NCBI RefSeq assembly: GCF_016863275.1 | Contig: NZ_BOOO01000034.1 | Coordinates: 1-64,000 of the forward strand | Direction of reading: 5' to 3' | Length of the DNA stretch: 64,000 nt | DNA from: Planotetraspora mira | GTDB lineage: Bacteria > Actinomycetota > Actinomycetes > Streptosporangiales > Streptosporangiaceae | Part shown: in pieces, positions 1 through 64,000 of the stretch | How the letters are laid out: each line of letters starts with the position of its first letter | Numbering within the stretch: position 1 is the stretch's first letter | Notes under the pieces: generated by a model | The model's input: only the letters and a program-made list of their open reading frames with translations | Databases searched by the model: none | What the model was told of the DNA's origin: nothing | Translations under genes and position numbers: made by a program

Positions 1-1
1 T

Positions 2-46
2 TTCACCTACCTCAACCCCCACGCGAATCGCCCGAGGAGAACATGA
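2..46 (+). CDS. 3' end of an unidentified upstream gene (partial)
   Basis: Frame 2 is open from the window edge to a TGA at 44-46. It encodes 14 residues ending NRPRRT. Nearly every third codon position is G or C until the last few codons, which fits the tail of a real plus-strand gene running in from the left. No function can be read from so short a piece. The neighbouring minus-strand ApbE gene would then be convergent with it. An alternative is that the frame is open by chance. Confidence 0.3.
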   Translation, partial: FTYLNPHANRPRRT

Positions 47-136
47 TCAGCAGACCCAGACCCAGCAGACACGGGCGCCGGGAGGGCACGAACATGCCGT
101 CGACCGGGGATGACGGCTACCCGAAGGCCTAGAGTC

Positions 137-203
<67 letters not shown>

Positions 204-204
204 C

Positions 205-250
205 GGGCGTGAGCGATGCCGTTCCGACGGCGCGGGGCGTGAGCGATGCC
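205..250. repeat. Pair of 16-bp direct repeats
   Basis: GGGCGTGAGCGATGCC occurs at 205-220 and again at 235-250, a 30-bp period, directly after the CCGTCG array. Together the two elements fill most of the gap downstream of apbE. No function is evident. They may simply be a decayed minisatellite. Confidence 0.85.
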
Positions 251-311
251 GATGTCGTCGTTGGTCATGCGAAAGAGATGATCGTCTTGTTGGGGGTGAG
301 CTCCGGCTGTG

Positions 312-1061
312 TCAGTCGGCGAGAATCGCGAGTTCAGGGAAGTCGCCTGTGTGCCAGGTGGCACCGAAGGCCGTGACGGCGAAGGCCCCGAAGCCCTCCA
401 GTTCTTCGACCCAGTCGCGGGCGGCGTGGCCCATGGCGAAGGCCGCCGTGGCGTAGGCGTCGGTCAGGGTCAGGCTCTTTCCGACGAGCGTGATGGAGGC
501 GAGCGCGGTCGCGGGGCGGTGGGTATGCGGGTCGAGGATGTGCGCGCCGCGCTCGGCGGTGCCCGAGGTCGCCACCGCCAGATCGCGACCTGTCACCACG
601 GCGGCGAGTTCGCCCGGGCGCAGGGGATGGGCGATGCCGACGCGCCAGGGACTGCCGGGAGCGGCGGATCCGGTGAGTTGCACGTCACCGCCGCCGTTGA
701 CGCAGTGGTTCACCGCCCCCGCCCGGGTCAGGATGCGCGAGGCCCGTTCGATCGCCCAGCCCTTCACGACGGCCGACGGGTCGAGACGGCCGTCGGGGTG
801 GGAGGTGAAGTATCCGTGGGACGCGCGCGAGACGTCGTCGCACAGGCGCAGGACCTCCGCGACCTCGGGCGGGCAGTCCGCCAGGGTGAGCTCACCTCTG
901 TCCAACCGGCTCACCACGCTCTCCGGCCGGTACGTCGAGAACGTCTCGTCGACGTGGTGGAGCCAGTCCACGGCCTCGGCGACCGCATGCTCGAAGTCGC
1001 CGTCCCGTACGTCGAAGGAGAAGACGGTGCCCATCACATGCTCGGCATGACGGCGGGTCAC
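312..1061 (-). CDS. apbE: FAD:protein FMN transferase (ApbE family)
   Basis: This protein of about 249 residues covalently transfers FMN from FAD to a Ser/Thr of a target flavoprotein. The N-terminus carries the family's H-x-MGT-x-F-F-like start (HVMGTVFSFDV). Further on are the GGGDVQ segment, HILDPHTHRPA, and the LTDAYATAAFAMG segment that helps bind metal and FAD. The reading frame extends further upstream, but the GTG at 1061-1059 is the sensible start. It overlaps the stop of the FMN-binding gene as GTGA, and the extra upstream residues are out-of-frame translation of that gene. The obvious client is the neighbouring FMN-binding protein. No lipoprotein signal is seen, so it probably acts in the cytoplasm or is exported with its partner. 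Confidence 0.93.
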   Translation of the reverse strand: MTRRHAEHVMGTVFSFDVRDGDFEHAVAEAVDWLHHVDETFSTYRPESVVSRLDRGELTLADCPPEVAEVLRLCDDVSRASHGYFTSHPDGRLDPSAVVKGWAIERASRILTRAGAVNHCVNGGGDVQLTGSAAPGSPWRVGIAHPLRPGELAAVVTGRDLAVATSGTAERGAHILDPHTHRPATALASITLVGKSLTLTDAYATAAFAMGHAARDWVEELEGFGAFAVTAFGATWHTGDFPELAILAD

Positions 1062-1483
1062 AGGCCGGCCCGGTCGAGCGCGCTCTGCAGGGACCGGACG
1101 TAGCCGTCGCTGGTGTACGTCGCGCCGGACACCGTGTCGATCCGCGCGGACTGAGCGGTCAGGGCCTCCCGATCGAGGATGGGCAGGGCACGATCGTTGA
1201 TGGCGACGTCCATCGAGGTGCCGGCCGGGGCCTGGAGCACCTGGACACCCGTGAGCTTCCCGGCGGAGAGCACGATCCGCACCTGTACGGGTCCCCATCG
1301 CGTGTCGGTGACGTCACCGTCGACCATCGTGCCGGTGTCGTCGCCGAGGCTCGCACCGTCGCCGGTCCATGGTCCCGCGTTCGCGGACCGCGGTTCGGCC
1401 ACGGCGAGGTCGTGCGGTTTGAACGACAGCAGCAGCACCAGGCCCACGGCGGTCACGACCGCGGCGAAAATCGCTCTGCGCAT
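1058..1483 (-). CDS. FMN-binding domain protein, covalent flavin carrier
   Basis: A 141-residue protein with an N-terminal hydrophobic segment (residues about 5-24) that would anchor it or send it across the membrane. A single FMN_bind domain follows. Near the C-terminus is DTVSGATYT, the flavinylation motif D-x-x-S-G-A-T. Thr122 is the expected attachment site for FMN. A GAAGGAG ribosome site precedes the ATG. It sits 15 bp after the ferric-reductase-like gene and overlaps apbE by GTGA, so the three are almost certainly one operon and are made together. Role inferred: an extracytoplasmic one- or two-electron carrier served by the membrane reductase. Confidence 0.92.
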   Translation of the reverse strand: MRRAIFAAVVTAVGLVLLLSFKPHDLAVAEPRSANAGPWTGDGASLGDDTGTMVDGDVTDTRWGPVQVRIVLSAGKLTGVQVLQAPAGTSMDVAINDRALPILDREALTAQSARIDTVSGATYTSDGYVRSLQSALDRAGL

Positions 1484-1498
1484 GGCTCCTTCAGAGAT

Positions 1499-2932
1499 TC
1501 AGAACTCGAACGACTCGTGGTGGATCCGGCCGGATGGCACGCCGACGGCGCGCAAGGACGCGATCACGTGGCCGGTCATCGCGGAGGGCGCGCACAGGAA
1601 CACGTCATGGTCGCGCAGATGGGGCACCAACGCCGCCAGGGTACGGGGGGCGAACGGATCGCCCACCACGCTGGTGGGGCCGACGCAGTAGAGGAGTCGC
1701 GCGCCGCGGCGCGCGGAGATGTCGTCGAGTTCGTCGCGGAACACCAGGTCGCCTGCGGCCCGCGCCCGATAGAGGAGCGTCAGGTCGCCGGGCGCAGCCG
1801 GGATCGACTCGAACAGGCTCCGCAACGGGGTGATCCCCGCGCCTCCGGCGATCAGCAGGACCCTGCGGCGTCTTCGTCGGCCGGCGGTGAGCGAGCCGTA
1901 CGGCCCCTCCGCGAGCACCCGGGTGCCGGGACGGAGGCGGGCGAGGATCCGGCTGTGGTCCCCGAGGTCCTTGGCGGTGATCCTCAGCTCGTTCCGGCCC
2001 GGGACGGCCGACAGTGAATAGGGGTTCGGCGACCACCACAACTCCCGCGTGAGGAAACGCCACCTGAAGAACTGGCCGGGCTCCGCCCTCAGCAGGTCGA
2101 AGCGGCGGCCGCTGATGTGCACCGAGACGACCCCCGGGCCTTCTTCGACGACCTGGGTCACCGTGAAACGGTGCCGGAAGGCCTGCCGTACGGGAGTGAG
2201 GATCCGGTACCAGATCAGGACTAACGCGACGGTGATGTACAGGGCGTACCAGGCGAGGCGCGCCGATGGGTTCGCGATGAACTCGTTGCCGGTGGCGAGC
2301 ACGTGCCCGAACGCCAGCCACGCGGCCAGGTAGGTGTAGAAGTGCAGGTGGAACCAGGTCTCGTAGCGCAGCCTCGGCCTGATCGCCCGCGCCGAGACGA
2401 CGCCGATCCCGACGAGGAGGAGCACCGCCACGGTCGCCCTGAGCACGTCGGGATAGGACAGGTTCAGCGTGACGGTCTCGCCGACCACGCCGGTGCCCTC
2501 GGTGACGGCGTACCCCCACGTGATGAGCAGCGTGTGGGCCACGGACAGTCCGACGACGTACCGCCCGCCCATCGAATGCCAGCGCGTCAGGCGGTCCGAG
2601 CCGACGCCGTGTTCCAGCGCGGGGATCCGGGCCATCAGCATGAGCAGTACGGCTATCGCGTATCCGGCGAGCAGGCCGGTGATCCGGCCCGCGCCGGTCA
2701 GCCATCCGTCGAGGCCCGCCACTGCGGGAGTGTTCGCCCACCACAACCCCAGCACCGCCGCGGCGCCTCCGCCGACGGCCACGAGTACGGCTCCCGCGGC
2801 GACGTCAGCGGAGACACGGGTGGCAAGGCGGCCAGAGGGCGAGACAGAGGGGGAGACAGCCGGTGGGACAGCGGGTGGGACACGGGGCGGGGTGGAGTGC
2901 GGGACGGAAGGTCGGGCGGAGACGCGGGTCAC
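1499..2932 (-). CDS. Ferric-reductase-like transmembrane flavoreductase
   Basis: A 477-residue protein. A proline/serine-rich N-terminus (residues 1-35) is followed by about six hydrophobic helices with conserved histidines (ferric reductase-like, haem-binding type, roughly 40-230). Then come a ferredoxin-reductase FAD domain (RITAKDLGDHSRIL region) and an NAD-binding domain with GGAGITPLRSL and a C-terminal HHESFEF. It should move electrons from cytosolic NAD(P)H through flavin and haem across the membrane. The start is the GTG at 2932, preceded by only a weak AGAGG. It is the first gene of a flavin operon with the FMN carrier and ApbE, so the carrier is the likely acceptor. The terminal acceptor (iron, quinone or other) cannot be told. 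Confidence 0.9.
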   Translation of the reverse strand: MTRVSARPSVPHSTPPRVPPAVPPAVSPSVSPSGRLATRVSADVAAGAVLVAVGGGAAAVLGLWWANTPAVAGLDGWLTGAGRITGLLAGYAIAVLLMLMARIPALEHGVGSDRLTRWHSMGGRYVVGLSVAHTLLITWGYAVTEGTGVVGETVTLNLSYPDVLRATVAVLLLVGIGVVSARAIRPRLRYETWFHLHFYTYLAAWLAFGHVLATGNEFIANPSARLAWYALYITVALVLIWYRILTPVRQAFRHRFTVTQVVEEGPGVVSVHISGRRFDLLRAEPGQFFRWRFLTRELWWSPNPYSLSAVPGRNELRITAKDLGDHSRILARLRPGTRVLAEGPYGSLTAGRRRRRRVLLIAGGAGITPLRSLFESIPAAPGDLTLLYRARAAGDLVFRDELDDISARRGARLLYCVGPTSVVGDPFAPRTLAALVPHLRDHDVFLCAPSAMTGHVIASLRAVGVPSGRIHHESFEF

Positions 2933-3224
2933 CTGAACCTCTGCATTCCGTAACCTCTGTATTTTGTGCTGAATCGGGCACTCCCACGGTAGCCCCGGGG
3001 GATGAGCGGACAGGCGTCACCGCCGCCGCCATCACCGCCACCGCCATCCGCCCTGCCGGCCTCGCCGGGGCTGGTCTTTTTGCCGTCCGGCGCCGCGTGA
3101 CCCGCCGTTTCGTGACTGAAACTTTCATCTCTTCAGTCCCGGCCCTCCCCTGGGGAGAACAGGCGTGGGTTAGGCCCCCCATCTGGGGGTAGGCCGCACC
3201 CCATCGCTGGAAGGGAGGCACGTC
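2933..3224. other. Divergent intergenic region with two hairpins
   Basis: This spacer separates the divergent flavin operon and holin-like gene and should hold both promoters. It contains an inverted repeat GACTGAA (3114-3120) / TTCAGTC (3132-3138). Closer to the holin gene, CCCCC-ATCT-GGGGG (3176-3189) is bracketed by two direct TAGGCC copies (3171-3176 and 3190-3195). These are candidate regulator sites or leader structures. I cannot place -35 and -10 boxes with confidence. Confidence 0.5.
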
Positions 3225-3638
3225 ATGACCGACCAGATGATCAGGCAGACCGAGTCGCCGTCGACCGGCGAACTGGTGCGACGCCTTTCCGAGGACGTCT
3301 CCCGGCTCGTTCGAGGCGAGTTGCGCCTGGCCAAGGCGGAGATGACGCAGAAGGGCAAACGCGCGGGCCGGGGCGCGGGGTTGTTCGGCGGGGCGGGCGC
3401 CATGGCCTTGTACGGCGGGGCCGCCCTGGTCGCCGCCGCCATCCTCGCTCTGGCGCTGGTGCTGCCCGGATGGGCGAGTGCGCTCGTCATCGGGGTTCTG
3501 CTGCTGATCGTGGCGGCCGTGCTGGGCGTGTTCGGCAAGGGACAGGTCTCCCGGGCGACCCCGCCGACTCCCCGCCGGGCGATCCACGGGATCAAGACCG
3601 ACCTCGACGCCGCGACACCACACAAATCGTATCGATGA
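3225..3638 (+). CDS. Phage-holin-like membrane protein (DUF1469 / holin 3_6 family)
   Basis: A 137-residue protein with an amphipathic N-terminal helix containing the family-typical LVRGELRLAKAEM stretch (residues about 20-45). Two adjacent transmembrane helices follow (about 62-85 and 88-108), then a short charged C-terminus. Such proteins are widespread in actinobacterial chromosomes and are named for similarity to holins, but no lysis genes are near. It is probably a structural or envelope-stress protein. A GGGAGG ribosome site stands before the ATG. The gene is single, preceded by a spacer with hairpins and followed by a separately promoted MaoC gene. Confidence 0.88.
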   Translation: MTDQMIRQTESPSTGELVRRLSEDVSRLVRGELRLAKAEMTQKGKRAGRGAGLFGGAGAMALYGGAALVAAAILALALVLPGWASALVIGVLLLIVAAVLGVFGKGQVSRATPPTPRRAIHGIKTDLDAATPHKSYR

Positions 3639-3657
3639 TCTCGGGGGGTCGGCCGAA

Positions 3658-3663
3658 TAACAT
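3658..3663 (+). promoter_or_regulatory. -10 box for a leaderless MaoC transcript
   Basis: TAACAT, a TANNNT hexamer, ends six bases before the GTG at 3670, and no ribosome-binding sequence intervenes. With this spacing transcription would begin at or next to the start codon. Confidence 0.5.
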
Positions 3664-3669
3664 TCCAGT

Positions 3670-4188
3670 GTGACGGTGCATGAAGCCCGGATCGGGCGCT
3701 ACTACGAGGATTTCGTGGTCGGGGACGTCTACCAGCATCCCCTCGGCCGGACCATCGGCGAGGCGGACAACACCTGGTTCACGTTGCTGACGATGAACAC
3801 GAACCAGAACCACTTCAACGCCCATTTCGCGGCGAACGCGCCGGTCGGGCGGATCATCGTCAACTCGGGTCTGTCGGTGGCGATCGTGCTCGGGCTGTCG
3901 GTCATCGACGTCAGCCAGACCGCGATGATGAACCTCGGCTGGGACGAGATCAGGCTCAGCCATCCGGTCTTCGTCGGCGACACGCTCTACGCCGAGTCGG
4001 TCGTGCTCGAGGCACGGGAGTCCAAGTCGCGGCCGTACGCCGGCATCGTGACGTGCCGGACGCGCGGGCTCAACCAGGACGGCGACGAGGTCATGTCCTG
4101 GCGGCGGTCGGTCATGGTCTACCGGCGGGACGCGCCGCACGACAAGGGCTACTTCCCGCACGCCAAGACCGGCCCGTTGGAGGCGTGA
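3670..4188 (+). CDS. MaoC-family hydratase/dehydratase
   Basis: A 172-residue single hot-dog protein of the MaoC type, which hydrates enoyl-CoA or mesaconyl-CoA-like substrates. The FTLLTMNTNQNHFNAHFA stretch (residues about 36-53) carries the Asn/His pair typical of the hydratase active site. The later VFVGDTLYAESVV segment is the usual second half of the fold. The stop overlaps the start of the acyl-CoA dehydrogenase by one base (TGATG), so the two are coupled. The pair resembles the MaoC/FadE19 neighbours of branched-chain amino-acid breakdown in mycobacteria, though the carboxylase and CitE-like genes found there are absent here. The exact substrate is not determined. Confidence 0.9.
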   Translation: MTVHEARIGRYYEDFVVGDVYQHPLGRTIGEADNTWFTLLTMNTNQNHFNAHFAANAPVGRIIVNSGLSVAIVLGLSVIDVSQTAMMNLGWDEIRLSHPVFVGDTLYAESVVLEARESKSRPYAGIVTCRTRGLNQDGDEVMSWRRSVMVYRRDAPHDKGYFPHAKTGPLEA

Positions 4189-5348
4189 TGGACTTCGAGC
4201 TGAATGACGACCAGCGGCTGTTCCAGCGGACGCTGCGGGAGTTCGTCGAGAAGGACATCGTGCCGGTCGCCTCCGAGTGGGAGCGGAGCGGGCGCTACCC
4301 CGCCGAGATCGTCGAACGTTTCCGCCAGATGGGGCTGTTCGGCATGACGGTCCCCGAGGAGTACGGCGGGCTCGCCCTCGACCGGGTGTCGTTCGCCCTC
4401 GTCTTCGAGGAGATCGCCAGGGGCTGGATGGGGGTGGCGGGCATCCTCGGCTCGCACTCGCTCGCGACCTGGATGATCGCCCAGCACGGTACGGCCGAGC
4501 AGCGCGACCACTACCTTCCCGACCTGGCCACCGGCGCCCGCCGTACGGGGATCGCCCTGACGGAGCCCGGCGCGGGCACCGACCTGCAGGGCATCCGCAC
4601 CCGGGCCGTCAGGAGCGGGGACGAGTACGTGATCAACGGCACGAAGACGTGGATCACCAACGCCCGGCACGCCGACCCGCTGCCCGTGCTGGTGAAGACC
4701 TCGGAGGAGACCCCCGCGCACCGCGGCATGTCCGTCCTGCTCGTCGACGCCTCGAGTGAGGGCCTCACGATCAGCAAAGACCTGCCGAAGCTCGGCTACA
4801 AGGGCACGGAGACGTGCGAGGTGGTCCTGACCGACGTGCGCGTCCCCGTGTCCCGCCTGCTCGGTGGCGTGGAGGGGCGGGGCATGCAGCAGGTGTTGTC
4901 GGCGCTCGAACTCGGCCGCATCAACATCGCCGCACGGGCCGTGGGCGTCGCGCAGTGCGCCTTCGAGGCGGCGCTGGGCTACTCGCGGCAACGACAGGCC
5001 TTCGGCCAACCGATCGCGGACTTCCAGGCCATCCAGCTCAAGCTGGCGGACATGGCCACCGAGATCCAGGCCGCCCGCCTGATGACGTACTGGGCGGCGG
5101 TGCGGTCGGAGTCCGGCGCCGTCGCCAGCGAGGCCGCGATGGCCAAGTACTTCGCCTCGGAGGTCGCCCTCAAGACCACGATGGAGGCGATGCGGATCCA
5201 CGGCGGTTACGGCTACTCCCAGGAGTTCGTGGTCGAGCGTCTCTACCGCGACGCGCCCCTGATGGCGATCGGCGAGGGCACCAACGACGTCCAGCGCCTG
5301 ATCATCGCCAGGGCGCTCATCCAGGGCACCGCCACCCTCGGCTGGTAG
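4188..5348 (+). CDS. Acyl-CoA dehydrogenase
   Basis: A 386-residue FAD enzyme that makes the alpha,beta double bond in an acyl-CoA. The three-domain ACAD layout is complete: N-terminal helices (MDFELNDDQRLFQ), a middle beta domain with ALTEPGAGTD and TWITNA, and a C-terminal helical domain. That last domain carries RQAFGQPIADFQ, IHGGYGYS and YRDAPLMAIGEGTNDVQ. The catalytic base glutamate is probably in the GEGTNDVQ loop, as in short-chain ACADs. The start is the ATG at 4188, which overlaps the TGA of the MaoC gene. A longer in-frame extension from 4053 is only readthrough of that gene. It would supply the enoyl-CoA for its hydratase neighbour. Short- or branched-chain specificity is a guess. 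Confidence 0.95.
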   Translation: MDFELNDDQRLFQRTLREFVEKDIVPVASEWERSGRYPAEIVERFRQMGLFGMTVPEEYGGLALDRVSFALVFEEIARGWMGVAGILGSHSLATWMIAQHGTAEQRDHYLPDLATGARRTGIALTEPGAGTDLQGIRTRAVRSGDEYVINGTKTWITNARHADPLPVLVKTSEETPAHRGMSVLLVDASSEGLTISKDLPKLGYKGTETCEVVLTDVRVPVSRLLGGVEGRGMQQVLSALELGRINIAARAVGVAQCAFEAALGYSRQRQAFGQPIADFQAIQLKLADMATEIQAARLMTYWAAVRSESGAVASEAAMAKYFASEVALKTTMEAMRIHGGYGYSQEFVVERLYRDAPLMAIGEGTNDVQRLIIARALIQGTATLGW

Positions 5349-5381
5349 CCCCGGACCGACCCTCGGAACAAGGAGCTGAGA

Positions 5382-5387
5382 GACAAT
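5382..5387 (+). promoter_or_regulatory. Possible -10 box for the HIT gene
   Basis: GACAAT lies exactly six bases before the ATG at 5394. An AGGAG also exists but is too far upstream (more than 15 nt) to serve as a normal ribosome site, so leaderless expression is possible. The first base departs from TANNNT. Confidence 0.35.
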
Positions 5388-5393
5388 ACCGGG

Positions 5394-5840
5394 ATGCCGA
5401 ATGCGGGGCCGTATGTGGCCGGATGCCTGTTCTGCGAGATCGCCGCCGGGGAACGGCCGGCCCATGTCGTCTTCTCCGACGAGGTCGTGGCCGCCTTCCT
5501 CGACGCCAGGCCTGTGTTCAAGGGCCATGTGCTCGTCGTCCCCCACGGGCACGTGGAGACCCTGACCGACCTGCCGGTAGAGGTGGTCGGTCCCTACTTC
5601 GAGCGGGTCCAGGCCGTCGCCAGGGCGGTCGAGGAGGGCATGGAGGCCGCGGGCACCTTCGTGGCCATGAACAACCGGGTCAGCCAGAGCGTCCCGCACC
5701 TGCACACCCACGTCGTCCCCCGTAACCGCAAGGACGGCCTGCGCGGCTTCTTCTGGCCCCGCATGAAGTACGCCGACGACGTGGAGGCAGCCGAGATCGC
5801 CGACCGCATCCGGGCGGCACTCAAAAAATCTACATCGTAA
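5394..5840 (+). CDS. HIT family nucleotide hydrolase/transferase
   Basis: A 148-residue histidine-triad protein. The N-terminal CLFCEIAAGERPAHVVFSD region is the usual HIT start, with a Cys-x-x-Cys that may bind zinc. HLHTHVVPR near residues 102-110 is the histidine triad, whose middle His acts as nucleophile on dinucleotide or AMP-conjugate substrates. Length and motif order fit the HINT/Fhit-like actinobacterial group. It lies 45 bp after the acyl-CoA dehydrogenase and 10 bp before the haloalkane dehalogenase, so it may share their transcript. The physiological substrate cannot be inferred. Confidence 0.92.
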   Translation: MPNAGPYVAGCLFCEIAAGERPAHVVFSDEVVAAFLDARPVFKGHVLVVPHGHVETLTDLPVEVVGPYFERVQAVARAVEEGMEAAGTFVAMNNRVSQSVPHLHTHVVPRNRKDGLRGFFWPRMKYADDVEAAEIADRIRAALKKSTS

Positions 5841-5850
5841 AGGACGGCTC

Positions 5851-6744
5851 ATGGATGTCCTCCGCACCCCCGACGAGCGCTTCGCCGACCTCCCCGGCTT
5901 CCCGTACGAGCCTCGCTACGCCGAGGTGGCCGACGGGCTGCGGATGGCGTACGTGGAGGCGGGCCCCGCCGACGGGCCGCCCGTTCTGCTGTTGCACGGC
6001 GAGCCGAGCTGGTCGTTCCTCTACCGCCACGTCATGGAGAAGCTGGCCGGAGCGGGCCTGCGGGCGATCGCGCCCGACCTCATCGGGTTCGGCCGGTCGG
6101 ACAAGCCGTCCAAGCCGGAGGACCACTCCTACGCCCGTCACGTGGAGTGGACCCGCGCGCTCGCCTTCGACGCGCTCGACCTGCACGGCGTCACGGTGGT
6201 CGGGCAGGACTGGGGCGGCCTGATCGGCCTGCGTCTCGTCGCCGAGCATCCTCATCGTTTCGCCCGGGTCGTCGCGGCCAACACGGGACTGCCGACCGGC
6301 GACATCCCCATGCCCGAGGTCTGGCACCGCTTCCGGGAGGCGGTCGCGTCCGCACCCATGCTCGACGTCGCCAGGTTCGTGCAGTCCGGCTGCGCCACCA
6401 CACTGCCCGGCGACGTACGGCGGGCCTACGACGCGCCCTTCCCCTCCGAGGAGCACAAGGCGGGGCCGCGGGCCATGCCGGGCCTGGTGCCCACCACGCC
6501 GGACGACCCGGCGTCGGAGGCCAACCGGGCGGCCTGGGCCACGCTGACGACGCTGGACCTGCCGTTCCTCGTGGCCTTCTCCGACGGAGACCCGATCACA
6601 GGCGGGATGGCGCCGATCCTGAAGAAGTCGATGGCGGGAGCGGCCGGGATCGAGCACCCGGTCATCAAGGGCGCCGGCCACTTCCTCCAGGAGGACGCCG
6701 GTCCTGAGCTGGGAGAGATCGTGGCGGCCTTCGTACGCGAGTAG
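5851..6744 (+). CDS. Haloalkane dehalogenase (subfamily I-like)
   Basis: A 297-residue alpha/beta hydrolase. The nucleophile elbow is GQDWGG, with Asp120 in place of serine and Trp121 as halide-binding residue. The upstream HGEPSWSFLYRH loop (residues 49-60) provides the oxyanion region and resembles DhlA-like enzymes. The acid is Asp245 or Asp247 in SDGDPIT, and the base is His277 in GAGHF. Together these are the hydrolytic dehalogenase set rather than an esterase or epoxide hydrolase, although many chromosomal family members have no proven halogenated substrate. An AAAGGA ribosome site precedes the ATG. The stop lies 11 bp before the LytS gene, whose predicted -10 overlaps it. Confidence 0.88.
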   Translation: MDVLRTPDERFADLPGFPYEPRYAEVADGLRMAYVEAGPADGPPVLLLHGEPSWSFLYRHVMEKLAGAGLRAIAPDLIGFGRSDKPSKPEDHSYARHVEWTRALAFDALDLHGVTVVGQDWGGLIGLRLVAEHPHRFARVVAANTGLPTGDIPMPEVWHRFREAVASAPMLDVARFVQSGCATTLPGDVRRAYDAPFPSEEHKAGPRAMPGLVPTTPDDPASEANRAAWATLTTLDLPFLVAFSDGDPITGGMAPILKKSMAGAAGIEHPVIKGAGHFLQEDAGPELGEIVAAFVRE

Positions 6745-6747
6745 GCT
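6742..6747 (+). promoter_or_regulatory. -10 box for a leaderless lytS-like transcript
   Basis: TAGGCT overlaps the TAG stop of the dehalogenase gene and ends eight bases before the GTG at 6756. There is no Shine-Dalgarno sequence in between, so a transcript starting here would be leaderless. Confidence 0.4.
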
Positions 6748-6755
6748 CCGGCGGC

Positions 6756-7937
6756 GTGGAACCGCTCGTCGCCGCCCTCGTCGTCGTGGCACTCATCGCG
6801 GTGCCCGCCATCGTCTTGTGGCGGGTCGTCCGCGGCCGCCGCGATCTCGGGAGCAGCCCCGCCGAGCGGGCCACGTTCGAGACGCTGCACACGGCGTCGC
6901 TGGCCGCACCCCCGCTGCGGGCCGGGCTGACCCCCGCGGGGGCGCTCAAGGCGTCCCGGCACCTGCGCGAACTGCTCGGCTCGCGCGCCATCGCCATCAC
7001 CAACGGCGAGGAACTGCTCGTCTACGACGGCGCGGGGGAGCACCACGCGCGCGAGGCGTTCGCCCACGCCGCGGAGACGCTGGCGGACGGCCGCACACAG
7101 GTGCTCGCCCTCGACTGCGGCCTGCCGGAGTGCCCGATCCGGCAGGCGGTGGTGGTCCCGCTCACCACGGACGACAGGGTCATCGGCTCGATGGCGGCGT
7201 ACGGCGACCACGCCTCCGCGGGGCTCGTCCGGGCGGCGCAGGAGGTGGCCCGCTGGGTCGACTCCCAGCTCGAGCTGGCCGAGCTCGACCGGTCGCGGAC
7301 CATGCTCATGGAGGCGGAGGTCAGGGCGCTGCGGGCGCAGATCTCGCCGCACTTCATCTACAACTCGCTCACCACGATCGCGTCTTTCGTCCGCACGGAT
7401 CCCGAGCAGGCGCGGGAACTGCTGCTCGAGTTCGCCGACTTCACCCGCTACTCCTTCCGCCGGCACGGCGACTTCACGACGCTCGCCGAGGAGCTCAGGT
7501 CGATCGACCGCTACCTCACCCTCGAGCGGGCCAGGTTCGGCGACCAGTTGCAGGTGACGCTCCGCGTCGCGCCCGAGGTGCTGGCGGTGGCCGTGCCGTT
7601 CCTCTGCCTGCAGCCCCTGGTCGAGAACGCCGTACGGCACGGCCTGGAGAGCAAGCCGGGCGTCGGCCACGTCACGATCATCGCCGAGGACGCGGGCGCC
7701 GAGTGCGGCATCACCGTCGAGGACGACGGCATCGGGATGGACCCCGAACACCTGCGCCGCGTTCTCGCGGGGAAGGACAGGTCGGGCGCGGGCGGGATCG
7801 GCCTCGCCAACGTGGACGAGCGGCTGCGCCAGGTGTACGGCGACGAGTACGGCCTCGTCGTCGAGACCGGTCACGGCGCCGGGACGAAGGTGACCGTGCG
7901 CGTCCCCAAATACCACCCCGGCGTCTCGGCCCACTGA
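6756..7937 (+). CDS. LytS-family sensor histidine kinase
   Basis: A 393-residue kinase. One N-terminal transmembrane helix (about 5-24) leads to a GAF-like sensory region (about 40-165) that holds CGLPECP, with a Cys pair at 121 and 126. The His_kinase domain has QISPHFIYNSL with phospho-accepting His199, and an ATPase domain with VENAVRHGLE, DDGIGM and GGIGLANVDERL completes it. That is the LytS/YpdA/BtsS class, but with a single membrane pass instead of a multi-pass 5TM module. The sensed signal may therefore be cytoplasmic. It is followed after 111 bp by its LytTR partner and then by two acetate-type symporters, as in bacterial pyruvate/acetate sensing loci. The start is GTG. Confidence 0.93.
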   Translation: MEPLVAALVVVALIAVPAIVLWRVVRGRRDLGSSPAERATFETLHTASLAAPPLRAGLTPAGALKASRHLRELLGSRAIAITNGEELLVYDGAGEHHAREAFAHAAETLADGRTQVLALDCGLPECPIRQAVVVPLTTDDRVIGSMAAYGDHASAGLVRAAQEVARWVDSQLELAELDRSRTMLMEAEVRALRAQISPHFIYNSLTTIASFVRTDPEQARELLLEFADFTRYSFRRHGDFTTLAEELRSIDRYLTLERARFGDQLQVTLRVAPEVLAVAVPFLCLQPLVENAVRHGLESKPGVGHVTIIAEDAGAECGITVEDDGIGMDPEHLRRVLAGKDRSGAGGIGLANVDERLRQVYGDEYGLVVETGHGAGTKVTVRVPKYHPGVSAH

Positions 7938-7939
7938 GC

Positions 7940-7966
7940 GATCACTGAGAGGGCCCCACTGTGATC
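7940..7966. promoter_or_regulatory. Inverted repeat GATCAC-N15-GTGATC before the LytTR gene
   Basis: Perfect 6-bp arms lie at 7940-7945 and 7961-7966, just past the kinase stop. A further ATCACT follows at 8010-8015. A TTGACT hexamer at 7988-7993 could be a -35 box for a separate promoter of the response regulator. The same ATCACT/AGTGAT half-sites form the palindrome before the second symporter pair (10814-10829), so a shared regulator is possible. Confidence 0.4.
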
Positions 7967-8048
7967 CGGTCGTGATGGCGGGAAGCGTTGACTTTCCGAT
8001 GTCCGGGTCATCACTCTCTAGGGGATTCGTCGGTGAGAGGAGTGGAGC

Positions 8049-8807
8049 TTGACCGGCCTCCGGGTCCTGGCGGTGGACGACGAGCAGCCCGCTCTGGAGG
8101 ATCTGTCCTACCTCCTGCGGGCGGATCCACGCATCGGCGACGTCCTGACGGCCCGTGACGGCGCGGCGGCGCTCAAGCTGCTCGACCGGGCGATCGCGGA
8201 CGGCAGGCCGGTCGACGCGGTCTTCCTCGACATCCGCATGCGCGGTCTGGACGGCGTGGTGCTCGGCCGTCTGCTCACGCAGTTCACCAGCCCGCCGAAG
8301 GTCGTGTTCGTGACGGCCTACGAGGACCACGCGGTCGACGCGTTCGAGCTCAAGGCCGAGGACTACCTGCTCAAGCCCGTCAGGCCGGAACGGCTGACCG
8401 AGGCGATCAGACGGGTCTGCGGGAACAGGGACGTCATGGAGGCCGGGCCGCGGGCCGACACGATCCCGGTCGAGCTGGGCGGGGTGACCAGGTTCGTGGC
8501 CAGCACCGAGGTGAGGTACGTCGAGGCCCAGGGTGACTACGCGCGGCTCCACACGGCGACGGGAAGCCATCTGGTGCGCATCCCGCTCGCCGCGCTCGAG
8601 GAGCGATGGGCGTCCGCCGGATTCCTCCGGGTCCACCGCAGCCACCTCGTCGCGGTCAAGCACATCGAGGAGTTGCACATCGACTCGGGCAAGTGCGTGG
8701 TGCGCGTCGGCGGGGCCGAGATCCCGGTCAGCCGCCGTCACACCCGGGAGCTTCGCGACCTCCTCGTAAGGCGGGCCCGCAAGGCCAAACGGGAGGACGC
8801 GGAATGA
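8049..8807 (+). CDS. LytTR-family response regulator
   Basis: A 252-residue two-domain regulator. The receiver has the acidic pair Asp10/Asp11, phospho-acceptor Asp61 (VFLDIRM), the FVTAY switch threonine and LLKPV lysine. The C-terminal LytTR DNA-binding domain (about 140-245) contains YVEAQGDYARLHT and FLRVHRSHLV. LytTR proteins bind short direct repeats, but I could not find a convincing pair with the usual spacing nearby. The start is a TTG at 8049 with AGGAG about ten bases upstream. It pairs with the LytS kinase and most likely controls the downstream symporter genes; its stop lies seven bases before the next gene. Confidence 0.93.
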   Translation: MTGLRVLAVDDEQPALEDLSYLLRADPRIGDVLTARDGAAALKLLDRAIADGRPVDAVFLDIRMRGLDGVVLGRLLTQFTSPPKVVFVTAYEDHAVDAFELKAEDYLLKPVRPERLTEAIRRVCGNRDVMEAGPRADTIPVELGGVTRFVASTEVRYVEAQGDYARLHTATGSHLVRIPLAALEERWASAGFLRVHRSHLVAVKHIEELHIDSGKCVVRVGGAEIPVSRRHTRELRDLLVRRARKAKREDAE

Positions 8808-8814
8808 GCGAGCG

Positions 8815-9186
8815 ATGACGGGCAAGCCGCGCAGGGTCGTGGTGACCAGCCCGCGGACGGCCGCCGCCCGCAGGCCGCGCCACCCGCTGACCCGTGAGAT
8901 CGACGAGCAGACCCGCCTGGGCGAGGTCTACATGCGCTCGCTCGTGCGCACGCAGTTCCGCCTGGCGCTGTTCGTCTGCACGCTGCTCGCCTGCCTGGTG
9001 GGCGGGCTCCCGCTGCTGTTCCTCCTGGTCCCCGACCTGCGTTCCGCCCAGTTGCTGGGGCTGCCGCTGCCGTGGGTCGTGCTCGCCGGGCTCATCTATC
9101 CCGCGTTCATCGCGGGCGCGTGGCTCTACGTGTGGCAGGCCGAGCGCAACGAGCGTGACTTCGCCGACCTGGTGGAACGCCAGTGA
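8815..9186 (+). CDS. Small two-helix membrane protein, symporter partner (DUF485-like)
   Basis: A 123-residue protein with a basic N-terminus (about 1-40), an ExxxQTRLGEVYM-like amphipathic segment, and two transmembrane helices (about 48-72 and 82-105). A charged tail (QAERNERDFADLVERQ) ends it. The two-helix plan and the position directly before an SSS symporter match the DUF485 subunits that accompany ActP-type transporters, although it is more divergent than the copy at 10845. It overlaps the symporter start by GTGA, so the two are translationally coupled. It probably stabilises or modulates the transporter. Confidence 0.82.
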   Translation: MTGKPRRVVVTSPRTAAARRPRHPLTREIDEQTRLGEVYMRSLVRTQFRLALFVCTLLACLVGGLPLLFLLVPDLRSAQLLGLPLPWVVLAGLIYPAFIAGAWLYVWQAERNERDFADLVERQ

Positions 9187-10655
9187 GCATCGCCGCCGTC
9201 GTCGTCGTGGTGCTGGCGGCCATCCTCATCGGCGCGTTCGGGATCCGGATGTCACGCACGACCTCGGACTTCTACGTGGCCTCCCGTACGGTGTCGCCGC
9301 TGTGGAACGCGTCGGCGATCGGCGGGGAGTACCTGTCCGCGGCCTCCTTCCTCGGCATCGCCGGCCTGCTCATCACCTACGGCGCGGACATGTTGTGGCT
9401 GCCGGTCGGGTGGACCGGCGGGTACCTCGTGCTGCTCGTGCTCGTGTCGGCCCCGCTGCGCCGCTCGGGGGCCTACACGCTGCCCGACTTCGCGGAGGCG
9501 CGACTGGAGTCGATGGCGGTCAGGCGGGCCTCCAGCGTGCTGGTCGTGCTGATCGGCTGGTTCTACCTGATGCCGCAGTTCCAGAGCGCCGGGCTGGTCT
9601 TCCGCACCATCACGGGCGCGCCCGAATGGGCGGGGGGCCTGGTGGTCGCGGGCGTGGTCGCGGCCAACGTCCTGTCGGGCGGCATGCGCTCGATCACGTT
9701 CGTCCAGGCGTTCCAGTACTGGCTGAAGCTCACCGCGCTCGCCGTCCCGCTGGTGTTCATGCTGCTCGCATGGCGGTCCGACGGGTTTCCCGGCCTGCCG
9801 CCCGGCGATCCGTGGGCGCTGCCGCTGCACGGCCGGGAGCATCCCCTCTACGAGACCTACTCGCTGATCCTCGCCACGTTCCTCGGCACGATGGGGCTGC
9901 CCCACGTGCTGGTCCGCTTCTACACCAACCCCGACGGCCGGGCGGCCCGCCGTACGACCCTGGTGGTGCTGACGCTGCTCGGCGCCTTCTACCTCATGCC
10001 GGCGATCTACGGCTACCTCGGCAGGGTGTACGGCCTGCCGGCGACCGACACCGTGGTGTTGACGCTGCCCGGGCGGCTCGTCGGCGGCGTGGGCGGCGAA
10101 CTGCTGACCGCACTGATCACCGCGGGGGCGTTCGCCGCGTTCCTGTCCACCTCGTCCGGGCTGACCGTCTCGGTCGCGGGGGTGATCGCGCAGGACATCC
10201 TGCGGGGCGGCGTGCGCTCGTTCCGGGTGGCCACGGTCCTCGCGGTGGTCGTGCCGTTCGCGCTGGCGGGGACGGCCAGGTCGCTGCCCGTCGCCACCGT
10301 GGTCGGGCTGGCCTTCGCCGTCGCGGCGTCGTCGTTCTGCCCACTGCTCGTGCTGGGCATCTGGTGGCGGAGGCTGACGACGGTCGGCGCGATGTCCGGG
10401 CTGCTCCTCGGGGGCGGTCTCGCCTGCGCCGCCGTCCTGGCGACCATCACGGGCGGGCCGGACACGGGCTGGATGGGCGCGCTGCTGTCCCAGCCGGCCG
10501 CGTGGACGGTGCCCATCTCGTTCGCCGTGATGGTGGTGGTCTCCCTCCTCACGCCGTCGCGGGTGCCGGCGGGTGTCGCGCGCACGATGGTCCGCCTGCA
10601 CACTCCGGAGAGGCTGAACGTCGACCGCGGCGACTGGCGGCCCCGATCCCTGTGA
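9183..10655 (+). CDS. Sodium:solute symporter (SSS family, acetate/monocarboxylate type)
   Basis: A 490-residue protein with about 13 hydrophobic helices. It has the SSS family marks FYVASRTVSPLWNASAIGGE near the N-terminus, a GxxxSAASFLG motif, and GTMGLPHVLVRFYTNPDG, which closely matches ActP/MctC transporters. It should import a short carboxylate with Na+ or H+. The GTG start is embedded in the stop of the preceding small protein. The LytS/LytTR pair lies immediately upstream and a second, closer ActP-like couple downstream, which suggests two transporters with different substrates or affinities under one regulator. The substrate (acetate, pyruvate or propionate) is not decided by sequence. 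Confidence 0.9.
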   Translation: MSIAAVVVVVLAAILIGAFGIRMSRTTSDFYVASRTVSPLWNASAIGGEYLSAASFLGIAGLLITYGADMLWLPVGWTGGYLVLLVLVSAPLRRSGAYTLPDFAEARLESMAVRRASSVLVVLIGWFYLMPQFQSAGLVFRTITGAPEWAGGLVVAGVVAANVLSGGMRSITFVQAFQYWLKLTALAVPLVFMLLAWRSDGFPGLPPGDPWALPLHGREHPLYETYSLILATFLGTMGLPHVLVRFYTNPDGRAARRTTLVVLTLLGAFYLMPAIYGYLGRVYGLPATDTVVLTLPGRLVGGVGGELLTALITAGAFAAFLSTSSGLTVSVAGVIAQDILRGGVRSFRVATVLAVVVPFALAGTARSLPVATVVGLAFAVAASSFCPLLVLGIWWRRLTTVGAMSGLLLGGGLACAAVLATITGGPDTGWMGALLSQPAAWTVPISFAVMVVVSLLTPSRVPAGVARTMVRLHTPERLNVDRGDWRPRSL

Positions 10656-10675
10656 CGCGTTACCTCTGACGCGTT
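10653..10675. repeat. Duplicated stop-codon context TGACGCGTT
   Basis: TGACGCGTT at 10653-10661 contains the symporter stop codon and is repeated at 10667-10675, a 14-bp period. The spacing does not match paired LytTR sites. Confidence 0.7.
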
Positions 10676-10792
10676 CCTTACGGGGGCCTGCCGTTCGGCG
10701 CGCGGAACCGACCTCTCGCCGCATGCGGTGCTCGCGCGAACGAGCGCCCGCTACGGCTGGGCGACGGGACCGCGTCGGGGTCTCGTAAGGAA
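10674..10792. promoter_or_regulatory. Separated inverted repeat TTCCTTACG / CGTAAGGAA
   Basis: Perfect 9-bp arms lie at 10674-10682 and 10784-10792, on either side of the spacer between the two symporter couples. At this separation they would suit DNA looping between two operator sites, or chance. No stem-loop of this size is likely in RNA. Confidence 0.35.
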
Positions 10793-10813
10793 AGGGCCGC
10801 ACTCCTACGTTGA

Positions 10814-10829
10814 AGTGATTCAGATCACT
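10814..10829. promoter_or_regulatory. CRP-like palindrome before the DUF485/actP pair
   Basis: AGTGATTCAGATCACT is a palindrome with perfect 6-bp arms. It contains GTGA-N6-TCAC, the core of CRP/GlxR-type operators. It ends 15 bases before the GTG at 10845 and sits just upstream of the AAGGAGG ribosome site. So close to the start it would more easily block than activate transcription, unless the promoter lies well upstream. Confidence 0.5.
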
Positions 10830-10844
10830 GTCGAAGGAGGGCAT

Positions 10845-11171
10845 GTGACCGTACAACACGACTCATCGGTCTATGAGGAGATGCAGGCCAGCGAGCAGTT
10901 CCAGGAACTGCGTCGCCGGTACCGTTCCTGGGCCTTCCCGATGACCGTCGCGTTCCTGGCCTGGTACCTGCTCTACGTGGTGCTCTCGGGCTTCGCCCGC
11001 GGCTTCATGGGCACCAAGCTGCTCGGTGAGATCAATGTCGCGCTGGTGTTCGGCGTGCTGCAGTTCGTATCCACGTTCCTGATCGCCTGGGCGTACTCGC
11101 GCCACGCGGCCGGCAAGCTCGACCCGCTCGCCGACGAACTCCGTGCCCAGGTGGAGGAGAAGACCCAGTGA
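10845..11171 (+). CDS. DUF485 membrane protein, ActP partner
   Basis: A 108-residue protein with the typical DUF485 sequence: an N-terminal FQELRRRYRSWAFPM amphipathic stretch and two transmembrane helices (about 34-58 and 70-92). The WYLLYVVLSGFA and NVALVFGVLQF segments are characteristic. The open frame reaches back to 10728, but the GTG at 10845 has AAGGAGG just before it and begins the conserved region. It overlaps the symporter start by GTGA. In other bacteria this pair forms the acetate permease operon, and the small subunit is thought to support the transporter. A CRP-like palindrome lies just upstream. Confidence 0.92.
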   Translation: MTVQHDSSVYEEMQASEQFQELRRRYRSWAFPMTVAFLAWYLLYVVLSGFARGFMGTKLLGEINVALVFGVLQFVSTFLIAWAYSRHAAGKLDPLADELRAQVEEKTQ

Positions 11172-12778
11172 AACACGAGACACTCGCCACCATCCTGTTC
11201 CTGGTGTTCGTCGCCGGAACCCTGGCGATCACCTTCTGGGCCAGCCGCAACACGAAGACCGCCACCGACTACTACGCCGGCGGCCGCTCGTTCAGCGGTG
11301 TGCAGAACGGCCTGGCCATCGGCGGCGACTACATGTCGGCGGCGTCGTTCCTCGGCATCGCCGGGATCATCGCCCTGTCCGGCTACGACGGGTTCCTCTA
11401 CTCGATCGGCTTCCTCGTCGCCTGGCTGGTGGCGCTGCTGCTCGTCGCCGAGTTGATGCGCAACTCCGGCAAGTTCACGATGGCCGACGTGCTGGCGTTC
11501 CGGATGTCCCCGCGTCCGGTCCGCACGGCCGCCGGAGTCTCCACGATCGTCGTCAGCATCTTCTACCTGCTCGCGCAGATGGTCGGCGCGGGCGCCCTCG
11601 TGGGCCTGCTCCTGGGCATCACGTCGCAGTCGGGCAAGGTGTGGACGATCATCGCCGTCGGCCTGCTGATGGTGATCTACGTCGTCATCGGCGGCATGAA
11701 GGGCACCACCTGGGTGCAGATCGTCAAGGCCGTCATGCTGATGACCGGCGCGGCCCTGGTGACGCTGCTCGTCCTCGGCAAGTTCGGCTTCAACCTGTCC
11801 AGCCTGCTCGGCGACGCCGCCACGCAGAGCGGCAAGGGCGACGCCTTCCTCAACGCCGGTCTCAAGTACGGCACGGAGGCGCAGGGCGTCTGGGGCAAGA
11901 TCGACCTGATCAGCCTGGGGCTCGCGCTCGTGCTCGGCACGGCGGGCCTGCCGCACATCCTGATCCGCTTCTACACGGTGCCGACCGCCAGGGACGCCCG
12001 TAAGTCGGTCCTGTGGGGCATCGGCATCATCGGCGTGTTCTACCTGCTGACCCTCGTCCTCGGCTTCGGCGCCGCGGCCGTGGTCGGTTCGGAGAAGATC
12101 GCCGCGGCGAACGCGGCGGGCAACACGGCCGCGCCACAGCTCGCCGAGGCCATCGGCGCGGACATCTTCGGTGAGGTGGGCGGCACGATCCTGCTCGCCG
12201 TCATCGCCGCGGTCGCGTTCGCCACGATCCTCGCCGTCGTCGCCGGCCTCACGCTCGCCTCGTCGTCGAGCTTCGCCCACGACCTGTACGCCCACGTGTT
12301 CAAGCGGGGCCAGGTCACCGACAAGGAGGAGGTCCGGGTCGCGCGGATCGCCGCGTTCGTCATCGGCGCGATCGCGATCGCCCTCGCCATCCCCGCGCAG
12401 TCGCTCAACGTCGCCTTCCTGGTGGCCCTGGCCTTCGCGGTCGCGGCCTCGGGCAACCTGCCGGCGATCCTCTACAGCCTGTTCTGGAAGAGGTTCAACA
12501 CCGCCGGCGCGGTTTCGGCGATCTACGGTGGTCTGATCTCGGCGCTCATTCTCGTGATCTTCTCGCCGGCGGTCTCCGGCGCGAAGACCGCGATGTTCCC
12601 CGACGTGGACTTCCACCTGATCGAGCTGTCGAACCCGGGAATCTTCTCGATCCCGATCGGCTTCCTGTGCGGCTACCTCGGGACGATCTTCAGCAAGGAG
12701 TACAACGCGTCGAAGTACGCCGAGATCGAGGTCCGCTCGCTCACCGGCGTCGGCATGGAGAAGGCCTCCGAGCACTGA
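11168..12778 (+). CDS. actP: Cation/acetate symporter (ActP/MctC-like)
   Basis: A 536-residue SSS transporter with about 13 membrane helices. Diagnostic segments are DYYAGGRSFSGVQNG, GDYMSAASFLGIAG, AGLPHILIRFYTVP and a long loop before the final helices. It imports acetate or related monocarboxylates with a cation. The length and the KHETLATILFLV N-terminus match actinobacterial ActP/MctC proteins better than the symporter at 9183. It is coupled to the DUF485 gene by GTGA. The stop codon lies in the first of three 11-bp repeats and is followed by a very stable hairpin. The symbol is given by family resemblance; the precise substrate may include pyruvate or propionate. Confidence 0.92.
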   Translation: MKHETLATILFLVFVAGTLAITFWASRNTKTATDYYAGGRSFSGVQNGLAIGGDYMSAASFLGIAGIIALSGYDGFLYSIGFLVAWLVALLLVAELMRNSGKFTMADVLAFRMSPRPVRTAAGVSTIVVSIFYLLAQMVGAGALVGLLLGITSQSGKVWTIIAVGLLMVIYVVIGGMKGTTWVQIVKAVMLMTGAALVTLLVLGKFGFNLSSLLGDAATQSGKGDAFLNAGLKYGTEAQGVWGKIDLISLGLALVLGTAGLPHILIRFYTVPTARDARKSVLWGIGIIGVFYLLTLVLGFGAAAVVGSEKIAAANAAGNTAAPQLAEAIGADIFGEVGGTILLAVIAAVAFATILAVVAGLTLASSSSFAHDLYAHVFKRGQVTDKEEVRVARIAAFVIGAIAIALAIPAQSLNVAFLVALAFAVAASGNLPAILYSLFWKRFNTAGAVSAIYGGLISALILVIFSPAVSGAKTAMFPDVDFHLIELSNPGIFSIPIGFLCGYLGTIFSKEYNASKYAEIEVRSLTGVGMEKASEH

Positions 12779-12803
12779 TCAAGCACTGATCGAGCACTGA
12801 GTC
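12771..12803. repeat. Three 11-bp repeats across the actP stop
   Basis: AGCACTGATCA, AGCACTGATCG and AGCACTGAGTC follow one another. The first contains the actP stop codon. Two CCGCTGAG copies follow shortly after. The array looks like local slippage duplication. Confidence 0.8.
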
Positions 12804-12842
12804 ACCCGCTGAGTTACCGCTGAGCCTCTGTGGCTCTCTCCC

Positions 12843-12884
12843 GGTGAAGCCCGGCCGCGACCCCTCCCGCGGCCGGGCTTCACC
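12843..12884. terminator. Strong 17-bp stem terminator after actP
   Basis: GGTGAAGCCCGGCCGCG (12843-12859) pairs perfectly with 12868-12884 around an 8-base loop. There is no long T tract, as is usual for actinobacterial terminators. It should stop the symporter transcript and insulate the TetR gene. Confidence 0.85.
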
Positions 12885-12949
12885 GATTTCGCCCGATTTC
12901 GAACGATCACCTGTCCGCGGCGTCATGGTGTTGAGACCCCAGGTGCGGC

Positions 12950-12955
12950 TATCGT
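12950..12955 (+). promoter_or_regulatory. -10 box for a leaderless tetR transcript
   Basis: TATCGT ends six bases before the GTG at 12962 and no ribosome site is present. The identical hexamer and spacing occur before the ligD-type gene at 23049. Confidence 0.5.
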
Positions 12956-12961
12956 CGGCCC

Positions 12962-13516
12962 GTGGACGACCCGCTCGAGACCGCCAAGGCGAGGACCCGG
13001 ATCCTCGACGCCGCCGAGGAGTTGTTCGCGGGCGGCGGCTACGACGCGACGCCGACGGCCAGGATCGCCGAGTTGGCGGGCGTGCCGAAGGGCCTGGTCT
13101 TCCACTACTTCCCCCGCAAGATCGATGTGCTGGTCTCGCTCGTCGACGAGCGGACGCTGGTGACCGAGGAGGACGTCGAGGCCGTCCCCGGCGACCCCGC
13201 GGGCACGTTGTCGAAGCTGGCCCGCATGTTGCCGCTGCGGGCGTCTCCGGACATGCGGCGCATCCTGTTCCGCGAGGCCGACACCCACCGCTCCGTGCGG
13301 GACCGGCTCGGCCGGCTGAACGCCGAGATCATCAGACGGTCCAGGTTCGCCCTCGAACTCGCGCTGCCGGGCAGCCGGGGCGACGCGGCCCGGCTGGAGG
13401 CCGCGGCGGCCACGTTCGCCGCCGTCCTCCTCTACCAGGAGAGCCTCTGCCTGCTGACCGGCCACCACATCGACCCGGACGCGGTGGCCGAGCTGATCGC
13501 CCACGCCCTGGGGTAG
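12962..13516 (+). CDS. TetR family transcriptional regulator
   Basis: A 184-residue regulator. The N-terminal helix-turn-helix (about 10-55) has ILDAAEELFAGGGYDATPTARIA and the recognition-helix segment GVPKGLVFHYFPRK, both typical of TetR. The remaining helices form a ligand pocket whose sequence gives no substrate clue. It starts with GTG and is probably leaderless. It stands between the actP terminator and the convergent WS/DGAT gene (18 bp between stops), so it may control itself or a distant target. No palindromic operator is obvious in the 80 bp before it. Confidence 0.9.
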   Translation: MDDPLETAKARTRILDAAEELFAGGGYDATPTARIAELAGVPKGLVFHYFPRKIDVLVSLVDERTLVTEEDVEAVPGDPAGTLSKLARMLPLRASPDMRRILFREADTHRSVRDRLGRLNAEIIRRSRFALELALPGSRGDAARLEAAAATFAAVLLYQESLCLLTGHHIDPDAVAELIAHALG

Positions 13517-13534
13517 AGCCGCGACGCCCGACGG

Positions 13535-15106
13535 CTAGGCCGGGATCTTCTCCCTGACCGGAGGGGCCTGGCCGGGGACGGCGGCCTCCGTCCTCTCCGC
13601 CGGCTTGGCCGTCCGGGTCGTCTCGGGCGTTCCGGGCTCCTCCTTCTCCCCGACCTCCCCGACCTCCCCGACCAGCGCGAGCAGTTCGTCCATCGCCTCG
13701 CGGAGGTGGTCCATGACGTTCCAGACGTCAGGGACCAGGGTCGGGCACGCGACGACGCCGAAGTCGAGACGCCCGTCGTAGGACATGCAGGTGACGCTGA
13801 TCCCGCCGGTCACGTCGGTGACCACGGACATCGGGTGATAGGAGAGCATCCGGGCGCCGCACATGTACAGCGGGGCCCGAGGGCCGGGGACGTTCGAGAC
13901 GATGAGATTGACGCCCGTGCCGGTCATGCCCGCGAGCCGGAACAGCGCCGGTGTCGCCAGAGCGGAGAAGGCCGCGGGGAACATCGCGCACACGTCGGTC
14001 AGCCAGGTCCTGCGTGACAGCGCGAAGCGCCGCTTGGCCGCCGCCATGGTCGAGCGGACGGTGGCCAGCCGTTCCTTCGGGCACGCCACGTGGGTGGCCA
14101 GCGGTGCGATCATCGCGGAGATCTGGTTGCCGATCGTCTCGCCGCCGCGAGCCGTGCGGACCGCGACGGGGACGGCCGCGACCAGCGGCCGGTCGGGCAG
14201 TGCGTCGTGGGCGGCCAGCCAGCGCCGCATCGCCGACGAGCACAGGGTCATCACAACGTCGTTGGCGCTCATCCCGAACGAGCGGGCGACGGTCTTGACC
14301 TCGCTCATGGGGATCGAGCCGTAGGAGAAGGAGCGCTCGGCGGAGATCGGGCCGTTGAACGGCGTGCGAGGGGCGGCGAGGGGCGGCAGTTCGGGCAGGG
14401 GCCTGTCGTCGCCCGCGATACGCCGGGTCAGCTCCGCCATGAGCCGCGCGCCGGGCAGGGCGGCCACGACGGGGATGGCGTCGAGGTCGGCGGCGGCGCG
14501 CACGAGGGAGCGCAGCGTCTCGACGGGCTGGGTGATCGACCGGGCGAACGCGCCCGCGAGCATCGGCAGGAGCCCGGGCTCCGCGGCCGGCGTCACCTCG
14601 GGCGGGGCCTCGACGAGGCGCGGCTCGGGGGAGGGGTCGAGCAGCGAGACGAGGATCTCCGAGCCGGAGACGCCGTCGATGGCGCAGTGGTGGACCTTGG
14701 TGTAGACGGCCACCCGGCCGCCGGACAGGCCGTGGATCAGGTGCAACTCCCACAGCGGGCGCCCGCGGTCGAGCCGCCGGGCGTGGATCTCGGCCACGTG
14801 CGCCGCGAGTTGCCGGTCGTCGCCCGGCGCGGGGAGGGTCGACTCGTGGACGTGGTCGTCGAGGTCGAAGTCGGGGTCGTCGATCCAGTAGGGCCGGTCG
14901 AGCCCGAACGGCAGACCGGCGAGCCGCTTGCGCAGCGGAGGCGCCAGATGGATCCGCTCGCGCAGCAGGCCGATGAGGCACTGCCTGGTCACCGTGCCCG
15001 ACGGTGCCGACGACGGGTCCAAAATCGCCATGCCGGCCACGTGGGCGGCCGTCGTGCTGGACTCGACGCTCAGGAACTGCGCGTCGAGCGCCGTCAGCTG
15101 GCGCAT
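13535..15106 (-). CDS. Wax ester synthase / diacylglycerol acyltransferase (WS/DGAT)
   Basis: A 523-residue acyltransferase that joins acyl-CoA to diacylglycerol or a long alcohol, making storage lipid. The catalytic HHxxxDG motif is intact as HHCAIDG (His139, His140, Asp144). The N-terminal LTALDAQFLSVESST and the later SNVPGPRAPLY stretch are signature blocks of the family. The C-terminal 45 residues are a low-complexity Glu/Pro/Thr tail. The ATG at 15106 with GGGGGGAAG upstream is preferred to an in-frame GTG-region extension at 15142. It stands alone between tetR and polX genes, so its regulation is unknown. Several paralogues are normal in actinomycetes. Confidence 0.94.
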   Translation of the reverse strand: MRQLTALDAQFLSVESSTTAAHVAGMAILDPSSAPSGTVTRQCLIGLLRERIHLAPPLRKRLAGLPFGLDRPYWIDDPDFDLDDHVHESTLPAPGDDRQLAAHVAEIHARRLDRGRPLWELHLIHGLSGGRVAVYTKVHHCAIDGVSGSEILVSLLDPSPEPRLVEAPPEVTPAAEPGLLPMLAGAFARSITQPVETLRSLVRAAADLDAIPVVAALPGARLMAELTRRIAGDDRPLPELPPLAAPRTPFNGPISAERSFSYGSIPMSEVKTVARSFGMSANDVVMTLCSSAMRRWLAAHDALPDRPLVAAVPVAVRTARGGETIGNQISAMIAPLATHVACPKERLATVRSTMAAAKRRFALSRRTWLTDVCAMFPAAFSALATPALFRLAGMTGTGVNLIVSNVPGPRAPLYMCGARMLSYHPMSVVTDVTGGISVTCMSYDGRLDFGVVACPTLVPDVWNVMDHLREAMDELLALVGEVGEVGEKEEPGTPETTRTAKPAERTEAAVPGQAPPVREKIPA

Positions 15107-15290
15107 GGTCTTCCCCCCTGCTCGCTTCCGGAGTGTGACCATAATGGCGGCAGAGAGTTACCGGGACATTACTCAGGCATCTCCGGGAGATTCCTTCAGC
15201 ACGACGCGCTCGATCTCGCGTCGTCCGCGAACCGTCCGCCTAGCTGACTGCCGATGACCATTCCCCGTTCCAGTCGATGGAATGACCCGT

Positions 15291-15311
15291 GGTGTCGTAT
15301 TGGTGTCGTAT
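15291..15311. repeat. Tandem 10-bp repeat in the WS/DGAT upstream region
   Basis: GGTGTCGTAT occurs at 15291-15300 and 15302-15311, in the 237-bp spacer that holds the WS/DGAT promoter and the end of polX. A small hairpin TTCCA-GTCGA-TGGAA lies just to its left. Confidence 0.6.
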
Positions 15312-15343
15312 GACGTGCGTATGGCATGCGCAAAGGCCCGCGA

Positions 15344-17032
15344 TCACGACCGTCCGAGGTAGGCCAGCAGGCGCTCCAGCGGCCAGGTGTTGACCACGTC
15401 CTCGGTCGTCAGCCAGGCGCGTTGCGCGATGCCGATCCCGAACCTCTGGTGGGCGAGGTGGGGGATGGCGTGGGAGTCGCTGTCGATGGAGAACTTCACG
15501 CCGTGGTGGCGCGCGAGCCGTACGAGATCGGAGGGGAGGTCGGCCCGGTCGGGGTAGGAGTCGATCTCCACGATCGTGCCGGTGCGCGCGGCGGCGCGGA
15601 AGACCGCGTCCCAGTCGGCGTCGACCGGCGGGCGCTTGCCGATCTTCCCGGTGGTGGGGTGGCCGATGATGTGGACGTCCGGGTTCTCGCAGGCCGTGAT
15701 GAAGCGGCGGGTCATCTCGTCGCGCGGCTGGGTGAAGTGCGAGTGCACGGAGGCGACGCAGACGTCGAAGCCCGACAGGACGTCGCCGGGCCAGTCGACC
15801 GAACCGTCGGGGCCGATGTTGAGTTCGGTGCCGTGCAGCAGCCGCATGTCCGGATATTCGCGTTGAAGGTCGGCGAGCCGGCCGCGCTGTTCGAGGGCCT
15901 TGTCCAGGGTCATCCGCTGCATGGCCAGATCCGGCGCGTGGTCGGTGACCGCGTAGTACGCGTATCCGCGCGCCGCGCCCGCCGCCACCATGTCCTCCAG
16001 CGAGGCGATCCCGTCCGTGAGGTCGGTGTGGGTGTGCAGGTCGCCCTTGATGTCGCCGAGCGTCACCAGGTCCGGCAGCTCGCCCCGCAGGGCCGCCTGG
16101 ACCTCGCCGCCGTCCTCGCGGAGCGTCGGCGGCACCCACCGCATGCCCAGGGCCCGGTAGATGTCCTCCTCGGTCTCGGACGCGATGACCTGGTCGTCGG
16201 CGTCGAACAGGCCGTACTCGGACAGCTTCCAGCCCTTCTTGACGGCCATCTCCCTGATGCGGATGTTGTGCTGCTTGCTGCCCGTGAAGTACACGAGGGC
16301 GGCGCCCCACGACTCGGCGGGCACGACCCGGAGGTCGACCTGGATGCCGCGGTCGGTCCGCACCGACGTCTTGCGCTCGCCGTGCGCGATGACCTCCGTG
16401 ACGTACGGCCGGCTCACGAAGAGCTCCATCAGCTCGGCCGGGCCGACGGCGAGGATGTCGATGTCGCCGATGGTCTCCCGCATCCTGCGCAGGGATCCGG
16501 CGAAGGCGATCCGCTCGGCGGGAAGCGAGGCCATCACACGCTCGGCGAGGTCCGTGGCCACGCCGAGGTGGACCCGCCCTCCCGACTGCTCCATCTGCTC
16601 GATGCCCTTGAGCAGGTTCTCCTCGGTCTTGGCGCCGAAGCCCCTGAGACCGGCCAGCCGGCCGTCCCTGATGGCCTCCGCTAGCGCCGCGGGGGAGTCG
16701 ATGCCGAGCTCCTGGAACAGGAACAGCGCCTTCTTGGGCCCGAGCGACGGGATGCGGGTGAGCCTGCGGACGCCGTCGGGCACGCGGCCGCGCAGGTCGT
16801 CGAGCTGGCGGAAGCTCCCTCTGGCGAGGAACTCCTCGACCTTCTTGGCGATCGCCTCGCCCACCCCGGGGATCTTGCGGACGTCGGTCCGCCTGAGGTC
16901 CTCGGGGAAGCCGGCGATCGACTTCGCCGCCTTCTGGTAGCTCCGCACGCGGAAGGCGTCGCCGCCCGTGAGCGCGAAGAGGTCCGCGTACTCCTCGAGC
17001 GCCGCCGCGGCCTCGTCATTCGACCGTCCCAT
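15344..17032 (-). CDS. polX: Family X DNA polymerase with PHP domain
   Basis: A 562-residue gap-filling repair polymerase. The N-terminal 8-kDa-like region has helix-hairpin-helix segments (KIPGVGEAIAKK, RIPSLGPKKAL). The palm contains GDIDIL with Asp190 and Asp192, and the third carboxylate Asp233 in QVDLRV. The C-terminal PHP domain starts DLHTHTDLTDG (from about 331) and retains HxH, TDHAPD and SDSH-type metal ligands, so 3'-5' exonuclease or phosphoesterase activity is likely. The length equals that of Bacillus PolX. A TACGCT box seven bases before the ATG suggests a leaderless transcript. The LigD-like polymerase at 23 kb gives the locus a second repair polymerase, though the two are not linked. 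Confidence 0.96.
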   Translation of the reverse strand: MGRSNDEAAAALEEYADLFALTGGDAFRVRSYQKAAKSIAGFPEDLRRTDVRKIPGVGEAIAKKVEEFLARGSFRQLDDLRGRVPDGVRRLTRIPSLGPKKALFLFQELGIDSPAALAEAIRDGRLAGLRGFGAKTEENLLKGIEQMEQSGGRVHLGVATDLAERVMASLPAERIAFAGSLRRMRETIGDIDILAVGPAELMELFVSRPYVTEVIAHGERKTSVRTDRGIQVDLRVVPAESWGAALVYFTGSKQHNIRIREMAVKKGWKLSEYGLFDADDQVIASETEEDIYRALGMRWVPPTLREDGGEVQAALRGELPDLVTLGDIKGDLHTHTDLTDGIASLEDMVAAGAARGYAYYAVTDHAPDLAMQRMTLDKALEQRGRLADLQREYPDMRLLHGTELNIGPDGSVDWPGDVLSGFDVCVASVHSHFTQPRDEMTRRFITACENPDVHIIGHPTTGKIGKRPPVDADWDAVFRAAARTGTIVEIDSYPDRADLPSDLVRLARHHGVKFSIDSDSHAIPHLAHQRFGIGIAQRAWLTTEDVVNTWPLERLLAYLGRS

Positions 17033-17039
17033 GGTGATC

Positions 17040-17045
17040 AGCGTA
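17040..17045 (-). promoter_or_regulatory. -10 box for a leaderless polX transcript
   Basis: On the minus strand TACGCT ends seven bases before the ATG at 17032, with no ribosome-binding sequence between them. The same hexamer precedes the YfiH gene at 48954. Confidence 0.5.
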
Positions 17046-17113
17046 CGGCCTGGGCCCCGCCGGCCCGGGGGGATCCCCGAGCCGGGCGGCCACCCGGGTG
17101 GTAGGGGGAAGGG

Positions 17114-18088
17114 TCAGAACTGCTGGGGCCTGGTCTGGTAGGGCTCGTCGAGGAAGCCGATCTCCTTGTCGGACAGCGTGAGACCGGCCGCCGCGATCGC
17201 GTCGTCCACGTGACGTTCCTTCGTCGCCCCGACGATCGGCGCGACGACGCCGGGACGGCTCAGCAGCCAGGCCAGCGCGACCGTCGCGGGGGAGGTCCCG
17301 CGCTCCGCCGCGGTCTGCGCGACCCGTTCCAGGATCTCGGCGTCGCCGTACCCGCCGTAGAGCTGCTCCTGGCGCGCCCCGTCACCGACCTGGCGCGAGG
17401 TGTCGGCGGGGGAGCCGGCGCGCGCGAGCAGGCCGCGGGCGAGGGGGCTCCACGGGATGAGCCCGACGCCCTGGTCGACGCAGAGTGGGATCATCTCCCG
17501 CTCCTCCTCCCGGTGCAGGAGGTTGTAGTGGTCCTGCATGCTCACGAACCTGGTCCAGCCGTTGCGCTCCGCGACGTGCTGCGCCTTGGCGAACTGCCAG
17601 GCCCACATGCTGGACGCCCCGATGTATCTGGCCTTGCCCGACCGGACGACGTCGTGGAGCGCCTCCATCGTCTCCTCGATGGGCGTCTCGGGGTCGAACC
17701 GGTGGATCTGGTAGAGATCGACGTGATCGGTGCCGAGCCGGGTGAGTGAGGCGTCGATCGCCGAGAGGATGTGCTTGCGGGACAGGCCGTAGTCGTTCCT
17801 GCCGCCGCCCATCGGGAAGTAGACCTTGGTGGCGAGCACATAGTCGTCGCGGCGCTGGAAGATCTTGCGGAGCAGGTTGCCGGTGATCTGCTCGCTGACG
17901 CCCCCCGAGTACACGTCCGCGGTGTCGAAGAACGTGACGCCGCCGTCCGCCGCCTTGCGGACGATCGGTTCCGCGTGCTCCTCGTCGAGCACCCAGCCGC
18001 CCCATGTGTCCGGGTCGCCGTAACTCATCATTCCCAGGCAGATCCGGGAGACCTTCATTCCGGTGGAGCCGAGCCGTACGTAGTCCAA
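17114..18088 (-). CDS. Aldo/keto reductase
   Basis: A 324-residue NADPH-dependent oxidoreductase of the YajO/voltage-gated-channel-beta-like type. The catalytic tetrad is visible: Asp and Tyr in FFDTADVYSGG, Lys in LATKVYF, and His in LYQIHRFDP. The NADPH-binding end has APIVGATKERH. The open frame extends to 18319, but the family's start (DYVRLGSTGMKVS) follows a TTG at 18088 preceded by GGAGGAGG at the right distance. It is divergent from the GNAT gene across 130 bp. The substrate is unknown, as for most AKRs. Confidence 0.92.
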   Translation of the reverse strand: MDYVRLGSTGMKVSRICLGMMSYGDPDTWGGWVLDEEHAEPIVRKAADGGVTFFDTADVYSGGVSEQITGNLLRKIFQRRDDYVLATKVYFPMGGGRNDYGLSRKHILSAIDASLTRLGTDHVDLYQIHRFDPETPIEETMEALHDVVRSGKARYIGASSMWAWQFAKAQHVAERNGWTRFVSMQDHYNLLHREEEREMIPLCVDQGVGLIPWSPLARGLLARAGSPADTSRQVGDGARQEQLYGGYGDAEILERVAQTAAERGTSPATVALAWLLSRPGVVAPIVGATKERHVDDAIAAAGLTLSDKEIGFLDEPYQTRPQQF

Positions 18089-18218
18089 TATCCACACCTC
18101 CTCCCGATATCTCACCACGATCGCGGGGGAGCCGGGCGCTGTCGCGACGACCCCGGCGGCCGGCGCCCGAGGGAATATTCGAGGGCGCGAACCATGCCGT
18201 ACGGCGTAGAACTGGCGG

Positions 18219-19148
18219 ATGAGCACATTCGACATCAGGCGGCCGCGCGGCACCGACGCCGCGGCGATCCACGACCTGGTCGCCGAGCACGACACCTCGG
18301 TCATCGGCAGGCCGGACATGACCCTGACCGACGTCGCCGACGTGCTGGAGGAGCTCGATCTCGAGAACGACAGCTGGCTGATCCACGAGGGCGGGCGGGT
18401 CCTCGGCTGGGGCTACGCCCAGCGACAGATGGACAGCGACAACGTCGAGATCGACGTGCGGGCGAGGACTCCCCAGGCCGCGGCCCTGTTGTGGGACACG
18501 GTGACGGAGCGGGCGCGGCGGCTCGCGTCAGAGGCGGGCCACGCACAGGTCCGGATGGACATCGCCGTCTACGAGCAGGACGCCGCGATGCGGGCGGCCG
18601 CGAGCGAGCGCGGCTTCGCCCCGGCCACGAGCTTCCACCGCATGCGGATCGACTTCCCCGCGCCCGCGCCGGCGTCCGTGCCCGGGACGACCGTGGAGAC
18701 CGGATCCCCCCATGACGAGGAGCTGAAGCGCACGGCCCACGGCATCCAGCAAGTGGGGTTCGCCCAGCACTTCGGGTTCGTCCCCCGGACGTTCGAGGAG
18801 TGGGCCGAGACGATGGAGAGATCCAGCGCCAACGACTGGAACCAGCTTCTCGTCGCCAGAGCCGGCGGCGAGCCGGCGGCCATGCTGCTCGGCACGGATC
18901 AGTTCGTGGAGGACGAGGACTGCGGCTACGTCCGGACGCTCGCCGTGCTTCCGCGTTTCCGGGGGCGCGGTCTCGGCAAGCTGCTGCTCGGGCACGCCTT
19001 CGCGGCGGACGAGCGGCGGGGGCGGGTGGGGACGATCCTGCACGTGGACTCCAACAACACCACCCCCGCGCTCGGCCTCTATCTGTCCGCCGGCATGCGT
19101 CCCGTGCTCGCCATCGACGTATGGCGGAAGGTGGTCGGCGGCTCCTGA
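18219..19148 (+). CDS. Double-GNAT-domain N-acetyltransferase
   Basis: A 309-residue protein with two GNAT folds. The N-terminal copy (about 5-145) is degenerate and lacks a clear acetyl-CoA loop. The C-terminal copy (about 165-305) has RTLAVLPRFRGRGLGKLLL, containing the R-G-x-G-x-G/A pyrophosphate loop, and NNTTPALGLYLSAGM. The tandem plan resembles mycothiol synthase and related actinobacterial acetyltransferases, but too little matches to call MshD. It is divergently placed from the aldo/keto reductase. The acceptor substrate is unknown. Confidence 0.85.
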   Translation: MSTFDIRRPRGTDAAAIHDLVAEHDTSVIGRPDMTLTDVADVLEELDLENDSWLIHEGGRVLGWGYAQRQMDSDNVEIDVRARTPQAAALLWDTVTERARRLASEAGHAQVRMDIAVYEQDAAMRAAASERGFAPATSFHRMRIDFPAPAPASVPGTTVETGSPHDEELKRTAHGIQQVGFAQHFGFVPRTFEEWAETMERSSANDWNQLLVARAGGEPAAMLLGTDQFVEDEDCGYVRTLAVLPRFRGRGLGKLLLGHAFAADERRGRVGTILHVDSNNTTPALGLYLSAGMRPVLAIDVWRKVVGGS

Positions 19149-19397
19149 GCAGGGGCATGACGGCGTCCTGTTGCGCGAGTAGTTCGCGAATAGTCGCATT
19201 CACCCCAGACGGGCAGCAACACCCTCGGTGTTAACCCTGTGTTTCGCCGGAAACAGCTGTCACGGGGGAAGGAGGTGTGACATATTGCGCCCGGATCGCG
19301 GTTGATTACAGGTGTCGGCCACAGGTATCGGCGCGGTCGAGTGAAACGGGGGATCAACGGGGCAGGGCGGGCGTTTGTTGCGTGGCCCTGCAATTCC
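19149..19397. other. Noncoding stretch with small hairpins and an orphan ribosome site
   Basis: No credible gene lies between the acetyltransferase and the DUF2203 gene. Two small stem-loops occur: AACACC-CTC-GGTGTT (19218-19232) and GTTTC-GCCG-GAAAC about 10 bp later. Just after them is GGAAGGAGGTG, an almost ideal anti-16S match near 19268, but the reading frames behind it are very short or uncharged with coding bias. It may mark a leader peptide or chance. Confidence 0.4.
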
Positions 19398-19427
19398 TTG
19401 ACACATGATCTCTACCGGGAGTACAAA
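19398..19427 (+). promoter_or_regulatory. Consensus sigma-70-type promoter before the DUF2203 gene
   Basis: TTGACA at 19398-19403 and TACAAA at 19422-19427 are separated by 18 bp. This is the closest match to a housekeeping promoter in the window. It points at the DUF2203 gene and would leave a leader of about 90 bases before GTG 19523, or about 30 bases before ATG 19466. Confidence 0.75.
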
Positions 19428-19522
19428 CCACCCAGCGCGTCGCATGTAACCGCTTTCTCCGCGGTATGGCGCTTTCCGCCCGTCGAAGCGTAACCGAGCC
19501 CTGCCGAACGTCACCGAATGAG

Positions 19523-19912
19523 GTGGACAGGATCTTCACCGTAGAAGAGGCCAAGTCGCTGCTGCCGAAGGTGCTCGAACACGTCCGAGAGCTCGTCACG
19601 TTACGTGCCGACCTGGCGGAGCTCTCCTACGACCTGAAACAGTCCGGGCTGTCCGCGATCGGCGGGATCCCCGAGTCCAAGGCGTACGAGGCCAGGATGG
19701 ACGAGATCCTCAGCTGGTTCGCCGCCGAGGGCATGGAGATCAAGGGGATCGCCCCCGTGCTCATCGACTTCCCCGCCGTGCTCGAGGACGGCGTCTCCGT
19801 CCGCCTGTGCTGGTTGGAGGGGGAGGAGGAGCTGGCCTGGTATCACCGCAGCGAGCTGGGCTTTTCTGGCCGGAGGCCCCTCCTGGACGACCACGCGCAG
19901 TCGCACGCCTGA
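19523..19912 (+). CDS. DUF2203 family protein
   Basis: A 129-residue protein of a widespread but uncharacterised family. It begins RIFTVEEAKSLLPKV, a helix typical of DUF2203, and continues with a long predicted coiled helix. The C-terminal block GVSVRLCWLEGEEELAWYHR is the most conserved part. I chose the GTG at 19523 because the 19 residues from the alternative ATG at 19466 lack family similarity, but the longer form cannot be excluded. A strong promoter lies upstream. It converges on the CbiX-like gene. No function is known. Confidence 0.82.
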   Translation: MDRIFTVEEAKSLLPKVLEHVRELVTLRADLAELSYDLKQSGLSAIGGIPESKAYEARMDEILSWFAAEGMEIKGIAPVLIDFPAVLEDGVSVRLCWLEGEEELAWYHRSELGFSGRRPLLDDHAQSHA

Positions 19913-19929
19913 TCCGGCCGGGCCGGGGG

Positions 19930-20784
19930 CTACTCCGCCAGGTCGTCGAAGTCCGGGAGCCCGCCCAGTGCGGCCCCGTAGCGCACGCACACCATCCTGG
20001 CCACGGCCTCGTGAGCGCCCAGCGGCGCGGAACAGCCCGCCTCGATCGACTCGGCGGCGGCCGCGATGCGGTCGCCGTCCGCCTCGGGGCCGATGACGTA
20101 GGGGGCCACGGCCAGCCGGTTGGCGCCGATCTTCCGCAGCCGCTCCGCGGCGTCCCTGACCGTCGGCACGCCGTCGAGTGCGGCGGGCACCACCGGCAGG
20201 GTGAGCCGCGCGGCCAGCAGGACGGCGGTGGCGTCGGCTCCGCGCGCCGCCTCGTCGCCGCCGGCCGTCGCGACGATGATCCCGTCGACGGGCGAGGTGA
20301 CGTTGAACAGCCGCATGCGGTCGGCGCGGGCCAGACCGGCCTCCGACAGCCGGATGTGCAGCGCCTCGGCGAGCAGCGGGTGCGGGCCCAGGGGCTCGGT
20401 GACCTTGACCGCCGCCTCGCTCTGCGTCACGGCGTCCCGTACGGCGCGCAGGACACGCGGATGGGGCCCGGTGACGAGGGGGACGACCACGGCGGAGGGA
20501 CCCTCGCCGGAGCGTTCGTCGGAGATGGAGGAGAACTCCGTGATGAGGTCGGCGCCGCCGTCGCCGAGCGAGACGATACGAAGGTCGATCTCTGGGTTGT
20601 CGAGCATGATGACGGCGGCCACCTCGGTCGCCACGTCACCGGCCTTCCCCGGGACCGCCAGCACCAGCGCGGGAGCGTCGAGCGGCAGGTTCGCCGGCAA
20701 TGGCCGTCGGTGACGCCCGGTACCCATTCGGGAGGATCGCTCCCGGATAGGGAGCTTTGACGGCTCTTCGTGACCTTCGTTCAC
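19930..20784 (-). CDS. Sirohydrochlorin chelatase / CbiX-like protein
   Basis: A 284-residue two-lobed chelatase-type protein. The first lobe (about 38-150) ends with PLGPHPLLAEAL, the usual CbiX/SirB His loop. The second lobe (about 165-270) has IGANRLAVAPYVIGPEADGDRI in place of the metal-site VAPYFLAPG-like block. The usual N-terminal HGSR metal-binding segment is replaced by VPGKAG, so one of the two metal-binding histidines seems lost. It may be a divergent chelatase or a non-catalytic relative. No sirohaem or cobalamin genes are nearby. The GTG start has a TAGAAT box eight bases upstream. Confidence 0.75.
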   Translation of the reverse strand: MNEGHEEPSKLPIRERSSRMGTGRHRRPLPANLPLDAPALVLAVPGKAGDVATEVAAVIMLDNPEIDLRIVSLGDGGADLITEFSSISDERSGEGPSAVVVPLVTGPHPRVLRAVRDAVTQSEAAVKVTEPLGPHPLLAEALHIRLSEAGLARADRMRLFNVTSPVDGIIVATAGGDEAARGADATAVLLAARLTLPVVPAALDGVPTVRDAAERLRKIGANRLAVAPYVIGPEADGDRIAAAAESIEAGCSAPLGAHEAVARMVCVRYGAALGGLPDFDDLAE

Positions 20785-20792
20785 ATCGGCGG

Positions 20793-20798
20793 ATTCTA
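20793..20798 (-). promoter_or_regulatory. -10 box for the CbiX-like gene
   Basis: On the minus strand TAGAAT ends eight bases before the GTG at 20784. No Shine-Dalgarno sequence follows, so the transcript may be leaderless. Confidence 0.5.
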
Positions 20799-20909
20799 GG
20801 GCGAATCAGCGCCAATAGCAGAACCAACGCGCGGCTTGTTGCCGACGGGTGATCCTTTCGCGTCCGGCGACCCCGAACGGGGCACCTCCGTGAGGCCCTG
20901 AAAAGGCCG

Positions 20910-20942
20910 CATCCCGGACAGGGGGATTCCCCGTCCGGGATG
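20910..20942. terminator. Terminator-like hairpin between divergent genes
   Basis: CATCCCGGAC (20910-20919) pairs perfectly with GTCCGGGATG (20933-20942), and the interior GGGG/CCCC extends the stem past a single bulged A. It lies between two genes that point away from each other, where no transcript should end. It may instead be a leader structure of the ribokinase mRNA or an insulator. Confidence 0.6.
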
Positions 20943-21030
20943 ACCCGGCCCGGCCGTCACGGGCGGCTCTCAGCCCCGCGCAGGTGCCCACCGGGGCGTG
21001 AGAGCCTGGGCGGGCACGTGAGAGGACGGA

Positions 21031-21912
21031 TTGATGATCTCGGTTTTCGGCAGCGCCAACATGGATCTGGTCGCCTACACCGCGAGGGCTCCCCGGCGCG
21101 GCGAGACGGTGACGGGCAGGACCTTCGCGACGATCCCCGGCGGCAAGGGCGCCAACCAGGCGACGGCCGCGGCCAGGGCCGGTGCGGACGTCGCCTTCTT
21201 CGGGGCCGTGGGAGACGACGCGTTCGGACCCGTGATGCGGCGGGGGCTGGAGTCGGCGGGGGTGGACGTGCGCGGCCTCAGGACGGTCCCGGGTTCCTCC
21301 GGCATCGCCCAGATCGTCGTGGACGACGACGGAGCGAACTCGATCATCGTCATCCCGGGGGCGAACGGCGCCGTCGCCGGCGCCTCGGCGGAGGACCTCG
21401 AGGTGATCGACGGGTCCGACGCGCTGCTGCTCCAGCTGGAACTCCCCATGGCGGCCGTGGTGGCGACCGCCCGTGCGTCGAGGGCGCCTGTCGTCCTCAC
21501 TCCCTCGCCGGTCCAGGAACTGCCGCGCGACCTGCTGGACGCCGTCACCCTGATCGTCCCGAACGAGCACGAGGCGCGGGCGATCACCGGTCTCTCCGAT
21601 CCGGAGCAGGCGCTCGGCGCGCTGCTGGAGCGCGTGCCGGAGGTGGTCGTCACGCTGGGGTCCGCGGGCGCCCTGTACGGCTCGCGCGACGGAGAGCGCC
21701 TGCGCGTGCCCGCCGTACCGGTGCGGGCCGTGGACACGACCGCCGCGGGCGACACCTTCGTGGGCGCGCTCTGCGTGGCCCGCGCCGAGGGCCGGCCCCA
21801 GGCGGAGGCCCTGCGCTTCGCCGCGACCGCGGCAGCCCTGTCCGTGCAGCGCGAAGGGGCGAGCACGTCCATGCCCGCCCGGGTCGAGATCGACGCGGCC
21901 ATGGCGGGCTGA
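21031..21912 (+). CDS. rbsK: Ribokinase (PfkB family sugar kinase)
   Basis: A 293-residue kinase that phosphorylates ribose or a related sugar at C5. The N-terminal VFGSANMDLVAY and GGKGANQA (PfkB signature 1) and C-terminal DTTAAGDTF (signature 2, with the catalytic Asp) match ribokinases closely. There is no ribose transporter, RbsD or LacI regulator nearby, so it stands alone and may serve nucleoside salvage. Two in-frame ATG codons stand at 21031 and 21034, with GAGAGGA upstream. The 5' side holds a strong hairpin at 20910-20942. Confidence 0.9.
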   Translation: MMISVFGSANMDLVAYTARAPRRGETVTGRTFATIPGGKGANQATAAARAGADVAFFGAVGDDAFGPVMRRGLESAGVDVRGLRTVPGSSGIAQIVVDDDGANSIIVIPGANGAVAGASAEDLEVIDGSDALLLQLELPMAAVVATARASRAPVVLTPSPVQELPRDLLDAVTLIVPNEHEARAITGLSDPEQALGALLERVPEVVVTLGSAGALYGSRDGERLRVPAVPVRAVDTTAAGDTFVGALCVARAEGRPQAEALRFAATAAALSVQREGASTSMPARVEIDAAMAG

Positions 21913-22019
21913 GCGGGGCGGCCCTCGCCGCAGAGGTCACAGCCCGGCGGCGGTTTGTTGCTGTAGCGGGATTTTGAGAACCTTTGGCGTTCAGGGTCGC
22001 CGGCCGACGGGGGTAGCGC

Positions 22020-23018
22020 ATGCGGGTCCACGACCTGTCCGGAGGAGACGACGTCCTCGCCCACGTGGAGACGGTCGCCCGCCGTGCGCTGCGCCGCTAC
22101 GACGTGGCGCCCGACGCCGCCGTCAGGCTCATCAACGTGTCGGAGAACGCGACCTTCACGGTCGACGACGGCGGCGTCCGCACCATCCTGCGCGTCCACC
22201 GCCTCGGCTACCACTCGCCCCAGGCGATCGCGTCCGAGCTCGACTGGGCGGGGGCTCTGCGGGCCGAGGCGGGTGTGCGCACGCCACGGGTGATCCCCGC
22301 ACGCGACGGGTCCAGGATCGTCACCGTGGAGACCCCTGGGGCCGACACCCGCCAGTGCGTGATGTTCGAGTTCCTCCCCGGCGGCGAGCCGCCGCAGGAC
22401 CGGCTGGTCGAGGACTTCGAGCCGCTCGGCGCGATCACGGCGCGGATGCACCTCCACGCGCGCGGGTGGGCCAGGCCGCCGGCCTTCACCCGCTTCCACT
22501 GGGACCTCGACGCGGCGTTCGGCGCCTCCCCCCGCTGGGGGAGCTGGCGGGACGGCCCGGGCATGGACGCCGAGGCCCGTGCCGTCCTCACCCGGTTGGA
22601 GGCGAGGCTGCGCGACCGGCTGCGGCGGTTCGGCACGGGACCGGAGCGCTACGGCCTGATCCACGCCGACCTGCGCCTGGCCAACCTGCTCGTGGACGGC
22701 GAGGCGGGGACCAGCGTCATCGACTTCGACGACTGCGGCATGGGGTGGTACCTCTACGACTTCGGCGCGGCCGTCAGCTTCATCGAGCACGACCCGCGGA
22801 TGCCCGAGATGATCGCCTCCTGGGTCCGCGGCTACCGGTCCGTGGCCGATCTTCCCCGCGCGGACGAGGACGAGATCTGGACGTTCGTCATGTTCCGCCG
22901 CCTGCTGCTGGTCGGGTGGATCGGATCCCACTCCGCCGTCGACATCGCGCGCGAGCTCGGCGCGGGATACACCCGCGGCACCTGCGAACTCGCCGAGCGC
23001 CATCTCGCAACCCCGTGA
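22020..23018 (+). CDS. APH/homoserine-kinase-like phosphotransferase
   Basis: A 332-residue protein with the aminoglycoside-phosphotransferase/choline-kinase fold. The Brenner-type catalytic loop is YGLIHADLRLANLL, with the catalytic Asp in HAD, and the metal-binding Asp is in VIDFDDCGMG. The N-lobe has SENATFTVDD, and MFEFLPGGEPP is the hinge. It resembles SrkA/YihE and homoserine-kinase-II-like proteins, so the target may be a small metabolite or a protein Ser/Thr. A GGGGG ribosome site precedes the ATG. It lies 30 bp before the ligD-like gene, which has its own -10 box. Confidence 0.87.
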   Translation: MRVHDLSGGDDVLAHVETVARRALRRYDVAPDAAVRLINVSENATFTVDDGGVRTILRVHRLGYHSPQAIASELDWAGALRAEAGVRTPRVIPARDGSRIVTVETPGADTRQCVMFEFLPGGEPPQDRLVEDFEPLGAITARMHLHARGWARPPAFTRFHWDLDAAFGASPRWGSWRDGPGMDAEARAVLTRLEARLRDRLRRFGTGPERYGLIHADLRLANLLVDGEAGTSVIDFDDCGMGWYLYDFGAAVSFIEHDPRMPEMIASWVRGYRSVADLPRADEDEIWTFVMFRRLLLVGWIGSHSAVDIARELGAGYTRGTCELAERHLATP

Positions 23019-23036
23019 TCATGAGGCTCCGCGACG

Positions 23037-23042
23037 TATCGT
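23037..23042 (+). promoter_or_regulatory. -10 box for a leaderless ligD-type transcript
   Basis: TATCGT ends six bases before the ATG at 23049. There is no ribosome-binding site between them. Confidence 0.5.
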
Positions 23043-23048
23043 GGCGGC

Positions 23049-24227
23049 ATGACGCTGGAGGTCGACGGCAGGGAAGTGAAGATCACCAATCCTGACCGGG
23101 TGGTCTTCCCACAGACCGGGCACACCAAGCGGGACCTCATCGCCTACTACCAGGTCGTCGCCGAGGGCGCGCTCCGCGGCGTCGCCGACCGGCCGGTGAT
23201 CCTCAAACGCTTCGTTCACGGCACCGACCAGGCGGCCTTCTTCCAGAAGCGGGCGCCGTCCAAACGGCCGGCCTGGATCGAGGTCGTCGAGCTGAGCTAC
23301 CCCTCGGGCCGCACGGCCGACGAGGTGGTCATGCGCGACCTCGCCCACCTCCTGTGGACGGTCAACCTCGGATGCGTCGACCTCAACCCGCACCCGGTCC
23401 GCGCCGGGGACCTCGACCATCCCGACGAGCTCAGGATCGACCTCGACCCGGTGCCGGGGATCGAATGGGAGCAGATCGTCAGGATCGCCCTCGTCGCCAG
23501 GGACGTGCTGGAGGAGCACGGCCTGACCGCCTGGCCCAAGACGTCCGGCTCCCGTGGTTTCCACGTCTACGCCGCCATCGAGCCCCGCTGGAAATTCCGC
23601 GACGTACGGCGGGCCGCAGAGGCCGTCGCCCGCGAGGTGGAGCGCCGGGCGCCCGGCATCGCCACGAGCCGGTGGTGGAAGGAGGAGCGCCAGGGCGTCT
23701 TCGTCGACTTCAACCAGAACGCGCGGGACAGGACCGTGGCCTCGGCCTACTCCGTCCGCCCCACGGGGCTGGTCTCCACACCGCTCGGGTGGGACGAGGT
23801 CGAGGGGTGCCGCCCGGAGGAGTTCACCATGGCGACGGTGCCCGACAGGTACGGCGAGGCCGGAGACCCGTGGGCGGGCATGGAGCAGACCGCCGGCTCG
23901 CTCGAACATCTCCTGGAGCTCGCCGACGCCCAGGAGCCGCGGCCGGCGGCGCCCAAGGGCACGGGACGCCGTGTGCCGGTGATGCCGCTGATCGAGATCG
24001 CCCGGGCGGAGACCAGGGACGAGGCGATGGCCGGCTTCGAACGCTGGAAGGCCAGGCACCCCGAGGCCGCGGAACGGCTCGAACCCGCCGACGTCCTGGT
24101 CGACTCGATGCGCGGGAGCAGCACCAACTGGACGCGGATCCGGGTGAACCTGCAGCACGTCCCCGAGGACGAGCGGCCCGGCCAGGAACCCCTCGAAGTC
24201 GACTACGACCCGTGGCGCGGCCGGTAG
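23049..24227 (+). CDS. NHEJ polymerase/primase domain protein (LigD POL type)
   Basis: A 392-residue archaeo-eukaryotic-primase-fold polymerase, equal to the POL module of LigD but without ligase or phosphoesterase modules. The metal site is RIDLDP with Asp131 and Asp133, and the third carboxylate is Asp220 in GVFVDFNQN. TSGSRGFHVY (165-174) binds the nucleotide, and the N-terminal ITNPDRVVFPQTG block is typical. It would extend or fill DNA ends during double-strand-break repair. Ku and an ATP-dependent ligase are not in the window, so it must work with unlinked partners. Its last 25 bases overlap the end of the convergent GMC gene. Confidence 0.93.
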   Translation: MTLEVDGREVKITNPDRVVFPQTGHTKRDLIAYYQVVAEGALRGVADRPVILKRFVHGTDQAAFFQKRAPSKRPAWIEVVELSYPSGRTADEVVMRDLAHLLWTVNLGCVDLNPHPVRAGDLDHPDELRIDLDPVPGIEWEQIVRIALVARDVLEEHGLTAWPKTSGSRGFHVYAAIEPRWKFRDVRRAAEAVAREVERRAPGIATSRWWKEERQGVFVDFNQNARDRTVASAYSVRPTGLVSTPLGWDEVEGCRPEEFTMATVPDRYGEAGDPWAGMEQTAGSLEHLLELADAQEPRPAAPKGTGRRVPVMPLIEIARAETRDEAMAGFERWKARHPEAAERLEPADVLVDSMRGSSTNWTRIRVNLQHVPEDERPGQEPLEVDYDPWRGR

Positions 24228-26539
24228 ATCTCCCACAGCTCGCCGAGGAAGAACCCGCAGAAGCGGGCGAGCGAGGAGGGCCCGTCGGGGCCGGCCGTAC
24301 GGAACGTCGTCAGCATCTTGACCAGGTCGGTGGGCAGGATGTGCAGCGTGCCCGCGGCGATGGCCTTGGCGTCGTCGTCCGCGCCCTCCTCGACGTGACC
24401 CTCCAGCAGCCGGGCGTACAGCGTGGAGGTGTCCAGCCACAACCGGGTGGGCGGTCCGTGGTGGACGTCCTTCCACCCCGCGAGAGTGCGCGGCCGGTTC
24501 TCCGAGTCCCAGAAATGCAGCCGGTAGCGCATCTCCCTGCGGTCGGGCGAGTCCCCGGGCACGAACAGGTTGAACCAGCCGCTGGTGACGGGACGGCGGC
24601 CCCCGCACATCTCGGCCTCGATCCACCCTTCGGCTCTGGCCTGGTGCTCCGGCTCGGTGAGGAAGCGCTGCACGTCGTCGGCCGTGATGGTGAGGCGGAA
24701 CATGAACTGGCCCGCCTCGGACGTGCCCATCCGCGAGTGCGGATCGGACCTGCCCACCGCGAGGGACCCGCGCATCTCCTCGACGAACCAGAGCGACGTC
24801 GGGTCGCCGGGGGAGCCCGCGTCCCATGCGGGCACGGCCGCCTTCGCCCGCGGGACCTCCAGGGCGGCGGTCCGCCGGTTCTCGAGGATCCGCGTCGACA
24901 TGCGGTCGGACAGGGCGGCGATCGTGAGCGCCGGGTTGGCGCCGACCGGGCCCGGCATGGCCGCGCCGTCCGCGATGTAGAGCCCGGGGTGGCCGAAGAC
25001 CTCACCGTAGGCGTCACAGACGCCCTCACCGGGATGGCGCCCCATGGGGGCGCCGCCGAGCGGGTGGACGGTCATGACGCGCTTGCGCCGCCACGACGGG
25101 CTGTCGGCGTATTCGGCGCCCAGCACGTCGCTGATCCGCCGCATCGTCGACCGCACCCGGTCGAAGTACTCCTCGCTCGTCTCGGCCGTCCAGACCACGT
25201 CGAGACGGCCGTCGCGCAGCCGGAGCTCCCCGTCGGGCACGTCCCGGCCCATCCCGAGAAGCGGCAGCGAACTCCCGGACAGCTCGCCGGGGCCGATGAG
25301 CCCGGCGATCTCGGCGGACAGGTTGGTGTCGTGGGTCACGATGCCGCGCAGCCGCTCCAGCAGGAACCGGGCCGCCCTGCCGAGCTCGCTTCCCACGTTG
25401 GCGCCCTCGACCAGGAAGTCGACGAACGACGGGTAGCCGCCGTCCTCGATGTAGGCCCCCCGGCCCTCGTCGCCGTCGGCCAGCCGGATGGCGCTCGTGA
25501 TGACCGGGCCGCGGCTCGCGTTGATCGGCCTGGTCCTGGTCCGGTCCTTGGCGCGGAGCAGGAACGACAGCATGTCGCCGTTGCCGGAGTACCGGGTGCC
25601 CAGCGCCTCGCTCAGACGGGGGAACCTCGCCCGGTTCTTCAGCAGCAGCGAGGTCGTCCCGTACGTGCCGGCGGCCAGGACGAGGCGGTCGCAGCTGATC
25701 GTGTGCGGGCCGGTCCACCGTTCCCGCCGCGGCCGGTCCTCGTTCTCCGCGCGCGGCATGTGCTCGACGTAGTCGACGTCGTATCCGCCGCCGACGCTGG
25801 GCCTGATGGCCCGCACCTCGTGGAGGGTGCGCAGGTCCGCGCCGTTGCGGCGGGCGGCGGCCAGGTAGGTGTGGTCGAGACTGTTCTTCGCTCCGTCGTT
25901 GCACCCGATGTCGCACTCCCCGCACAACCGGCACGTACGGCGCGGCACCCCGTGCGCGTTGCCGTACACGGGGTCGACGATCGGCAGCCCGAGCCCGGGC
26001 TCCGCACCCGGTGAGGGGGCGAAGCTGACGGCGAGGGGCGGCAGCCGCCAGTCGAGCCCCAGTTCCGCGGCGGCGTCCCGCATCGCCAGCGTCTTCAGCG
26101 TGTCGTCGTAACCCGGGTGCCCCAGCGGGTACGGCGTCGCGCCGATCATGCGCTCGACCACGTCGTAGTGGGGGTCGAGGTCGGCCCGGGTCACCGGCCA
26201 GGACTCGTGGCCGCCGCCGGGGAGGGGCTCGTCCCGGACGAACCAGCTCTCCTCCTTGCGCAGCAGCACGTTCGCGTAGATGAGCGAGCCGCCGCCGAGC
26301 CCGCTGGAAACCACCGAGTCGCAGTCGCGGAAGCTCCACACGTCGAACAGGCCGTGCAGGCCCTCACTCGGGTCCCAGAAGGCCTGCCCCAGCTCCGAGG
26401 GGCTGCGCGGGAACGAGCCCGGCGGGTACGGCCTGCCGCGCTCGAGCACCACCACGGACAGCCCCGCCTCGGCGAGCCGGTAGGCCGCCACCGCGCCGCC
26501 GAACCCCGAGCCGACCACAACCGCGTCGACGTGTTCCAT
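24203..26539 (-). CDS. GMC oxidoreductase, cholesterol-oxidase-like, with C-terminal extension
   Basis: A 778-residue FAD oxidoreductase. The dinucleotide fold begins VVVGSGFGGAVAAYRLAEAG. A glycine-rich SGLGGGSLIYANVL follows, and a Cys cluster CRLCGECDIGC (about residues 203-213) precedes NSLDHTYL, as in actinobacterial cholesterol-oxidase-like proteins. The active-site His region is VHPLGGAPMGRHP. About 200 further residues after the GMC fold (from about 580) are not part of the minimal enzyme and include an EMRGSLAVG block. It lies 49 bp downstream of the alpha/beta hydrolase and LAL regulator on the same strand. A sterol or other bulky alcohol is a plausible substrate but is unproven. 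Confidence 0.88.
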   Translation of the reverse strand: MEHVDAVVVGSGFGGAVAAYRLAEAGLSVVVLERGRPYPPGSFPRSPSELGQAFWDPSEGLHGLFDVWSFRDCDSVVSSGLGGGSLIYANVLLRKEESWFVRDEPLPGGGHESWPVTRADLDPHYDVVERMIGATPYPLGHPGYDDTLKTLAMRDAAAELGLDWRLPPLAVSFAPSPGAEPGLGLPIVDPVYGNAHGVPRRTCRLCGECDIGCNDGAKNSLDHTYLAAARRNGADLRTLHEVRAIRPSVGGGYDVDYVEHMPRAENEDRPRRERWTGPHTISCDRLVLAAGTYGTTSLLLKNRARFPRLSEALGTRYSGNGDMLSFLLRAKDRTRTRPINASRGPVITSAIRLADGDEGRGAYIEDGGYPSFVDFLVEGANVGSELGRAARFLLERLRGIVTHDTNLSAEIAGLIGPGELSGSSLPLLGMGRDVPDGELRLRDGRLDVVWTAETSEEYFDRVRSTMRRISDVLGAEYADSPSWRRKRVMTVHPLGGAPMGRHPGEGVCDAYGEVFGHPGLYIADGAAMPGPVGANPALTIAALSDRMSTRILENRRTAALEVPRAKAAVPAWDAGSPGDPTSLWFVEEMRGSLAVGRSDPHSRMGTSEAGQFMFRLTITADDVQRFLTEPEHQARAEGWIEAEMCGGRRPVTSGWFNLFVPGDSPDRREMRYRLHFWDSENRPRTLAGWKDVHHGPPTRLWLDTSTLYARLLEGHVEEGADDDAKAIAAGTLHILPTDLVKMLTTFRTAGPDGPSSLARFCGFFLGELWEIYRPRHGS

Positions 26540-26588
26540 CTCTTTCGCTTTCCGTGTCGCCCCGTGAGTCCGAGTGGCCCGTGCCGGT

Positions 26589-27704
26589 CTAGTGCCGCTT
26601 GATGAAGTCGAGGATGTGCGGGAACACGTCCAGGTGCGCGTCCTTGCCGATCAGCGTGTCGATGTGCCCGTAGCCGGGGACGACCCGCAGTTCGTGCCGT
26701 CCGGGCGCGGCCTTGGACAACCTTTCGTGGCACACGATGTTGGAGTCGGTGAAGACGTCGTTGTGGTCGCCGGTCATGAACAGGATCGGCGTCGTCACGT
26801 CGGCCGCCGCCGCCAGGTAGTCCTCCGGCAGGTCGTCGTGACGGTGATCCCCGGGGTCGAACCTGACCGCCTGCCCGGCGGCCACCATCTTGTGGACGTG
26901 CCGGTAGTAGTGGAGGTCGCACGCGCCGTTGAGGTCGGCGAGGCGCTCGTGCAGGTGGGTCTCCGGCCGCAGGTTGCCGTGGCGGTACATCGCGGGTTTG
27001 CCGCTGCCCCACATGAAGCTCTGCATGTGGCAGGCCGGCTCACGGCACTCGGGGTGGAGGAGCGAGACCGCCCGGGCCAGCAGCCACCTGCGGGTGAGCG
27101 GCGGGGCGTCCTTGAACCGCGGATCGAGGTAGGAAAGGCCCGTGCCGTACTCCATCAGCACGGGCCCGGCGGACAGCTTCACCCTGGACCACCGGTGCAC
27201 GCGCGGCGTCAGCGCCACGCTGTTGGCGACCAGGCTCGCGATCCCGTCGACCGCGCCGGCGAACAGGCTCATGCTGAACGACAACGACCCGAGGCAGTGT
27301 GCGACCACGTGTATCCGCCGCGCCCCCACGTGGCGGCGGAGTTCACGTAGCGCTGCCGGGTAATCGAAATGGGCGATGTCGTCCAGCGTGTGCCTTCGAG
27401 TCTCGACGTTGTACGGGAACCGGTTGCTCATCCGGAAGTCCAGTGCCCATACGTCGCCGAAACCGTTCTCGTGCAGGAACCCGACCAGATTGGTGTGCTC
27501 CGGCATGATGAACATGTCACTCGACGAGGTCAGGCCATGGATGAGCAGGACCACGTCGTCCGGCGTCCCCTCCGGCGCCGGACCTCCGCCCCGGCGGAAC
27601 CGGGTCAGCGTCAGCCCCAACTCATCCTCGGTGGCGAACGGATGGACCGACACCTCGGCGTCCCGCACGCCGTCAAGCGTGAACCGGGGAATTCGGTGTT
27701 CCAT
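26589..27704 (-). CDS. Alpha/beta hydrolase with a Cys at the nucleophile elbow
   Basis: A 371-residue alpha/beta hydrolase. The oxyanion strand is LLIHGLTSSSDMF. The nucleophile elbow reads VVAHCLGS, putting Cys137 where serine normally stands, as in PHA synthases and dienelactone hydrolase. The acid is likely Asp in TGDHNDVF, and the base is His in PGYGHID. A cap region (about 165-280) contains a HPECREPACHMQSFMWG stretch. The ATG at 27704 with AAGGAGG upstream is preferred to the longer frame. It lies 86 bp after the LAL regulator and 49 bp before the GMC enzyme, so the trio probably forms a unit. An acyl or lactone substrate linked to the GMC product is an inference. Confidence 0.86.
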   Translation of the reverse strand: MEHRIPRFTLDGVRDAEVSVHPFATEDELGLTLTRFRRGGGPAPEGTPDDVVLLIHGLTSSSDMFIMPEHTNLVGFLHENGFGDVWALDFRMSNRFPYNVETRRHTLDDIAHFDYPAALRELRRHVGARRIHVVAHCLGSLSFSMSLFAGAVDGIASLVANSVALTPRVHRWSRVKLSAGPVLMEYGTGLSYLDPRFKDAPPLTRRWLLARAVSLLHPECREPACHMQSFMWGSGKPAMYRHGNLRPETHLHERLADLNGACDLHYYRHVHKMVAAGQAVRFDPGDHRHDDLPEDYLAAAADVTTPILFMTGDHNDVFTDSNIVCHERLSKAAPGRHELRVVPGYGHIDTLIGKDAHLDVFPHILDFIKRH

Positions 27705-27790
27705 CTGATCGTCCTCCTTGGCCCACGGCAACGATCCCAATCCGGCCATGGCCGGCGGCATCGTGGAAAACCCGTACTCGTGGTGAAACG

Positions 27791-30700
27791 TCAGTGACGC
27801 CGGTTCAGTGCCGTGGCCACGCCCACCCGGGACGACACGTCGAGCTTGGTGAAGATGCGGGACAGATGGGTCTCGATCGTCCGCACGCTGAGGAACAGCC
27901 GCTGAGCGATCTGCTGGTTCGTGAGCCCGTCCGCGACCAGGCGCGCGACCTCGAACTCCCTCGGCGACAGCCCGAGATCCCCGGCGTCCCGGCCGGCGCC
28001 GGACGCGCTCGCCGCGCCGCTCACGCGGACGCCGAGGCGGCGCAGCTCACGGTCGGTCTGCGCCTTGAGACCCCGCGCCCCGCACGCGTCGAACGCGGAG
28101 GCGGCCGACCTGAGGCTGTCGCGTGCCGCGCTCTTGTCGCCGGCCTCCATATGGGCGAGCCCGGCCGTCAGCAGGGCCCGGCCGGCGTCGAGGTCGCGCT
28201 GTCCCTCCGACAGGAGGCGGGCCGCCTCCTCCGCGGCGGCCGCCGCGGCCGCCGGATCCTTGTCCCGTAACGCGTGGGCCCGGGCCAGGGGGACGATCCC
28301 GGACGACGCGGCCAGCCCCCGATCCTCGAGCTGTGCCGCGCGCGCCGCCCACGCCATCGACTCGGCCTCGTCGCCGCGGGACGCCGCGACCCGCGCCAGC
28401 ACCTCGCACGACGAGGTCAGCGTCACCCGGTCGAGCCGCGGGGACTCGAACCGGTCGCACGCGTCGAGCACGGCCTCGACGCCCTCCTCCAGGCGGCCGG
28501 CGTTGATCAGCGCCTGTCCTCGGGCGTAGCGGGCCTGGGCTCCCCACACCTCGCCGCCTCCGACGCCGCGCTGCACGGCCTCGTTCCCGGCGAGCAGGGC
28601 GGCGTCGTCGTCACCCGCCCACGAGGCGGCCAGGCAGACCTGGGTGAGCGCGAAGACGAGCTGCTGTCCCGAGTCGAGCAGCCGGGCGCCCTCCACGGAC
28701 TCCTCGGCGGTGGTCATGGCATCGGCCAGCCGCCCCATCATCACGAGCGTCTTGGCCCGTCCGGCGAGCAGGTTGGTCAGGATGTAGCTCTGGCCGGTCG
28801 CGCGGGCCACCTCCGCCGCCCGGTCGAAGTGGCGCAGCGCGTCGCCGTACCGGCCGAGGTTGATCTCGGCCCAGCACAGCCAGGCGATGGCGTCGAGCCA
28901 CTCCGCGAGATGGTCGTCGGGCACGGAGCCGAGGAGGCGGTCGGCCGCCTGGGCGTACCCGATCGCGTCGGCGGCGCGGCCCGCCGCGTAGGCCGGCATC
29001 GGCCGGAGCGCCGCCACCGCAACGGCGAGCCCGGGCTCCCAGTCCTCGGCCGCGTCCGGCATCAGGTCGAGCACGGCCTGGGCGGCGCGGAAGTCGACGC
29101 GCATGAGGCTCTCGGCGACCAGCCGCATGCGCAGCGGCACCGCGGCGGCCGACCGCGGGTTGGGCATGCGGCTCAGCTCGTCGAGGAGCAGGGCGCGGGC
29201 CTCCTGCGGGCGGTCGAGCTGGCGTTCCATGAGCGCGCAGACCCGTGCGGCCCGGCCCCGGCGGGAGTAGTCGTCGCCGGGGAGCAGCCGCAGCAGCTCG
29301 CGCGCGGTGTCACGGCCCTCGGCCAGCCTTCCGCTGACGCCCTGCGCCCAGCTCAGCTCCATCAGCAGGGCCAGGCGGTCCTCGCGCGTCGTGTGATCGT
29401 CCGGCATGAGCCGCAGCGCGGCCTGCAGCCAGTGGGCCGACGTGGCGGGCGCCTGCGCGATCACGGTGCGGGCGGCCGCGAGCAGGACGCCGACGGCCTT
29501 GTGGTCCCCGAAGGAACCGGAATGCTGCACGTGGTGGGCCTGGACGGTGGACGGCGCGCCCAGCTCCGCCAGGTGGGCGGCGATCCTCGCGTGGGCGCCC
29601 ACGCGCCAGCCGGCCGCGGCCGACTCGTAGGCGGCCCAGCGGACGAGGGGATGCCTGAACCGGAAACGCCCGCCGCGGGTCCTGACGATGTCCCGCTCCA
29701 CGAGTTCGTCGATGGCGGCCAGCGCCGTGGCCTGCGCCACCTCGGCCGCCACGGCGGCGATCGCCGGCTCGAACTCGTCCGCCGCCACCGCGGCCGCCTG
29801 CGCGACCCGCAGCGCGTCGGGGGACAGGACGCCGAGCTCGACCTGGAGCATGGCCAGAACGGTGGGCGGCAGCTCCCCGATCTCCGTCTGGTCCATCCGC
29901 GCCAGCGCCTCGAGGTAGAACGGGTTGCCCCCGCTGGCGTCGTACAGGGCTCTGCCCCGGCTGCGGGCGACCTCGGGGCCGAGGAACTGCTCGACCTCCG
30001 CCTGGCTGAGCGGGCCGACCGTGACCTCGTGGCCGCGCTGTCCCGCCGCCGCGACGAGCGTGGCCAGCCGCGGCGGGGCCTGCGCCGGGCGGTAGGCCAC
30101 CGCCACCAGCACGGGACCGTTCGGCGGGTGCCGGACGACGTGGTCGAGGAACTCCATGGAGCTCTCGTCGGCCCAGTGGACGTCGTCGAGGATGAGGACG
30201 AGCCCCTTGGATCCGGCCAGCGCGTCGATCATCTGGCGCAGGGCGCGGTAGAGCCGGTAGCGGGCCAGCCCGCTGCGGTCGTCGGCGATGGTCTCCCCGG
30301 TGTCCTGCGCGGCCAGCGCCGGGAACACCCCGGCCAGCATGGCGGCCTGCGCGGCTCCCACGGTCTCGACCACGTCAGAACGGTGGGTGTCGATGTGGTC
30401 GTCGAGCGCGTCCACCAGCGCGCTGTACGGCATGACCTGCTCGTACTCGGCGGCCCTACCCCACAGCGTGGTGAACCCCCGCTCGGCGGCCATGGTCATC
30501 AGTTCGGAGAGCAGCCGCGTCTTGCCCGCTCCCGGATCGCCCGCCAACGTCAGGAACCGGAAGCCGTCGCCGATGTTCAGCGCGCTCCGCAACATGTCCA
30601 GCGCGTCGTGCCGTCCGACCAGAGGCCCTGCCGGAGCGCCTGGCGCAGGCGTGGGAGAGCCGGTCACGGCCGGCGAGGTCGTACGACCGTCCATTCCCAC
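27791..30700 (-). CDS. LAL-type LuxR regulator with AAA ATPase domain
   Basis: A 969-residue MalT-like regulator. The Walker A motif is GDPGAGKT (54-61), and Walker B lies in GLVLILDDVHWADE. The middle (about 350-880) is helical repeats of TPR character, and the C-terminal 65 residues are a LuxR helix-turn-helix with LSPREFEVARLVADGLTNQQIAQRL-like sequence. These large activators sense a ligand with ATP and switch on nearby operons. The start may be the GTG at 30700 or the ATG at 30694; neither has a clear ribosome site. It is followed on the same strand by the hydrolase and GMC genes and is the natural candidate to control them. Confidence 0.93.
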   Translation of the reverse strand: MGMDGRTTSPAVTGSPTPAPGAPAGPLVGRHDALDMLRSALNIGDGFRFLTLAGDPGAGKTRLLSELMTMAAERGFTTLWGRAAEYEQVMPYSALVDALDDHIDTHRSDVVETVGAAQAAMLAGVFPALAAQDTGETIADDRSGLARYRLYRALRQMIDALAGSKGLVLILDDVHWADESSMEFLDHVVRHPPNGPVLVAVAYRPAQAPPRLATLVAAAGQRGHEVTVGPLSQAEVEQFLGPEVARSRGRALYDASGGNPFYLEALARMDQTEIGELPPTVLAMLQVELGVLSPDALRVAQAAAVAADEFEPAIAAVAAEVAQATALAAIDELVERDIVRTRGGRFRFRHPLVRWAAYESAAAGWRVGAHARIAAHLAELGAPSTVQAHHVQHSGSFGDHKAVGVLLAAARTVIAQAPATSAHWLQAALRLMPDDHTTREDRLALLMELSWAQGVSGRLAEGRDTARELLRLLPGDDYSRRGRAARVCALMERQLDRPQEARALLLDELSRMPNPRSAAAVPLRMRLVAESLMRVDFRAAQAVLDLMPDAAEDWEPGLAVAVAALRPMPAYAAGRAADAIGYAQAADRLLGSVPDDHLAEWLDAIAWLCWAEINLGRYGDALRHFDRAAEVARATGQSYILTNLLAGRAKTLVMMGRLADAMTTAEESVEGARLLDSGQQLVFALTQVCLAASWAGDDDAALLAGNEAVQRGVGGGEVWGAQARYARGQALINAGRLEEGVEAVLDACDRFESPRLDRVTLTSSCEVLARVAASRGDEAESMAWAARAAQLEDRGLAASSGIVPLARAHALRDKDPAAAAAAAEEAARLLSEGQRDLDAGRALLTAGLAHMEAGDKSAARDSLRSAASAFDACGARGLKAQTDRELRRLGVRVSGAASASGAGRDAGDLGLSPREFEVARLVADGLTNQQIAQRLFLSVRTIETHLSRIFTKLDVSSRVGVATALNRRH

Positions 30701-30975
30701 CCCACAGCGATGCGGAGACGCCCGAGGTCCCGCTCGCTCGCGCCGACATTCCTCAGTAAACGCACTTTACAGATCATGCTCCCCCCACACCGGACACACA
30801 ACGTCATTAACCCCCTATGGAAATTATTCGAAAAGAAACCGGTCAGTTCCCCCGTTTCCGGGGTCAGCGTTGCACAGCCGGGTACGAGCAGCCTCGTTCG
30901 CGCAGGTAGTCGGAGCCGTGTTGGACCCGCTGTTGGAGCCATGTCGGAGCTGTCGCGTGACCGCGGAGGTGCCAG
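30701..30975. other. AT-richer divergent regulatory region
   Basis: A 275-bp spacer separates the divergent LAL and molybdopterin oxidoreductase genes. It is clearly richer in A and T than its surroundings, particularly 30750-30850. An imperfect inverted repeat GAAACCGG / CCCGTTTC lies near 30835-30862. Both promoters should be here, but I cannot assign boxes with confidence. Confidence 0.5.
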
Positions 30976-33180
30976 GTGCCGGAGCCGATCGCCGACCACG
31001 GAGGCAGGCGCACGCCGTACGGACCTCCGGGTGGGGTGGAACGGCTCGCCGCGGCACTGCCGGGACGACTGCGCGACGCGCTTCCCGCCGAGATCGGCGT
31101 CGGCAGCCCCTGGCCGGTGCGGGTGGACACCTACCTGGACGAGGGCGTCACCGAGGCCGACGTCGACGTCTGGGTCCAGAACGTCTCCGCCGTCCAGTCC
31201 AGTGGCGACGCGCTCGACATCGCGGTCAGGGACGGCAGGATCGTGGGCGTGCGCGGGCGCGGGGTGGACCGCGTCAACCACGGCCGGATCGATCCCCGGG
31301 ACCGGCACGGGCCGTCCACGGCGGGCGACGGCACCCGGCTGACCCGCCCGATGATCAGGGAGGACGGCCGCCTGGTCGAGTGCGACTGGGACACGGCCAT
31401 GGGCAGGATCGCCGGCCGGTCGAAGGAACTGCTCGAGGCCCCCGGAGGCTGGGGCCGCCTCGGCTTCTACACCGGCGGCCGGCTGCTCCTCGAAGAGCAC
31501 TACACGCTCGCGGTGATCGCCAAGGCCGGGATCGCCACACCCCATGTCGACGGCAGCACGCGCGTCGGCGACGCGACGGCGGCCGCCGCCCTCACCGCGA
31601 GCTTCGGCGCGGACGGGCAGCCCGGCTCCTACACCGACGTGGACCACTGCGACGCGATCGCGTTGTGGGGGCAGGACATGGCCGAGTCCCGGGTGGTGTG
31701 GGAGCGGATGCTCGACCGCCGCCTGGGGCCGCGCCCGCCCGCCATGATCGCCGTGGATCCGCAGGAGACGCAGGTGGCCAAGGAGGCCGACGTCCACCTG
31801 CCCGTCCGCTCCGGCACGAACGTGGCGCTGATGAACGCGCTGCTCCACGAGTTGATCGCCGGCAACCGCTACGACGCCGCGTACGTGGCCAGGCACACGC
31901 TCGGCTTCGCCGAACTCTGCCGGGTCGTCGAGGCGTACCCGCCCAAGCGGGCGGCCGAGATCTGCGCCGTCCCCGCGGCACTGATCGAGCAGGCCGCCGA
32001 GATCCTCGGCTCGTGCGAGCGCCTGGTGTCGACCGTCCTGCCGGGCTTCTACCGGTCCAACCAGGCGACGGCGGCGGCCTGCCAGGTCAACAACCTCCAC
32101 CTGCTGCGCGGGATGCTCGGACGCCCGGGCGCGGGCCTGTTCCAGATGACGGGCCGGCCGGCCGGGCAGCACGCGCGGGAGACGGGTGCGAGCGGCGAAC
32201 TCCCGGGGATGCGCAACTGGGAGAACCCGGACCACGTGCGGGAACTCGCCGAGTTGTGGAACGTCGATCTCGCGGCCATCCCGCACTGGGGGCCGCCGAC
32301 GCACGCCATGCAGATCTTCCGCTACGCCGAGCAGGGCTCGATCCGGCTGCTGTGGATCTCCGCCGCCGACCCGGTGGTCTCGTTGCCCCACGCCGACCGG
32401 GTCAGCAAGGTTCTCGGGAGCGAGGAGTTGTTCCTCGTCGTCCAGGACCTCTACCTGACCGAGACCGCCCGGCTGGCCGACGTGGTCCTGCCCGCCGCGG
32501 GCTGGGGCGAGAAGCCGGGCACCGTCACCGGCGCCGACCGGACGGTCCACCTCTGCGAGCGGGCCGTGGAACCGCCGGGGGAGGCCCGGGCCGACCTGGA
32601 CATCTTCCTCGACTACGCCCGCCGGATGGGCTTCCGCGACAGGGACGGCGCACCCCTCATCGGCTGGCACGACGCCGAGTCGGCGTTCGAGGCGTGGAAG
32701 GCCTGCTCGAAAGGGCGCCCGTGCGACTGCACCGGCATCACCTACGACCGGCTGCGCGGGGGCAGCGGCGTCCAGTGGCCGTGCACCCCCTCGACGGGAC
32801 ACGGCGCCGAGCGCCTGTACGCGGGCGGGCGGTTCGCCACCGACCCCGGCGTCTGCCAGAGCTTCGGGCACGATCTCGCGACGGGCGCCGAGTGGGGCGC
32901 GGAGTGCTACTGCGCGAAGGAGCCCCACGGGCGCGCCTTCCTCCACGCCGCGCACTACGAGCCCTCGTCCGAGGCGATCGGAGACGGGCGCCCGTTGTAC
33001 TGGGACCCCGTGTCCAAACAGCCGATATACAGCGTGGCGACATACAGCGTGGCGACGGTGCCGGTGACGCTCGACGCCGTCCCGGACACTGAGACGACCG
33101 AGGTCGGCGGAGCGGGAGGAGGTGCTGAGGCGGACGGCGTCGTGCCTGTTGAGGTCTCCCAACGGCTAGAGGAGGTATGA
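30976..33180 (+). CDS. Molybdopterin oxidoreductase homologue lacking Fe-S and Mo cysteine ligands
   Basis: A 734-residue protein that aligns along its length with actinobacterial nitrate-reductase/formate-dehydrogenase-like molybdopterin enzymes. Recognisable blocks are WPVRVD, GRIVGVRGRGVDRVNHGR, LTRPMIREDGRLVECDWDTAM, GADGQPGSYTD and VVLPAAGWGEKPGT. Where family members carry C-x2-C-x3-C for the 4Fe-4S cluster, this protein has Ser71, Gln74 and Asp78. The fourth ligand region reads RIDPRD. The loop that usually supplies the Mo-binding Cys (RLC-type) reads TRVGDA with Gly198. The cofactor-binding body seems intact, so it may bind bis-MGD without an Fe-S relay, or be non-redox. The GTG start has GGAGG six bases upstream. 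A tandem 15-bp duplication lies near its 3' end. It is followed after 3 bp by a small helical gene. Confidence 0.85.
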   Translation: MPEPIADHGGRRTPYGPPGGVERLAAALPGRLRDALPAEIGVGSPWPVRVDTYLDEGVTEADVDVWVQNVSAVQSSGDALDIAVRDGRIVGVRGRGVDRVNHGRIDPRDRHGPSTAGDGTRLTRPMIREDGRLVECDWDTAMGRIAGRSKELLEAPGGWGRLGFYTGGRLLLEEHYTLAVIAKAGIATPHVDGSTRVGDATAAAALTASFGADGQPGSYTDVDHCDAIALWGQDMAESRVVWERMLDRRLGPRPPAMIAVDPQETQVAKEADVHLPVRSGTNVALMNALLHELIAGNRYDAAYVARHTLGFAELCRVVEAYPPKRAAEICAVPAALIEQAAEILGSCERLVSTVLPGFYRSNQATAAACQVNNLHLLRGMLGRPGAGLFQMTGRPAGQHARETGASGELPGMRNWENPDHVRELAELWNVDLAAIPHWGPPTHAMQIFRYAEQGSIRLLWISAADPVVSLPHADRVSKVLGSEELFLVVQDLYLTETARLADVVLPAAGWGEKPGTVTGADRTVHLCERAVEPPGEARADLDIFLDYARRMGFRDRDGAPLIGWHDAESAFEAWKACSKGRPCDCTGITYDRLRGGSGVQWPCTPSTGHGAERLYAGGRFATDPGVCQSFGHDLATGAEWGAECYCAKEPHGRAFLHAAHYEPSSEAIGDGRPLYWDPVSKQPIYSVATYSVATVPVTLDAVPDTETTEVGGAGGGAEADGVVPVEVSQRLEEV
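33027..33056. repeat. In-frame 15-bp tandem duplication
   Basis: ATACAGCGTGGCGAC occurs twice in succession (33027-33041 and 33042-33056), giving the peptide YSVATYSVAT in the C-terminal tail of the molybdopterin protein. The perfect identity suggests a recent event. Confidence 0.9.
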
Positions 33181-33183
33181 GCG

Positions 33184-33648
33184 ATGCACCTCGCCCACTA
33201 CCTGCGACTGCTCCACCGGTCCCAGACCGCGCTGGCGGAGGCGTTCCGCGAGATCAGGCGTGGCCACCCCCACGAACCCGACATGTACGGCGTCTGCGAG
33301 CGCCTGGCCGTACAGTGCCGTGACCAGGCCAGATGGCTGGAACCTTTCGTCCGGCGCTACGAGCCGTGGACGTCGCCGTCCCCGGAGCCGGAACGGCTGC
33401 ACCAGCCGCTGTTCGCGGGGACCAGACCCGGAGGGCTCGGGTTGCTGCGCGACCTGCACGACCTCTATCTCCTGGCCACCGAGTGCGACATCGCCTGCGC
33501 GATGATCGCGCAGGGCGCGCAGGGAGCCCGCGACGACGAGTTGCTCGACGTGGTCCGCCGCTGCGGAGGCGAACTCGCCGTGCAGTTGTTGTGGTTGCGC
33601 ACCCGGATGCGGCACGCCGCCCCGCAGGCACTGGTCGTCGCCTACTGA
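33184..33648 (+). CDS. Uncharacterised helical protein paired with the molybdopterin gene
   Basis: A 154-residue soluble protein predicted almost wholly helical, with His/Glu-rich helices (MHLAHYLRLLHRSQTALAEAF; EPDMYGVCERLAVQC) suggestive of a four-helix bundle. Four cysteines and many histidines could bind metal, but no full ferritin-type EExxH pair is present. It begins 3 bp after the molybdopterin gene, so it is surely co-translated, and it is probably an accessory, chaperone or electron partner. I do not recognise a named family. An AGGAGG inside the end of the upstream gene serves as its ribosome site. Confidence 0.8.
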   Translation: MHLAHYLRLLHRSQTALAEAFREIRRGHPHEPDMYGVCERLAVQCRDQARWLEPFVRRYEPWTSPSPEPERLHQPLFAGTRPGGLGLLRDLHDLYLLATECDIACAMIAQGAQGARDDELLDVVRRCGGELAVQLLWLRTRMRHAAPQALVVAY

Positions 33649-33729
33649 CCCCGCTGCTCCGTTGCGGTTCACGGCCGGCACGCCTACCGTGGACGCCGCC
33701 GGAACAAGATCCTGCGGAGGGAAGCCGGG

Positions 33730-34989
33730 TTGGCGGGGGACGAGGGGCCAGAGGTCCCGGCGCCGCTGCGGGCCAACCGCGGCTTCCTGATCTTCCTCGG
33801 GGTGCAGACCCTGTCGGTCGCCGGCGACTCCTTCTCCGCGGTCGCGCTGCCCCTGCTCGTCTTCCACGCGACGGGGTCGGTCACCCAGATGGGGCTCGTG
33901 ACGGCCCTGGCGGGGGCGGCGGCCATCCTCGCGGGCGTGTTCGCGGGGATGCTGGCCGACCGGATGGACCGCCGCCGCCTGCTGATCGCCTGCGACGCCG
34001 TCCGGGCCGTCCTCTACGCGGTCATCCCGGTCGTCTGGCTCTTCTCTCCGCAGATATGGCTGGTTTTCCTCGTCGTGCCTCTCGGGGCCGCCATCGGGAT
34101 GGTCTTCCAGGTCACCTACGTCGCCGTCGTGCCCGCGCTGGTGGCCGAGGGCCAGGTCATGAAGGCCAACAGCCATCTCTACGGGACGTACGCCGCGGCG
34201 AGCGTCGTCGGCCCCGCGCTCGGCGGCACGGTCTCCGCGCTGCTCGGCCCCGCCGCCGCGATCGGGATCGACGCGGCGAGCTTCGCCGTCTCCGCCGCCG
34301 GCCTCTGCCTCGTGCGCCCGCGTGTGCGGGCCGCGCCCGCCGAGGCGCCTGCCGTCGAGCACGGGGGAGCGCTGCGCGACTTCCTCGCCGGCGCGCGGTT
34401 CCTGTGGCGGCACCCGGTCCTGCGGGCGCTGACGGCGCTGCTCTCGGTTCTGACCTTCGTCACGTACGGCATGTCCGACGTGCTGATCTACTACCTCAAG
34501 CACGACCTGGGGCAGCCCGACTCCGCGGCCGGGTACGTTCTGGCGGCGGCGACCGCCGGGACGCTGGCGGCCGCGCTCCTGGCGCCCGCCCTGCGCAGGA
34601 CCATCGGATTCGGCCCGCTGTGGATCGGCTGCTACGCGCTGTGCGGCGTCGCCGTCGCCGGGATCGGCCTGGCGGCGAACGTCCCGGCGGTGGCGGTGCT
34701 GGCGACCGTCTTCCTCTTCTGCACCGGCGCGGCGGGGATCTCCTCCATGTCGCTGCGGCAGGAGGTCACCCCCGACGCGCTGCTCGGCAGGGTGACGTCG
34801 GCCTTCTGGACCGTCCACTCGGCCCTCGGACCACTCGGCGCCGCCGTCCTCACCTGGGCGGCCGCTCGGCACGGCGTTGCGGCGGCGTGCCTGGTCGCCG
34901 GGCTCACGTGCGTGGCGATCGCCGTGGGAGCGACGCTGACGCCGGTGCGACGGCCCCGGCCGGAGGGCCTCGGCGCCGAGACCGGGTGA
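33730..34989 (+). CDS. MFS transporter, EntS/tetracenomycin-exporter type
   Basis: A 419-residue transporter with about 12 membrane helices. Family marks are SVAGDSFSAVALPLLVF in helix 1, GMLADRMDRRRLLI in the loop 2-3 motif, and SMSLRQEVTPDALLGRVTSAFW in the second half. These belong to the MFS_3 exporters that include enterobactin efflux EntS and macrolide efflux pumps. The start is a TTG at 33730 after GGAGGGAAG. It follows the molybdopterin gene pair by 81 bp and could be independent. The exported compound is unknown. Confidence 0.88.
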   Translation: MAGDEGPEVPAPLRANRGFLIFLGVQTLSVAGDSFSAVALPLLVFHATGSVTQMGLVTALAGAAAILAGVFAGMLADRMDRRRLLIACDAVRAVLYAVIPVVWLFSPQIWLVFLVVPLGAAIGMVFQVTYVAVVPALVAEGQVMKANSHLYGTYAAASVVGPALGGTVSALLGPAAAIGIDAASFAVSAAGLCLVRPRVRAAPAEAPAVEHGGALRDFLAGARFLWRHPVLRALTALLSVLTFVTYGMSDVLIYYLKHDLGQPDSAAGYVLAAATAGTLAAALLAPALRRTIGFGPLWIGCYALCGVAVAGIGLAANVPAVAVLATVFLFCTGAAGISSMSLRQEVTPDALLGRVTSAFWTVHSALGPLGAAVLTWAAARHGVAAACLVAGLTCVAIAVGATLTPVRRPRPEGLGAETG

Positions 34990-35075
34990 TCCCGTGGTGA
35001 TCTACCCTGGAACGGCCGCGAGGCCGGACATCGCGGCCTCCCGGGCAGTCGGCACTGAGGAAGGTTACGCACCGC

Positions 35076-35516
35076 ATGAAGCGTGGAAGGCTGCTGGGAA
35101 TCGTCATGGCCGGGGGCGTCGCGGCGACGGTCCTGGTGATCGCGACGCCGACACACGCGGGACCCGGGTGCGGGACGCCGTTCAACGGATTCGACATCGG
35201 TTCGGAGATCCGGGTGGCCTCCCGGACCTTGGACACCGCCCAGGGGGCGCGCACCCTCACCGTCCAACTCGTCAACGGGCGGATCTTCGACGAGTCCCAT
35301 GCGGTCATCATCGACGGCTACCTGCCGGGAGACCTCGTCTGGATCGAGCGGTCGTACGACCCGAGGCGGAAGACCTGGACCCGGTGCGGGCCGTTCAGCG
35401 CGTCCTCGTCGAACGAGCAGGACAACATCGGCGCCTGGATGCGCGCGTGCGCCTCGACGAAGGAGGGCGGCGTCGACGGAGGGTTCTGCACGCGCTGGTA
35501 CTTCGACCACGACTGA
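35076..35516 (+). CDS. Small secreted protein of unknown function
   Basis: A 146-residue protein with a Sec signal peptide (about 1-28: basic KRGR, hydrophobic core, cleavage after THA). The mature part of about 118 residues has four cysteines, likely forming two disulfides, and reads as a beta-rich small domain (SEIRVASRTL, RTLTVQLVNGRIF, LVWIERSYDPR). No enzyme motif is visible and I do not recognise the family. It ends 22 bp before a bidirectional terminator that also serves the convergent tRNA genes. Confidence 0.75.
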   Translation: MKRGRLLGIVMAGGVAATVLVIATPTHAGPGCGTPFNGFDIGSEIRVASRTLDTAQGARTLTVQLVNGRIFDESHAVIIDGYLPGDLVWIERSYDPRRKTWTRCGPFSASSSNEQDNIGAWMRACASTKEGGVDGGFCTRWYFDHD

Positions 35517-35538
35517 CCGGGACTCGACCTGGAAACGC

Positions 35539-35569
35539 CGAAAGCCTCCGGTGATCCCGGAGGCTTTCG
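35539..35569. terminator. Bidirectional terminator between secreted-protein gene and tRNAs
   Basis: CGAAAGCCTCCGG (35539-35551) pairs perfectly with 35557-35569 around a 5-base loop. It can end the plus-strand secreted-protein mRNA and, on the other strand, the tRNA transcript whose CCA end is 5 bp away. Confidence 0.88.
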
Positions 35570-35573
35570 AATG

Positions 35574-35648
35574 TGGTGGGCGATACTGGGATTGAACCAG
35601 TGACCTCTTCCGTGTCAGGGAAGCGCTCTCCCGCTGAGCTAATCGCCC
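35574..35648 (-). tRNA. tRNA-Val(GAC), CCA encoded
   Basis: Read on the minus strand the sequence folds into a cloverleaf. It has acceptor GGGCGAT, D arm GCTCAGCGGGAGAGC, anticodon loop CTGACAC (GAC, valine) and a GTTCAATCC T arm. The 3' CCA is encoded at 35576-35574. It is identical to the copy at 50877-50951. Confidence 0.97.
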
Positions 35649-35660
35649 GTGCTCACTACG

Positions 35661-35732
35661 AGCGGAAGACGGGATTCGAACCCGCGACCCTCACCTTGGC
35701 AAGGTGATGCTCTACCACTGAGCCACTTCCGC
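35661..35732 (-). tRNA. tRNA-Gly(GCC)
   Basis: The minus-strand cloverleaf has acceptor GCGGAAG, anticodon loop TTGCCAA (GCC, glycine), T loop GTTCGAATCC and discriminator U. CCA is not encoded. It lies 12 bp upstream of tRNA-Val in the same direction and is identical to the copy at 51082-51153. Confidence 0.97.
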
Positions 35733-35842
35733 GTTGTCACGAGATGAATCATTCGCGACGCTCCGCTAACTCTAGCGGACTCGGCGGCGTCCCGGCGCCA
35801 CGCGGGGGCGCCATCGCCGTCGATCGGATGGAAGATGGTGCC

Positions 35843-36394
35843 ATGGCCCATTCGGACACCCATTCGCACGAACACGAAGCGGACGCGGCCTGTGCCGTGG
35901 CGCACGGGGAAGCGGCGCCCCCGAACGGTGACCGCACCCTCGTGGCCGTGTTCGCGTCCCCTGTCGCCGGCTACCTGTTGCGTTTCGGCGCCGACCTCGG
36001 GTTCCGGGGGATCCTCCTGGAGCCCGACCCCGGCCTCGCCGTGAAGGTGAGGGCGGAGGAGCCGGCGTTCGAGGTGACGAGCGGTCTGCCCGCCGATCTG
36101 GACGGCGCCGCTGACGTGGTGGTCACCGATCACCACCGCCCCGAACTCGGCACCGTGCTGCGCGACCTGCTCGCCGCCAAGAGCCGATGGATCGGAGTGA
36201 TGGGCAAGCCGTACCATCCGGCGCCGCACGAGGTCGCGCTGGCCGGACTCGGGGTGCCGGCCGAGGAGATCGCCCGCGTCCACCGGCCGATCGGGCTCAA
36301 CATCGGCTCCCGCACCCCGCCGGAGATCGCCGTCTCCACGCTGGCCGGCCTGATCGCCGACCGCAACGGACGGCCGGGCGGTTTCACGTTCTGA
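35843..36394 (+). CDS. XdhC-like NAD-binding protein (Rossmann half)
   Basis: A 183-residue protein. A His/Glu/Asp-rich N-terminus (HSDTHSHEHEAD) precedes a Rossmann segment (LVAVFASPVAGYLLRFGADLGFRG). The C-terminal block RVHRPIGLNIGSRTPPEIAVS is the hallmark of the XdhC C-terminal domain. XdhC proteins load sulfurated Mo-cofactor onto xanthine-dehydrogenase-type enzymes, but the N-terminal XdhC domain with its CGG motif is missing, so this is a half-size member. Start ATG 35843 is chosen over the longer frame, which runs towards the tRNA region. The molybdopterin gene lies 3 kb upstream, but no direct link is shown. Confidence 0.8.
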   Translation: MAHSDTHSHEHEADAACAVAHGEAAPPNGDRTLVAVFASPVAGYLLRFGADLGFRGILLEPDPGLAVKVRAEEPAFEVTSGLPADLDGAADVVVTDHHRPELGTVLRDLLAAKSRWIGVMGKPYHPAPHEVALAGLGVPAEEIARVHRPIGLNIGSRTPPEIAVSTLAGLIADRNGRPGGFTF

Positions 36395-36470
36395 GTGATC
36401 GCCCGGCGTTGACCCGGCCGCCCGTCCGTGCGCAGGATCGAGGGGATAGCCCACGAGAAAGGCTGATCCC

Positions 36471-37034
36471 ATGGCAAAGGTGCTGATCATCACGGGTGAC
36501 GCGGCCGAGGACCTGGAGGTGATGTACCCGTACCAGCGGCTGCTGGAGGAGGGGTACGAGGTCCACATCGCCGCGCCGGCGGCCAAGAAACTCCAGTTCG
36601 TGGTGCACGACTTCGTCGACGGCTTCGACACCTACACGGAGAAGCCCGGCCACGCGTGGCCGGCCGACGTCTCGTTCGCCGACGTGCAGCCCGGAGACTA
36701 CGACGCGCTCGTCCTGCCGGGCGGGCGCGCGCCCGAGTACATCAGGAACGACCGCGCCTGCCAGGAGATCGTCCGGCACTTCGCGGAGCGGGGCAAGCCG
36801 ATCGCCGCCCTCTGCCACGGGCCGCTCGTGCTCGCGGCGGCGGGAGTTCTCAAGGGCAGGGAGAGCAGCGCGTACCCGGCCTGCGCGCCCGACGTCGAGC
36901 AGGCGGGCGGCACGTGGGTCGACAGCGAGGCGCACGTCGACGACAACCTCGTGACGGGACGGGCCTGGCCCGACCATCCGGCGTGGATGCGGGAGTTCCT
37001 CAAGGTCCTGCGCGCCGCCGGATCGGCGACCTGA
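36471..37034 (+). CDS. DJ-1/PfpI family protein
   Basis: A 187-residue class-I-glutamine-amidotransferase-like protein. The nucleophile elbow is IAALCHGPLVL with Cys115 and His116, and the conserved acidic residue is in the N-terminal GDAAEDLEVMYPYQ segment. YDALVLPGGRAPEYIR supplies the oxyanion side. Members are deglycases, hydratases or proteases, and activity cannot be assigned from sequence. GAAAGG precedes the ATG. The gene is followed by a classic terminator and seems monocistronic. Confidence 0.92.
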   Translation: MAKVLIITGDAAEDLEVMYPYQRLLEEGYEVHIAAPAAKKLQFVVHDFVDGFDTYTEKPGHAWPADVSFADVQPGDYDALVLPGGRAPEYIRNDRACQEIVRHFAERGKPIAALCHGPLVLAAAGVLKGRESSAYPACAPDVEQAGGTWVDSEAHVDDNLVTGRAWPDHPAWMREFLKVLRAAGSAT

Positions 37035-37084
37035 TCCCGGGACCTTGCGATCGGAACGTACTGCGCATTTCGGTACGATCTACG

Positions 37085-37113
37085 AGAGCCCGCCCTTGGT
37101 GGCGGGCTCTTTC
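37085..37113 (+). terminator. Rho-independent terminator of the DJ-1 gene
   Basis: AGAGCCCGCC (37085-37094) pairs with GGCGGGCTCT (37101-37110) across a six-base loop, and a TTT run follows directly. It is the only terminator here with an evident T tract. Confidence 0.88.
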
Positions 37114-37166
37114 GCGTCTCGTGGGACCACTTAGCGACTGATTCTGCCCGAATGCGGGCAGGAATC

Positions 37167-37197
37167 TTGATAGTCGGCATCCTCGCTACGTTAGGGT
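37167..37197 (+). promoter_or_regulatory. Promoter for the small gene and glmS
   Basis: TTGATA (37167-37172) and TAGGGT (37192-37197) are 19 bp apart. The -10 ends eight bases before the GTG at 37206, so the transcript that also covers glmS would be leaderless. Confidence 0.55.
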
Positions 37198-37205
37198 CCT
37201 GCTCT

Positions 37206-37481
37206 GTGTCCACGGCACGACATCCCTTCGAGGACCTGATCGGTCATCTCACCAGGACGACCATGCTCGGCCCCGGTGAGGCGGCCCGGGTGGTCGCCGA
37301 CGTCCTGGCGTACTTCGGCGAGCCCGCCGAGGAGTTCGTACGGCGGCGTCACGGCGAGCTCCAGTCGAAGGGGTTCACCAACGACGAGATCTTCCCGAGG
37401 ATCTCCGCCGAACTGTCGGGAAGGCGTGTCGCGGCGCCGGAGCTGTCCCTCCGCCAGCTCCGTCGAATTGTTTACGGATAG
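37206..37481 (+). CDS. Conserved small protein upstream of glmS
   Basis: A 91-residue soluble protein with predicted helices (HPFEDLIGHLTRTTMLG, EAARVVADVLAYF) and a basic C-terminal tail ending LSLRQLRRIVYG. The frame opens at 37152, but the GTG at 37206 directly follows a TAGGGT box and begins the recognisable part, while the earlier 18 residues overlap the promoter. It ends 8 bp before glmS, so the two are surely co-transcribed. No known domain is evident. A small regulator or partner of GlmS is a reasonable guess. Confidence 0.72.
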   Translation: MSTARHPFEDLIGHLTRTTMLGPGEAARVVADVLAYFGEPAEEFVRRRHGELQSKGFTNDEIFPRISAELSGRRVAAPELSLRQLRRIVYG

Positions 37482-37489
37482 GAGCGGAT

Positions 37490-39296
<1,807 letters not shown>

Positions 39297-39307
<11 letters not shown>

Positions 39308-39332
39308 GGCAGGGAGTGAGCCGTGGAGTGAG
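39297..39332. repeat. 12-bp direct repeat around the glmS stop
   Basis: CCGTGGAGTGAG at 39297-39308 includes the glmS stop codon and is repeated at 39321-39332, a 24-bp period. It resembles the stop-codon duplications after the two symporter genes. Confidence 0.8.
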
Positions 39333-39458
39333 CACAGAGCGGGCCGGGGGGTGTGTCACGGCGGGGACGTGAGAGTACCTCTGCCCGAAATGTAGTCACA
39401 TGGCGTGATAAGTCGTACGCTGTCGGTATGCAGGCTCCTGCGGGGGGAGGATGCCGAC

Positions 39459-40418
39459 GTGCGACGCCGTACGGTCTTCGCGCTGGGGGCGGGGGTGGTG
39501 GCCCTCGCGGCGGGATGCGGAACGGCTGATCCGCCGATCCAGCGCGAGATCGGCTTCGTCGTTCCCGGCCCCTCGGCAGGGCAGAGCGCGGCGTTCGCCC
39601 GCGTGATGAAGTCGCTCATCGAGCATCGCCGGTGGGCGCGCAAGGTCGGCATCAGCAGCCAGCCGGGCGGTGGCGGGACGCTCGCCATCGCCCGGTTCGT
39701 CGCGGCGGGCCGCCAGGGCGACCTGATGGTCGCGGATCCGGCGCTGGTCGCCGTCGCGGCGATGGACCGGACGACGCCGTTCGTGGGCGGCACCTGGCCC
39801 CTGGCCAGGCTCGCGGGGCAGTGGGAGGTCCTGGTCACCTCGCCCGGCTCGCGGTTCAGGACCTTCGACGACTTCGCCGCCGCCCTCCTGCGCGACCCCG
39901 CGGGACCCAAGGTGGCCGGCGGGGCGACCGGCGGCCCCGACCACCTGCTGTACGGCCTGACGGCCCAGGGACTGGGGGCCGACACCCGGCTGCTCGACTA
40001 CGCCCCCTTCCCCGACTGCGCCCAGGCGGTCGAGGCGATCGTCGACGGCAGGGTGGCGATCGGGTTCGGCGGCCACCGGGACGTGGCCGCCCACATCAGA
40101 GCGGGACGGCTGCGCCCGCTCGCCGTCTCCGCCTCCCAGCGTCTCGCGGGCGTGGACGCGCCCACGCTGATCGAGTCGGGCGTGCGCCTGATCTACGCGA
40201 ACTGGTGGGGTCTGCTCGCCTCCCGGACGCTGGGCGAGACCCAGCGAGACGCGCTGCTCGCCCTCTGCCAGGCGATCGGGGAGTCGAGCGCGTGGGAGCA
40301 GGCGTGCGCGCGCAACGGGTGGACGCCGATGCTCCTGGCGGGCGACGACTTCCGTCAGTGGTTCGAGGCCGAGGCCGGCCGTACCAAGCAACTCCTTGGC
40401 GATCTCGGCCTGCTCTGA
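39459..40418 (+). CDS. TctC/Bug-type tricarboxylate-binding lipoprotein
   Basis: A 319-residue extracellular binding protein. The N-terminus RRRTVFALGAGVVALAAGC is a lipoprotein signal with lipobox LAAGC, so it is acylated at the Cys. The rest matches the Bug/TctC fold: IGFVVPGPSAGQSAA, QPGGGGTLAIARF, and the loop GGATGGPDHLLYG. Normally TctA and TctB membrane subunits accompany such a protein, but none are here. It may serve as an orphan receptor or use distant permeases. GTG 39459 is chosen since it starts the signal peptide and has GGGGGAGG upstream. Confidence 0.87.
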   Translation: MRRRTVFALGAGVVALAAGCGTADPPIQREIGFVVPGPSAGQSAAFARVMKSLIEHRRWARKVGISSQPGGGGTLAIARFVAAGRQGDLMVADPALVAVAAMDRTTPFVGGTWPLARLAGQWEVLVTSPGSRFRTFDDFAAALLRDPAGPKVAGGATGGPDHLLYGLTAQGLGADTRLLDYAPFPDCAQAVEAIVDGRVAIGFGGHRDVAAHIRAGRLRPLAVSASQRLAGVDAPTLIESGVRLIYANWWGLLASRTLGETQRDALLALCQAIGESSAWEQACARNGWTPMLLAGDDFRQWFEAEAGRTKQLLGDLGLL

Positions 40419-40517
40419 CCGAGAGGAATCCGGCGTTCGGCCACGTCAGGGCGCTCTGGCAGTATTCATCCCTTGGCGTGCGTTTTCTCCTCACCGTGGA
40501 AGGGCAAAGGGCGGACA

Positions 40518-41579
40518 ATGACGACGAGAGGGGGCGCCGTCCTGTCGGCCGCGTGGAACTGGGGGACTCTGGCCGCCGCCGTCATCGTCGCGATCATCGC
40601 GGTCGAGCTTGTCCGGCGCGTGCTGAGATCACGGCTCGTGGGGGATCGCTGGTCGCTCGCCGGGCCGGTCGTCAGGCGCTGCACCTGGCCCGGGTTCGCC
40701 ACGGCCGTCGTCGCGACCGCCAACGCCGTGTACACGCCGGACATGATCGGCCCGCGGGCGAACGGCCTGCTGCAGCACGCGTTCACGCTCCTGCTGATCA
40801 CGTGCGTGACCTGGCTGGTGATCCAGGCGGCCTACGCGGTGACGGACGTGGTCCTCGACCGCCTCCTGCACGTCCAGGGCGACCGCAACCGGCGGGCGAG
40901 GCGGATCCGCACGCAGATCACCCTGGTCCGGCGGATCTCCGCGGCGGTCATCGTGATCGTCGCGCTCGGCGCGATGTTGTTCACCTTCCCCGAGGTGCGG
41001 GCGCTCGGGGCCGGGCTCCTGGCCTCCGCGGGCATCGCGGGCGTCGTGGCCGGCATCGCGGCCCAGTCCACCCTCGGCAACATGCTGGCCGGCCTGCAGC
41101 TCGCCTTCAGCGACGCCATCCGCCTCGACGACGTCGTGGTGGTCGAGAACGAGTGGGGGAGGATCGAGGAGCTGACGCTCACCTACGTGTCCCTGCGTCT
41201 GTGGGACGAGCGGCGGCTGATCCTCCCGGTGTCCTACTTCACCAGCAACCCGTTCGAGAACTGGACCCGCCACGAGAGCCGGATCCTGGGCAGCGTCTAC
41301 CTCCGCGTCGACTGGTCCGTGCCGGTCGAGGAGTTGCGCGCCGAGCTCTACCGGGTGCTGCGCGACAACCCGCTGTGGGACCAGAAGGACTGGACCCTCC
41401 AGGTCACCGACGTCACGCCGGGGGGCCTGGTCGAGCTCCGCGCGCTGATGAGCGCCGCCGACTCGGCCAGCGCCTGGGACCTTCGGTGCGACGTCCGCGA
41501 GCACCTGGTCACGTTCGTCCGCGAGAAGTATCCGGAGTCGATCCCGAGGTTGCGCGTCGAGATCCCGGACCGGTCATGA
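40518..41579 (+). CDS. Small-conductance mechanosensitive channel (MscS family)
   Basis: A 353-residue membrane protein. The N-terminal part has about three or four hydrophobic helices (about 9-28, 62-90, 95-125 and 150-175). The pore helix region LGAGLLASAGIAGVVAGIAAQSTLGNMLAGL is followed by the beta domain DDVVVVENEWGRIEELTLTY and VSYFTSNPFENWTR, all classic MscS. The channel opens under membrane tension and releases solutes. The ATG at 40518 is preferred over the open frame from 40473. Its stop overlaps by six bases the stop of the convergent solenoid gene. Confidence 0.92.
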   Translation: MTTRGGAVLSAAWNWGTLAAAVIVAIIAVELVRRVLRSRLVGDRWSLAGPVVRRCTWPGFATAVVATANAVYTPDMIGPRANGLLQHAFTLLLITCVTWLVIQAAYAVTDVVLDRLLHVQGDRNRRARRIRTQITLVRRISAAVIVIVALGAMLFTFPEVRALGAGLLASAGIAGVVAGIAAQSTLGNMLAGLQLAFSDAIRLDDVVVVENEWGRIEELTLTYVSLRLWDERRLILPVSYFTSNPFENWTRHESRILGSVYLRVDWSVPVEELRAELYRVLRDNPLWDQKDWTLQVTDVTPGGLVELRALMSAADSASAWDLRCDVREHLVTFVREKYPESIPRLRVEIPDRS

Positions 41580-43199
41580 GGTGTTCGAGGGACGCAGCAC
41601 CCGGGTGCCACCGGCGATGAGCGCCGTGGCGAGGATCCACCCCGCCACGATGAGGCAGTTCGCCAGCCACTGGGTCCACCCCACCGGCTCCCACGCGCCG
41701 CGCTGCTCGAAGACGCTGACCGGCGCGAGCAGATCGATCGTGTAGGTGAACGCGTTGAAGCTGCGGGACTCGTCGAGCCCGATCTGGTGGGGTCTCCAGT
41801 GGGAGAAGACCGACGTGCCCGCGGCGAGCAGCAGGATGACCCAGAGCCCGGCCAGCCAGGGGCGGTAGCCGTACCCCACGACGATGTCCAGCAGCCGCCC
41901 CCACAGGCGGCCGGGGAACTTGAGCGTCCGCCGCCGCGCCCGCTGCTTGGCGAGCAGGACCCGCCGCGCCTCGGACTCGTGCCCGATCCTGCGGTAGTAG
42001 GCCGAGAGCTGTTCGTACGGATGCGGGCGGTACCCGTCGGGGTCCCGGCGCACCCACGACAGCCGGTCGGTGAGGACGGCGGGCCCGCGCAGCGACTCGT
42101 ACGTCGTCCCATTGAGGTGCACGTGCCCGGGATAGCTGTCCGGGCGGTCGAACAGGACGCCGACGCGCGAGTAGGCCAGGTTGATGTCCCCCTGGATCGA
42201 GGCGGGGAGGAGGATCAGCTCGTCGACCTGCATGTGGCTCAGGTGCAGCACCCGGCCGGGCGCCTTGAGCACGGCCCGGTCGAAGGACAGGACCCCCGAG
42301 ATCCGGGCGCCGCGCAGCCGTACCGTCCCGGTCGCGGTGAAACCCGAGCCGAATTCGGCCGCGGTGGCCTGCATGTGGTCGGCGTACACGGCATGGCCGT
42401 CGGTGCCCCCAAGGGTCGCGCCCTCCAGGTAGAGGCCGCTGTTGAAGTGCGCCCCGATGAACCGCAGCCCGCCGGTGGTCCGCAGGCCGCGCAGGAACGC
42501 GCCGCCCTCCACGGTGAGGCCGCCCGCCCAGACCGCCACCGCCACCTGCGTGACCGGCTCCGGAGCCCTGCCCTGGTTGTACGGCTGGCTCCAGCCGGGG
42601 AGGTCGTCGTTTCCGCCACCCCTAGACGGGCCGGAAGGAGCTCCGACCACGGCGTCGGACAGGCGGAACTGGCCGGTGATGTGGGCGTTGTCGAGGCGGA
42701 TGCCCTTGTCGATCGTGGATCCGTCGAGGTCGAGCAGGCCGTCGACCGTGGCGCGCCCGGCCCGCAACCGGCCGATGTGGCACCTGCGCAGACGCAGGCC
42801 CCGGGTCCGTGCGTCGTTGATCGAGATGATCCCTGGGATGTAGCAGCCCAGCAGGTGCAGCCGGGAGGTGACGACGGCGTCGGAGAGGTTGAGGTCGCCG
42901 ACGACGTGCGCGCCCGCGAGGCGGATGCCGGGCACCTGCCCGGGTTCTTCCTCGCCCATGCCGAGCAGCAGGGCGGCGAGCACCGCCGCGCGCACCTCAC
43001 GCCCGCGGCCCCAGGTGGGCCCCGCGGCGGGATCGTCGTTCTTCCCGTCCCGGAGGTCGACGGGGGTCCCCGTGGGATAGGCCTCCCAGATCCTCCGCTC
43101 GGTCGCGGTGAGGTGGCGGAAAGGGCGCGATCTCCCCTCGTCCGTGCCGTCCCGGCCCGCCCGGCGGATGAGTCCGGAGATCCATGCCGATCCGTTCAC
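41574..43199 (-). CDS. Membrane protein with pentapeptide-like beta-solenoid ectodomain
   Basis: A 541-residue protein. After a short start a long region (about 85-380) shows repeated short hydrophobic-centred strands of the type LRLRRCHIGRLRAGRATVDGLLDLDGS, which resembles a degenerate pentapeptide or beta-solenoid fold. A helical linker (YYRRIGHESEARRVLLAKQRARRR) follows. Two or three C-terminal transmembrane helices complete it. Proteins of this type are often annotated as oxidoreductases in databases, but I see no cofactor motif. The start is the GTG at 43199, which overlaps the DUF5685 stop as GTGA, so both are translated together. Its function is unknown. Confidence 0.82.
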   Translation of the reverse strand: MNGSAWISGLIRRAGRDGTDEGRSRPFRHLTATERRIWEAYPTGTPVDLRDGKNDDPAAGPTWGRGREVRAAVLAALLLGMGEEEPGQVPGIRLAGAHVVGDLNLSDAVVTSRLHLLGCYIPGIISINDARTRGLRLRRCHIGRLRAGRATVDGLLDLDGSTIDKGIRLDNAHITGQFRLSDAVVGAPSGPSRGGGNDDLPGWSQPYNQGRAPEPVTQVAVAVWAGGLTVEGGAFLRGLRTTGGLRFIGAHFNSGLYLEGATLGGTDGHAVYADHMQATAAEFGSGFTATGTVRLRGARISGVLSFDRAVLKAPGRVLHLSHMQVDELILLPASIQGDINLAYSRVGVLFDRPDSYPGHVHLNGTTYESLRGPAVLTDRLSWVRRDPDGYRPHPYEQLSAYYRRIGHESEARRVLLAKQRARRRTLKFPGRLWGRLLDIVVGYGYRPWLAGLWVILLLAAGTSVFSHWRPHQIGLDESRSFNAFTYTIDLLAPVSVFEQRGAWEPVGWTQWLANCLIVAGWILATALIAGGTRVLRPSNTS

Positions 43200-44230
43200 G
43201 AGCAGCCGCAAGTGCCGTCGCACCCGTAGAAGCAATCCCCGCAGCCGAAGTTGCTGAGGTAGCAGCGGCCCTTCTCGCCACCCTGGCGGTACCTGCTCCA
43301 CGGCGGCCGGTAGAGACCGCAGGTCAGGAACGTGACGATCCCCGCGGCGATCTTCCTCCTCGGATCCGTCGGATGGACGCGCTCGGCGAACGCGCGCCGT
43401 ACGGCATGCCGGGTCTCGCCGACGAGCAGGGCCTCGACGAGGTGCCGCTCGCGCAGTTCCAGATCCTGTACGGCCAGGCCGAGCCCGGTCAGCGCGTCCT
43501 CGCACAGCCGCCCGGCCTCGGCGACCGACGTGCCGGTCGCCACGAGGGGGTTGTAGCTCCCGCGGGCCAGGTCCTCGTCGAGATCCTCGACGGCGTCGAT
43601 GATGTGCGCGATCCGGCCGAACAGGCGCCCGGCCTCGCGGAGGCTCTCGGCGTTGCGGGGCTCGCCCGCCAGCGCGGCGGTGTGGGCGAACGCGGCCGCC
43701 ACGGCCGTCTCCGTGGGTTCGGTGACCTGGAGCAGGGACGGCGCCGCCGCGGCCTCCAGCGCCACCTGCCGGTCGACGGCCTCGGTCAGCACGGTCATGT
43801 CGAACCCGAGCGACTCGGCGTCCCGCGCGGCCGCGACGGACCAGGAGGCCGCGACATGGCGCAACGGGGCCCCGGAGACTCGGCGTCCCGCCATCCCGTC
43901 CCCGTCGGCCGCGTGGTCGCGGATCTTCCCGGCGGCCAGGGCGAGCGACACGACGGCGGCCAGCCGGGCGCCCCGCTCCCCTGAGGAGACCACGCCGGTG
44001 GTCCGGAAGCCGCGCAGGGGACAGGGGCCGGCGGTGCGCTGTGCCGCCGGCCGGGAGTCCTGCGCCTCGGCCAGGACGGACAGGATGAGCCCGTCGTAGT
44101 TGGTCGCCATCCGGGCGAACTGGCCGTGGTGGTCACGCAGTGTGAGGCACAGCCCGCACAGATGGGCCCGCCAGGCCGTGAGCACGGAGGCGCAGGAATG
44201 ATCTACACATGGTCGAACGATCCCGAACAT
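43196..44230 (-). CDS. DUF5685 protein with cysteine-rich ends
   Basis: A 344-residue protein. The N-terminus MFGIVRPC and HLCGLCLTLRDHHGQFAR are the family signature and give Cys8, Cys13, Cys25 and Cys28. The middle is helical (TNYDGLILSVLAEAQ; LFGRIAHIIDAVEDLDED), with an acidic DAVEDLDED segment that recalls terpenoid-synthase-like helices. The last 22 residues contain six cysteines (CYLSNFGCGDCFYGC...), a likely metal or Fe-S site. The ATG at 44230 with GGGGAG nine bases upstream is preferred to the GTG at 44239. It is coupled to the solenoid membrane gene. Its role is not known. Confidence 0.85.
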   Translation of the reverse strand: MFGIVRPCVDHSCASVLTAWRAHLCGLCLTLRDHHGQFARMATNYDGLILSVLAEAQDSRPAAQRTAGPCPLRGFRTTGVVSSGERGARLAAVVSLALAAGKIRDHAADGDGMAGRRVSGAPLRHVAASWSVAAARDAESLGFDMTVLTEAVDRQVALEAAAAPSLLQVTEPTETAVAAAFAHTAALAGEPRNAESLREAGRLFGRIAHIIDAVEDLDEDLARGSYNPLVATGTSVAEAGRLCEDALTGLGLAVQDLELRERHLVEALLVGETRHAVRRAFAERVHPTDPRRKIAAGIVTFLTCGLYRPPWSRYRQGGEKGRCYLSNFGCGDCFYGCDGTCGCS

Positions 44231-44667
44231 ATCCGGCACTCCCCGTCCTGATCATCCCCGTTTCGTTGGCATTGTGACACCCGGCGATGGCTTTCGGTAG
44301 GGACTGTTGCCGGGACGATCGGCCAATCGAAAGGCGCACGTTACCGGCGCGCCCGGACCCGTCGCAGGCCGTTCGATCCCGATGGCGGGGGCCTTTCTGT
44401 ACGGCCTTCGCATTCCGTATCGTTGCGCATATTCCGTAAATTCCGTCACTCAGGGATAAAGGGGATAACACAGGGCGCATGACGCCCGCCGGCCGGGCTC
44501 ATCGTGCTCGCCGGAATCGCGATCGCCCGGCCGTGGAGAGCCCGCCGCGGCGGCGGAAAGGCCGGTGGTCCCGACGTATTCGGGGAGGGGAGTTCCCCTC
44601 GATTCTCTTGGGCGGCAAAATAGGCATAAACGGGACTCGCAGTGGTAATGACCCTGTGAGGTGTGTG
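44231..44667. other. Long intergenic region with ATTCCGT repeats
   Basis: This 437-bp spacer separates the divergent DUF5685 and Rv1733c-like genes. No frame has coding character. Three direct copies of ATTCCGT(A) lie at 44412-44419, 44431-44438 and 44440-44446, close to two GGGATAA copies around 44455-44470. These look like regulator half-sites. A small GGGGA-GTT-CCCC hairpin lies near 44590. Both genes must have promoters here. Confidence 0.55.
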
Positions 44668-45258
44668 ATGTCACAGAATCCATTCGCCAGGTTCGCCAGA
44701 TGGCTCGGACTAGACAGGAATCCGCTCCGGCGCCGGTGTGACCGGGTCGAGGCGGTGGTCCGGCTTGTCGCCGTGCTGGGCGCCATGATCGCCATTGTGG
44801 CGGGCGTGGTCCTCGGCGTCCGGGAGTACGGCGTCGGCCTGAGGGCCGAGGCCGAGCAGTCGCGCGTCCGGCACCTGGTGAGCGCCACTCTCACCGAGAA
44901 CGTGCTCGCACCACGGCTGTCCGCCGCGGGAGCGGCCGTCGGCCATGCGCAGGCCACCTGGAAGGCGCCCGACGGCACCCCGAGGACGGGCGTGATCGAC
45001 GTCAGCCCCACCAAGTCCGCGGGCGACGTCGTGCAGATCTGGACGGACGACACCGGTGCCATCGCACAACGGCCTCAGGACAGGGAGACCACGATCGTCG
45101 CCGCCCTGACGGTGGGGACCGGCGTCCCGCTGACCACCGCGGCGTTCCTGGCGATGGTCGTCGTCGTGACCCGCTCGGTGAACCAGCGCCGTGCCCGGCG
45201 TGCGTGGGAGGCGCAGTGGACGGTCGTCGAGCCGACGTGGCGGATCAACGGCCGCTGA
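44668..45258 (+). CDS. Rv1733c-like two-pass membrane protein
   Basis: A 196-residue protein. An N-terminal amphipathic part (NPFARFARWLGLDRNPLRRRCDRVEA) leads to transmembrane helix 1 (about 32-55). An extracytoplasmic domain follows with ATWKAPDGTPRTGVIDV and GDVVQIWTDDTG, and helix 2 (about 143-166) completes the fold. This order and the W-x-A-P-D-G and G-D-V-x-I-W motifs match the Rv1733c family of actinobacteria, a membrane family of unknown role. ATG 44668 is chosen because the open frame before it is not conserved. A GTG at 44656 is the alternative. Confidence 0.82.
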   Translation: MSQNPFARFARWLGLDRNPLRRRCDRVEAVVRLVAVLGAMIAIVAGVVLGVREYGVGLRAEAEQSRVRHLVSATLTENVLAPRLSAAGAAVGHAQATWKAPDGTPRTGVIDVSPTKSAGDVVQIWTDDTGAIAQRPQDRETTIVAALTVGTGVPLTTAAFLAMVVVVTRSVNQRRARRAWEAQWTVVEPTWRINGR

Positions 45259-45277
45259 CCGGGCCCGTGCCCGGCGG

Positions 45278-46504
45278 TCAGCGCTCGATGATCTCGTTCT
45301 TCCCGATCACCACGACGCCGCTCCGGGTGACGGCGAAGCGTTTGCGGTCGTAGTCGAGATCGAAGCCGATCCTGGCGCCGTCCGGGATGACCACGTTCTT
45401 GTCGATGATCGCCCGCCGGACCACCGCGCCCCTGCCGACCTTCACACACCCCATCAGCACCGAGTCCTCGACGTGCGAGTGCGAGTGCAGGACCACACCC
45501 GGTGACAGGATCGAGCGCAGGGCCGTACCGCCGGAGACGATCACACCCGGTGACACGAGGGACTCCAGCGCGTGGCCGATCCTGTCGCCCTCGTTGTGGA
45601 CGAACTTGGCGGGCGGCAACGGCTCGTGGCCCGTGTAGATGGGCCACCTGTCGTTGTAGAGGTTGAACACCGGGTGCACCGAGATGAGGTCCATGTTGGC
45701 CTCGTAGTAGGCGTCCAGGGTCCCCACGTCGCGCCAGTAGCCCCGGTCCCGATCGGTGGAGCCGGGGACGACGTTGTGGGCGAAGTCGTACACCTCGGCC
45801 CCGCCGCTCTTGACGAACATCGGGATGATGTTGCCGCCCAGGTCGTGCCGGCTGCTCGGGTCGAGCGCGTCCTCGCGCAGCGCCTCGATCAGGGCCTGGG
45901 TCTTGAAGACGTAGTTGCCCATGGAGGCGAAGATCTGATCGGGCGCGTCGGCCAGGCCCACCGCGTCCTTCGGCTTCTCCCTGAAGGCCACGATGCGGCG
46001 TCCCGCCGGGTCGGTCTCGATGACGCCGAACTGGTCGGCCAGGTCGAGAGGTTGCCGGATCGCCGCGACCGTGACGTCGGCCCCCGAGTCGATGTGCTGG
46101 TCGACCATCTGCCGCGGATCCATCCGGTAGATGTGGTCGGCGCCGAACACGATCACGTGGTCCGGGAGTTCGTCGTAGATGAGGTTCAGGTTCTGGAACA
46201 GCGCGTCGGCCGACCCGGAGAACCAGTGCGGGCCGAGCCGCTGCTGGGCGGGGACGGGCGTGACGTAGTTGCCCAGCATCGACGACAGCCGCCAGGTGCG
46301 GGAGATGTGCCGGTCCAGGCTGTGGTTCTTGTACTGCGTGAGCACCACGATCTGCAGGTAGTGGGCGTTGGCCAGGTTCGACAACACGAAGTCGATCAGC
46401 CGGTAGATCCCCCCGAACGGTACGGCGGGCTTGGCCCGGTCCGCGGTCAGGGGCATCAGCCGCTTTCCTTCACCACCTGCGAGCACGATCGCCAGGACCT
46501 TCAT
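45278..46504 (-). CDS. glgC: Glucose-1-phosphate adenylyltransferase
   Basis: A 408-residue enzyme that makes ADP-glucose. The N-terminal nucleotidyltransferase has [17 protein letters not shown] and [21 protein letters not shown] and [14 protein letters not shown] form the substrate site. A left-handed beta-helix (about 290-400) carries the allosteric half with [13 protein letters not shown]. The length equals other actinobacterial GlgC. The ATG at 46504 follows a TAAGGT box by seven bases and shows no ribosome site, so a leaderless mRNA is likely. It is divergent from the glucosyltransferase gene, and their products act in sequence. Confidence 0.97.
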
Positions 46505-46511
46505 AGGGAGG

Positions 46512-46517
46512 ACCTTA
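46512..46517 (-). promoter_or_regulatory. -10 box of a leaderless glgC transcript
   Basis: On the minus strand TAAGGT ends seven bases before the ATG at 46504. The bases between (CCTCCCT) cannot act as a ribosome site. Confidence 0.55.
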
Positions 46518-46590
46518 ACCCCCCAAAGCTCCGACAAACACCCGTGTCATACGACAGGACGCGGGCAAGCGTGATCCACCGGACACGACC

Positions 46591-46596
46591 TAAGCT
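46591..46596 (+). promoter_or_regulatory. -10 box of a leaderless glgM-type transcript
   Basis: TAAGCT ends six bases before the ATG at 46603, mirroring TAAGGT on the glgC side. The two divergent -10 boxes are about 75 bp apart. Confidence 0.55.
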
Positions 46597-46602
46597 CCTG
46601 CT

Positions 46603-47799
46603 ATGCGTGTCGATCTGCTCAGCCGCGAGTATCCCCCCGACGTGTACGGCGGCGCCGGAGTCCATGTCGAGTATCTGGCGCGGGAGTTGCGGGGGCTGGC
46701 CGACGTGCGGGTGCGGTGCTTCGGCGCGCCCCGCGAGGAACCCGGCGTCAGCGCCTACCGCGTGCCCGGCGGCCTGGAGACCGCGAACGCCGCCCTGCAG
46801 GTGCTCGGCGTCGACCTGGAGATGGCCGCCGGCTGCGAGGGCGCCACCCTCGTGCACAGCCATACCTGGTACGCCAACTTTGCCGGGCACGTCGCCAAGA
46901 TGTTGTACGGCACGCCGCACGTGGTCACCACCCACAGCCTGGAGCCCTTGCGGCCGTGGAAGGCCGAGCAACTCGGGGGCGGCTACACGCTGTCGTCGTG
47001 GGCGGAGCGCACCGCCCTCGCGAGTGCGGACGCGATCATCGCGGTGTCCGAGGGCATGCGGCGCGACGTGCTGTCGGCCTATCCCGAGATCGCGCCCGAC
47101 CGGGTGACCGTGATCCACAACGGCATCGACACGGACGAGTACGCCCCCGTCCCCGGCGCGGAGGCGCTCGCGCGGCACGGCATCGACCCGGGCAGGCCCT
47201 ACGTCGTCTTCGTCGGGCGCATCACCCGCCAGAAGGGCCTGGTGCACCTCCTGCACGCGGCCCGGGCGTTCGATCCCGCCGCGCAACTGGTCCTCTGCGC
47301 GGGGGCGCCGGACACCCCGGAGATCGCCGAAGAGGTGAGCGGCCTGGTCCGGGGGCTCTCCGCGGCTCGCGACGGCGTCATCTGGATCCGCGAGATGCTG
47401 CCCAGGCCGGAGGTGATCCAGATCCTCACCCACGCGACGGTCTTCGTGTGCCCCTCGGTCTACGAGCCGATGGGCATCGTCAACCTGGAGGCCATGGCCT
47501 GCGAGACCGCCGTCGTGGCGACGGCCACCGGGGGCATCCCCGAGGTGGTCGCCGACGGCTCGACCGGTCTGCTCGTGCCGATCGACCAGGGCGCCGACGG
47601 GGAGCCGCACGACCCGGGAGCCTTCGCCGCGGCGATCGCCGAGCGGGTCAACGAGCTTCTCCGCGACCCCGGACTCGCCGCGACGATGGGCGAGGCCGGT
47701 CGGCGGCGGGCCGTCGACCACTTCTCGTGGCGGCGGATAGCCGAGCGCACGCTCGATCTCTACACGAGCGTCACGGCAGCCGGGGATCGATCATCGTGA
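46603..47799 (+). CDS. glgM: GT4 glucosyltransferase, GlgM/GlgA type (maltose-1-phosphate or glycogen synthase)
   Basis: A 398-residue GT-B enzyme annotated in many genomes as glycogen synthase. The N-terminal MRVDLLSREYPPDVYGGAGVHVEYL and SHTWYANFAG are typical. The C-terminal donor half has FVGRITRQKGLVHLL, the EX7E region PSVYEPMGIVNLEAM, and VATATGGIPEVV. Short actinobacterial members of this type (Rv1212c-like) use ADP-glucose and glucose-1-phosphate to make maltose-1-phosphate for GlgE. That reading fits the divergent glgC gene that makes ADP-glucose. GlgE and GlgB are not in the window. The last 29 bases overlap the convergent dehydrogenase gene. Confidence 0.9.
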   Translation: MRVDLLSREYPPDVYGGAGVHVEYLARELRGLADVRVRCFGAPREEPGVSAYRVPGGLETANAALQVLGVDLEMAAGCEGATLVHSHTWYANFAGHVAKMLYGTPHVVTTHSLEPLRPWKAEQLGGGYTLSSWAERTALASADAIIAVSEGMRRDVLSAYPEIAPDRVTVIHNGIDTDEYAPVPGAEALARHGIDPGRPYVVFVGRITRQKGLVHLLHAARAFDPAAQLVLCAGAPDTPEIAEEVSGLVRGLSAARDGVIWIREMLPRPEVIQILTHATVFVCPSVYEPMGIVNLEAMACETAVVATATGGIPEVVADGSTGLLVPIDQGADGEPHDPGAFAAAIAERVNELLRDPGLAATMGEAGRRRAVDHFSWRRIAERTLDLYTSVTAAGDRSS

Positions 47800-48826
47800 T
47801 CCCGGCGACGCCCCCGGCGCCGGACAGCGCCTTCAGCGCCGAGGGCACCTCGCCGAGCCCGATCGTCCGGGTCACCAGGAGGTCCGGGCGCAGCGCCCCC
47901 GCTGTGATCATCTCCAGCATCGGGGGGTAGGCGTGGGCGGCCATGCCGTGGCTGCCCAGGATCTCCAGCTCGTGGGCGATCACCCGGCCCATCGGCAGCG
48001 CCGCCCCACCGGGAAGCAGCCCCACCTGGACGTGGCGACCGCGCCGGCGCAGGCTCTCGATCGACGCCGCCGAAGTCACCGGACTGCCCAGCGCGTCGAG
48101 GGAGACGTGCGCGCCGCCGCCCGTGAGCTCGCGCACGCGGGCGGCGGCGCCCGCCGCCGGGTCCGCCTGCGGCTCGGCCAGTACGCATTCGGCGGCGCCG
48201 AACCTCGCGGCGAGGTCGAGCGCGCCGGGGGAGACGTCGACGGCCACGACCCGGGCTCCCATGGCCGCCGCGATCATCACTGCCGACAGCCCGACGCCGC
48301 CGCAGCCGTGGACGGCCACCCACTCCCCGGGCCGCGTCCTGCCCTGGGCCGCCACCGCGCGGAACGCCGTGGCGAACCTGCAGCCGAGGCTTGCCGCCGT
48401 GGCGAACGCCATGCCGTCAGGCAGCCGGACGAGATTGACGTCGGCGTGGCCGATCGCGACCCGCTCGGCGAACGAACCCCAATGGGTGAACCCCGGCTGG
48501 GTCTGGCGTTCGCACACCTGCTGGTCGCCCGCGGCGCACTGCGGACATCGGCCGCACGCGCAGATGAACGGCACCAGCACCCGGTCGCCCGGCCGCCAGC
48601 CCGTCACGGCCGCGCCGACCGACTCCACCACTCCGGACAGCTCGTGTCCCGGCACATGGGGGAACGCCGTGATGTCGTCGTCGTGGCCCATCCAGCCGTG
48701 CCAGTCGCTTCGGCACAGCCCCGTCGCCTCGACCCTGAGGACCGCGCCCTCCGCGGACGCGACGGGCTCGGCCACCTCCCGCACCTCGGGGTCCGCGCCG
48801 AACCCCTCGTACACCACCGCGCGCAC
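47771..48826 (-). CDS. Zinc-dependent alcohol dehydrogenase (MDR family)
   Basis: A 351-residue medium-chain dehydrogenase. The catalytic zinc ligands are Cys in GLCRSDWHGW and His/Glu in VPGHELSGVV. The structural zinc has four cysteines in CACGRCPQCAAGDQQVC. The NAD(P) fold is VHGCGGVGLSAVMIA. The substrate is an alcohol or aldehyde of unknown type. The GTG at 48826 has GAGGAGG upstream and begins the conserved MRAVVYEGFG. The longer open frame to 49126 is a shadow of the YfiH gene. Its 3' end overlaps that of the glucosyltransferase. Confidence 0.92.
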   Translation of the reverse strand: MRAVVYEGFGADPEVREVAEPVASAEGAVLRVEATGLCRSDWHGWMGHDDDITAFPHVPGHELSGVVESVGAAVTGWRPGDRVLVPFICACGRCPQCAAGDQQVCERQTQPGFTHWGSFAERVAIGHADVNLVRLPDGMAFATAASLGCRFATAFRAVAAQGRTRPGEWVAVHGCGGVGLSAVMIAAAMGARVVAVDVSPGALDLAARFGAAECVLAEPQADPAAGAAARVRELTGGGAHVSLDALGSPVTSAASIESLRRRGRHVQVGLLPGGAALPMGRVIAHELEILGSHGMAAHAYPPMLEMITAGALRPDLLVTRTIGLGEVPSALKALSGAGGVAGITMIDPRLP

Positions 48827-48941
48827 CGGTCCTCCTCGCCGCTCCACCACGCCCTGCTCGTCAGGCCACGCCCGACAAATCATGCCCTGCCGTACGGACC
48901 GGGTCGTCACGGCGGGGGCGGCCGGGCCGTCCGGCGCTGAG

Positions 48942-48947
48942 TACGCT
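48942..48947 (+). promoter_or_regulatory. -10 box of a leaderless yfiH-like transcript
   Basis: TACGCT ends six bases before the GTG at 48954, and no ribosome-binding site is present. Confidence 0.5.
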
Positions 48948-48953
48948 GGTCCG

Positions 48954-49664
48954 GTGATTGCGATCGAGCGGGTCCGCATGGCCTTCACCGACCGGCACGG
49001 CGGCGTGAGCGCGGAGCCGTACGGCTCGCGCAACCTCGGCGGGGCCGTGGGGGACGACCCGGCGGCCGTGGCGGAGAACCGAGCCAAGACGGCGGCCGAA
49101 CTCGGCGTCGGCCAGGTCGTGTTCATGCGCCAGGTGCACAGCGCCGACGTGGCCTACGTGGCCGAGCCCTTCGGCGCGGAGCCGCCCGCGCTCGACGCCG
49201 TCCTGACCGACCGCCCGGGGCTGGGACTGGCCGTCCTCGTGGCCGACTGTGCGCCGGTGCTCGTGGCCGATCCCGTCGCGGGCCTGGTCGGCGCCGCGCA
49301 CTCGGGCCGGCCGGGAACCGAGGCCGGGGTCGTCACCGCCCTGGTCGAGGCCATGGCCGCGCGGGGCGGCGACCCCGCCCGGATGGCGGCCGCCATCGGG
49401 CCCTGCGCCTGCGGCCGGTGCTACGAGGTGCCGGCGGAGCTGAGAGAGCGGGTCGCGGGCCGGGCCCCGGAGACGTGGTCGACGACCAGTTGGGGCACGC
49501 CCGCACTGGACATCAGGGCCGGGATCGCCGCGCAGCTCGAACGGGCCGGAGTGGCGGACATCCGCCATGACGGCCGTTGCACGATCGAGACGCCCGACCT
49601 CTACTCCTACAGGCGGGAACAGCGGACGGGCCGGTTCGCCGGGTACGTGTGGATCGACGACTGA
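48954..49664 (+). CDS. YfiH/LACC1-family polyphenol oxidase / purine nucleoside phosphorylase
   Basis: A 236-residue protein. The active-site triad is visible as His in RQVHSADV, Cys in VADCAPVLV, and His in GAAHSGRPG; the last is usually HAGWRG, so the conserved Trp-Arg is altered here. FTDRHGGVSAEPYGSRNLG is the usual start, and IGPCACGRCYEVP is a further family block. Current knowledge assigns purine nucleoside phosphorylase/adenosine deaminase activity to the family, and some members edit peptidoglycan precursors. In actinobacteria it often lies near ftsZ, but not here. It starts with GTG, probably leaderless. Confidence 0.88.
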   Translation: MIAIERVRMAFTDRHGGVSAEPYGSRNLGGAVGDDPAAVAENRAKTAAELGVGQVVFMRQVHSADVAYVAEPFGAEPPALDAVLTDRPGLGLAVLVADCAPVLVADPVAGLVGAAHSGRPGTEAGVVTALVEAMAARGGDPARMAAAIGPCACGRCYEVPAELRERVAGRAPETWSTTSWGTPALDIRAGIAAQLERAGVADIRHDGRCTIETPDLYSYRREQRTGRFAGYVWIDD

Positions 49665-49707
49665 GCGCGCCCCGTCCGCGTGTCGCCGGTGCGCCGACTG
49701 ACGCCGC

Positions 49708-50400
49708 TCAGCGGGTGGTGAGGCGGCAGGCCTCTTCCCAGCGGCCCGGCTCGAACGCCGCCTCGGCCTGCGCGGGAACGCCGGTCAGGGCCGTGCAGTC
49801 CTCGATCGCCTTGGCCAGCAGGTTCCGCAGCAGCGGGTTCGGGTCCAGGACGCAGGCCTGGGCGATCCCTCTCACGGCCAGCTGAACGGTGTTCGGCGCG
49901 GCGTAGCGGCGGAAGCCCTTGGCCGAGATGCGAACCCCGCGCCTGAAGGCGAGAGCCCACCGCATGGCGTCGGGAACCTGCTCCAGAGCCTCGCGGCTGC
50001 TGTCGCGGATGCTGCCGCTGGGACGGCCGTCCAGCTCGGCGAGCACGTGCTCGGCCGACAGGATCGAGACCGCCATGGCCAGCTGCCGTTCGTGCGCGAC
50101 GACCGGCAGCGCGGTGGTCGCGGACCGGAGGGCGATCTGTGCGTCTATCCGCAGATCGTCGCCGGTCAGCCCGATCACCGCCGGGATGAGCTCGGCGAGG
50201 TGTGGCCGGGCCGCGTCCGAGGTGTGGTCGTTGACCAGTCGCGCGAGTCCCGCCAGCAGCGGGTGGGTGCACGACGGATGGTCACTCCACCGTTCGCCCG
50301 CGAGGTACGACGCGAGCTCCATGAAGCACGCGCCCTTGCTGGGGTTGCGGTGCTTGCCGCGGGACAGCAACGGCATTGCTTGGGGCATCTGACCGTGCAT
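49708..50400 (-). CDS. Conserved hypothetical helical protein
   Basis: A 230-residue protein, soluble, with predicted all-helical content (ARPHLAELIPAVIGLTGDDLRIDAQIAL; ERQLAMAVSILSAEHVLAELDG) and a CxxLTGVPAQ-like C-terminal region. I do not recognise a named domain, although similar actinobacterial proteins exist. GGGAG lies six bases before the ATG at 50400. The first 26 residues are less structured, and an internal start at residue 27 is possible. Convergent with the YfiH gene. Confidence 0.7.
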   Translation of the reverse strand: MHGQMPQAMPLLSRGKHRNPSKGACFMELASYLAGERWSDHPSCTHPLLAGLARLVNDHTSDAARPHLAELIPAVIGLTGDDLRIDAQIALRSATTALPVVAHERQLAMAVSILSAEHVLAELDGRPSGSIRDSSREALEQVPDAMRWALAFRRGVRISAKGFRRYAAPNTVQLAVRGIAQACVLDPNPLLRNLLAKAIEDCTALTGVPAQAEAAFEPGRWEEACRLTTR

Positions 50401-50520
50401 GAGCTACTCCCACCAGAATCGCCCATCATGTCCCTTCCAGTGTGCGCTCAGGCGGGGCCGTTGAGAAGGACCCCGCCAGAGGTGGCATCGGAGAAGGGGC
50501 GGGCGAGCGCGGGAGGGAGA

Positions 50521-50727
50521 TCAGCCGCCGCTCTTGCGGCGGAAGGACCGCCGGCTCGCGGCAGGGCCCTGCGCCCCGTGGATCTTCGCGGAGCCCTTGC
50601 CCTGGCCGCCCGCGTTCGCCTCGTCCTGCGAACGCCGCTTACGCTCCAGGGCCTCCCGGAACTTCCGCTTCATATCGTCCTCAGAAGCTTCGGGCTCGGC
50701 TCCGGATTCCGGTTCGGTGGCAGCCAT
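50521..50727 (-). CDS. DUF5302 small protein
   Basis: A 68-residue very polar protein. The core [21 protein letters not shown] and the following [21 protein letters not shown] tail are typical of DUF5302. The C-terminus is strongly basic and probably binds nucleic acid or is disordered. AGGAGG precedes the ATG at 50727. The gene lies between the hypothetical helical gene and a tRNA cluster. Function unknown. Confidence 0.85.
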
Positions 50728-50827
50728 GAGGACCTCCTGCTGGGATGGGACCACCGCGCGGCACATCGAGCCCGGCGGTATGAGGATCACTCTATCGCCA
50801 CTTGTCCGTCATCGGCCGTCAGGCGGC

Positions 50828-50859
50828 GGCGCTCCTGTCAGAAGCCTGTCAGGAGCGCC
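50828..50859 (-). terminator. Terminator of the tRNA Gly-Cys-Val transcript
   Basis: GGCGCTCCTG (50828-50837) pairs with CAGGAGCGCC (50850-50859) across a 12-base loop. On the minus strand it lies 17 bp past the CCA end of tRNA-Val. An (ATG)5 tract lies between them at 50861-50875. Confidence 0.8.
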
Positions 50860-50876
50860 GATGATGATGATGATGC

Positions 50877-50951
50877 TGGTGGGCGATACTGGGATTGAAC
50901 CAGTGACCTCTTCCGTGTCAGGGAAGCGCTCTCCCGCTGAGCTAATCGCCC
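50877..50951 (-). tRNA. tRNA-Val(GAC), CCA encoded
   Basis: Cloverleaf identical in sequence to the copy at 35574-35648, anticodon GAC. The CCA lies at 50879-50877. It is the last of three tRNAs transcribed on the minus strand. Confidence 0.97.
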
Positions 50952-50979
50952 TTCGTACATCAGACTTTCGTACATCAGA
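50952..50979. repeat. 13-bp tandem repeat between tRNA genes
   Basis: TTCGTACATCAGA occurs at 50952-50964 and 50967-50979, filling the whole spacer between tRNA-Val and tRNA-Cys. The second copy includes the last base of the tRNA-Cys gene. Confidence 0.85.
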
Positions 50980-51049
50980 GGTGGAGACGGGATTTGAACC
51001 CGTGTACGCGGCTTTGCAGGCCGCTGCCTCGCCTCTCGGCCACTCCACC
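50979..51049 (-). tRNA. tRNA-Cys(GCA)
   Basis: The minus-strand cloverleaf has acceptor GGTGGAG, anticodon stem GCGGC/GCCGC with loop CTGCAAA (GCA, cysteine), T loop GTTCAAATCC and discriminator U. CCA is not encoded. Confidence 0.97.
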
Positions 51050-51081
51050 GAGCGAGGCCCCCGCAATTTAAGACCTCTCGG

Positions 51082-51153
51082 AGCGGAAGACGGGATTCGA
51101 ACCCGCGACCCTCACCTTGGCAAGGTGATGCTCTACCACTGAGCCACTTCCGC
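51082..51153 (-). tRNA. tRNA-Gly(GCC)
   Basis: Identical to the tRNA-Gly at 35661-35732. It is the first gene of the Gly-Cys-Val cluster on the minus strand. CCA is not encoded. Confidence 0.97.
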
Positions 51154-51208
51154 GTGACGCCTTGCGGCGACGAGGTAACTGTATCGGGTTTTCGCCGCCG
51201 GTGCGTAC

Positions 51209-51871
51209 TCATAGTCGCTCGGCCGACGTTCTCCGCAACGCCCGTTCGGCTCCGCGCTCGATCGCGGGGAGCATCAGGAAGATCTCCAGGATCCGGGCGA
51301 GCCGGTGCACCTCGGTGCGGTGGAACGCCGGCCCCTCGGCCCTCGCCAGAACGAGGGACAGCGCCAGCGGAGGCAGCGGGGCCGTGATGACGTGGATCCC
51401 CTCCGGAAGGGTTCCCGCGGCCGGGCGCGCCGGGATCTCACCGGGAAAGGCGATGTCCGACGGCGCCCGCCAGCTCGAGTAGACGATCGAGCGCGGGCTC
51501 CGCTCGGTGGCGGCCGCGGCCCAGTCGGCGCTGAAGAGCACCGGCATCGAGTCGATCAGGGTGGCGAGCGCGCGGTCCCCGGCCGTCGTGAGGAACTTGA
51601 GGATCTCCAGCTCGGGATAGGTCCCGGGAGCCTCCCTCGTCGTCCAGACCCCGTCGATCCGCACGCCCTCGACGCTCTCCAGTGCCCGGACGAGATGTTC
51701 GCGCGGCACCGCGTCGGGCCAGTAGACGGTGAAGTCGTCCAGCGCGCGGCCGTCGCCCCTGTCGAGCACGACGACCTGGGTGATGTCGGCGCCGACCGTC
51801 CCCAGCGCCCGGGTGACCTGGCCGAGCGATCCCGGGCGGTCCGGCAGGCCGATTCTCAGCCGTAGCAGCAT
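51209..51871 (-). CDS. ACT-domain amino-acid-binding protein
   Basis: A 220-residue protein. The N-terminal ACT domain (about 1-75) has LRLRIGLPDRPGSLGQVTRALGTVGADI, the glycine-containing ligand turn, and TVYWPD. The remainder (about 90-220) is a helical domain of unknown type with ALSLVLARAEGPAFHRTEVHRLARI. ACT domains bind amino acids and regulate enzymes or transcription. GGGGGAGG precedes the ATG at 51871. The open frame to 52180 is a shadow of the Dus gene. It is divergent from dus, separated by 103 bp. Confidence 0.85.
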   Translation of the reverse strand: MLLRLRIGLPDRPGSLGQVTRALGTVGADITQVVVLDRGDGRALDDFTVYWPDAVPREHLVRALESVEGVRIDGVWTTREAPGTYPELEILKFLTTAGDRALATLIDSMPVLFSADWAAAATERSPRSIVYSSWRAPSDIAFPGEIPARPAAGTLPEGIHVITAPLPPLALSLVLARAEGPAFHRTEVHRLARILEIFLMLPAIERGAERALRRTSAERL

Positions 51872-51974
51872 GGGCGACCTCCCCCGACCGTGGTAAGGCC
51901 AGCGTAACCGGGGTGTAAGCCCCACGTCCACGATCTTGTACGGCTCACACCCCCGCTCGGGCGAAAATGAAGAG

Positions 51975-53087
51975 GTGAAAATCGGAACGATCGACGTGTG
52001 GCCACCGGTGGTGCTCGCTCCCATGGCGGGCATCACCAACAGGGGTTTCCGGACCCTTTGCCGGGAGCAGGGCGGTGGCGTCTTCGTCTCCGAGATGATC
52101 ACCTCGCGCGCGCTGGTCGAGCGGAATCCGCTGACCTTCCAGATGATCGCCTTCGGCGACGGCGAGACGCCCCGTAGCATCCAGCTCTACGGGGTCGACC
52201 CGGTCGTCATCGGCAGGGCCGCGCGGATGATCGCGGAGGAGGACCTGGCCGACCACATCGACCTGAACTTCGGGTGCCCGGTGCCCAAGGTCACCCGGCG
52301 CGGCGGCGGTGCCGCCCTGCCGTACAAGCGGAACCTGCTGCGGGCGATCCTCGCGGAGGCGGTCGGGAACGCCGGGTCCCTGCCGGTCACGATGAAGATG
52401 CGCAAGGGCATCGACGACGACCACCTGACCTACCTGGAGGCGGGCAGGATCGCCGTTGAGGAGGGCGTGGCCGCCGTGGCCCTCCACGCCCGCACGGCGA
52501 AGCAGCACTACGGCGGAACGGCCGACTGGGACGCGATCAGGCGGCTCAAGGAGGCCGTGCCGGAGATCCCCGTCCTCGGCAACGGCGACATCTGGAACGC
52601 CGACGACGCGCTGCGCATGGTCGCGGAGACCGGCTGCGACGGCGTCGTCGTCGGCCGCGGCTGCCTGGGCCGTCCCTGGCTGTTCCGGGACCTCGACCGG
52701 GCGTTCGAGGGCTCCGCGGAGCGCGCGCGGCCCGTCCTGGGGGAGGTGGGCGCCATGATGCTGCGCCACGCCGAGTTGTTGTGCGAGGTGATCGGGAGCG
52801 AGTCGCACGGCCTCGCCGACTTCCGCAAGCACGTGGGGTGGTACCTGAAGGGCTTCACGGTCGGCGCCGAGAGCCGCCGCGCCTTCACGTCCGTCGCTAC
52901 CCTGGCCGAGTTCGCCGCCCGCGTCGCGGAGTTGGACCCGCATCAGCCCTGGCCGGACGGGATCGACGGCCCGCGCGGCAAGAGCGGGGAGAGGTCGAAG
53001 GTCCTGCTGCCCCACGGCTGGCTGGACGATCCCGAGGAGATGGCCGTCCCGGGCGCCGGAGCGGAGGACCCCACGTCCGGTGGCTGA
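51975..53087 (+). CDS. dusB: tRNA-dihydrouridine synthase
   Basis: A 370-residue flavoenzyme that reduces uridines in the tRNA D loop. The TIM barrel has VVLAPMAGITNRGFR, IDLNFGCPVPKVTRRGGGAAL with the catalytic Cys in FGCP, and VALHARTAKQHYGG. VLGNGDIWNADDAL and GVVVGRGCLGRPWLF follow, and the C-terminal helical domain recognises tRNA. The DusB name is by similarity of this class in actinobacteria. The GTG at 51975 begins the conserved part. The proximity of the tRNA genes is probably coincidental. Confidence 0.95.
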   Translation: MKIGTIDVWPPVVLAPMAGITNRGFRTLCREQGGGVFVSEMITSRALVERNPLTFQMIAFGDGETPRSIQLYGVDPVVIGRAARMIAEEDLADHIDLNFGCPVPKVTRRGGGAALPYKRNLLRAILAEAVGNAGSLPVTMKMRKGIDDDHLTYLEAGRIAVEEGVAAVALHARTAKQHYGGTADWDAIRRLKEAVPEIPVLGNGDIWNADDALRMVAETGCDGVVVGRGCLGRPWLFRDLDRAFEGSAERARPVLGEVGAMMLRHAELLCEVIGSESHGLADFRKHVGWYLKGFTVGAESRRAFTSVATLAEFAARVAELDPHQPWPDGIDGPRGKSGERSKVLLPHGWLDDPEEMAVPGAGAEDPTSGG

Positions 53088-53107
53088 ACGGTCACGTAAT
53101 GAGACTG

Positions 53108-53118
53108 TGATCAGATCA
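53108..53118. promoter_or_regulatory. Palindrome TGATCAGATCA before the TRAP operon
   Basis: Two 5-bp arms surround one central base. It lies about 80 bp before the TTG at 53195. The sequence resembles the centre of the palindrome at 10814-10829 (TGATTCAGATCA), so both may answer to related regulators. Confidence 0.35.
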
Positions 53119-53194
53119 TGACTCGCTGGAGTCAGCCTTCGGCGTAGCGTTCGGTCAAGGTTCGTCGGCATGCCTCACGCGAGGGACGAGACGC

Positions 53195-55144
53195 TTGACG
53201 GGGACGGAGCAGGGAACGCAGGCCTCGCCGGAGGGCCTGATCGCGGACCTCGACGCCGAACGGCCGGGCAGGCGCCTGCCGGGGCGCGTGGCCGCCGCGG
53301 TGACGATCGTCGCGCTGGGGCTGTCGCTCTACGCGCTGTACTGGACCTTCCGGCCGGGGCCCGTCCTGCCGTACCGGATGCTCTTCCTCGCGGTGGTCCT
53401 GCCGCTGACCTTCGTCTGCTACAAGCCCAGGCGGAGCGGGAGCGACACTCCCTCGGCCCTCGACTGGGCCCTGGCCGCGCTGTCCCTGGCGGTGTGCGCG
53501 TACCCGCTCGTCGTCTTCGACGACTTCATCCGCCGGGCCTTCGCGCCCACCGCCGGCGACGTGATCGCTGGGACCGTGCTGACGCTGCTGGTCCTGGAGG
53601 CCTGCCGGCGGACCGTGGGCTGGATCCTGCCCGCGGTGTGCGCCGGGTTCGTCGCGTACGCCTACTACGGCGGCTACCTGCCGATGGACTGGGTCATCGG
53701 GCACCGGGGCTACGACCTGGAGCGGATCGTCGCCTCGTTCGTGATGGGCACGGAGGGCGTGTACGGCGTGCCGCTCGACGTGGCCGCCACCTACATCATC
53801 CTGTTCACGATCTACGGGGCCGTGCTGGACCACTCCGGCGCGGGGAAGTTCTTCGTCGACGTCTCCTTCGCGGCCTTCCGCCGCTCGCGCTCGGCTCCCG
53901 GGCGCACCGTCACGCTCGCGGGGTTCCTGCTCGGCACGGTGAGCGGGTCCGGGGTGGCGACGACCGTCAGCGTGGGCAGCGTCGCCTGGCCGATACTCAG
54001 GCGGGCGGGATACCCGCGCGAGCAGGCCGGGGGAGTGCTCGCCGCCGCGGGCATCGGCGCGATCCTGTCGCCGCCCACGCTCGGCGCGGCGGCGTTCATC
54101 ATCGCCGAGTACCTGCGGGTCAGCTATCTGACCGTGCTCGTCTACGCCACGATCCCCACGGTCCTGTACTACCTCGGCATCTTCCTCGCGATCGAGATGG
54201 ACTCCCGCAGGTACGGCACGAAGGCCGCGGGCGTGGAAGGACCCCGGGCCCTCGACCTGGTCAAGCGGTTCGGGTACCACTTCAGCTCGCTGTTCGTCAT
54301 CGTCGGCCTGATGGCCCTCGGCCAGTCGCCGTTCCGCGCGGTCGTCTACGCCACCGTGCTCGCCTTCCTGCTGTCCTTCCTGGACAGGGAGCGGCGGCTG
54401 ACGCCCCGGCGTGCGGCGCGTGCGCTCGCCGCGGGCGCGACGGGCATGCTCCCGGTGGCGGCGACCTGCGCCGCGGCCGGGACCATCGTCGCCGTCGTCA
54501 CGCTCACCGGACTCGGGCTGAAGGCCAGTTCCGTGATCGTCGGCCTGTCCGGGGGCGTGCTCGCCCTCACCGCCCTCGCGTGTGCGCTGGCCGTCCTGCT
54601 GCTCGGGCTGGCCGTGCCGGTCACCGCGTCCTTCGTGATCGCGGCCGTCGTCATCGGCCCGGCGCTGGTCGACCTGGGGGTCACGCAGGCCGAGGCGTAC
54701 ATGTTCATCTTCTATTACGCCGTGCTCTCCGAGGTCAGCCCGCCCACCGCGCTGTCGGCCTTCGCCGCCTCCGCCATCACGGGCGGGAACGCCTACCGGA
54801 CGATGCTGGCCACCTGGAAGTACACCCTTCCGGCGTTCCTCGTGCCGTTCGCGTTCGTGCTGGCCCCTTCGGGTTCCGCGCTGCTCGCCCAGGCGCCGGT
54901 CGCGGAGGTCCTCCTCGCGACAGCGGTCTCCGGACTCGCCGTGACGGCTCTGGCGGTCGCCACCGGCGGCTGGATGTTGGGCCCGGCCGGCCCCGTCGAG
55001 CGAGTGTTGTGCGCGGTGGCCGCCGTGCTGCTTCTCGTGTTGTCCCCCATGCCCGTGCTCGCCGGGCTCGGCGCCGCGGTCCTGGCGCTCGTCGTCCACC
55101 TGGTCCTGAGAAACGTCCTGAGAAACAGGGAGGCGTCCCCGTGA
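53195..55144 (+). CDS. TRAP transporter fused permease (4TM-12TM)
   Basis: A 649-residue permease that fuses the small (DctQ-like) and large (DctM-like) TRAP subunits, as is usual with TAXI binding proteins. About 17 hydrophobic helices can be traced. The large part has ILFTIYGAVLDHSGAGKFFVDVS, GTVSGSGVATTVSVGSVAWPILRRAGYPRE and SEVSPPTALSAFAASAITGGN, all core TRAP motifs. It uses the Na+ gradient to import a carboxylate delivered by the binding protein. The start is a TTG at 53195 behind GAGGGACGAG. It overlaps the next gene by GTGA. Confidence 0.93.
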   Translation: MTGTEQGTQASPEGLIADLDAERPGRRLPGRVAAAVTIVALGLSLYALYWTFRPGPVLPYRMLFLAVVLPLTFVCYKPRRSGSDTPSALDWALAALSLAVCAYPLVVFDDFIRRAFAPTAGDVIAGTVLTLLVLEACRRTVGWILPAVCAGFVAYAYYGGYLPMDWVIGHRGYDLERIVASFVMGTEGVYGVPLDVAATYIILFTIYGAVLDHSGAGKFFVDVSFAAFRRSRSAPGRTVTLAGFLLGTVSGSGVATTVSVGSVAWPILRRAGYPREQAGGVLAAAGIGAILSPPTLGAAAFIIAEYLRVSYLTVLVYATIPTVLYYLGIFLAIEMDSRRYGTKAAGVEGPRALDLVKRFGYHFSSLFVIVGLMALGQSPFRAVVYATVLAFLLSFLDRERRLTPRRAARALAAGATGMLPVAATCAAAGTIVAVVTLTGLGLKASSVIVGLSGGVLALTALACALAVLLLGLAVPVTASFVIAAVVIGPALVDLGVTQAEAYMFIFYYAVLSEVSPPTALSAFAASAITGGNAYRTMLATWKYTLPAFLVPFAFVLAPSGSALLAQAPVAEVLLATAVSGLAVTALAVATGGWMLGPAGPVERVLCAVAAVLLLVLSPMPVLAGLGAAVLALVVHLVLRNVLRNREASP

Positions 55145-56103
55145 GATCCACGAAAGGCACCAGATCCCTCGTCGCGCTGGTCGCGGCGGGAGCGCTGCTG
55201 GCCGGCTGCGGCGGCGACCGGTCCGGCTCGCAGGGCGGCGGCACCCGGCTGTCGATCGCCACCGGCAACACGACCGGCGTCTACTACGTGCTGGGCGGCG
55301 GGCTGGCCGAGCAGATCGGCAGGCACATCCCCGGCTACCAGGCGACGGCCGAGGCGACCGGCGCCTCGGTGGAGAACATCCAGCGCGTCGTCAAGGGACA
55401 GTCCGACATCGCCTTCACGCTCGCGGACACGGCCGCCGACGCGATCGGCGGGAATGGCGCCTTCACCGGCCCCCAGCCGATCCGCGCGATCGCCCGCCTC
55501 TACGACAACTACACGCATGTGCTCGCCAGGACGGACGCCGGCGTGAAGTCGGTCGCCGACCTCAAGGGCAAGCGGGTCTCGACCGGCTCGCCGAACTCCG
55601 GCACCGAGGTGATCGCGCTGCGCCTGCTCGCCGCCGCCGGGCTCGACCCCGACAAGGACGTCGCCCGCCAGGCCCTGTCGCTGCCCGAGACCGTCCAGGG
55701 GCTCAAGGACGGCACGCTCGACGCGCTGGTGTGGTCGGGAGGCCTGCCGACCTCCGGCATCACCGACCTGGTCACCGGCATGGGGGACGACGTGGGCTTC
55801 GTGCCGCTGGACGGCTCGCTCCCTGCCATGCGGCGCGCCCACGGCCAGGTCTACGCCGCCGGGACGATCCCCAAGGTGGCGTACGGCACGCCGTCCGACG
55901 TCCCGACGATCGTCGTCCCGAACCTCCTCGTGGTGAACGAGAAGATGGATCCGGCCCTGGCGGAGAGCCTCGCCCGTCTGCTGTTCGACCACAAGGCGGA
56001 CCTGGAGAAGGTGCACGCCGCCGCCCGGGACATCACGCGGGACGACGCGCGGAAGACCGATCCGGTCCCGCTCCACGACGGGGCCAGGAAGTACTTCGGC
56101 TGA
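55141..56103 (+). CDS. TAXI-family TRAP solute-binding lipoprotein
   Basis: A 320-residue binding protein. The N-terminus has a lipoprotein signal with lipobox LLAGC (Cys about 23). Motifs are RLSIATGNTTGVYYVLGGGLAEQI, TEATGASVENIQRVVKGQSDIAF, GKRVSTGSPNSGTEVIALRLL and TSGITDL, all TAXI hallmarks. It delivers a small carboxylate, possibly glutamate or a related acid, to the fused permease. The GTG at 55141 overlaps the permease stop, so the two proteins are made in proportion. No regulator lies beside them. Confidence 0.93.
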   Translation: MRSTKGTRSLVALVAAGALLAGCGGDRSGSQGGGTRLSIATGNTTGVYYVLGGGLAEQIGRHIPGYQATAEATGASVENIQRVVKGQSDIAFTLADTAADAIGGNGAFTGPQPIRAIARLYDNYTHVLARTDAGVKSVADLKGKRVSTGSPNSGTEVIALRLLAAAGLDPDKDVARQALSLPETVQGLKDGTLDALVWSGGLPTSGITDLVTGMGDDVGFVPLDGSLPAMRRAHGQVYAAGTIPKVAYGTPSDVPTIVVPNLLVVNEKMDPALAESLARLLFDHKADLEKVHAAARDITRDDARKTDPVPLHDGARKYFG

Positions 56104-56145
56104 GGCCCGCTCAGGCGGTACGCGCGGCCGTACTCACGGGCGGGC

Positions 56146-58635
56146 TCACATGCGGGTGAGGCCCGTGACGTGCAGGACGGCCGTGCCCTCCTCGTCGGAG
56201 GCGGCGAGGTCGACCTCCGCCCCGATGCCCCAGTCGTGGTGGCCCGCGGGGTCGTCGATGACCTGACGGACCCGCCAGAGCTCCTTCTCCTCCTCGATCT
56301 GGAGCAGCGCCGGGCCGCGGGCGGCCGGGCCCGTGCCGATCTCCTGGTGCTCGTCGTAGTAGGCGTCGAGGGCCGCCGCCCAGTCCGTGTCCGGGTAGAG
56401 CTCGACCAGTTCCTCCTCGCGGTCCAGGGCGGCCAGCTCGACCATGCGGAACATCGCGTTGCGGACCAGCACCCGGAAGGCCCGCGTGTTCGCGGTGACC
56501 GGCCGGGTCCTGGTCTCCAGCTCGTCGCGGGCCTCCAGGGCCTCGGACGGGTTGGCGAGCTTCTCCCATTCGTCGATGAGGCTCGAGTCGACCTGTCGTA
56601 CGAGCTCGCCGAGCCACTCGATGAGGTCGATCAGGTCGTCGCTCTTGAGGTGCTCGGGAACGGTGCGCGACAACGTCCGGTAGGCGTCGGCGAGATAGCG
56701 CAGGACCGTGCCCTCCGACCTGGCCAGCTCGTAGAACTGGATGTAGTCGGTGAACGTCATGGCCCGCTCGTACATGTCCCGCACGATCGTCTTGGGGCTC
56801 ACCGTGTGGTCGCCCACCCACGGGTGCCCGCGGCGGTAGGTCTCGTAGGCGCCGAAGAGCAGGTCGGCGAGCGGCATCGGATAGGTGACCTCGGCGAGCA
56901 GCTCCATTCGCTCCTCGTACTCGATCCCGTCGGCCTTCATCTGGGCGACGGCCTCGCCGCGCGCCTTGTTGAGCTGGGCGTGCAGGATCTGACGCGGGTC
57001 GTCGAGCGTCGACTCGATGATCGAGACGATGTCGAGCGCGTAGGTGGGGGACTCCGGGTTGAGCAGCTCGAACGTCGCGAGCGCGAACGTGGACAGCGCC
57101 TGGTTGAGCGCGAAGTCCTCCTGGAGGTCGACGGTCAGCCGCGCCCTGCGGCCGTGCTCGTCGGGCTCCTTGAGCGTCTCGACGATCCCGCCGGCGAGCA
57201 GAGACCGGTAGATCGCGATGGCGTGGCTGATGTGCCGCCGCTGCGCCTTGCGCTCCTCGTGGTTGTCGGTGAGCAGGCGCTTCATCGCCTGGAAGCAGTC
57301 GCCCGGACGGTTGATCACCGACAGCAGCATCGCGTTGCTGACCTTGAACCGGGACGTCAGCGGCTCGGGCTCGGCCGTCTGCAGCTTCTCGAACGTCTCC
57401 TCGTTCCAGGTGACGAAGCCCTCCGGCGGCTTCTTCCTGGCGTAGCCGCGCCGCCGTTTCGGGTCGTCCCCGATCTTGGCGAGGGCGCGCTCGTTCTCGA
57501 TGACGTGGTCGGGCGCCTGGCAGACGACGTAGCCCACCGTGTCGAACCCGGCCCGGCCCGCCCGCCCGGCGATCTGGTGGAACTCCCGCGCCCGCAGCCG
57601 CCGCACCCGGTTGCCGTCGAACTTCGACAGCGCCGTGAACAGGACCGTCCTGATGGGCACGTTGACGCCCACGCCGAGCGTGTCGGTGCCGCAGATGACC
57701 TTCAGCAGGCCCGCCTGGGCGAGCCGCTCCACGAGCCGGCGGTACTTCGGCAACATCCCGGCGTGGTGGACGCCGATGCCGTGCCGTACGAGCCGGGACA
57801 GGGCCCGGCCGAACCGGGTGCTGAACCGGAAGTTGCCGATGAGAGCGGCGATCGCCTCCTTCTCGGCCTTGGTCGCCATGTTGATGCTCATCAGCGCCTG
57901 TGCGCGCTCCATGGCGGCGGCCTGGGTGAAGTGGACCACGTAGACCGGGGCCTGCTGGGTCGACAGCAGCTCCTCGAGCGTCTCGTGCAGCGGCGTCAGC
58001 CGGTAGGAGTAGATGAGCGGGACGGGCCGTTCGGCGTTCTTGACCACCGCCGTCTCGCGGCCGGTCCTGCGGGTGAGGTCCTTCTGGAAGCGGTCGACGT
58101 CGCCGAGCGTCGCCGACATCAGCAGGAACCGGGCCTGCGGCAACTCGATCAGCGGCACCTGCCAGGCCCAGCCCCGGTCCGCCTCGGCGTAGAAGTGGAA
58201 CTCGTCCATGATCACGGTGCCGACGTCGGCGTCGGCGCCGTCCCGCAGGGCGATCTGGGCGAGGATCTCGGCGGTGCAGCAGATGATCGGCGCGTCCGCG
58301 TTGACCGACGCGTCGCCGGTCATCATGCCGACGTTCTCGGTGCCGAAGACGGCGCACAGGTCGAAGAACTTCTCCGACACCAGGGCCTTGATGGGCGCGG
58401 TGTAGAAACTGACCTCGTCCCTGGCGAGCGCGGCGAAGTGCGCGCCGGCCGCGACGAGGCTCTTCCCCGAGCCGGTGGGCGTGGAGAGGATCACGTTGTT
58501 TCCGGAGAAGACCTCGATCAGCGCCTCCTCCTGCGCCGGGTAGAGCGTGAGCCCTCGCTCGGCGTTCCACGCGACGAAGGCGTCGAACAGCGAGTCCGGT
58601 TCGGAGTCATCCGGGAGGTGCCGAAGGAGGGTCAT
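56146..58635 (-). CDS. DEAD/DEAH-box helicase with DUF3516 (Ski2-like)
   Basis: An 829-residue RNA helicase. Motif I is STPTGSGKS, motif II DEFHFY, motif III SATLGD, and motif VI HQIAGRAGRAGFD, with GTDTLGVGVNVPIR in motif V. The second half (from about 400) is the DUF3516 module with a helical bundle seen in actinobacterial relatives of Ski2/Mtr4. It probably unwinds structured RNA for processing or turnover. The start is taken at ATG 58635, with GAGAGG upstream; GTG 58647 is an alternative. It is divergent from the histidine kinase. Confidence 0.93.
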   Translation of the reverse strand: MTLLRHLPDDSEPDSLFDAFVAWNAERGLTLYPAQEEALIEVFSGNNVILSTPTGSGKSLVAAGAHFAALARDEVSFYTAPIKALVSEKFFDLCAVFGTENVGMMTGDASVNADAPIICCTAEILAQIALRDGADADVGTVIMDEFHFYAEADRGWAWQVPLIELPQARFLLMSATLGDVDRFQKDLTRRTGRETAVVKNAERPVPLIYSYRLTPLHETLEELLSTQQAPVYVVHFTQAAAMERAQALMSINMATKAEKEAIAALIGNFRFSTRFGRALSRLVRHGIGVHHAGMLPKYRRLVERLAQAGLLKVICGTDTLGVGVNVPIRTVLFTALSKFDGNRVRRLRAREFHQIAGRAGRAGFDTVGYVVCQAPDHVIENERALAKIGDDPKRRRGYARKKPPEGFVTWNEETFEKLQTAEPEPLTSRFKVSNAMLLSVINRPGDCFQAMKRLLTDNHEERKAQRRHISHAIAIYRSLLAGGIVETLKEPDEHGRRARLTVDLQEDFALNQALSTFALATFELLNPESPTYALDIVSIIESTLDDPRQILHAQLNKARGEAVAQMKADGIEYEERMELLAEVTYPMPLADLLFGAYETYRRGHPWVGDHTVSPKTIVRDMYERAMTFTDYIQFYELARSEGTVLRYLADAYRTLSRTVPEHLKSDDLIDLIEWLGELVRQVDSSLIDEWEKLANPSEALEARDELETRTRPVTANTRAFRVLVRNAMFRMVELAALDREEELVELYPDTDWAAALDAYYDEHQEIGTGPAARGPALLQIEEEKELWRVRQVIDDPAGHHDWGIGAEVDLAASDEEGTAVLHVTGLTRM

Positions 58636-58771
58636 TTTCTCGCTCACCTCTCTATCCTGCCGAAGCGATCCCGCTGGTTCGACCAGCACGCAGTCGACAA
58701 CACCCGGCCAAGGTGCGTCAAAGGGCGTGGCGCTGTGAGAACGCCGCAGGTCAAACCCACAAACTAGGCCT

Positions 58772-59932
58772 ATGGGGGAGAAGCGGGCCGGGTTCGTCTC
58801 GCGGCGCAGGGACGAGATCGTCGACGCGCTGCTCGCGACCGCCGTCCTCGCCTACACCATCCCACAGACGCTGCTGCGACCGTCCGCATGGTTCCCCGTG
58901 CCTCACTGGTTGTCGATCCTGTCCGTCGTGGTGGCCGCGCTGAGCCTGCTCGTACGGCGGCGCACCGCGTGGCCGTCGGTCGTGGCCTCGGTCGTGTGCG
59001 CGGCCCTCACCGGCCAGGGTGTGGCGCTCGCCGCCGCCGCGTACTCCATGGCGGCGGAGAACACGGTTCGCGGGTGGCGGGTGGTCGCGGGCGGCCTCGC
59101 GATCGTCTACCTGCTGGCCGACTACCTCGCCCCGCAGTCCGGCCGGCTGGCCTTCATGAGCGCCTTCCGCGCGGCGGCGTTCGTCTACCTGCCCGCGATG
59201 ATCGGGAACTGGGAGCGGTCGTACCGCACGATGGTCGGGGACCTGCGCGAGTCGATGTGGCTGCGGGAGGAGCACGCCGCCTCACGGGAGCGCCGGCGCA
59301 TCGCGGGGGAACTGCACGACACGGTGACCCACGCCGTCACCGTCATGGTCCTCAACGCGGGCATCATCCAGGACAACGAGGACCCCGGCGAGATCCGCAA
59401 GCTGGCCAGGAACATCGAGGACAAGGGCATGCGCGCCCTGACCGAGCTGCGTGAGCTGCTCACCGTGCTGCGCCGGGCGGACGTGCCGGCCTCGGCCGCG
59501 GGGCTGGAGGCGATCCCGCCGCTGGTGGCGGAGGGCAACGCGACCGGCCTCCAGGTCACCCTGCACCTCGACGTCCCCGGAGGGCTGCTGGGCAGGCAGG
59601 CCGAGCACGCCTGCTTCCGTGTGGTGCAGGAGGGCCTGAACAACGTCCGCAAGCACGCCCCGGGCGCCCCGGTCCAGGTGGACTGCGAGGCGTACGGAGA
59701 CGTCGTGAGCGTCTCCGTGGTGAACGGCCCGGGAGACCCGCACGAGTCCTTCCCTGCGGATCACCTGGCCAGATCGGGTTTCGGGCTGATCGGCCTGAAG
59801 GAACGGGTCAACCTCGTGGGCGGCTGGATCATGTCGGGGCCCACAGCCGACGGCGGCTTCGCGCTCACCGCCCGCATACCCTGCCTGCCGCCCGCCGCCG
59901 CGCCCCGGCCGCCCGCGGTCAGCGGCCGCTGA
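58772..59932 (+). CDS. Orphan NarL-type sensor histidine kinase
   Basis: A 386-residue membrane kinase. Four or five N-terminal helices (about 18-150) form the sensor. The HisKA_3 phospho-acceptor is in ERRRIAGELHDTVTHAVTVMV with His as in ELHD. The ATPase part has FRVVQEGLNNVRKHAPGAPV and SGFGLIGLKERVNLVGG. Its usual partner, a NarL/LuxR response regulator, is absent on both sides: the next gene is a convergent XRE regulator overlapping by 14 bp. It may therefore signal to an unlinked regulator. Confidence 0.92.
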   Translation: MGEKRAGFVSRRRDEIVDALLATAVLAYTIPQTLLRPSAWFPVPHWLSILSVVVAALSLLVRRRTAWPSVVASVVCAALTGQGVALAAAAYSMAAENTVRGWRVVAGGLAIVYLLADYLAPQSGRLAFMSAFRAAAFVYLPAMIGNWERSYRTMVGDLRESMWLREEHAASRERRRIAGELHDTVTHAVTVMVLNAGIIQDNEDPGEIRKLARNIEDKGMRALTELRELLTVLRRADVPASAAGLEAIPPLVAEGNATGLQVTLHLDVPGGLLGRQAEHACFRVVQEGLNNVRKHAPGAPVQVDCEAYGDVVSVSVVNGPGDPHESFPADHLARSGFGLIGLKERVNLVGGWIMSGPTADGGFALTARIPCLPPAAAPRPPAVSGR

Positions 59933-60758
59933 GGGCCCTGAGCTCGCGGAGGGCCTCGTGCGAGCGCGAACCGGGCATCGGCGCGTAGATGACCACCCGC
60001 TGGTCGCGGTCGGGGATGGGGAGCACCTGGCAGTCGACCTCGATGACGCCGACGACGGGATGATCGATCCGCTTGCGGTGGTCCCGGCGGGCCTCGACGT
60101 CATGCCGCGCCCAGAGCTCGGCGAACTCGGGACTGCGCGCCAGCATCTCGGCGACGAGGTCCTGGATGCCCCTGTCGTCGGGATATCGTCCGGCCGCCGC
60201 CCGCAGGTCCATGACCGACGACCGCGCGAACCGGCCGCGCTCGCCGTCGCACAGGTGGTCCTCCAGATCGGGGGAGCGGAAGATCCACCTGATCACGTTG
60301 CGCTCGTCCGGCGGCACCGTGTCGAGGTCGCCCATCAACAGGCCCGCGAGCGGGTTCCAGGCGAGGATGTCGTATTTCGCGTCGAGCACGTAGGCAGGCA
60401 CGTCCTCCAGTCCGGCGAGCATGTTGAGGATTCCGACGGGCACATCCCGCCGCGGGCCTGAGGCGGGTGCGGGCGTCTCCCCGGCCAGGTGGAACAGGTA
60501 GTTGCGCTCGTCGATGCTGAGCATGAGCGCACGGGCGAGCGCGTTGAGCAGTTGACGCGAAGGCTTGGGGCCGCGTGCCTGCTCCAACCGGATGTAGTAG
60601 TCGGTCGACATGCCCGCGAGCTGGGACACCTCTTCGCGGCGCAGTCCCGGCGTGCGGCGGCGCTCGCCCGGTTGCAGGCCGACGTCGGAGGGCTTGAGTC
60701 GCGCGCGGCGCGTCCGGAGGAAGTCGGCCAGTTCTCTTCTGTTCACCCGCGGCGTCAC
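59919..60758 (-). CDS. XRE regulator with MmyB-like ligand-binding domain
   Basis: A 279-residue transcription factor. The N-terminal XRE helix-turn-helix (about 5-75) has RRTPGLRREEVSQLAGMSTDYYIRLEQ. The C-terminal domain (about 100-279) with YDILAWNPLAGLLMGD and FAELWARHDV is the MmyB-like PAS-type pocket that binds fatty acids in known structures. The GTG at 60758 is chosen because GGAG is five bases upstream; GTG 60746 is possible. It is divergent from an SDR gene, the classic arrangement in which this type of regulator controls its SDR neighbour. Confidence 0.93.
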   Translation of the reverse strand: MTPRVNRRELADFLRTRRARLKPSDVGLQPGERRRTPGLRREEVSQLAGMSTDYYIRLEQARGPKPSRQLLNALARALMLSIDERNYLFHLAGETPAPASGPRRDVPVGILNMLAGLEDVPAYVLDAKYDILAWNPLAGLLMGDLDTVPPDERNVIRWIFRSPDLEDHLCDGERGRFARSSVMDLRAAAGRYPDDRGIQDLVAEMLARSPEFAELWARHDVEARRDHRKRIDHPVVGVIEVDCQVLPIPDRDQRVVIYAPMPGSRSHEALRELRALSGR

Positions 60759-60862
60759 CACCACTCCAGCATGGCCCCTTTTCGCTGATCTAGGGGAGGA
60801 CCGGCGATCCCAGGCTGGACGGGTCTCTCCCCGCCCGGTACGGCTCCCGCCACGGTGAACCC

Positions 60863-61576
60863 ATGACACACGAGGGAACGACGGCGCTGATCACCGGCGC
60901 CAACAAGGGAATCGGCTTCGAGATCGCCAGGTCGCTGGGCCTGGCGGGCGTCACCGTCCTCGCCGGGGCGCGGGACAGGTCCAGGGGAGAGGAGGCGGCC
61001 GCGCGGCTCGGTGCGGCGTTCGTCCAGATCGACGTCACCTCGGAGGAGTCGGTCGCCGCCGCGGCCGAGTGGATCGAGAAGGAGCACGGCAGGCTGGACA
61101 TCCTGGTCAACAACGCCGGCATCGCGCAGGGCGGTCCCACGCCCAGCCGGACGCCGCTCGAGACGACCCGGCGCGTCTACGACACCAACGTCTTCGGCGT
61201 CATCGCGGTGACCAACGCCATGATGCCGCTGCTGCGCAGGTCCCCGGCCGGCCGGATCGTCAACGTGTCGAGCGAGGTCGGCTCGATGGAGATGGCATCG
61301 GACCCGGAGAGCCCGATCTACGCGCTCAACGGGGTTTCCTACCAGTCGTCCAAGACGGCGCTGAACATGATCACCTTGTGTTACGCCAAGGAGTTCGCCG
61401 GCACGTCCATCAAGATCAACGCCTGCAGTCCCGGATACTGCGCGACCGACCTCAACGGGCACACCGGGCACCGGTCCGCGGAGCAGGGCGCCGCGATAGC
61501 CGTACGGCTGGCTCTGGTCGACGAGAGCGGCCCCACGGGGGCGTTCCTCGACGACGGCGGCGCACTGCCCTGGTAG
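60863..61576 (+). CDS. Short-chain dehydrogenase/reductase
   Basis: A 237-residue NAD(P)-dependent enzyme. The cofactor loop is TGANKGIG (11-18), the NAG motif is in LVNNAGIAQ, the catalytic Ser is in IVNVSSEVGS, and Tyr/Lys are in YQSSK. CSPGYCATDLNGHTGHRS is the substrate lid. It resembles carbonyl reductases/SDRs commonly found divergent to MmyB-like XRE regulators. The XRE gene is 104 bp away on the other strand and probably controls it. The natural substrate is unknown. The stop is 13 bp from the convergent Ddn-like gene. Confidence 0.93.
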   Translation: MTHEGTTALITGANKGIGFEIARSLGLAGVTVLAGARDRSRGEEAAARLGAAFVQIDVTSEESVAAAAEWIEKEHGRLDILVNNAGIAQGGPTPSRTPLETTRRVYDTNVFGVIAVTNAMMPLLRRSPAGRIVNVSSEVGSMEMASDPESPIYALNGVSYQSSKTALNMITLCYAKEFAGTSIKINACSPGYCATDLNGHTGHRSAEQGAAIAVRLALVDESGPTGAFLDDGGALPW

Positions 61577-61589
61577 GCGGAGTCTGCCG

Positions 61590-61991
61590 TCAGACGCGCT
61601 CGATCACGACGACGGGGATCTCGCGGGTGGTCTTCGTCGTGTAGACGTCGTAGTCGGGCCATGTGGCGGTCATCGTCCGCCACATGTCCGGCCGCTCCTC
61701 CGGGGTCGCGGTGCGGGCACGGGCCTTGAACCGGTCGCCCTTGATCTGAAGCTCGACCTCGGGGTCGGCGGAAAGGTTCTTGTACCAGAGCGGGTGGTCG
61801 GGCGCACCGCCCTGGGAGGCGACGAGCAGATAGGCGTCGCCGTAGGGCTGGTAGATCAACGGTGTGCTGCGCTTCTCACCGGACTTGCGGCCGGTCGTGG
61901 TCAGGATCGCCACCGTCGTGCCCCGCCAGTCGTGACCCTCTTCACCGTCGGTCTCGACGTACCGCTTGACGTGTTCTTTACCGAAGAGCAT
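61590..61991 (-). CDS. F420-dependent nitroreductase-like (Ddn family) protein
   Basis: A 133-residue split-barrel protein. TTTGRKSGEKRSTPLIYQPYGDAYLLVASQGG and HPLWYKNLSADPEVELQIKG are hallmarks of the deazaflavin-dependent nitroreductase family. It would use reduced F420 to reduce quinones or nitro compounds. ATG 61991 is preferred, with GTG 62000 an alternative. It follows the TetR gene by 26 bp on the same strand and so is probably co-transcribed under the TetR-controlled promoter. This links it to the MFS exporter as part of one detoxification unit. Confidence 0.9.
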   Translation of the reverse strand: MLFGKEHVKRYVETDGEEGHDWRGTTVAILTTTGRKSGEKRSTPLIYQPYGDAYLLVASQGGAPDHPLWYKNLSADPEVELQIKGDRFKARARTATPEERPDMWRTMTATWPDYDVYTTKTTREIPVVVIERV

Positions 61992-62017
61992 TTCACTCAC
62001 CTCGCCTTTCTTCCGCC

Positions 62018-62578
62018 TCAACCCGCGGGGGCGTCGACCAATTCCAGGGCGACGTCCAGGGCGGCCTCGATGCGCTCTTCGTCGGTCACCTTCTGGTCGA
62101 TCAGGACGAACCAGACGGCGTGCATCGCGAAGACGGCCATCGACCGCCTGAGCCGTACGGCGGGGCTGTCGCCGGGGTCGCAGAGCACGTCGATCAGGCC
62201 GGTCATGCGCTCGCGCATCTCCTCGACCTTGCCGTGCCCGCGCAGCGCGGTCTGGTTGCGCTCCATGAACCGCATGACCTCGTGATGGCGGCCGCGGGTC
62301 ATGTCCTCGGAGTACCGCCTGACGATCTCCCGCCGGGTCTCCGGCGTGCGGGGTTGCTCCTTCGCCCACGTGACCAGCGCCTGGATGGCCTCGGCCCGGT
62401 CCTCGGTGAGGCTGGCGACGATGTCTTCCTTGGTCTTGAAGTGGTAGTACAGCGCGGCCTTGGTCACTCCAAGGGCCTCGGCGATCTCCCGCAAGGAGGT
62501 GGCCTCGTAGCCCTGTTCGGTGAAGAGCTTGATGGCGACTTCCTGGATGCGGGTCCGTGTGTTGGTATGTGCACCCAT
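62018..62578 (-). CDS. TetR-family repressor of the adjacent MFS gene
   Basis: A 186-residue regulator. The helix-turn-helix is within IQEVAIKLFTEQGYEATSLREIAEALGVTKAALYYHFKTKED (about 11-52). The following helices form the ligand pocket. It is divergent from the MFS exporter across 101 bp that contain two near-identical 18-bp palindromes. Each palindrome covers a -35 box of one of the two promoters, so both genes should be repressed until a ligand binds. AAGGGACA precedes the ATG at 62578. The Ddn-like gene downstream is probably in the same transcript. Confidence 0.95.
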   Translation of the reverse strand: MGAHTNTRTRIQEVAIKLFTEQGYEATSLREIAEALGVTKAALYYHFKTKEDIVASLTEDRAEAIQALVTWAKEQPRTPETRREIVRRYSEDMTRGRHHEVMRFMERNQTALRGHGKVEEMRERMTGLIDVLCDPGDSPAVRLRRSMAVFAMHAVWFVLIDQKVTDEERIEAALDVALELVDAPAG

Positions 62579-62597
62579 GTCCGATTGTCCCTTATTA

Positions 62598-62615
62598 ACT
62601 TGACGGCCGGCAAGT
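62598..62615. promoter_or_regulatory. TetR operator O1
   Basis: ACTTGACGGCCGGCAAGT is an 18-bp palindrome with one mismatched pair. It covers the -35 box TTGACG of the MFS promoter. It is the partner of O2, 41 bp away, which makes four helical turns. Confidence 0.9.
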
Positions 62616-62629
62616 AAAAAGAATACCGT
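62600..62629 (+). promoter_or_regulatory. Promoter of the MFS gene
   Basis: TTGACG (62600-62605) and TACCGT (62624-62629) are 18 bp apart. The -35 lies in O1, and O2 overlaps the start of the transcript. Confidence 0.7.
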
Positions 62630-62654
62630 AGATCCATAACTTGCCGGACGGCAA
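62625..62654 (-). promoter_or_regulatory. Promoter of the tetR gene
   Basis: On the minus strand TTGCCG (62654-62649) and TACGGT (62630-62625) are also 18 bp apart. The -35 lies in O2, and the -10 uses the same base pairs as the MFS -10. Confidence 0.65.
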
Positions 62655-62656
62655 GT
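62639..62656. promoter_or_regulatory. TetR operator O2
   Basis: ACTTGCCGGACGGCAAGT has perfect 8-bp arms around a 2-bp centre. It differs from O1 in two positions only. It covers the -35 of the tetR promoter. Confidence 0.92.
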
Positions 62657-62679
62657 AAGCCGCAAGGGGGGCTCCACTG

Positions 62680-64000
62680 ATGACGGAAACCGCGGCCGCG
62701 CCGGCGCGGTCCAGAGAAGTAATGATCGTGCTCCCGGGTCTGGTGCTGGCGATCATGCTGGCGATGCTCGACAACATGATCGTCGGCACGGCGATGCCGA
62801 GGATCGTGGCCGAGCTTAACGGCCTGGAATATTTCACCTGGGTGACCACGGCTTATGTGCTGGGCACCACGGTATCGACCCCGATCTGGGGCAAGCTCGG
62901 CGACCTCTACGGCCGTAAGAACATCTTCCTCGGTTCCATCGTCCTGTTCCTCATCGGCTCCGCCCTTTGTGGAATGGCCGGGTCGGCGATGTTCGGCGGC
63001 ACCGGCGACGGCATGACCGAGCTCATCGCGTTCCGGGCCCTCCAGGGCCTCGGCGCCGGCGGCCTCATGGTCAACGTGATGGCGATCATCGGCGACCTGG
63101 TGCCTCCGCGTGAGCGGGGTCAGTACCAGGGCATCATGGCCGCGATGATGTCGCTGGCCATGATCGCGGGCCCGCTCGTCGGCGGTTTCATCACCGACCA
63201 CCTGAACTGGCGCTGGGCGTTCTACGTCAACCTGCCGCTGGGCGGCGTCGCCCTGCTGTGGTTGATAGCCAAGCTGCACCTGCCCAAGCGCAGGACCGAG
63301 CACCGGATCGACTGGCTGGGCGCGGGCGTCCTCACCGTCGGCATCACCGCGCTCGTGCTGATCACCTCCTGGGGTGGTCAGGCACACGGCTACGCCTGGG
63401 GTTCCTGGCAGATCATCCTGCTGGCGGTCCTCGCGGTCATCTCACTCGCGATCTTCCTGCCGATCGAGAAGCGTGCGGCCGAGCCCATCATGCCGCTGCA
63501 TGTGTTCCGCAACCGCAACTTCTCGCTGACCTCGCTGATCGGCTTCCTGCTCGGGTTCGCCATGTTCGGCGCGATCAGCTTCATGCCGCTGTTCCAGCAG
63601 ACCGTCCAGGGCGCCTCGGCGACCAACTCCGGTCTGCTCCTGCTGCCGATGATGGGCGCGATGATGGTCGTGTCCCTCTTCGTCGGACGGGCGATCACCA
63701 AGACCGGCAAGTACAAGGTCTACCCGGTGATCGGCGGCGCCATCATGGCGGTCGGCATGTGGCTGCTGTCACTGCAGGACGTCAACACCACCACGTTCCA
63801 GACCGGCGTGTTCATCGCGGTCCTGGGCCTCGGCATGGGCTTCCTCATGCAGACCAGCATGCTGATCGCGCAGAACAGCGTCGAGCAGCGCGACCTGGGC
63901 GTGGCGAGCAGCGCCTCGACGTTCTTCCGCTCCATCGGCGGTTCGTTCGGCATCTCGCTGTTCGGTGCGATCTTCAACAACCACCTGACGGCGAGCCTGA
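62680..64000 (+). CDS. MFS drug/proton antiporter, DHA2 family (truncated by window edge)
   Basis: The first 440 residues of a 14-helix EmrB/QacA-type exporter. MIVGTAMPRIVAEL in helix 1 and WVTTAYVLGTTVSTPIWGKLGDLYGRK (motif A) are typical. So are the motif C-like sequence in GPLVGGFITDHLNWRWAFYVNLP and the later QTSMLIAQNSV. It expels lipophilic compounds in exchange for protons. AAGGGGGG precedes the ATG by eight bases. It is controlled by the divergent TetR through two operators. No stop codon occurs before the end of the window, so the C-terminus is missing. Confidence 0.95.
   Translation, partial: MTETAAAPARSREVMIVLPGLVLAIMLAMLDNMIVGTAMPRIVAELNGLEYFTWVTTAYVLGTTVSTPIWGKLGDLYGRKNIFLGSIVLFLIGSALCGMAGSAMFGGTGDGMTELIAFRALQGLGAGGLMVNVMAIIGDLVPPRERGQYQGIMAAMMSLAMIAGPLVGGFITDHLNWRWAFYVNLPLGGVALLWLIAKLHLPKRRTEHRIDWLGAGVLTVGITALVLITSWGGQAHGYAWGSWQIILLAVLAVISLAIFLPIEKRAAEPIMPLHVFRNRNFSLTSLIGFLLGFAMFGAISFMPLFQQTVQGASATNSGLLLLPMMGAMMVVSLFVGRAITKTGKYKVYPVIGGAIMAVGMWLLSLQDVNTTTFQTGVFIAVLGLGMGFLMQTSMLIAQNSVEQRDLGVASSASTFFRSIGGSFGISLFGAIFNNHLTASL

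What the first reader, a model, noticed from the sequence alone, without database searches (positions are those of the whole stretch)
30976..33180. Molybdopterin oxidoreductase homologue without Fe-S or Mo cysteine ligands
The C-x2-C-x3-C positions hold Ser71, Gln74 and Asp78, the fourth-ligand region reads RIDPRD, and the loop that normally supplies the Mo-binding Cys reads TRVGDA. The rest of the fold seems conserved and under selection. The protein either binds the cofactor without an Fe-S relay, with Asp199 or water on Mo, or has a new non-redox role. Its small helical partner gene follows at 3 bp.
Basis: partly seen in the sequence, partly recalled or inferred. Interest (0 to 1): 0.75.

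Follow-up and report, generated by a model that had tools for sequence, protein, structure and literature searches.

The report
Molybdenum enzyme relative that lost cofactors
A soil bacterium's protein descended from a molybdenum enzyme appears to have lost the parts that hold its metal cofactors, yet it and its small partner are still preserved by selection, so it probably works as a structural or regulatory protein rather than as a redox enzyme.

Summary
Confirmed: the 734-residue MopB protein at 30976-33180 (+) has Ser71/Gln74/Asp78 at the Fe-S triad, Asp106 at the fourth ligand and Gly198 at the Mo-cysteine. Of 99 distinct sequences, 24 keep triad and Mo-Cys (grade A); 54 lost the triad but keep domain IV and, in 53, the Mo-Cys (grade B); 21 form clade C (Planotetraspora, Microbispora, unnamed kin), where the domain-IV motif is gone in 21 of 21 and the Mo-Cys position reads G, W, S, Q, D, gap or (4 rows) C. 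That scatter argues against a replacement ligand such as Asp199. dN/dS stays within the grade-B range, and a ferritin-fold partner gene was detected in 107 of 110 family loci, fused in 5. Best reading: a cofactor-free MopB pseudoenzyme, large subunit of a two-protein complex, acting by protein contact or ligand binding. Cofactor-less MopB proteins are known (NuoG, QrcB, ActB, FhcB); this looks like another, graded loss. What it does is unknown.

The parts
30976..33180 (+). mopB-like gene, 734 aa, MopB (DMSO reductase superfamily) protein without cofactor ligands
   Evidence: PF00384 148 bits, no PF01568, PF04879 below cut-off; AF2 pLDDT 85.5, pTM 0.88; Foldseek best NapA 2jio E 9.2e-43
30965..30969 (+). 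Shine-Dalgarno-like GGAGG, 6 nt before the GTG start
   Evidence: read; function inferred
31186..31209 (+). residues 71-78: former C-x2-C-x3-C, now S71, Q74, D78
   Evidence: alignment to L102
31285..31302 (+). residues 104-109 RIDPRD: fourth-ligand position D106 and the Lys position R108
   Evidence: Lys in 78 of 78 rows outside clade C, 0 of 21 inside
31480..31482 (+). R169, replaces a Gln found in all rows outside clade C
   Evidence: R in 32 of 32 clade-C rows, Q in 79 of 79 others
31558..31575 (+). residues 195-200 TRVGDA: former Mo-Cys loop, G198 at the Cys position
32368..32370 (+). D465, replaces the Asn of the TNP motif
   Evidence: D in 32 of 32 clade-C rows, N in 79 of 79 others
32554..32556 (+). 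C527, cysteine gained in clade C
   Evidence: C in 31 of 32 clade-C rows, in 1 of 79 others
32974..33006 (+). residues 667-677 AIGDGRPLYWD: junction where about 100 residues of domain IV (PF01568) are missing
   Evidence: same junction in L039-L042
33169..33176 (+). GAGGAGGT, Shine-Dalgarno-like site for the partner inside the mopB 3' end (codes the EEV tail)
   Evidence: translational coupling inferred
33184..33648 (+). partner gene, 154 aa, predicted four-helix bundle of ferritin-like fold
   Evidence: AF2 pLDDT 89.3; Foldseek best E 6.5e-3, none at E<=0.001; YciE 3ogh_B TM 0.75; detected in 107 of 110 family loci, fused in 5
27794..30700 (-). LuxR/LAL-type regulator, divergent from mopB; linkage only, membership in the system not shown
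   Evidence: PF13191 and PF00196; beside mopB in 13 of 16 named clade-C loci and 0 of 64 other named loci

Best explanation
The gene encodes a cofactor-free pseudoenzyme of the MopB (DMSO reductase) superfamily, the large subunit of a constant two-protein complex whose small subunit is the ferritin-fold protein encoded 3 bp downstream. In descent the Fe-S triad went first (grade B), then, at the base of clade C, domain IV and the cofactor loops, after which the Mo-Cys position was free to drift. It should bind neither a 4Fe-4S cluster nor bis-MGD. It probably works as a scaffold or regulator for its partner, or by holding another ligand in the remodelled cleft. Shown: ligand losses, domain-IV deletion, purifying selection, conserved gene pair and fusions. 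Inferred: absence of cofactor binding, physical complex, non-redox role.
For: Ligand residues absent. PF01568 absent here and in L042, present in the four grade A and B relatives scanned (L059, L078, L098, L102), weaker in L043 and L049. The five PF01568 places in the genome lie in other MopB ORFs of 680-940 aa. The domain-IV motif changes once on the tree, the Mo residue at least 8 times over the 99 rows. Conserved core positions lost in clade C (kept in 4 or fewer of 21 rows) lie within 6 residues after a model strand in 13 of 15 cases, against 33 of 127 for the rest, Fisher p 7e-6; the six settings tried gave p 1.7e-7 to 6.6e-5 (post hoc). dN/dS among six Planotetraspora sequences is 0.11-0.32 for mopB and 0-0.25 for the partner; four grade-B sets span 0.10-0.53. 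242 of 612 columns are invariant over 32 clade-C rows. Every genome listed with a match has one at E<=1e-100, the five same-genus genomes included. Partner in 107 of 110 loci, fused in 5.
Against: No biochemical or expression data. Four of 21 clade-C rows keep a Cys at the Mo position (L022, L043, L056, L113), as does L125, so the loss is not uniform. L049 (Microbispora) keeps a PF01568 match of 43 bits, above the cut-off, and L043 one of 69 bits. Cofactor contacts were not measured on coordinates. dN/dS is by simple counting and, in clade C, higher than in the Mycobacterium grade-B (0.10-0.16) and Arthrobacter grade-A (0.11-0.14) sets, so some relaxation or slow decay is not excluded.
Confidence: 0.74

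Rival explanations
1. Decaying gene: function was lost in an ancestor and the ORFs persist by slow decay.
For: Domain IV is deleted in five Planotetraspora sequences and degenerate in the Microbispora rows; the Mo position drifts; the C-terminal tail evolves fast (dN/dS 0.44-0.58); clade-C dN/dS is above that of some intact sets (Mycobacterium 0.10-0.16, Arthrobacter 0.11-0.14).
Against: Frames are open in the six Planotetraspora sequences, and no stop is reported inside any clade-C match listed. dN/dS of 0.17-0.33 in the two genera lies within the grade-B range. The partner is strongly conserved. 242 of 612 columns are invariant in clade C.
Confidence: 0.1
2. A still active Mo/W enzyme with a non-cysteine or solvent ligand and no Fe-S cluster.
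For: Fold conserved; the AioA/IdrA lineage lacks an amino-acid ligand for the metal (PMC10100899, passages); the genome holds other MopB enzymes.
Against: Domain IV missing; strand-loop positions lost; no common replacement at the Mo position.
Confidence: 0.06
3. Repurposed cleft: the vacated cofactor site now binds another small ligand or does new chemistry, using the fixed residues R169 and D465 (and D234, C527).
For: R169 and D465 in 32 of 32 clade-C rows, C527 in 31 of 32, against 0, 0 and 1 of 79 others; N234D in 19 of 21 and in 11 of 11 further clade-C loci.
Against: Changes on one stem branch are shared by descent anyway; their positions in space were not measured.
Confidence: 0.1

Closest known systems
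FhcB (formyltransferase/hydrolase complex subunit B)
   Same: Cytoplasmic MopB homologue listed as lacking Mo/W-bisPGD and serving as scaffold for other subunits (PMC10100899 table, passages)
   Different: Related to FwdB; partners FhcA and FhcD. P0001 scores 38 of a 328-bit cut-off on the FwdB-type model TIGR03129; one small helical partner here
QrcB and ActB
   Same: [quoted passage not shown] PMC10100899 passages)
   Different: Subunits of respiratory complexes with Fe-S and membrane subunits; none was seen beside this pair. QrcB model 66 of 440 bits
NuoG/Nqo3
   Same: MopB fold, no bisPGD (PMC10100899 table, passages)
   Different: Complex I; a separate NuoG exists in this genome (L008). 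NuoG model 81 of 470 bits for P0001
NapA / NasC / formate dehydrogenase alpha
   Same: Closest folds and sequences: 2jio, 1fdi, F420-FDH 7bkb; Fdh-alpha 321 bits
   Different: All under the curated cut-offs (Fdh-alpha 666, NasC 1100); cofactor ligands missing
Grade A/B relatives (labelled 'nitrate reductase' in 12 of the 15 plasmid records listed)
   Same: Same family, 50-70% identity, same partner gene
   Different: Keep domain IV and (77 of 78) the Mo-Cys; their function is itself untested; the four scanned score below the NasC and Fdh-alpha cut-offs

Membership tests
MopB (DMSO reductase) superfamily | PF00384 core / MopB fold | tested here: met
   148 bits against cut-off 24; Foldseek NapA, FDH
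Catalytic Mo/W-bisPGD enzyme | Mo/W ligand residue (Cys, Sec, Ser or Asp; none in AioA) | tested here: not met
   G198; clade position variable
Catalytic Mo/W-bisPGD enzyme | C-terminal dinucleotide-binding domain PF01568 | tested here: not met
   no hit in P0001 and none at its place in the genome
Catalytic Mo/W-bisPGD enzyme | bound Mo/W and pterin | not testable with these tools
   needs purified protein
Fe-S containing MopB | C-x2-C-x3-C and fourth Cys | tested here: not met
   S71/Q74/D78 and D106; PF04879 12.2 of 22.7 bits
Assimilatory nitrate reductase NasC | curated NCBIfam score | tested here: not met
   290 of 1100 bits
Formate dehydrogenase alpha | curated NCBIfam score | tested here: not met
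   321 of 666 bits
NuoG | curated NCBIfam score | tested here: not met
   81 of 470 bits
QrcB | curated NCBIfam score | tested here: not met
   66 of 440 bits
Cofactor-less MopB proteins (as a kind) | MopB fold with cofactor-binding features absent | tested here: met
   at sequence and model level only
Ferritin-like proteins (partner) | four-helix bundle of ferritin type | tested here: inconclusive
   four-helix bundle predicted; nearest solved folds are ferritins and YciE but no match at E<=0.001, best 6.5e-3
Ferritin-like proteins (partner) | di-iron ligands (E, ExxH, E, ExxH; recalled) | tested here: not met
   no such conserved set seen by eye in the alignments

The most novel reading that the evidence does not exclude
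Clade C is a MopB protein whose empty bis-MGD cleft has been rebuilt, with fixed R169, D465, D234 and C527, into a new binding or catalytic site controlled by the ferritin-fold subunit: a molybdoenzyme scaffold turned into a metal-free enzyme or sensor, with the intermediate states still alive in relatives.
Probability: 0.17. Interest if true: 0.78.

Novelty: new variant of a known kind. Interest (0 to 1): 0.57.

Why it matters
The cofactor-less MopB proteins named in the passages read (NuoG/Nqo3, QrcB, ActB, FhcB) belong to larger established complexes (partly recalled), so the steps of their cofactor loss are hard to see. Here one family with one constant partner gene shows the steps side by side: triad and Mo-Cys present; triad lost with Mo-Cys kept; both, and domain IV, lost, under continuing selection. 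That makes 'what is left for a molybdoenzyme to do without molybdenum' testable by comparing three grades of one two-gene unit. It also warns that relatives labelled 'nitrate reductase' (12 of 15 listed plasmid records) score far below the NasC cut-off where scanned.

Tried and rejected
Domain IV encoded elsewhere in the genome: rejected; the five PF01568 places lie in other MopB ORFs of 680-940 aa (a search with the domain of L059 gave the same ORFs and weak hits, best outside them E 0.02). An intact paralogue of the same family in the genome: none seen (next hit 28% identity). Substitute cysteines at the ligand sites: none. A metal site in the partner: no ferritin-type ligand set seen by eye. 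Function from neighbours: in an ORF clustering of the 80 named loci the largest cluster without mopB or partner spans 12 loci (the simple ORF picker misses some genes). A GMC oxidoreductase, alpha/beta hydrolase and LuxR block is linked in 13 of 16 named clade-C loci but not beside L048, L056 and L113, so it was not taken as part of the system; some of the 64 other loci are short contigs. Single versus double Fe-S loss: the free tree needs two changes, but a tree with the 75 triad-less rows held together is 1.99 log units better (p-AU 0.597); the quick tree leaves this open. Docking of the partner could not be examined: no coordinates were available.

Literature: the searches listed no paper whose title or abstract start names this family; listings were capped (20 of 141 shown, 8 of 98), and only open-licence PMC papers are held. 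Passages were read in PMC10100899 and PMC6303296; every other paper was seen only in a listing.

Rows dropped before counts: 110 sequences (window plus 109 loci) were reduced to 99 by removing those identical over residues 61-600 of the trimmed sequence; part of the print was cut, but classifies all 99. The 110 loci include genes fetched twice through two tools, and the profile used there was built from 43 of these partner sequences. Alignment A1 for the structure job used 72 of the 98 distinct relatives plus P0001. add 12 loci (11 clade C, 1 grade B).

Full report
What is there. The window comes from an assembly (9.03 Mb, 100 contigs) whose closest named relatives are Planotetraspora. The ORF at 30976-33180 codes a 734-residue protein with a MopB core (PF00384, 148 bits), a below-cut-off Fe4S4 match (12.2 of 22.7 bits) and no PF01568. 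Its best solved relatives are periplasmic nitrate reductase, FdhF of the hydrogen-dependent CO2 reductase, F420-type formate dehydrogenase and formate dehydrogenase H. The AlphaFold2 model is good (pLDDT 85.5, pTM 0.88), with low confidence at residues 686-723. In samples of related genomes the family is patchy: 33 of 150 genomes of the same family and 78 of 297 of the same order at E<=1e-100.

The observation. Aligned with a relative that has the motif, the triad positions hold Ser71, Gln74 and Asp78, the fourth position Asp106, the Lys position Arg108 and the Mo-Cys position Gly198. The deletion is shared by L039-L042, which come from separate assemblies; a further Planotetraspora sequence, L043, keeps a degenerate domain IV (69 bits) and the Mo-Cys. 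The genome's five PF01568 places all lie in other MopB ORFs. Three of these ORFs pass a curated model: formate dehydrogenase alpha (L002), FdhF/YdeP (L006) and actinobacterial formate dehydrogenase (L009); L004 passes none and L003 had none at the limit used. So the organism very likely still makes the cofactor; the cofactor genes themselves were not searched.

Three grades. Of 99 distinct family sequences, 24 have the C-x2-C-x3-C triad with the Mo-Cys and domain IV (grade A; Hymenobacter, proteobacteria, Arthrobacter and others, by record titles). In all 24 the usual fourth Cys is Gly. Fifty-four lack the triad, 42 of them as S/H/D, but keep domain IV, and 53 of these keep the Mo-Cys (grade B; L077 has Gly). 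Twenty-one form clade C, with SH-aLRT 100 in a quick tree (no bootstrap) from which the six ligand columns were left out. In clade C the Mo position reads G 11, C 4, S 2, W 1, Q 1, D 1 and gap 1, the Lys after the Fe-S region is never kept, and the HFHTRTKTGR motif is gone in 21 of 21. Eleven more clade-C loci show the same pattern, one of them (L125) with a Cys at the Mo position. On the tree the domain-IV motif changes once, while the Mo residue changes at least eight times over all 99 rows. The simplest order is Fe-S triad first, then domain IV and the cofactor loops, then drift of the Mo-Cys. One or two Fe-S losses cannot be told apart: the free tree counts two, but a tree with all triad-less rows together fits slightly better.

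Where the losses fall. Of 228 columns at least 97% conserved outside clade C, 24 of 40 in domain IV and 28 of 161 in the core are kept in 10 or fewer of 21 clade-C rows. Within residues 121-545, conserved positions kept in 4 or fewer clade-C rows lie within six residues after a strand of the model in 13 of 15 cases, against 33 of 127 for the others (Fisher p 7e-6; six settings tried, p 1.7e-7 to 6.6e-5). Loops after strands are where such folds hold their cofactor (general knowledge). This test was made after seeing the list and uses no cofactor coordinates. Two changes are uniform: Gln169 to Arg and Asn465 to Asp, each in 32 of 32 clade-C rows and 0 of 79 others; Cys527 is gained in 31 of 32. 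They may form a salt bridge across the emptied cleft or a new site; this is inference, and shared descent alone could explain them.

Not a dead gene. The six Planotetraspora frames are open. Pairwise dN/dS over 15 pairs is 0.11-0.32 for mopB and 0-0.25 for the partner. By genus sets, clade C gives 0.17-0.32 (Planotetraspora) and 0.20-0.33 (Microbispora); grade B gives 0.26-0.53 (Planobispora), 0.19-0.34 and 0.16-0.25 (two Streptomyces sets) and 0.10-0.16 (Mycobacterium); grade A gives 0.11-0.14 (Arthrobacter) and 0.07-0.25 (Hymenobacter). Clade C is thus within the grade-B range but above the lowest sets, so some relaxation is possible. The C-terminal tail evolves fastest (0.44-0.58), though its last codons also carry the partner's Shine-Dalgarno-like site. 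242 of 612 columns are invariant over 32 clade-C rows. Each genome listed with a match has one at E<=1e-100.

The partner. The 154-residue product of 33184-33648 is predicted as a four-helix bundle (pLDDT 89.3). Its nearest solved folds are ferritins and YciE, but with weak E-values (best 6.5e-3, none at 0.001; YciE chain 3ogh_B TM 0.75). Pfam gives no hit for it, and weak DUF2383 matches for 14 of 43 relatives. A profile built from 43 of these partners finds it in 107 of 110 family loci (genes fetched twice included): 5 fused to the MopB C-terminus (L098, L105, L108, L109, L110), 101 within 150 bases downstream on the same strand, and 1 oddly placed (L062); L095, L097 and L099 gave none. Gene fusion and constant adjacency across phyla argue for a physical complex. 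In the ORF clustering no other gene spans more than 12 of the 80 named loci.

Mechanism. The best-supported account is a cofactor-free large subunit kept for its contact with the partner. What the complex does is not known, because the function of the cofactor-bearing relatives is itself unknown: four scanned relatives fall under the NasC and formate dehydrogenase cut-offs, although 12 of 15 listed plasmid records carry the label 'nitrate reductase' (24 records matched). The linked LuxR, hydrolase and GMC oxidoreductase block (13 of 16 named clade-C loci, 0 of 64 others) is a lead to the regulon, not evidence of function.

Known precedents. [quoted passage not shown] QrcB and ActB are called cofactor-less in PMC6303296 (passages). 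P0001 is not a member of the NuoG or QrcB families by curated score. The kind is known; this instance, its graded relatives and its partner did not appear in the listings of the searches made (open-licence PMC only, listings capped).

Noticed in passing
L098, L101, L102, L105 and 20 other grade-A loci: All 24 grade-A rows have C-x2-C-x3-C but Gly at the usual fourth Cys; a 3Fe-4S cluster or a non-Cys ligand is possible.
   Followed up: partly
grade-B loci such as L044, L054, L078, L080: A large, mostly actinobacterial group lost the Fe-S triad (42 of 54 read S/H/D) but keeps the Mo-Cys (53 of 54) and domain IV: candidate Fe-S-free, Cys-ligated Mo enzymes.
   Followed up: partly
window 35744-36391 (+): XdhC-type Rossmann domain (PF13478, 80.5 bits), a Mo-cofactor-related family (recalled), 2.1 kb downstream of the partner; among the named loci found only in L041 and, cut at the locus end, L042.
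   Followed up: partly
window 24209-30700 (-): GMC oxidoreductase, alpha/beta hydrolase and LuxR regulator block, conserved beside mopB in 13 of 16 named clade-C loci.
   Followed up: partly
L077: A grade-B relative from an Actinomycetales MAG has Gly at the Mo-Cys position and HFQTRTRTGR in domain IV: a possible independent start of cofactor loss.
   Followed up: no
L047, L049, L051-L053, L055, L071: Microbispora partner genes match the window partner in two separated pieces, with extra sequence between them.
   Followed up: no
L005/L009 (own genome, contig C24): The formate dehydrogenase paralogue has one in-frame TGA and matches the actinobacterial formate dehydrogenase model after it; possibly a selenocysteine codon.
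   Followed up: no
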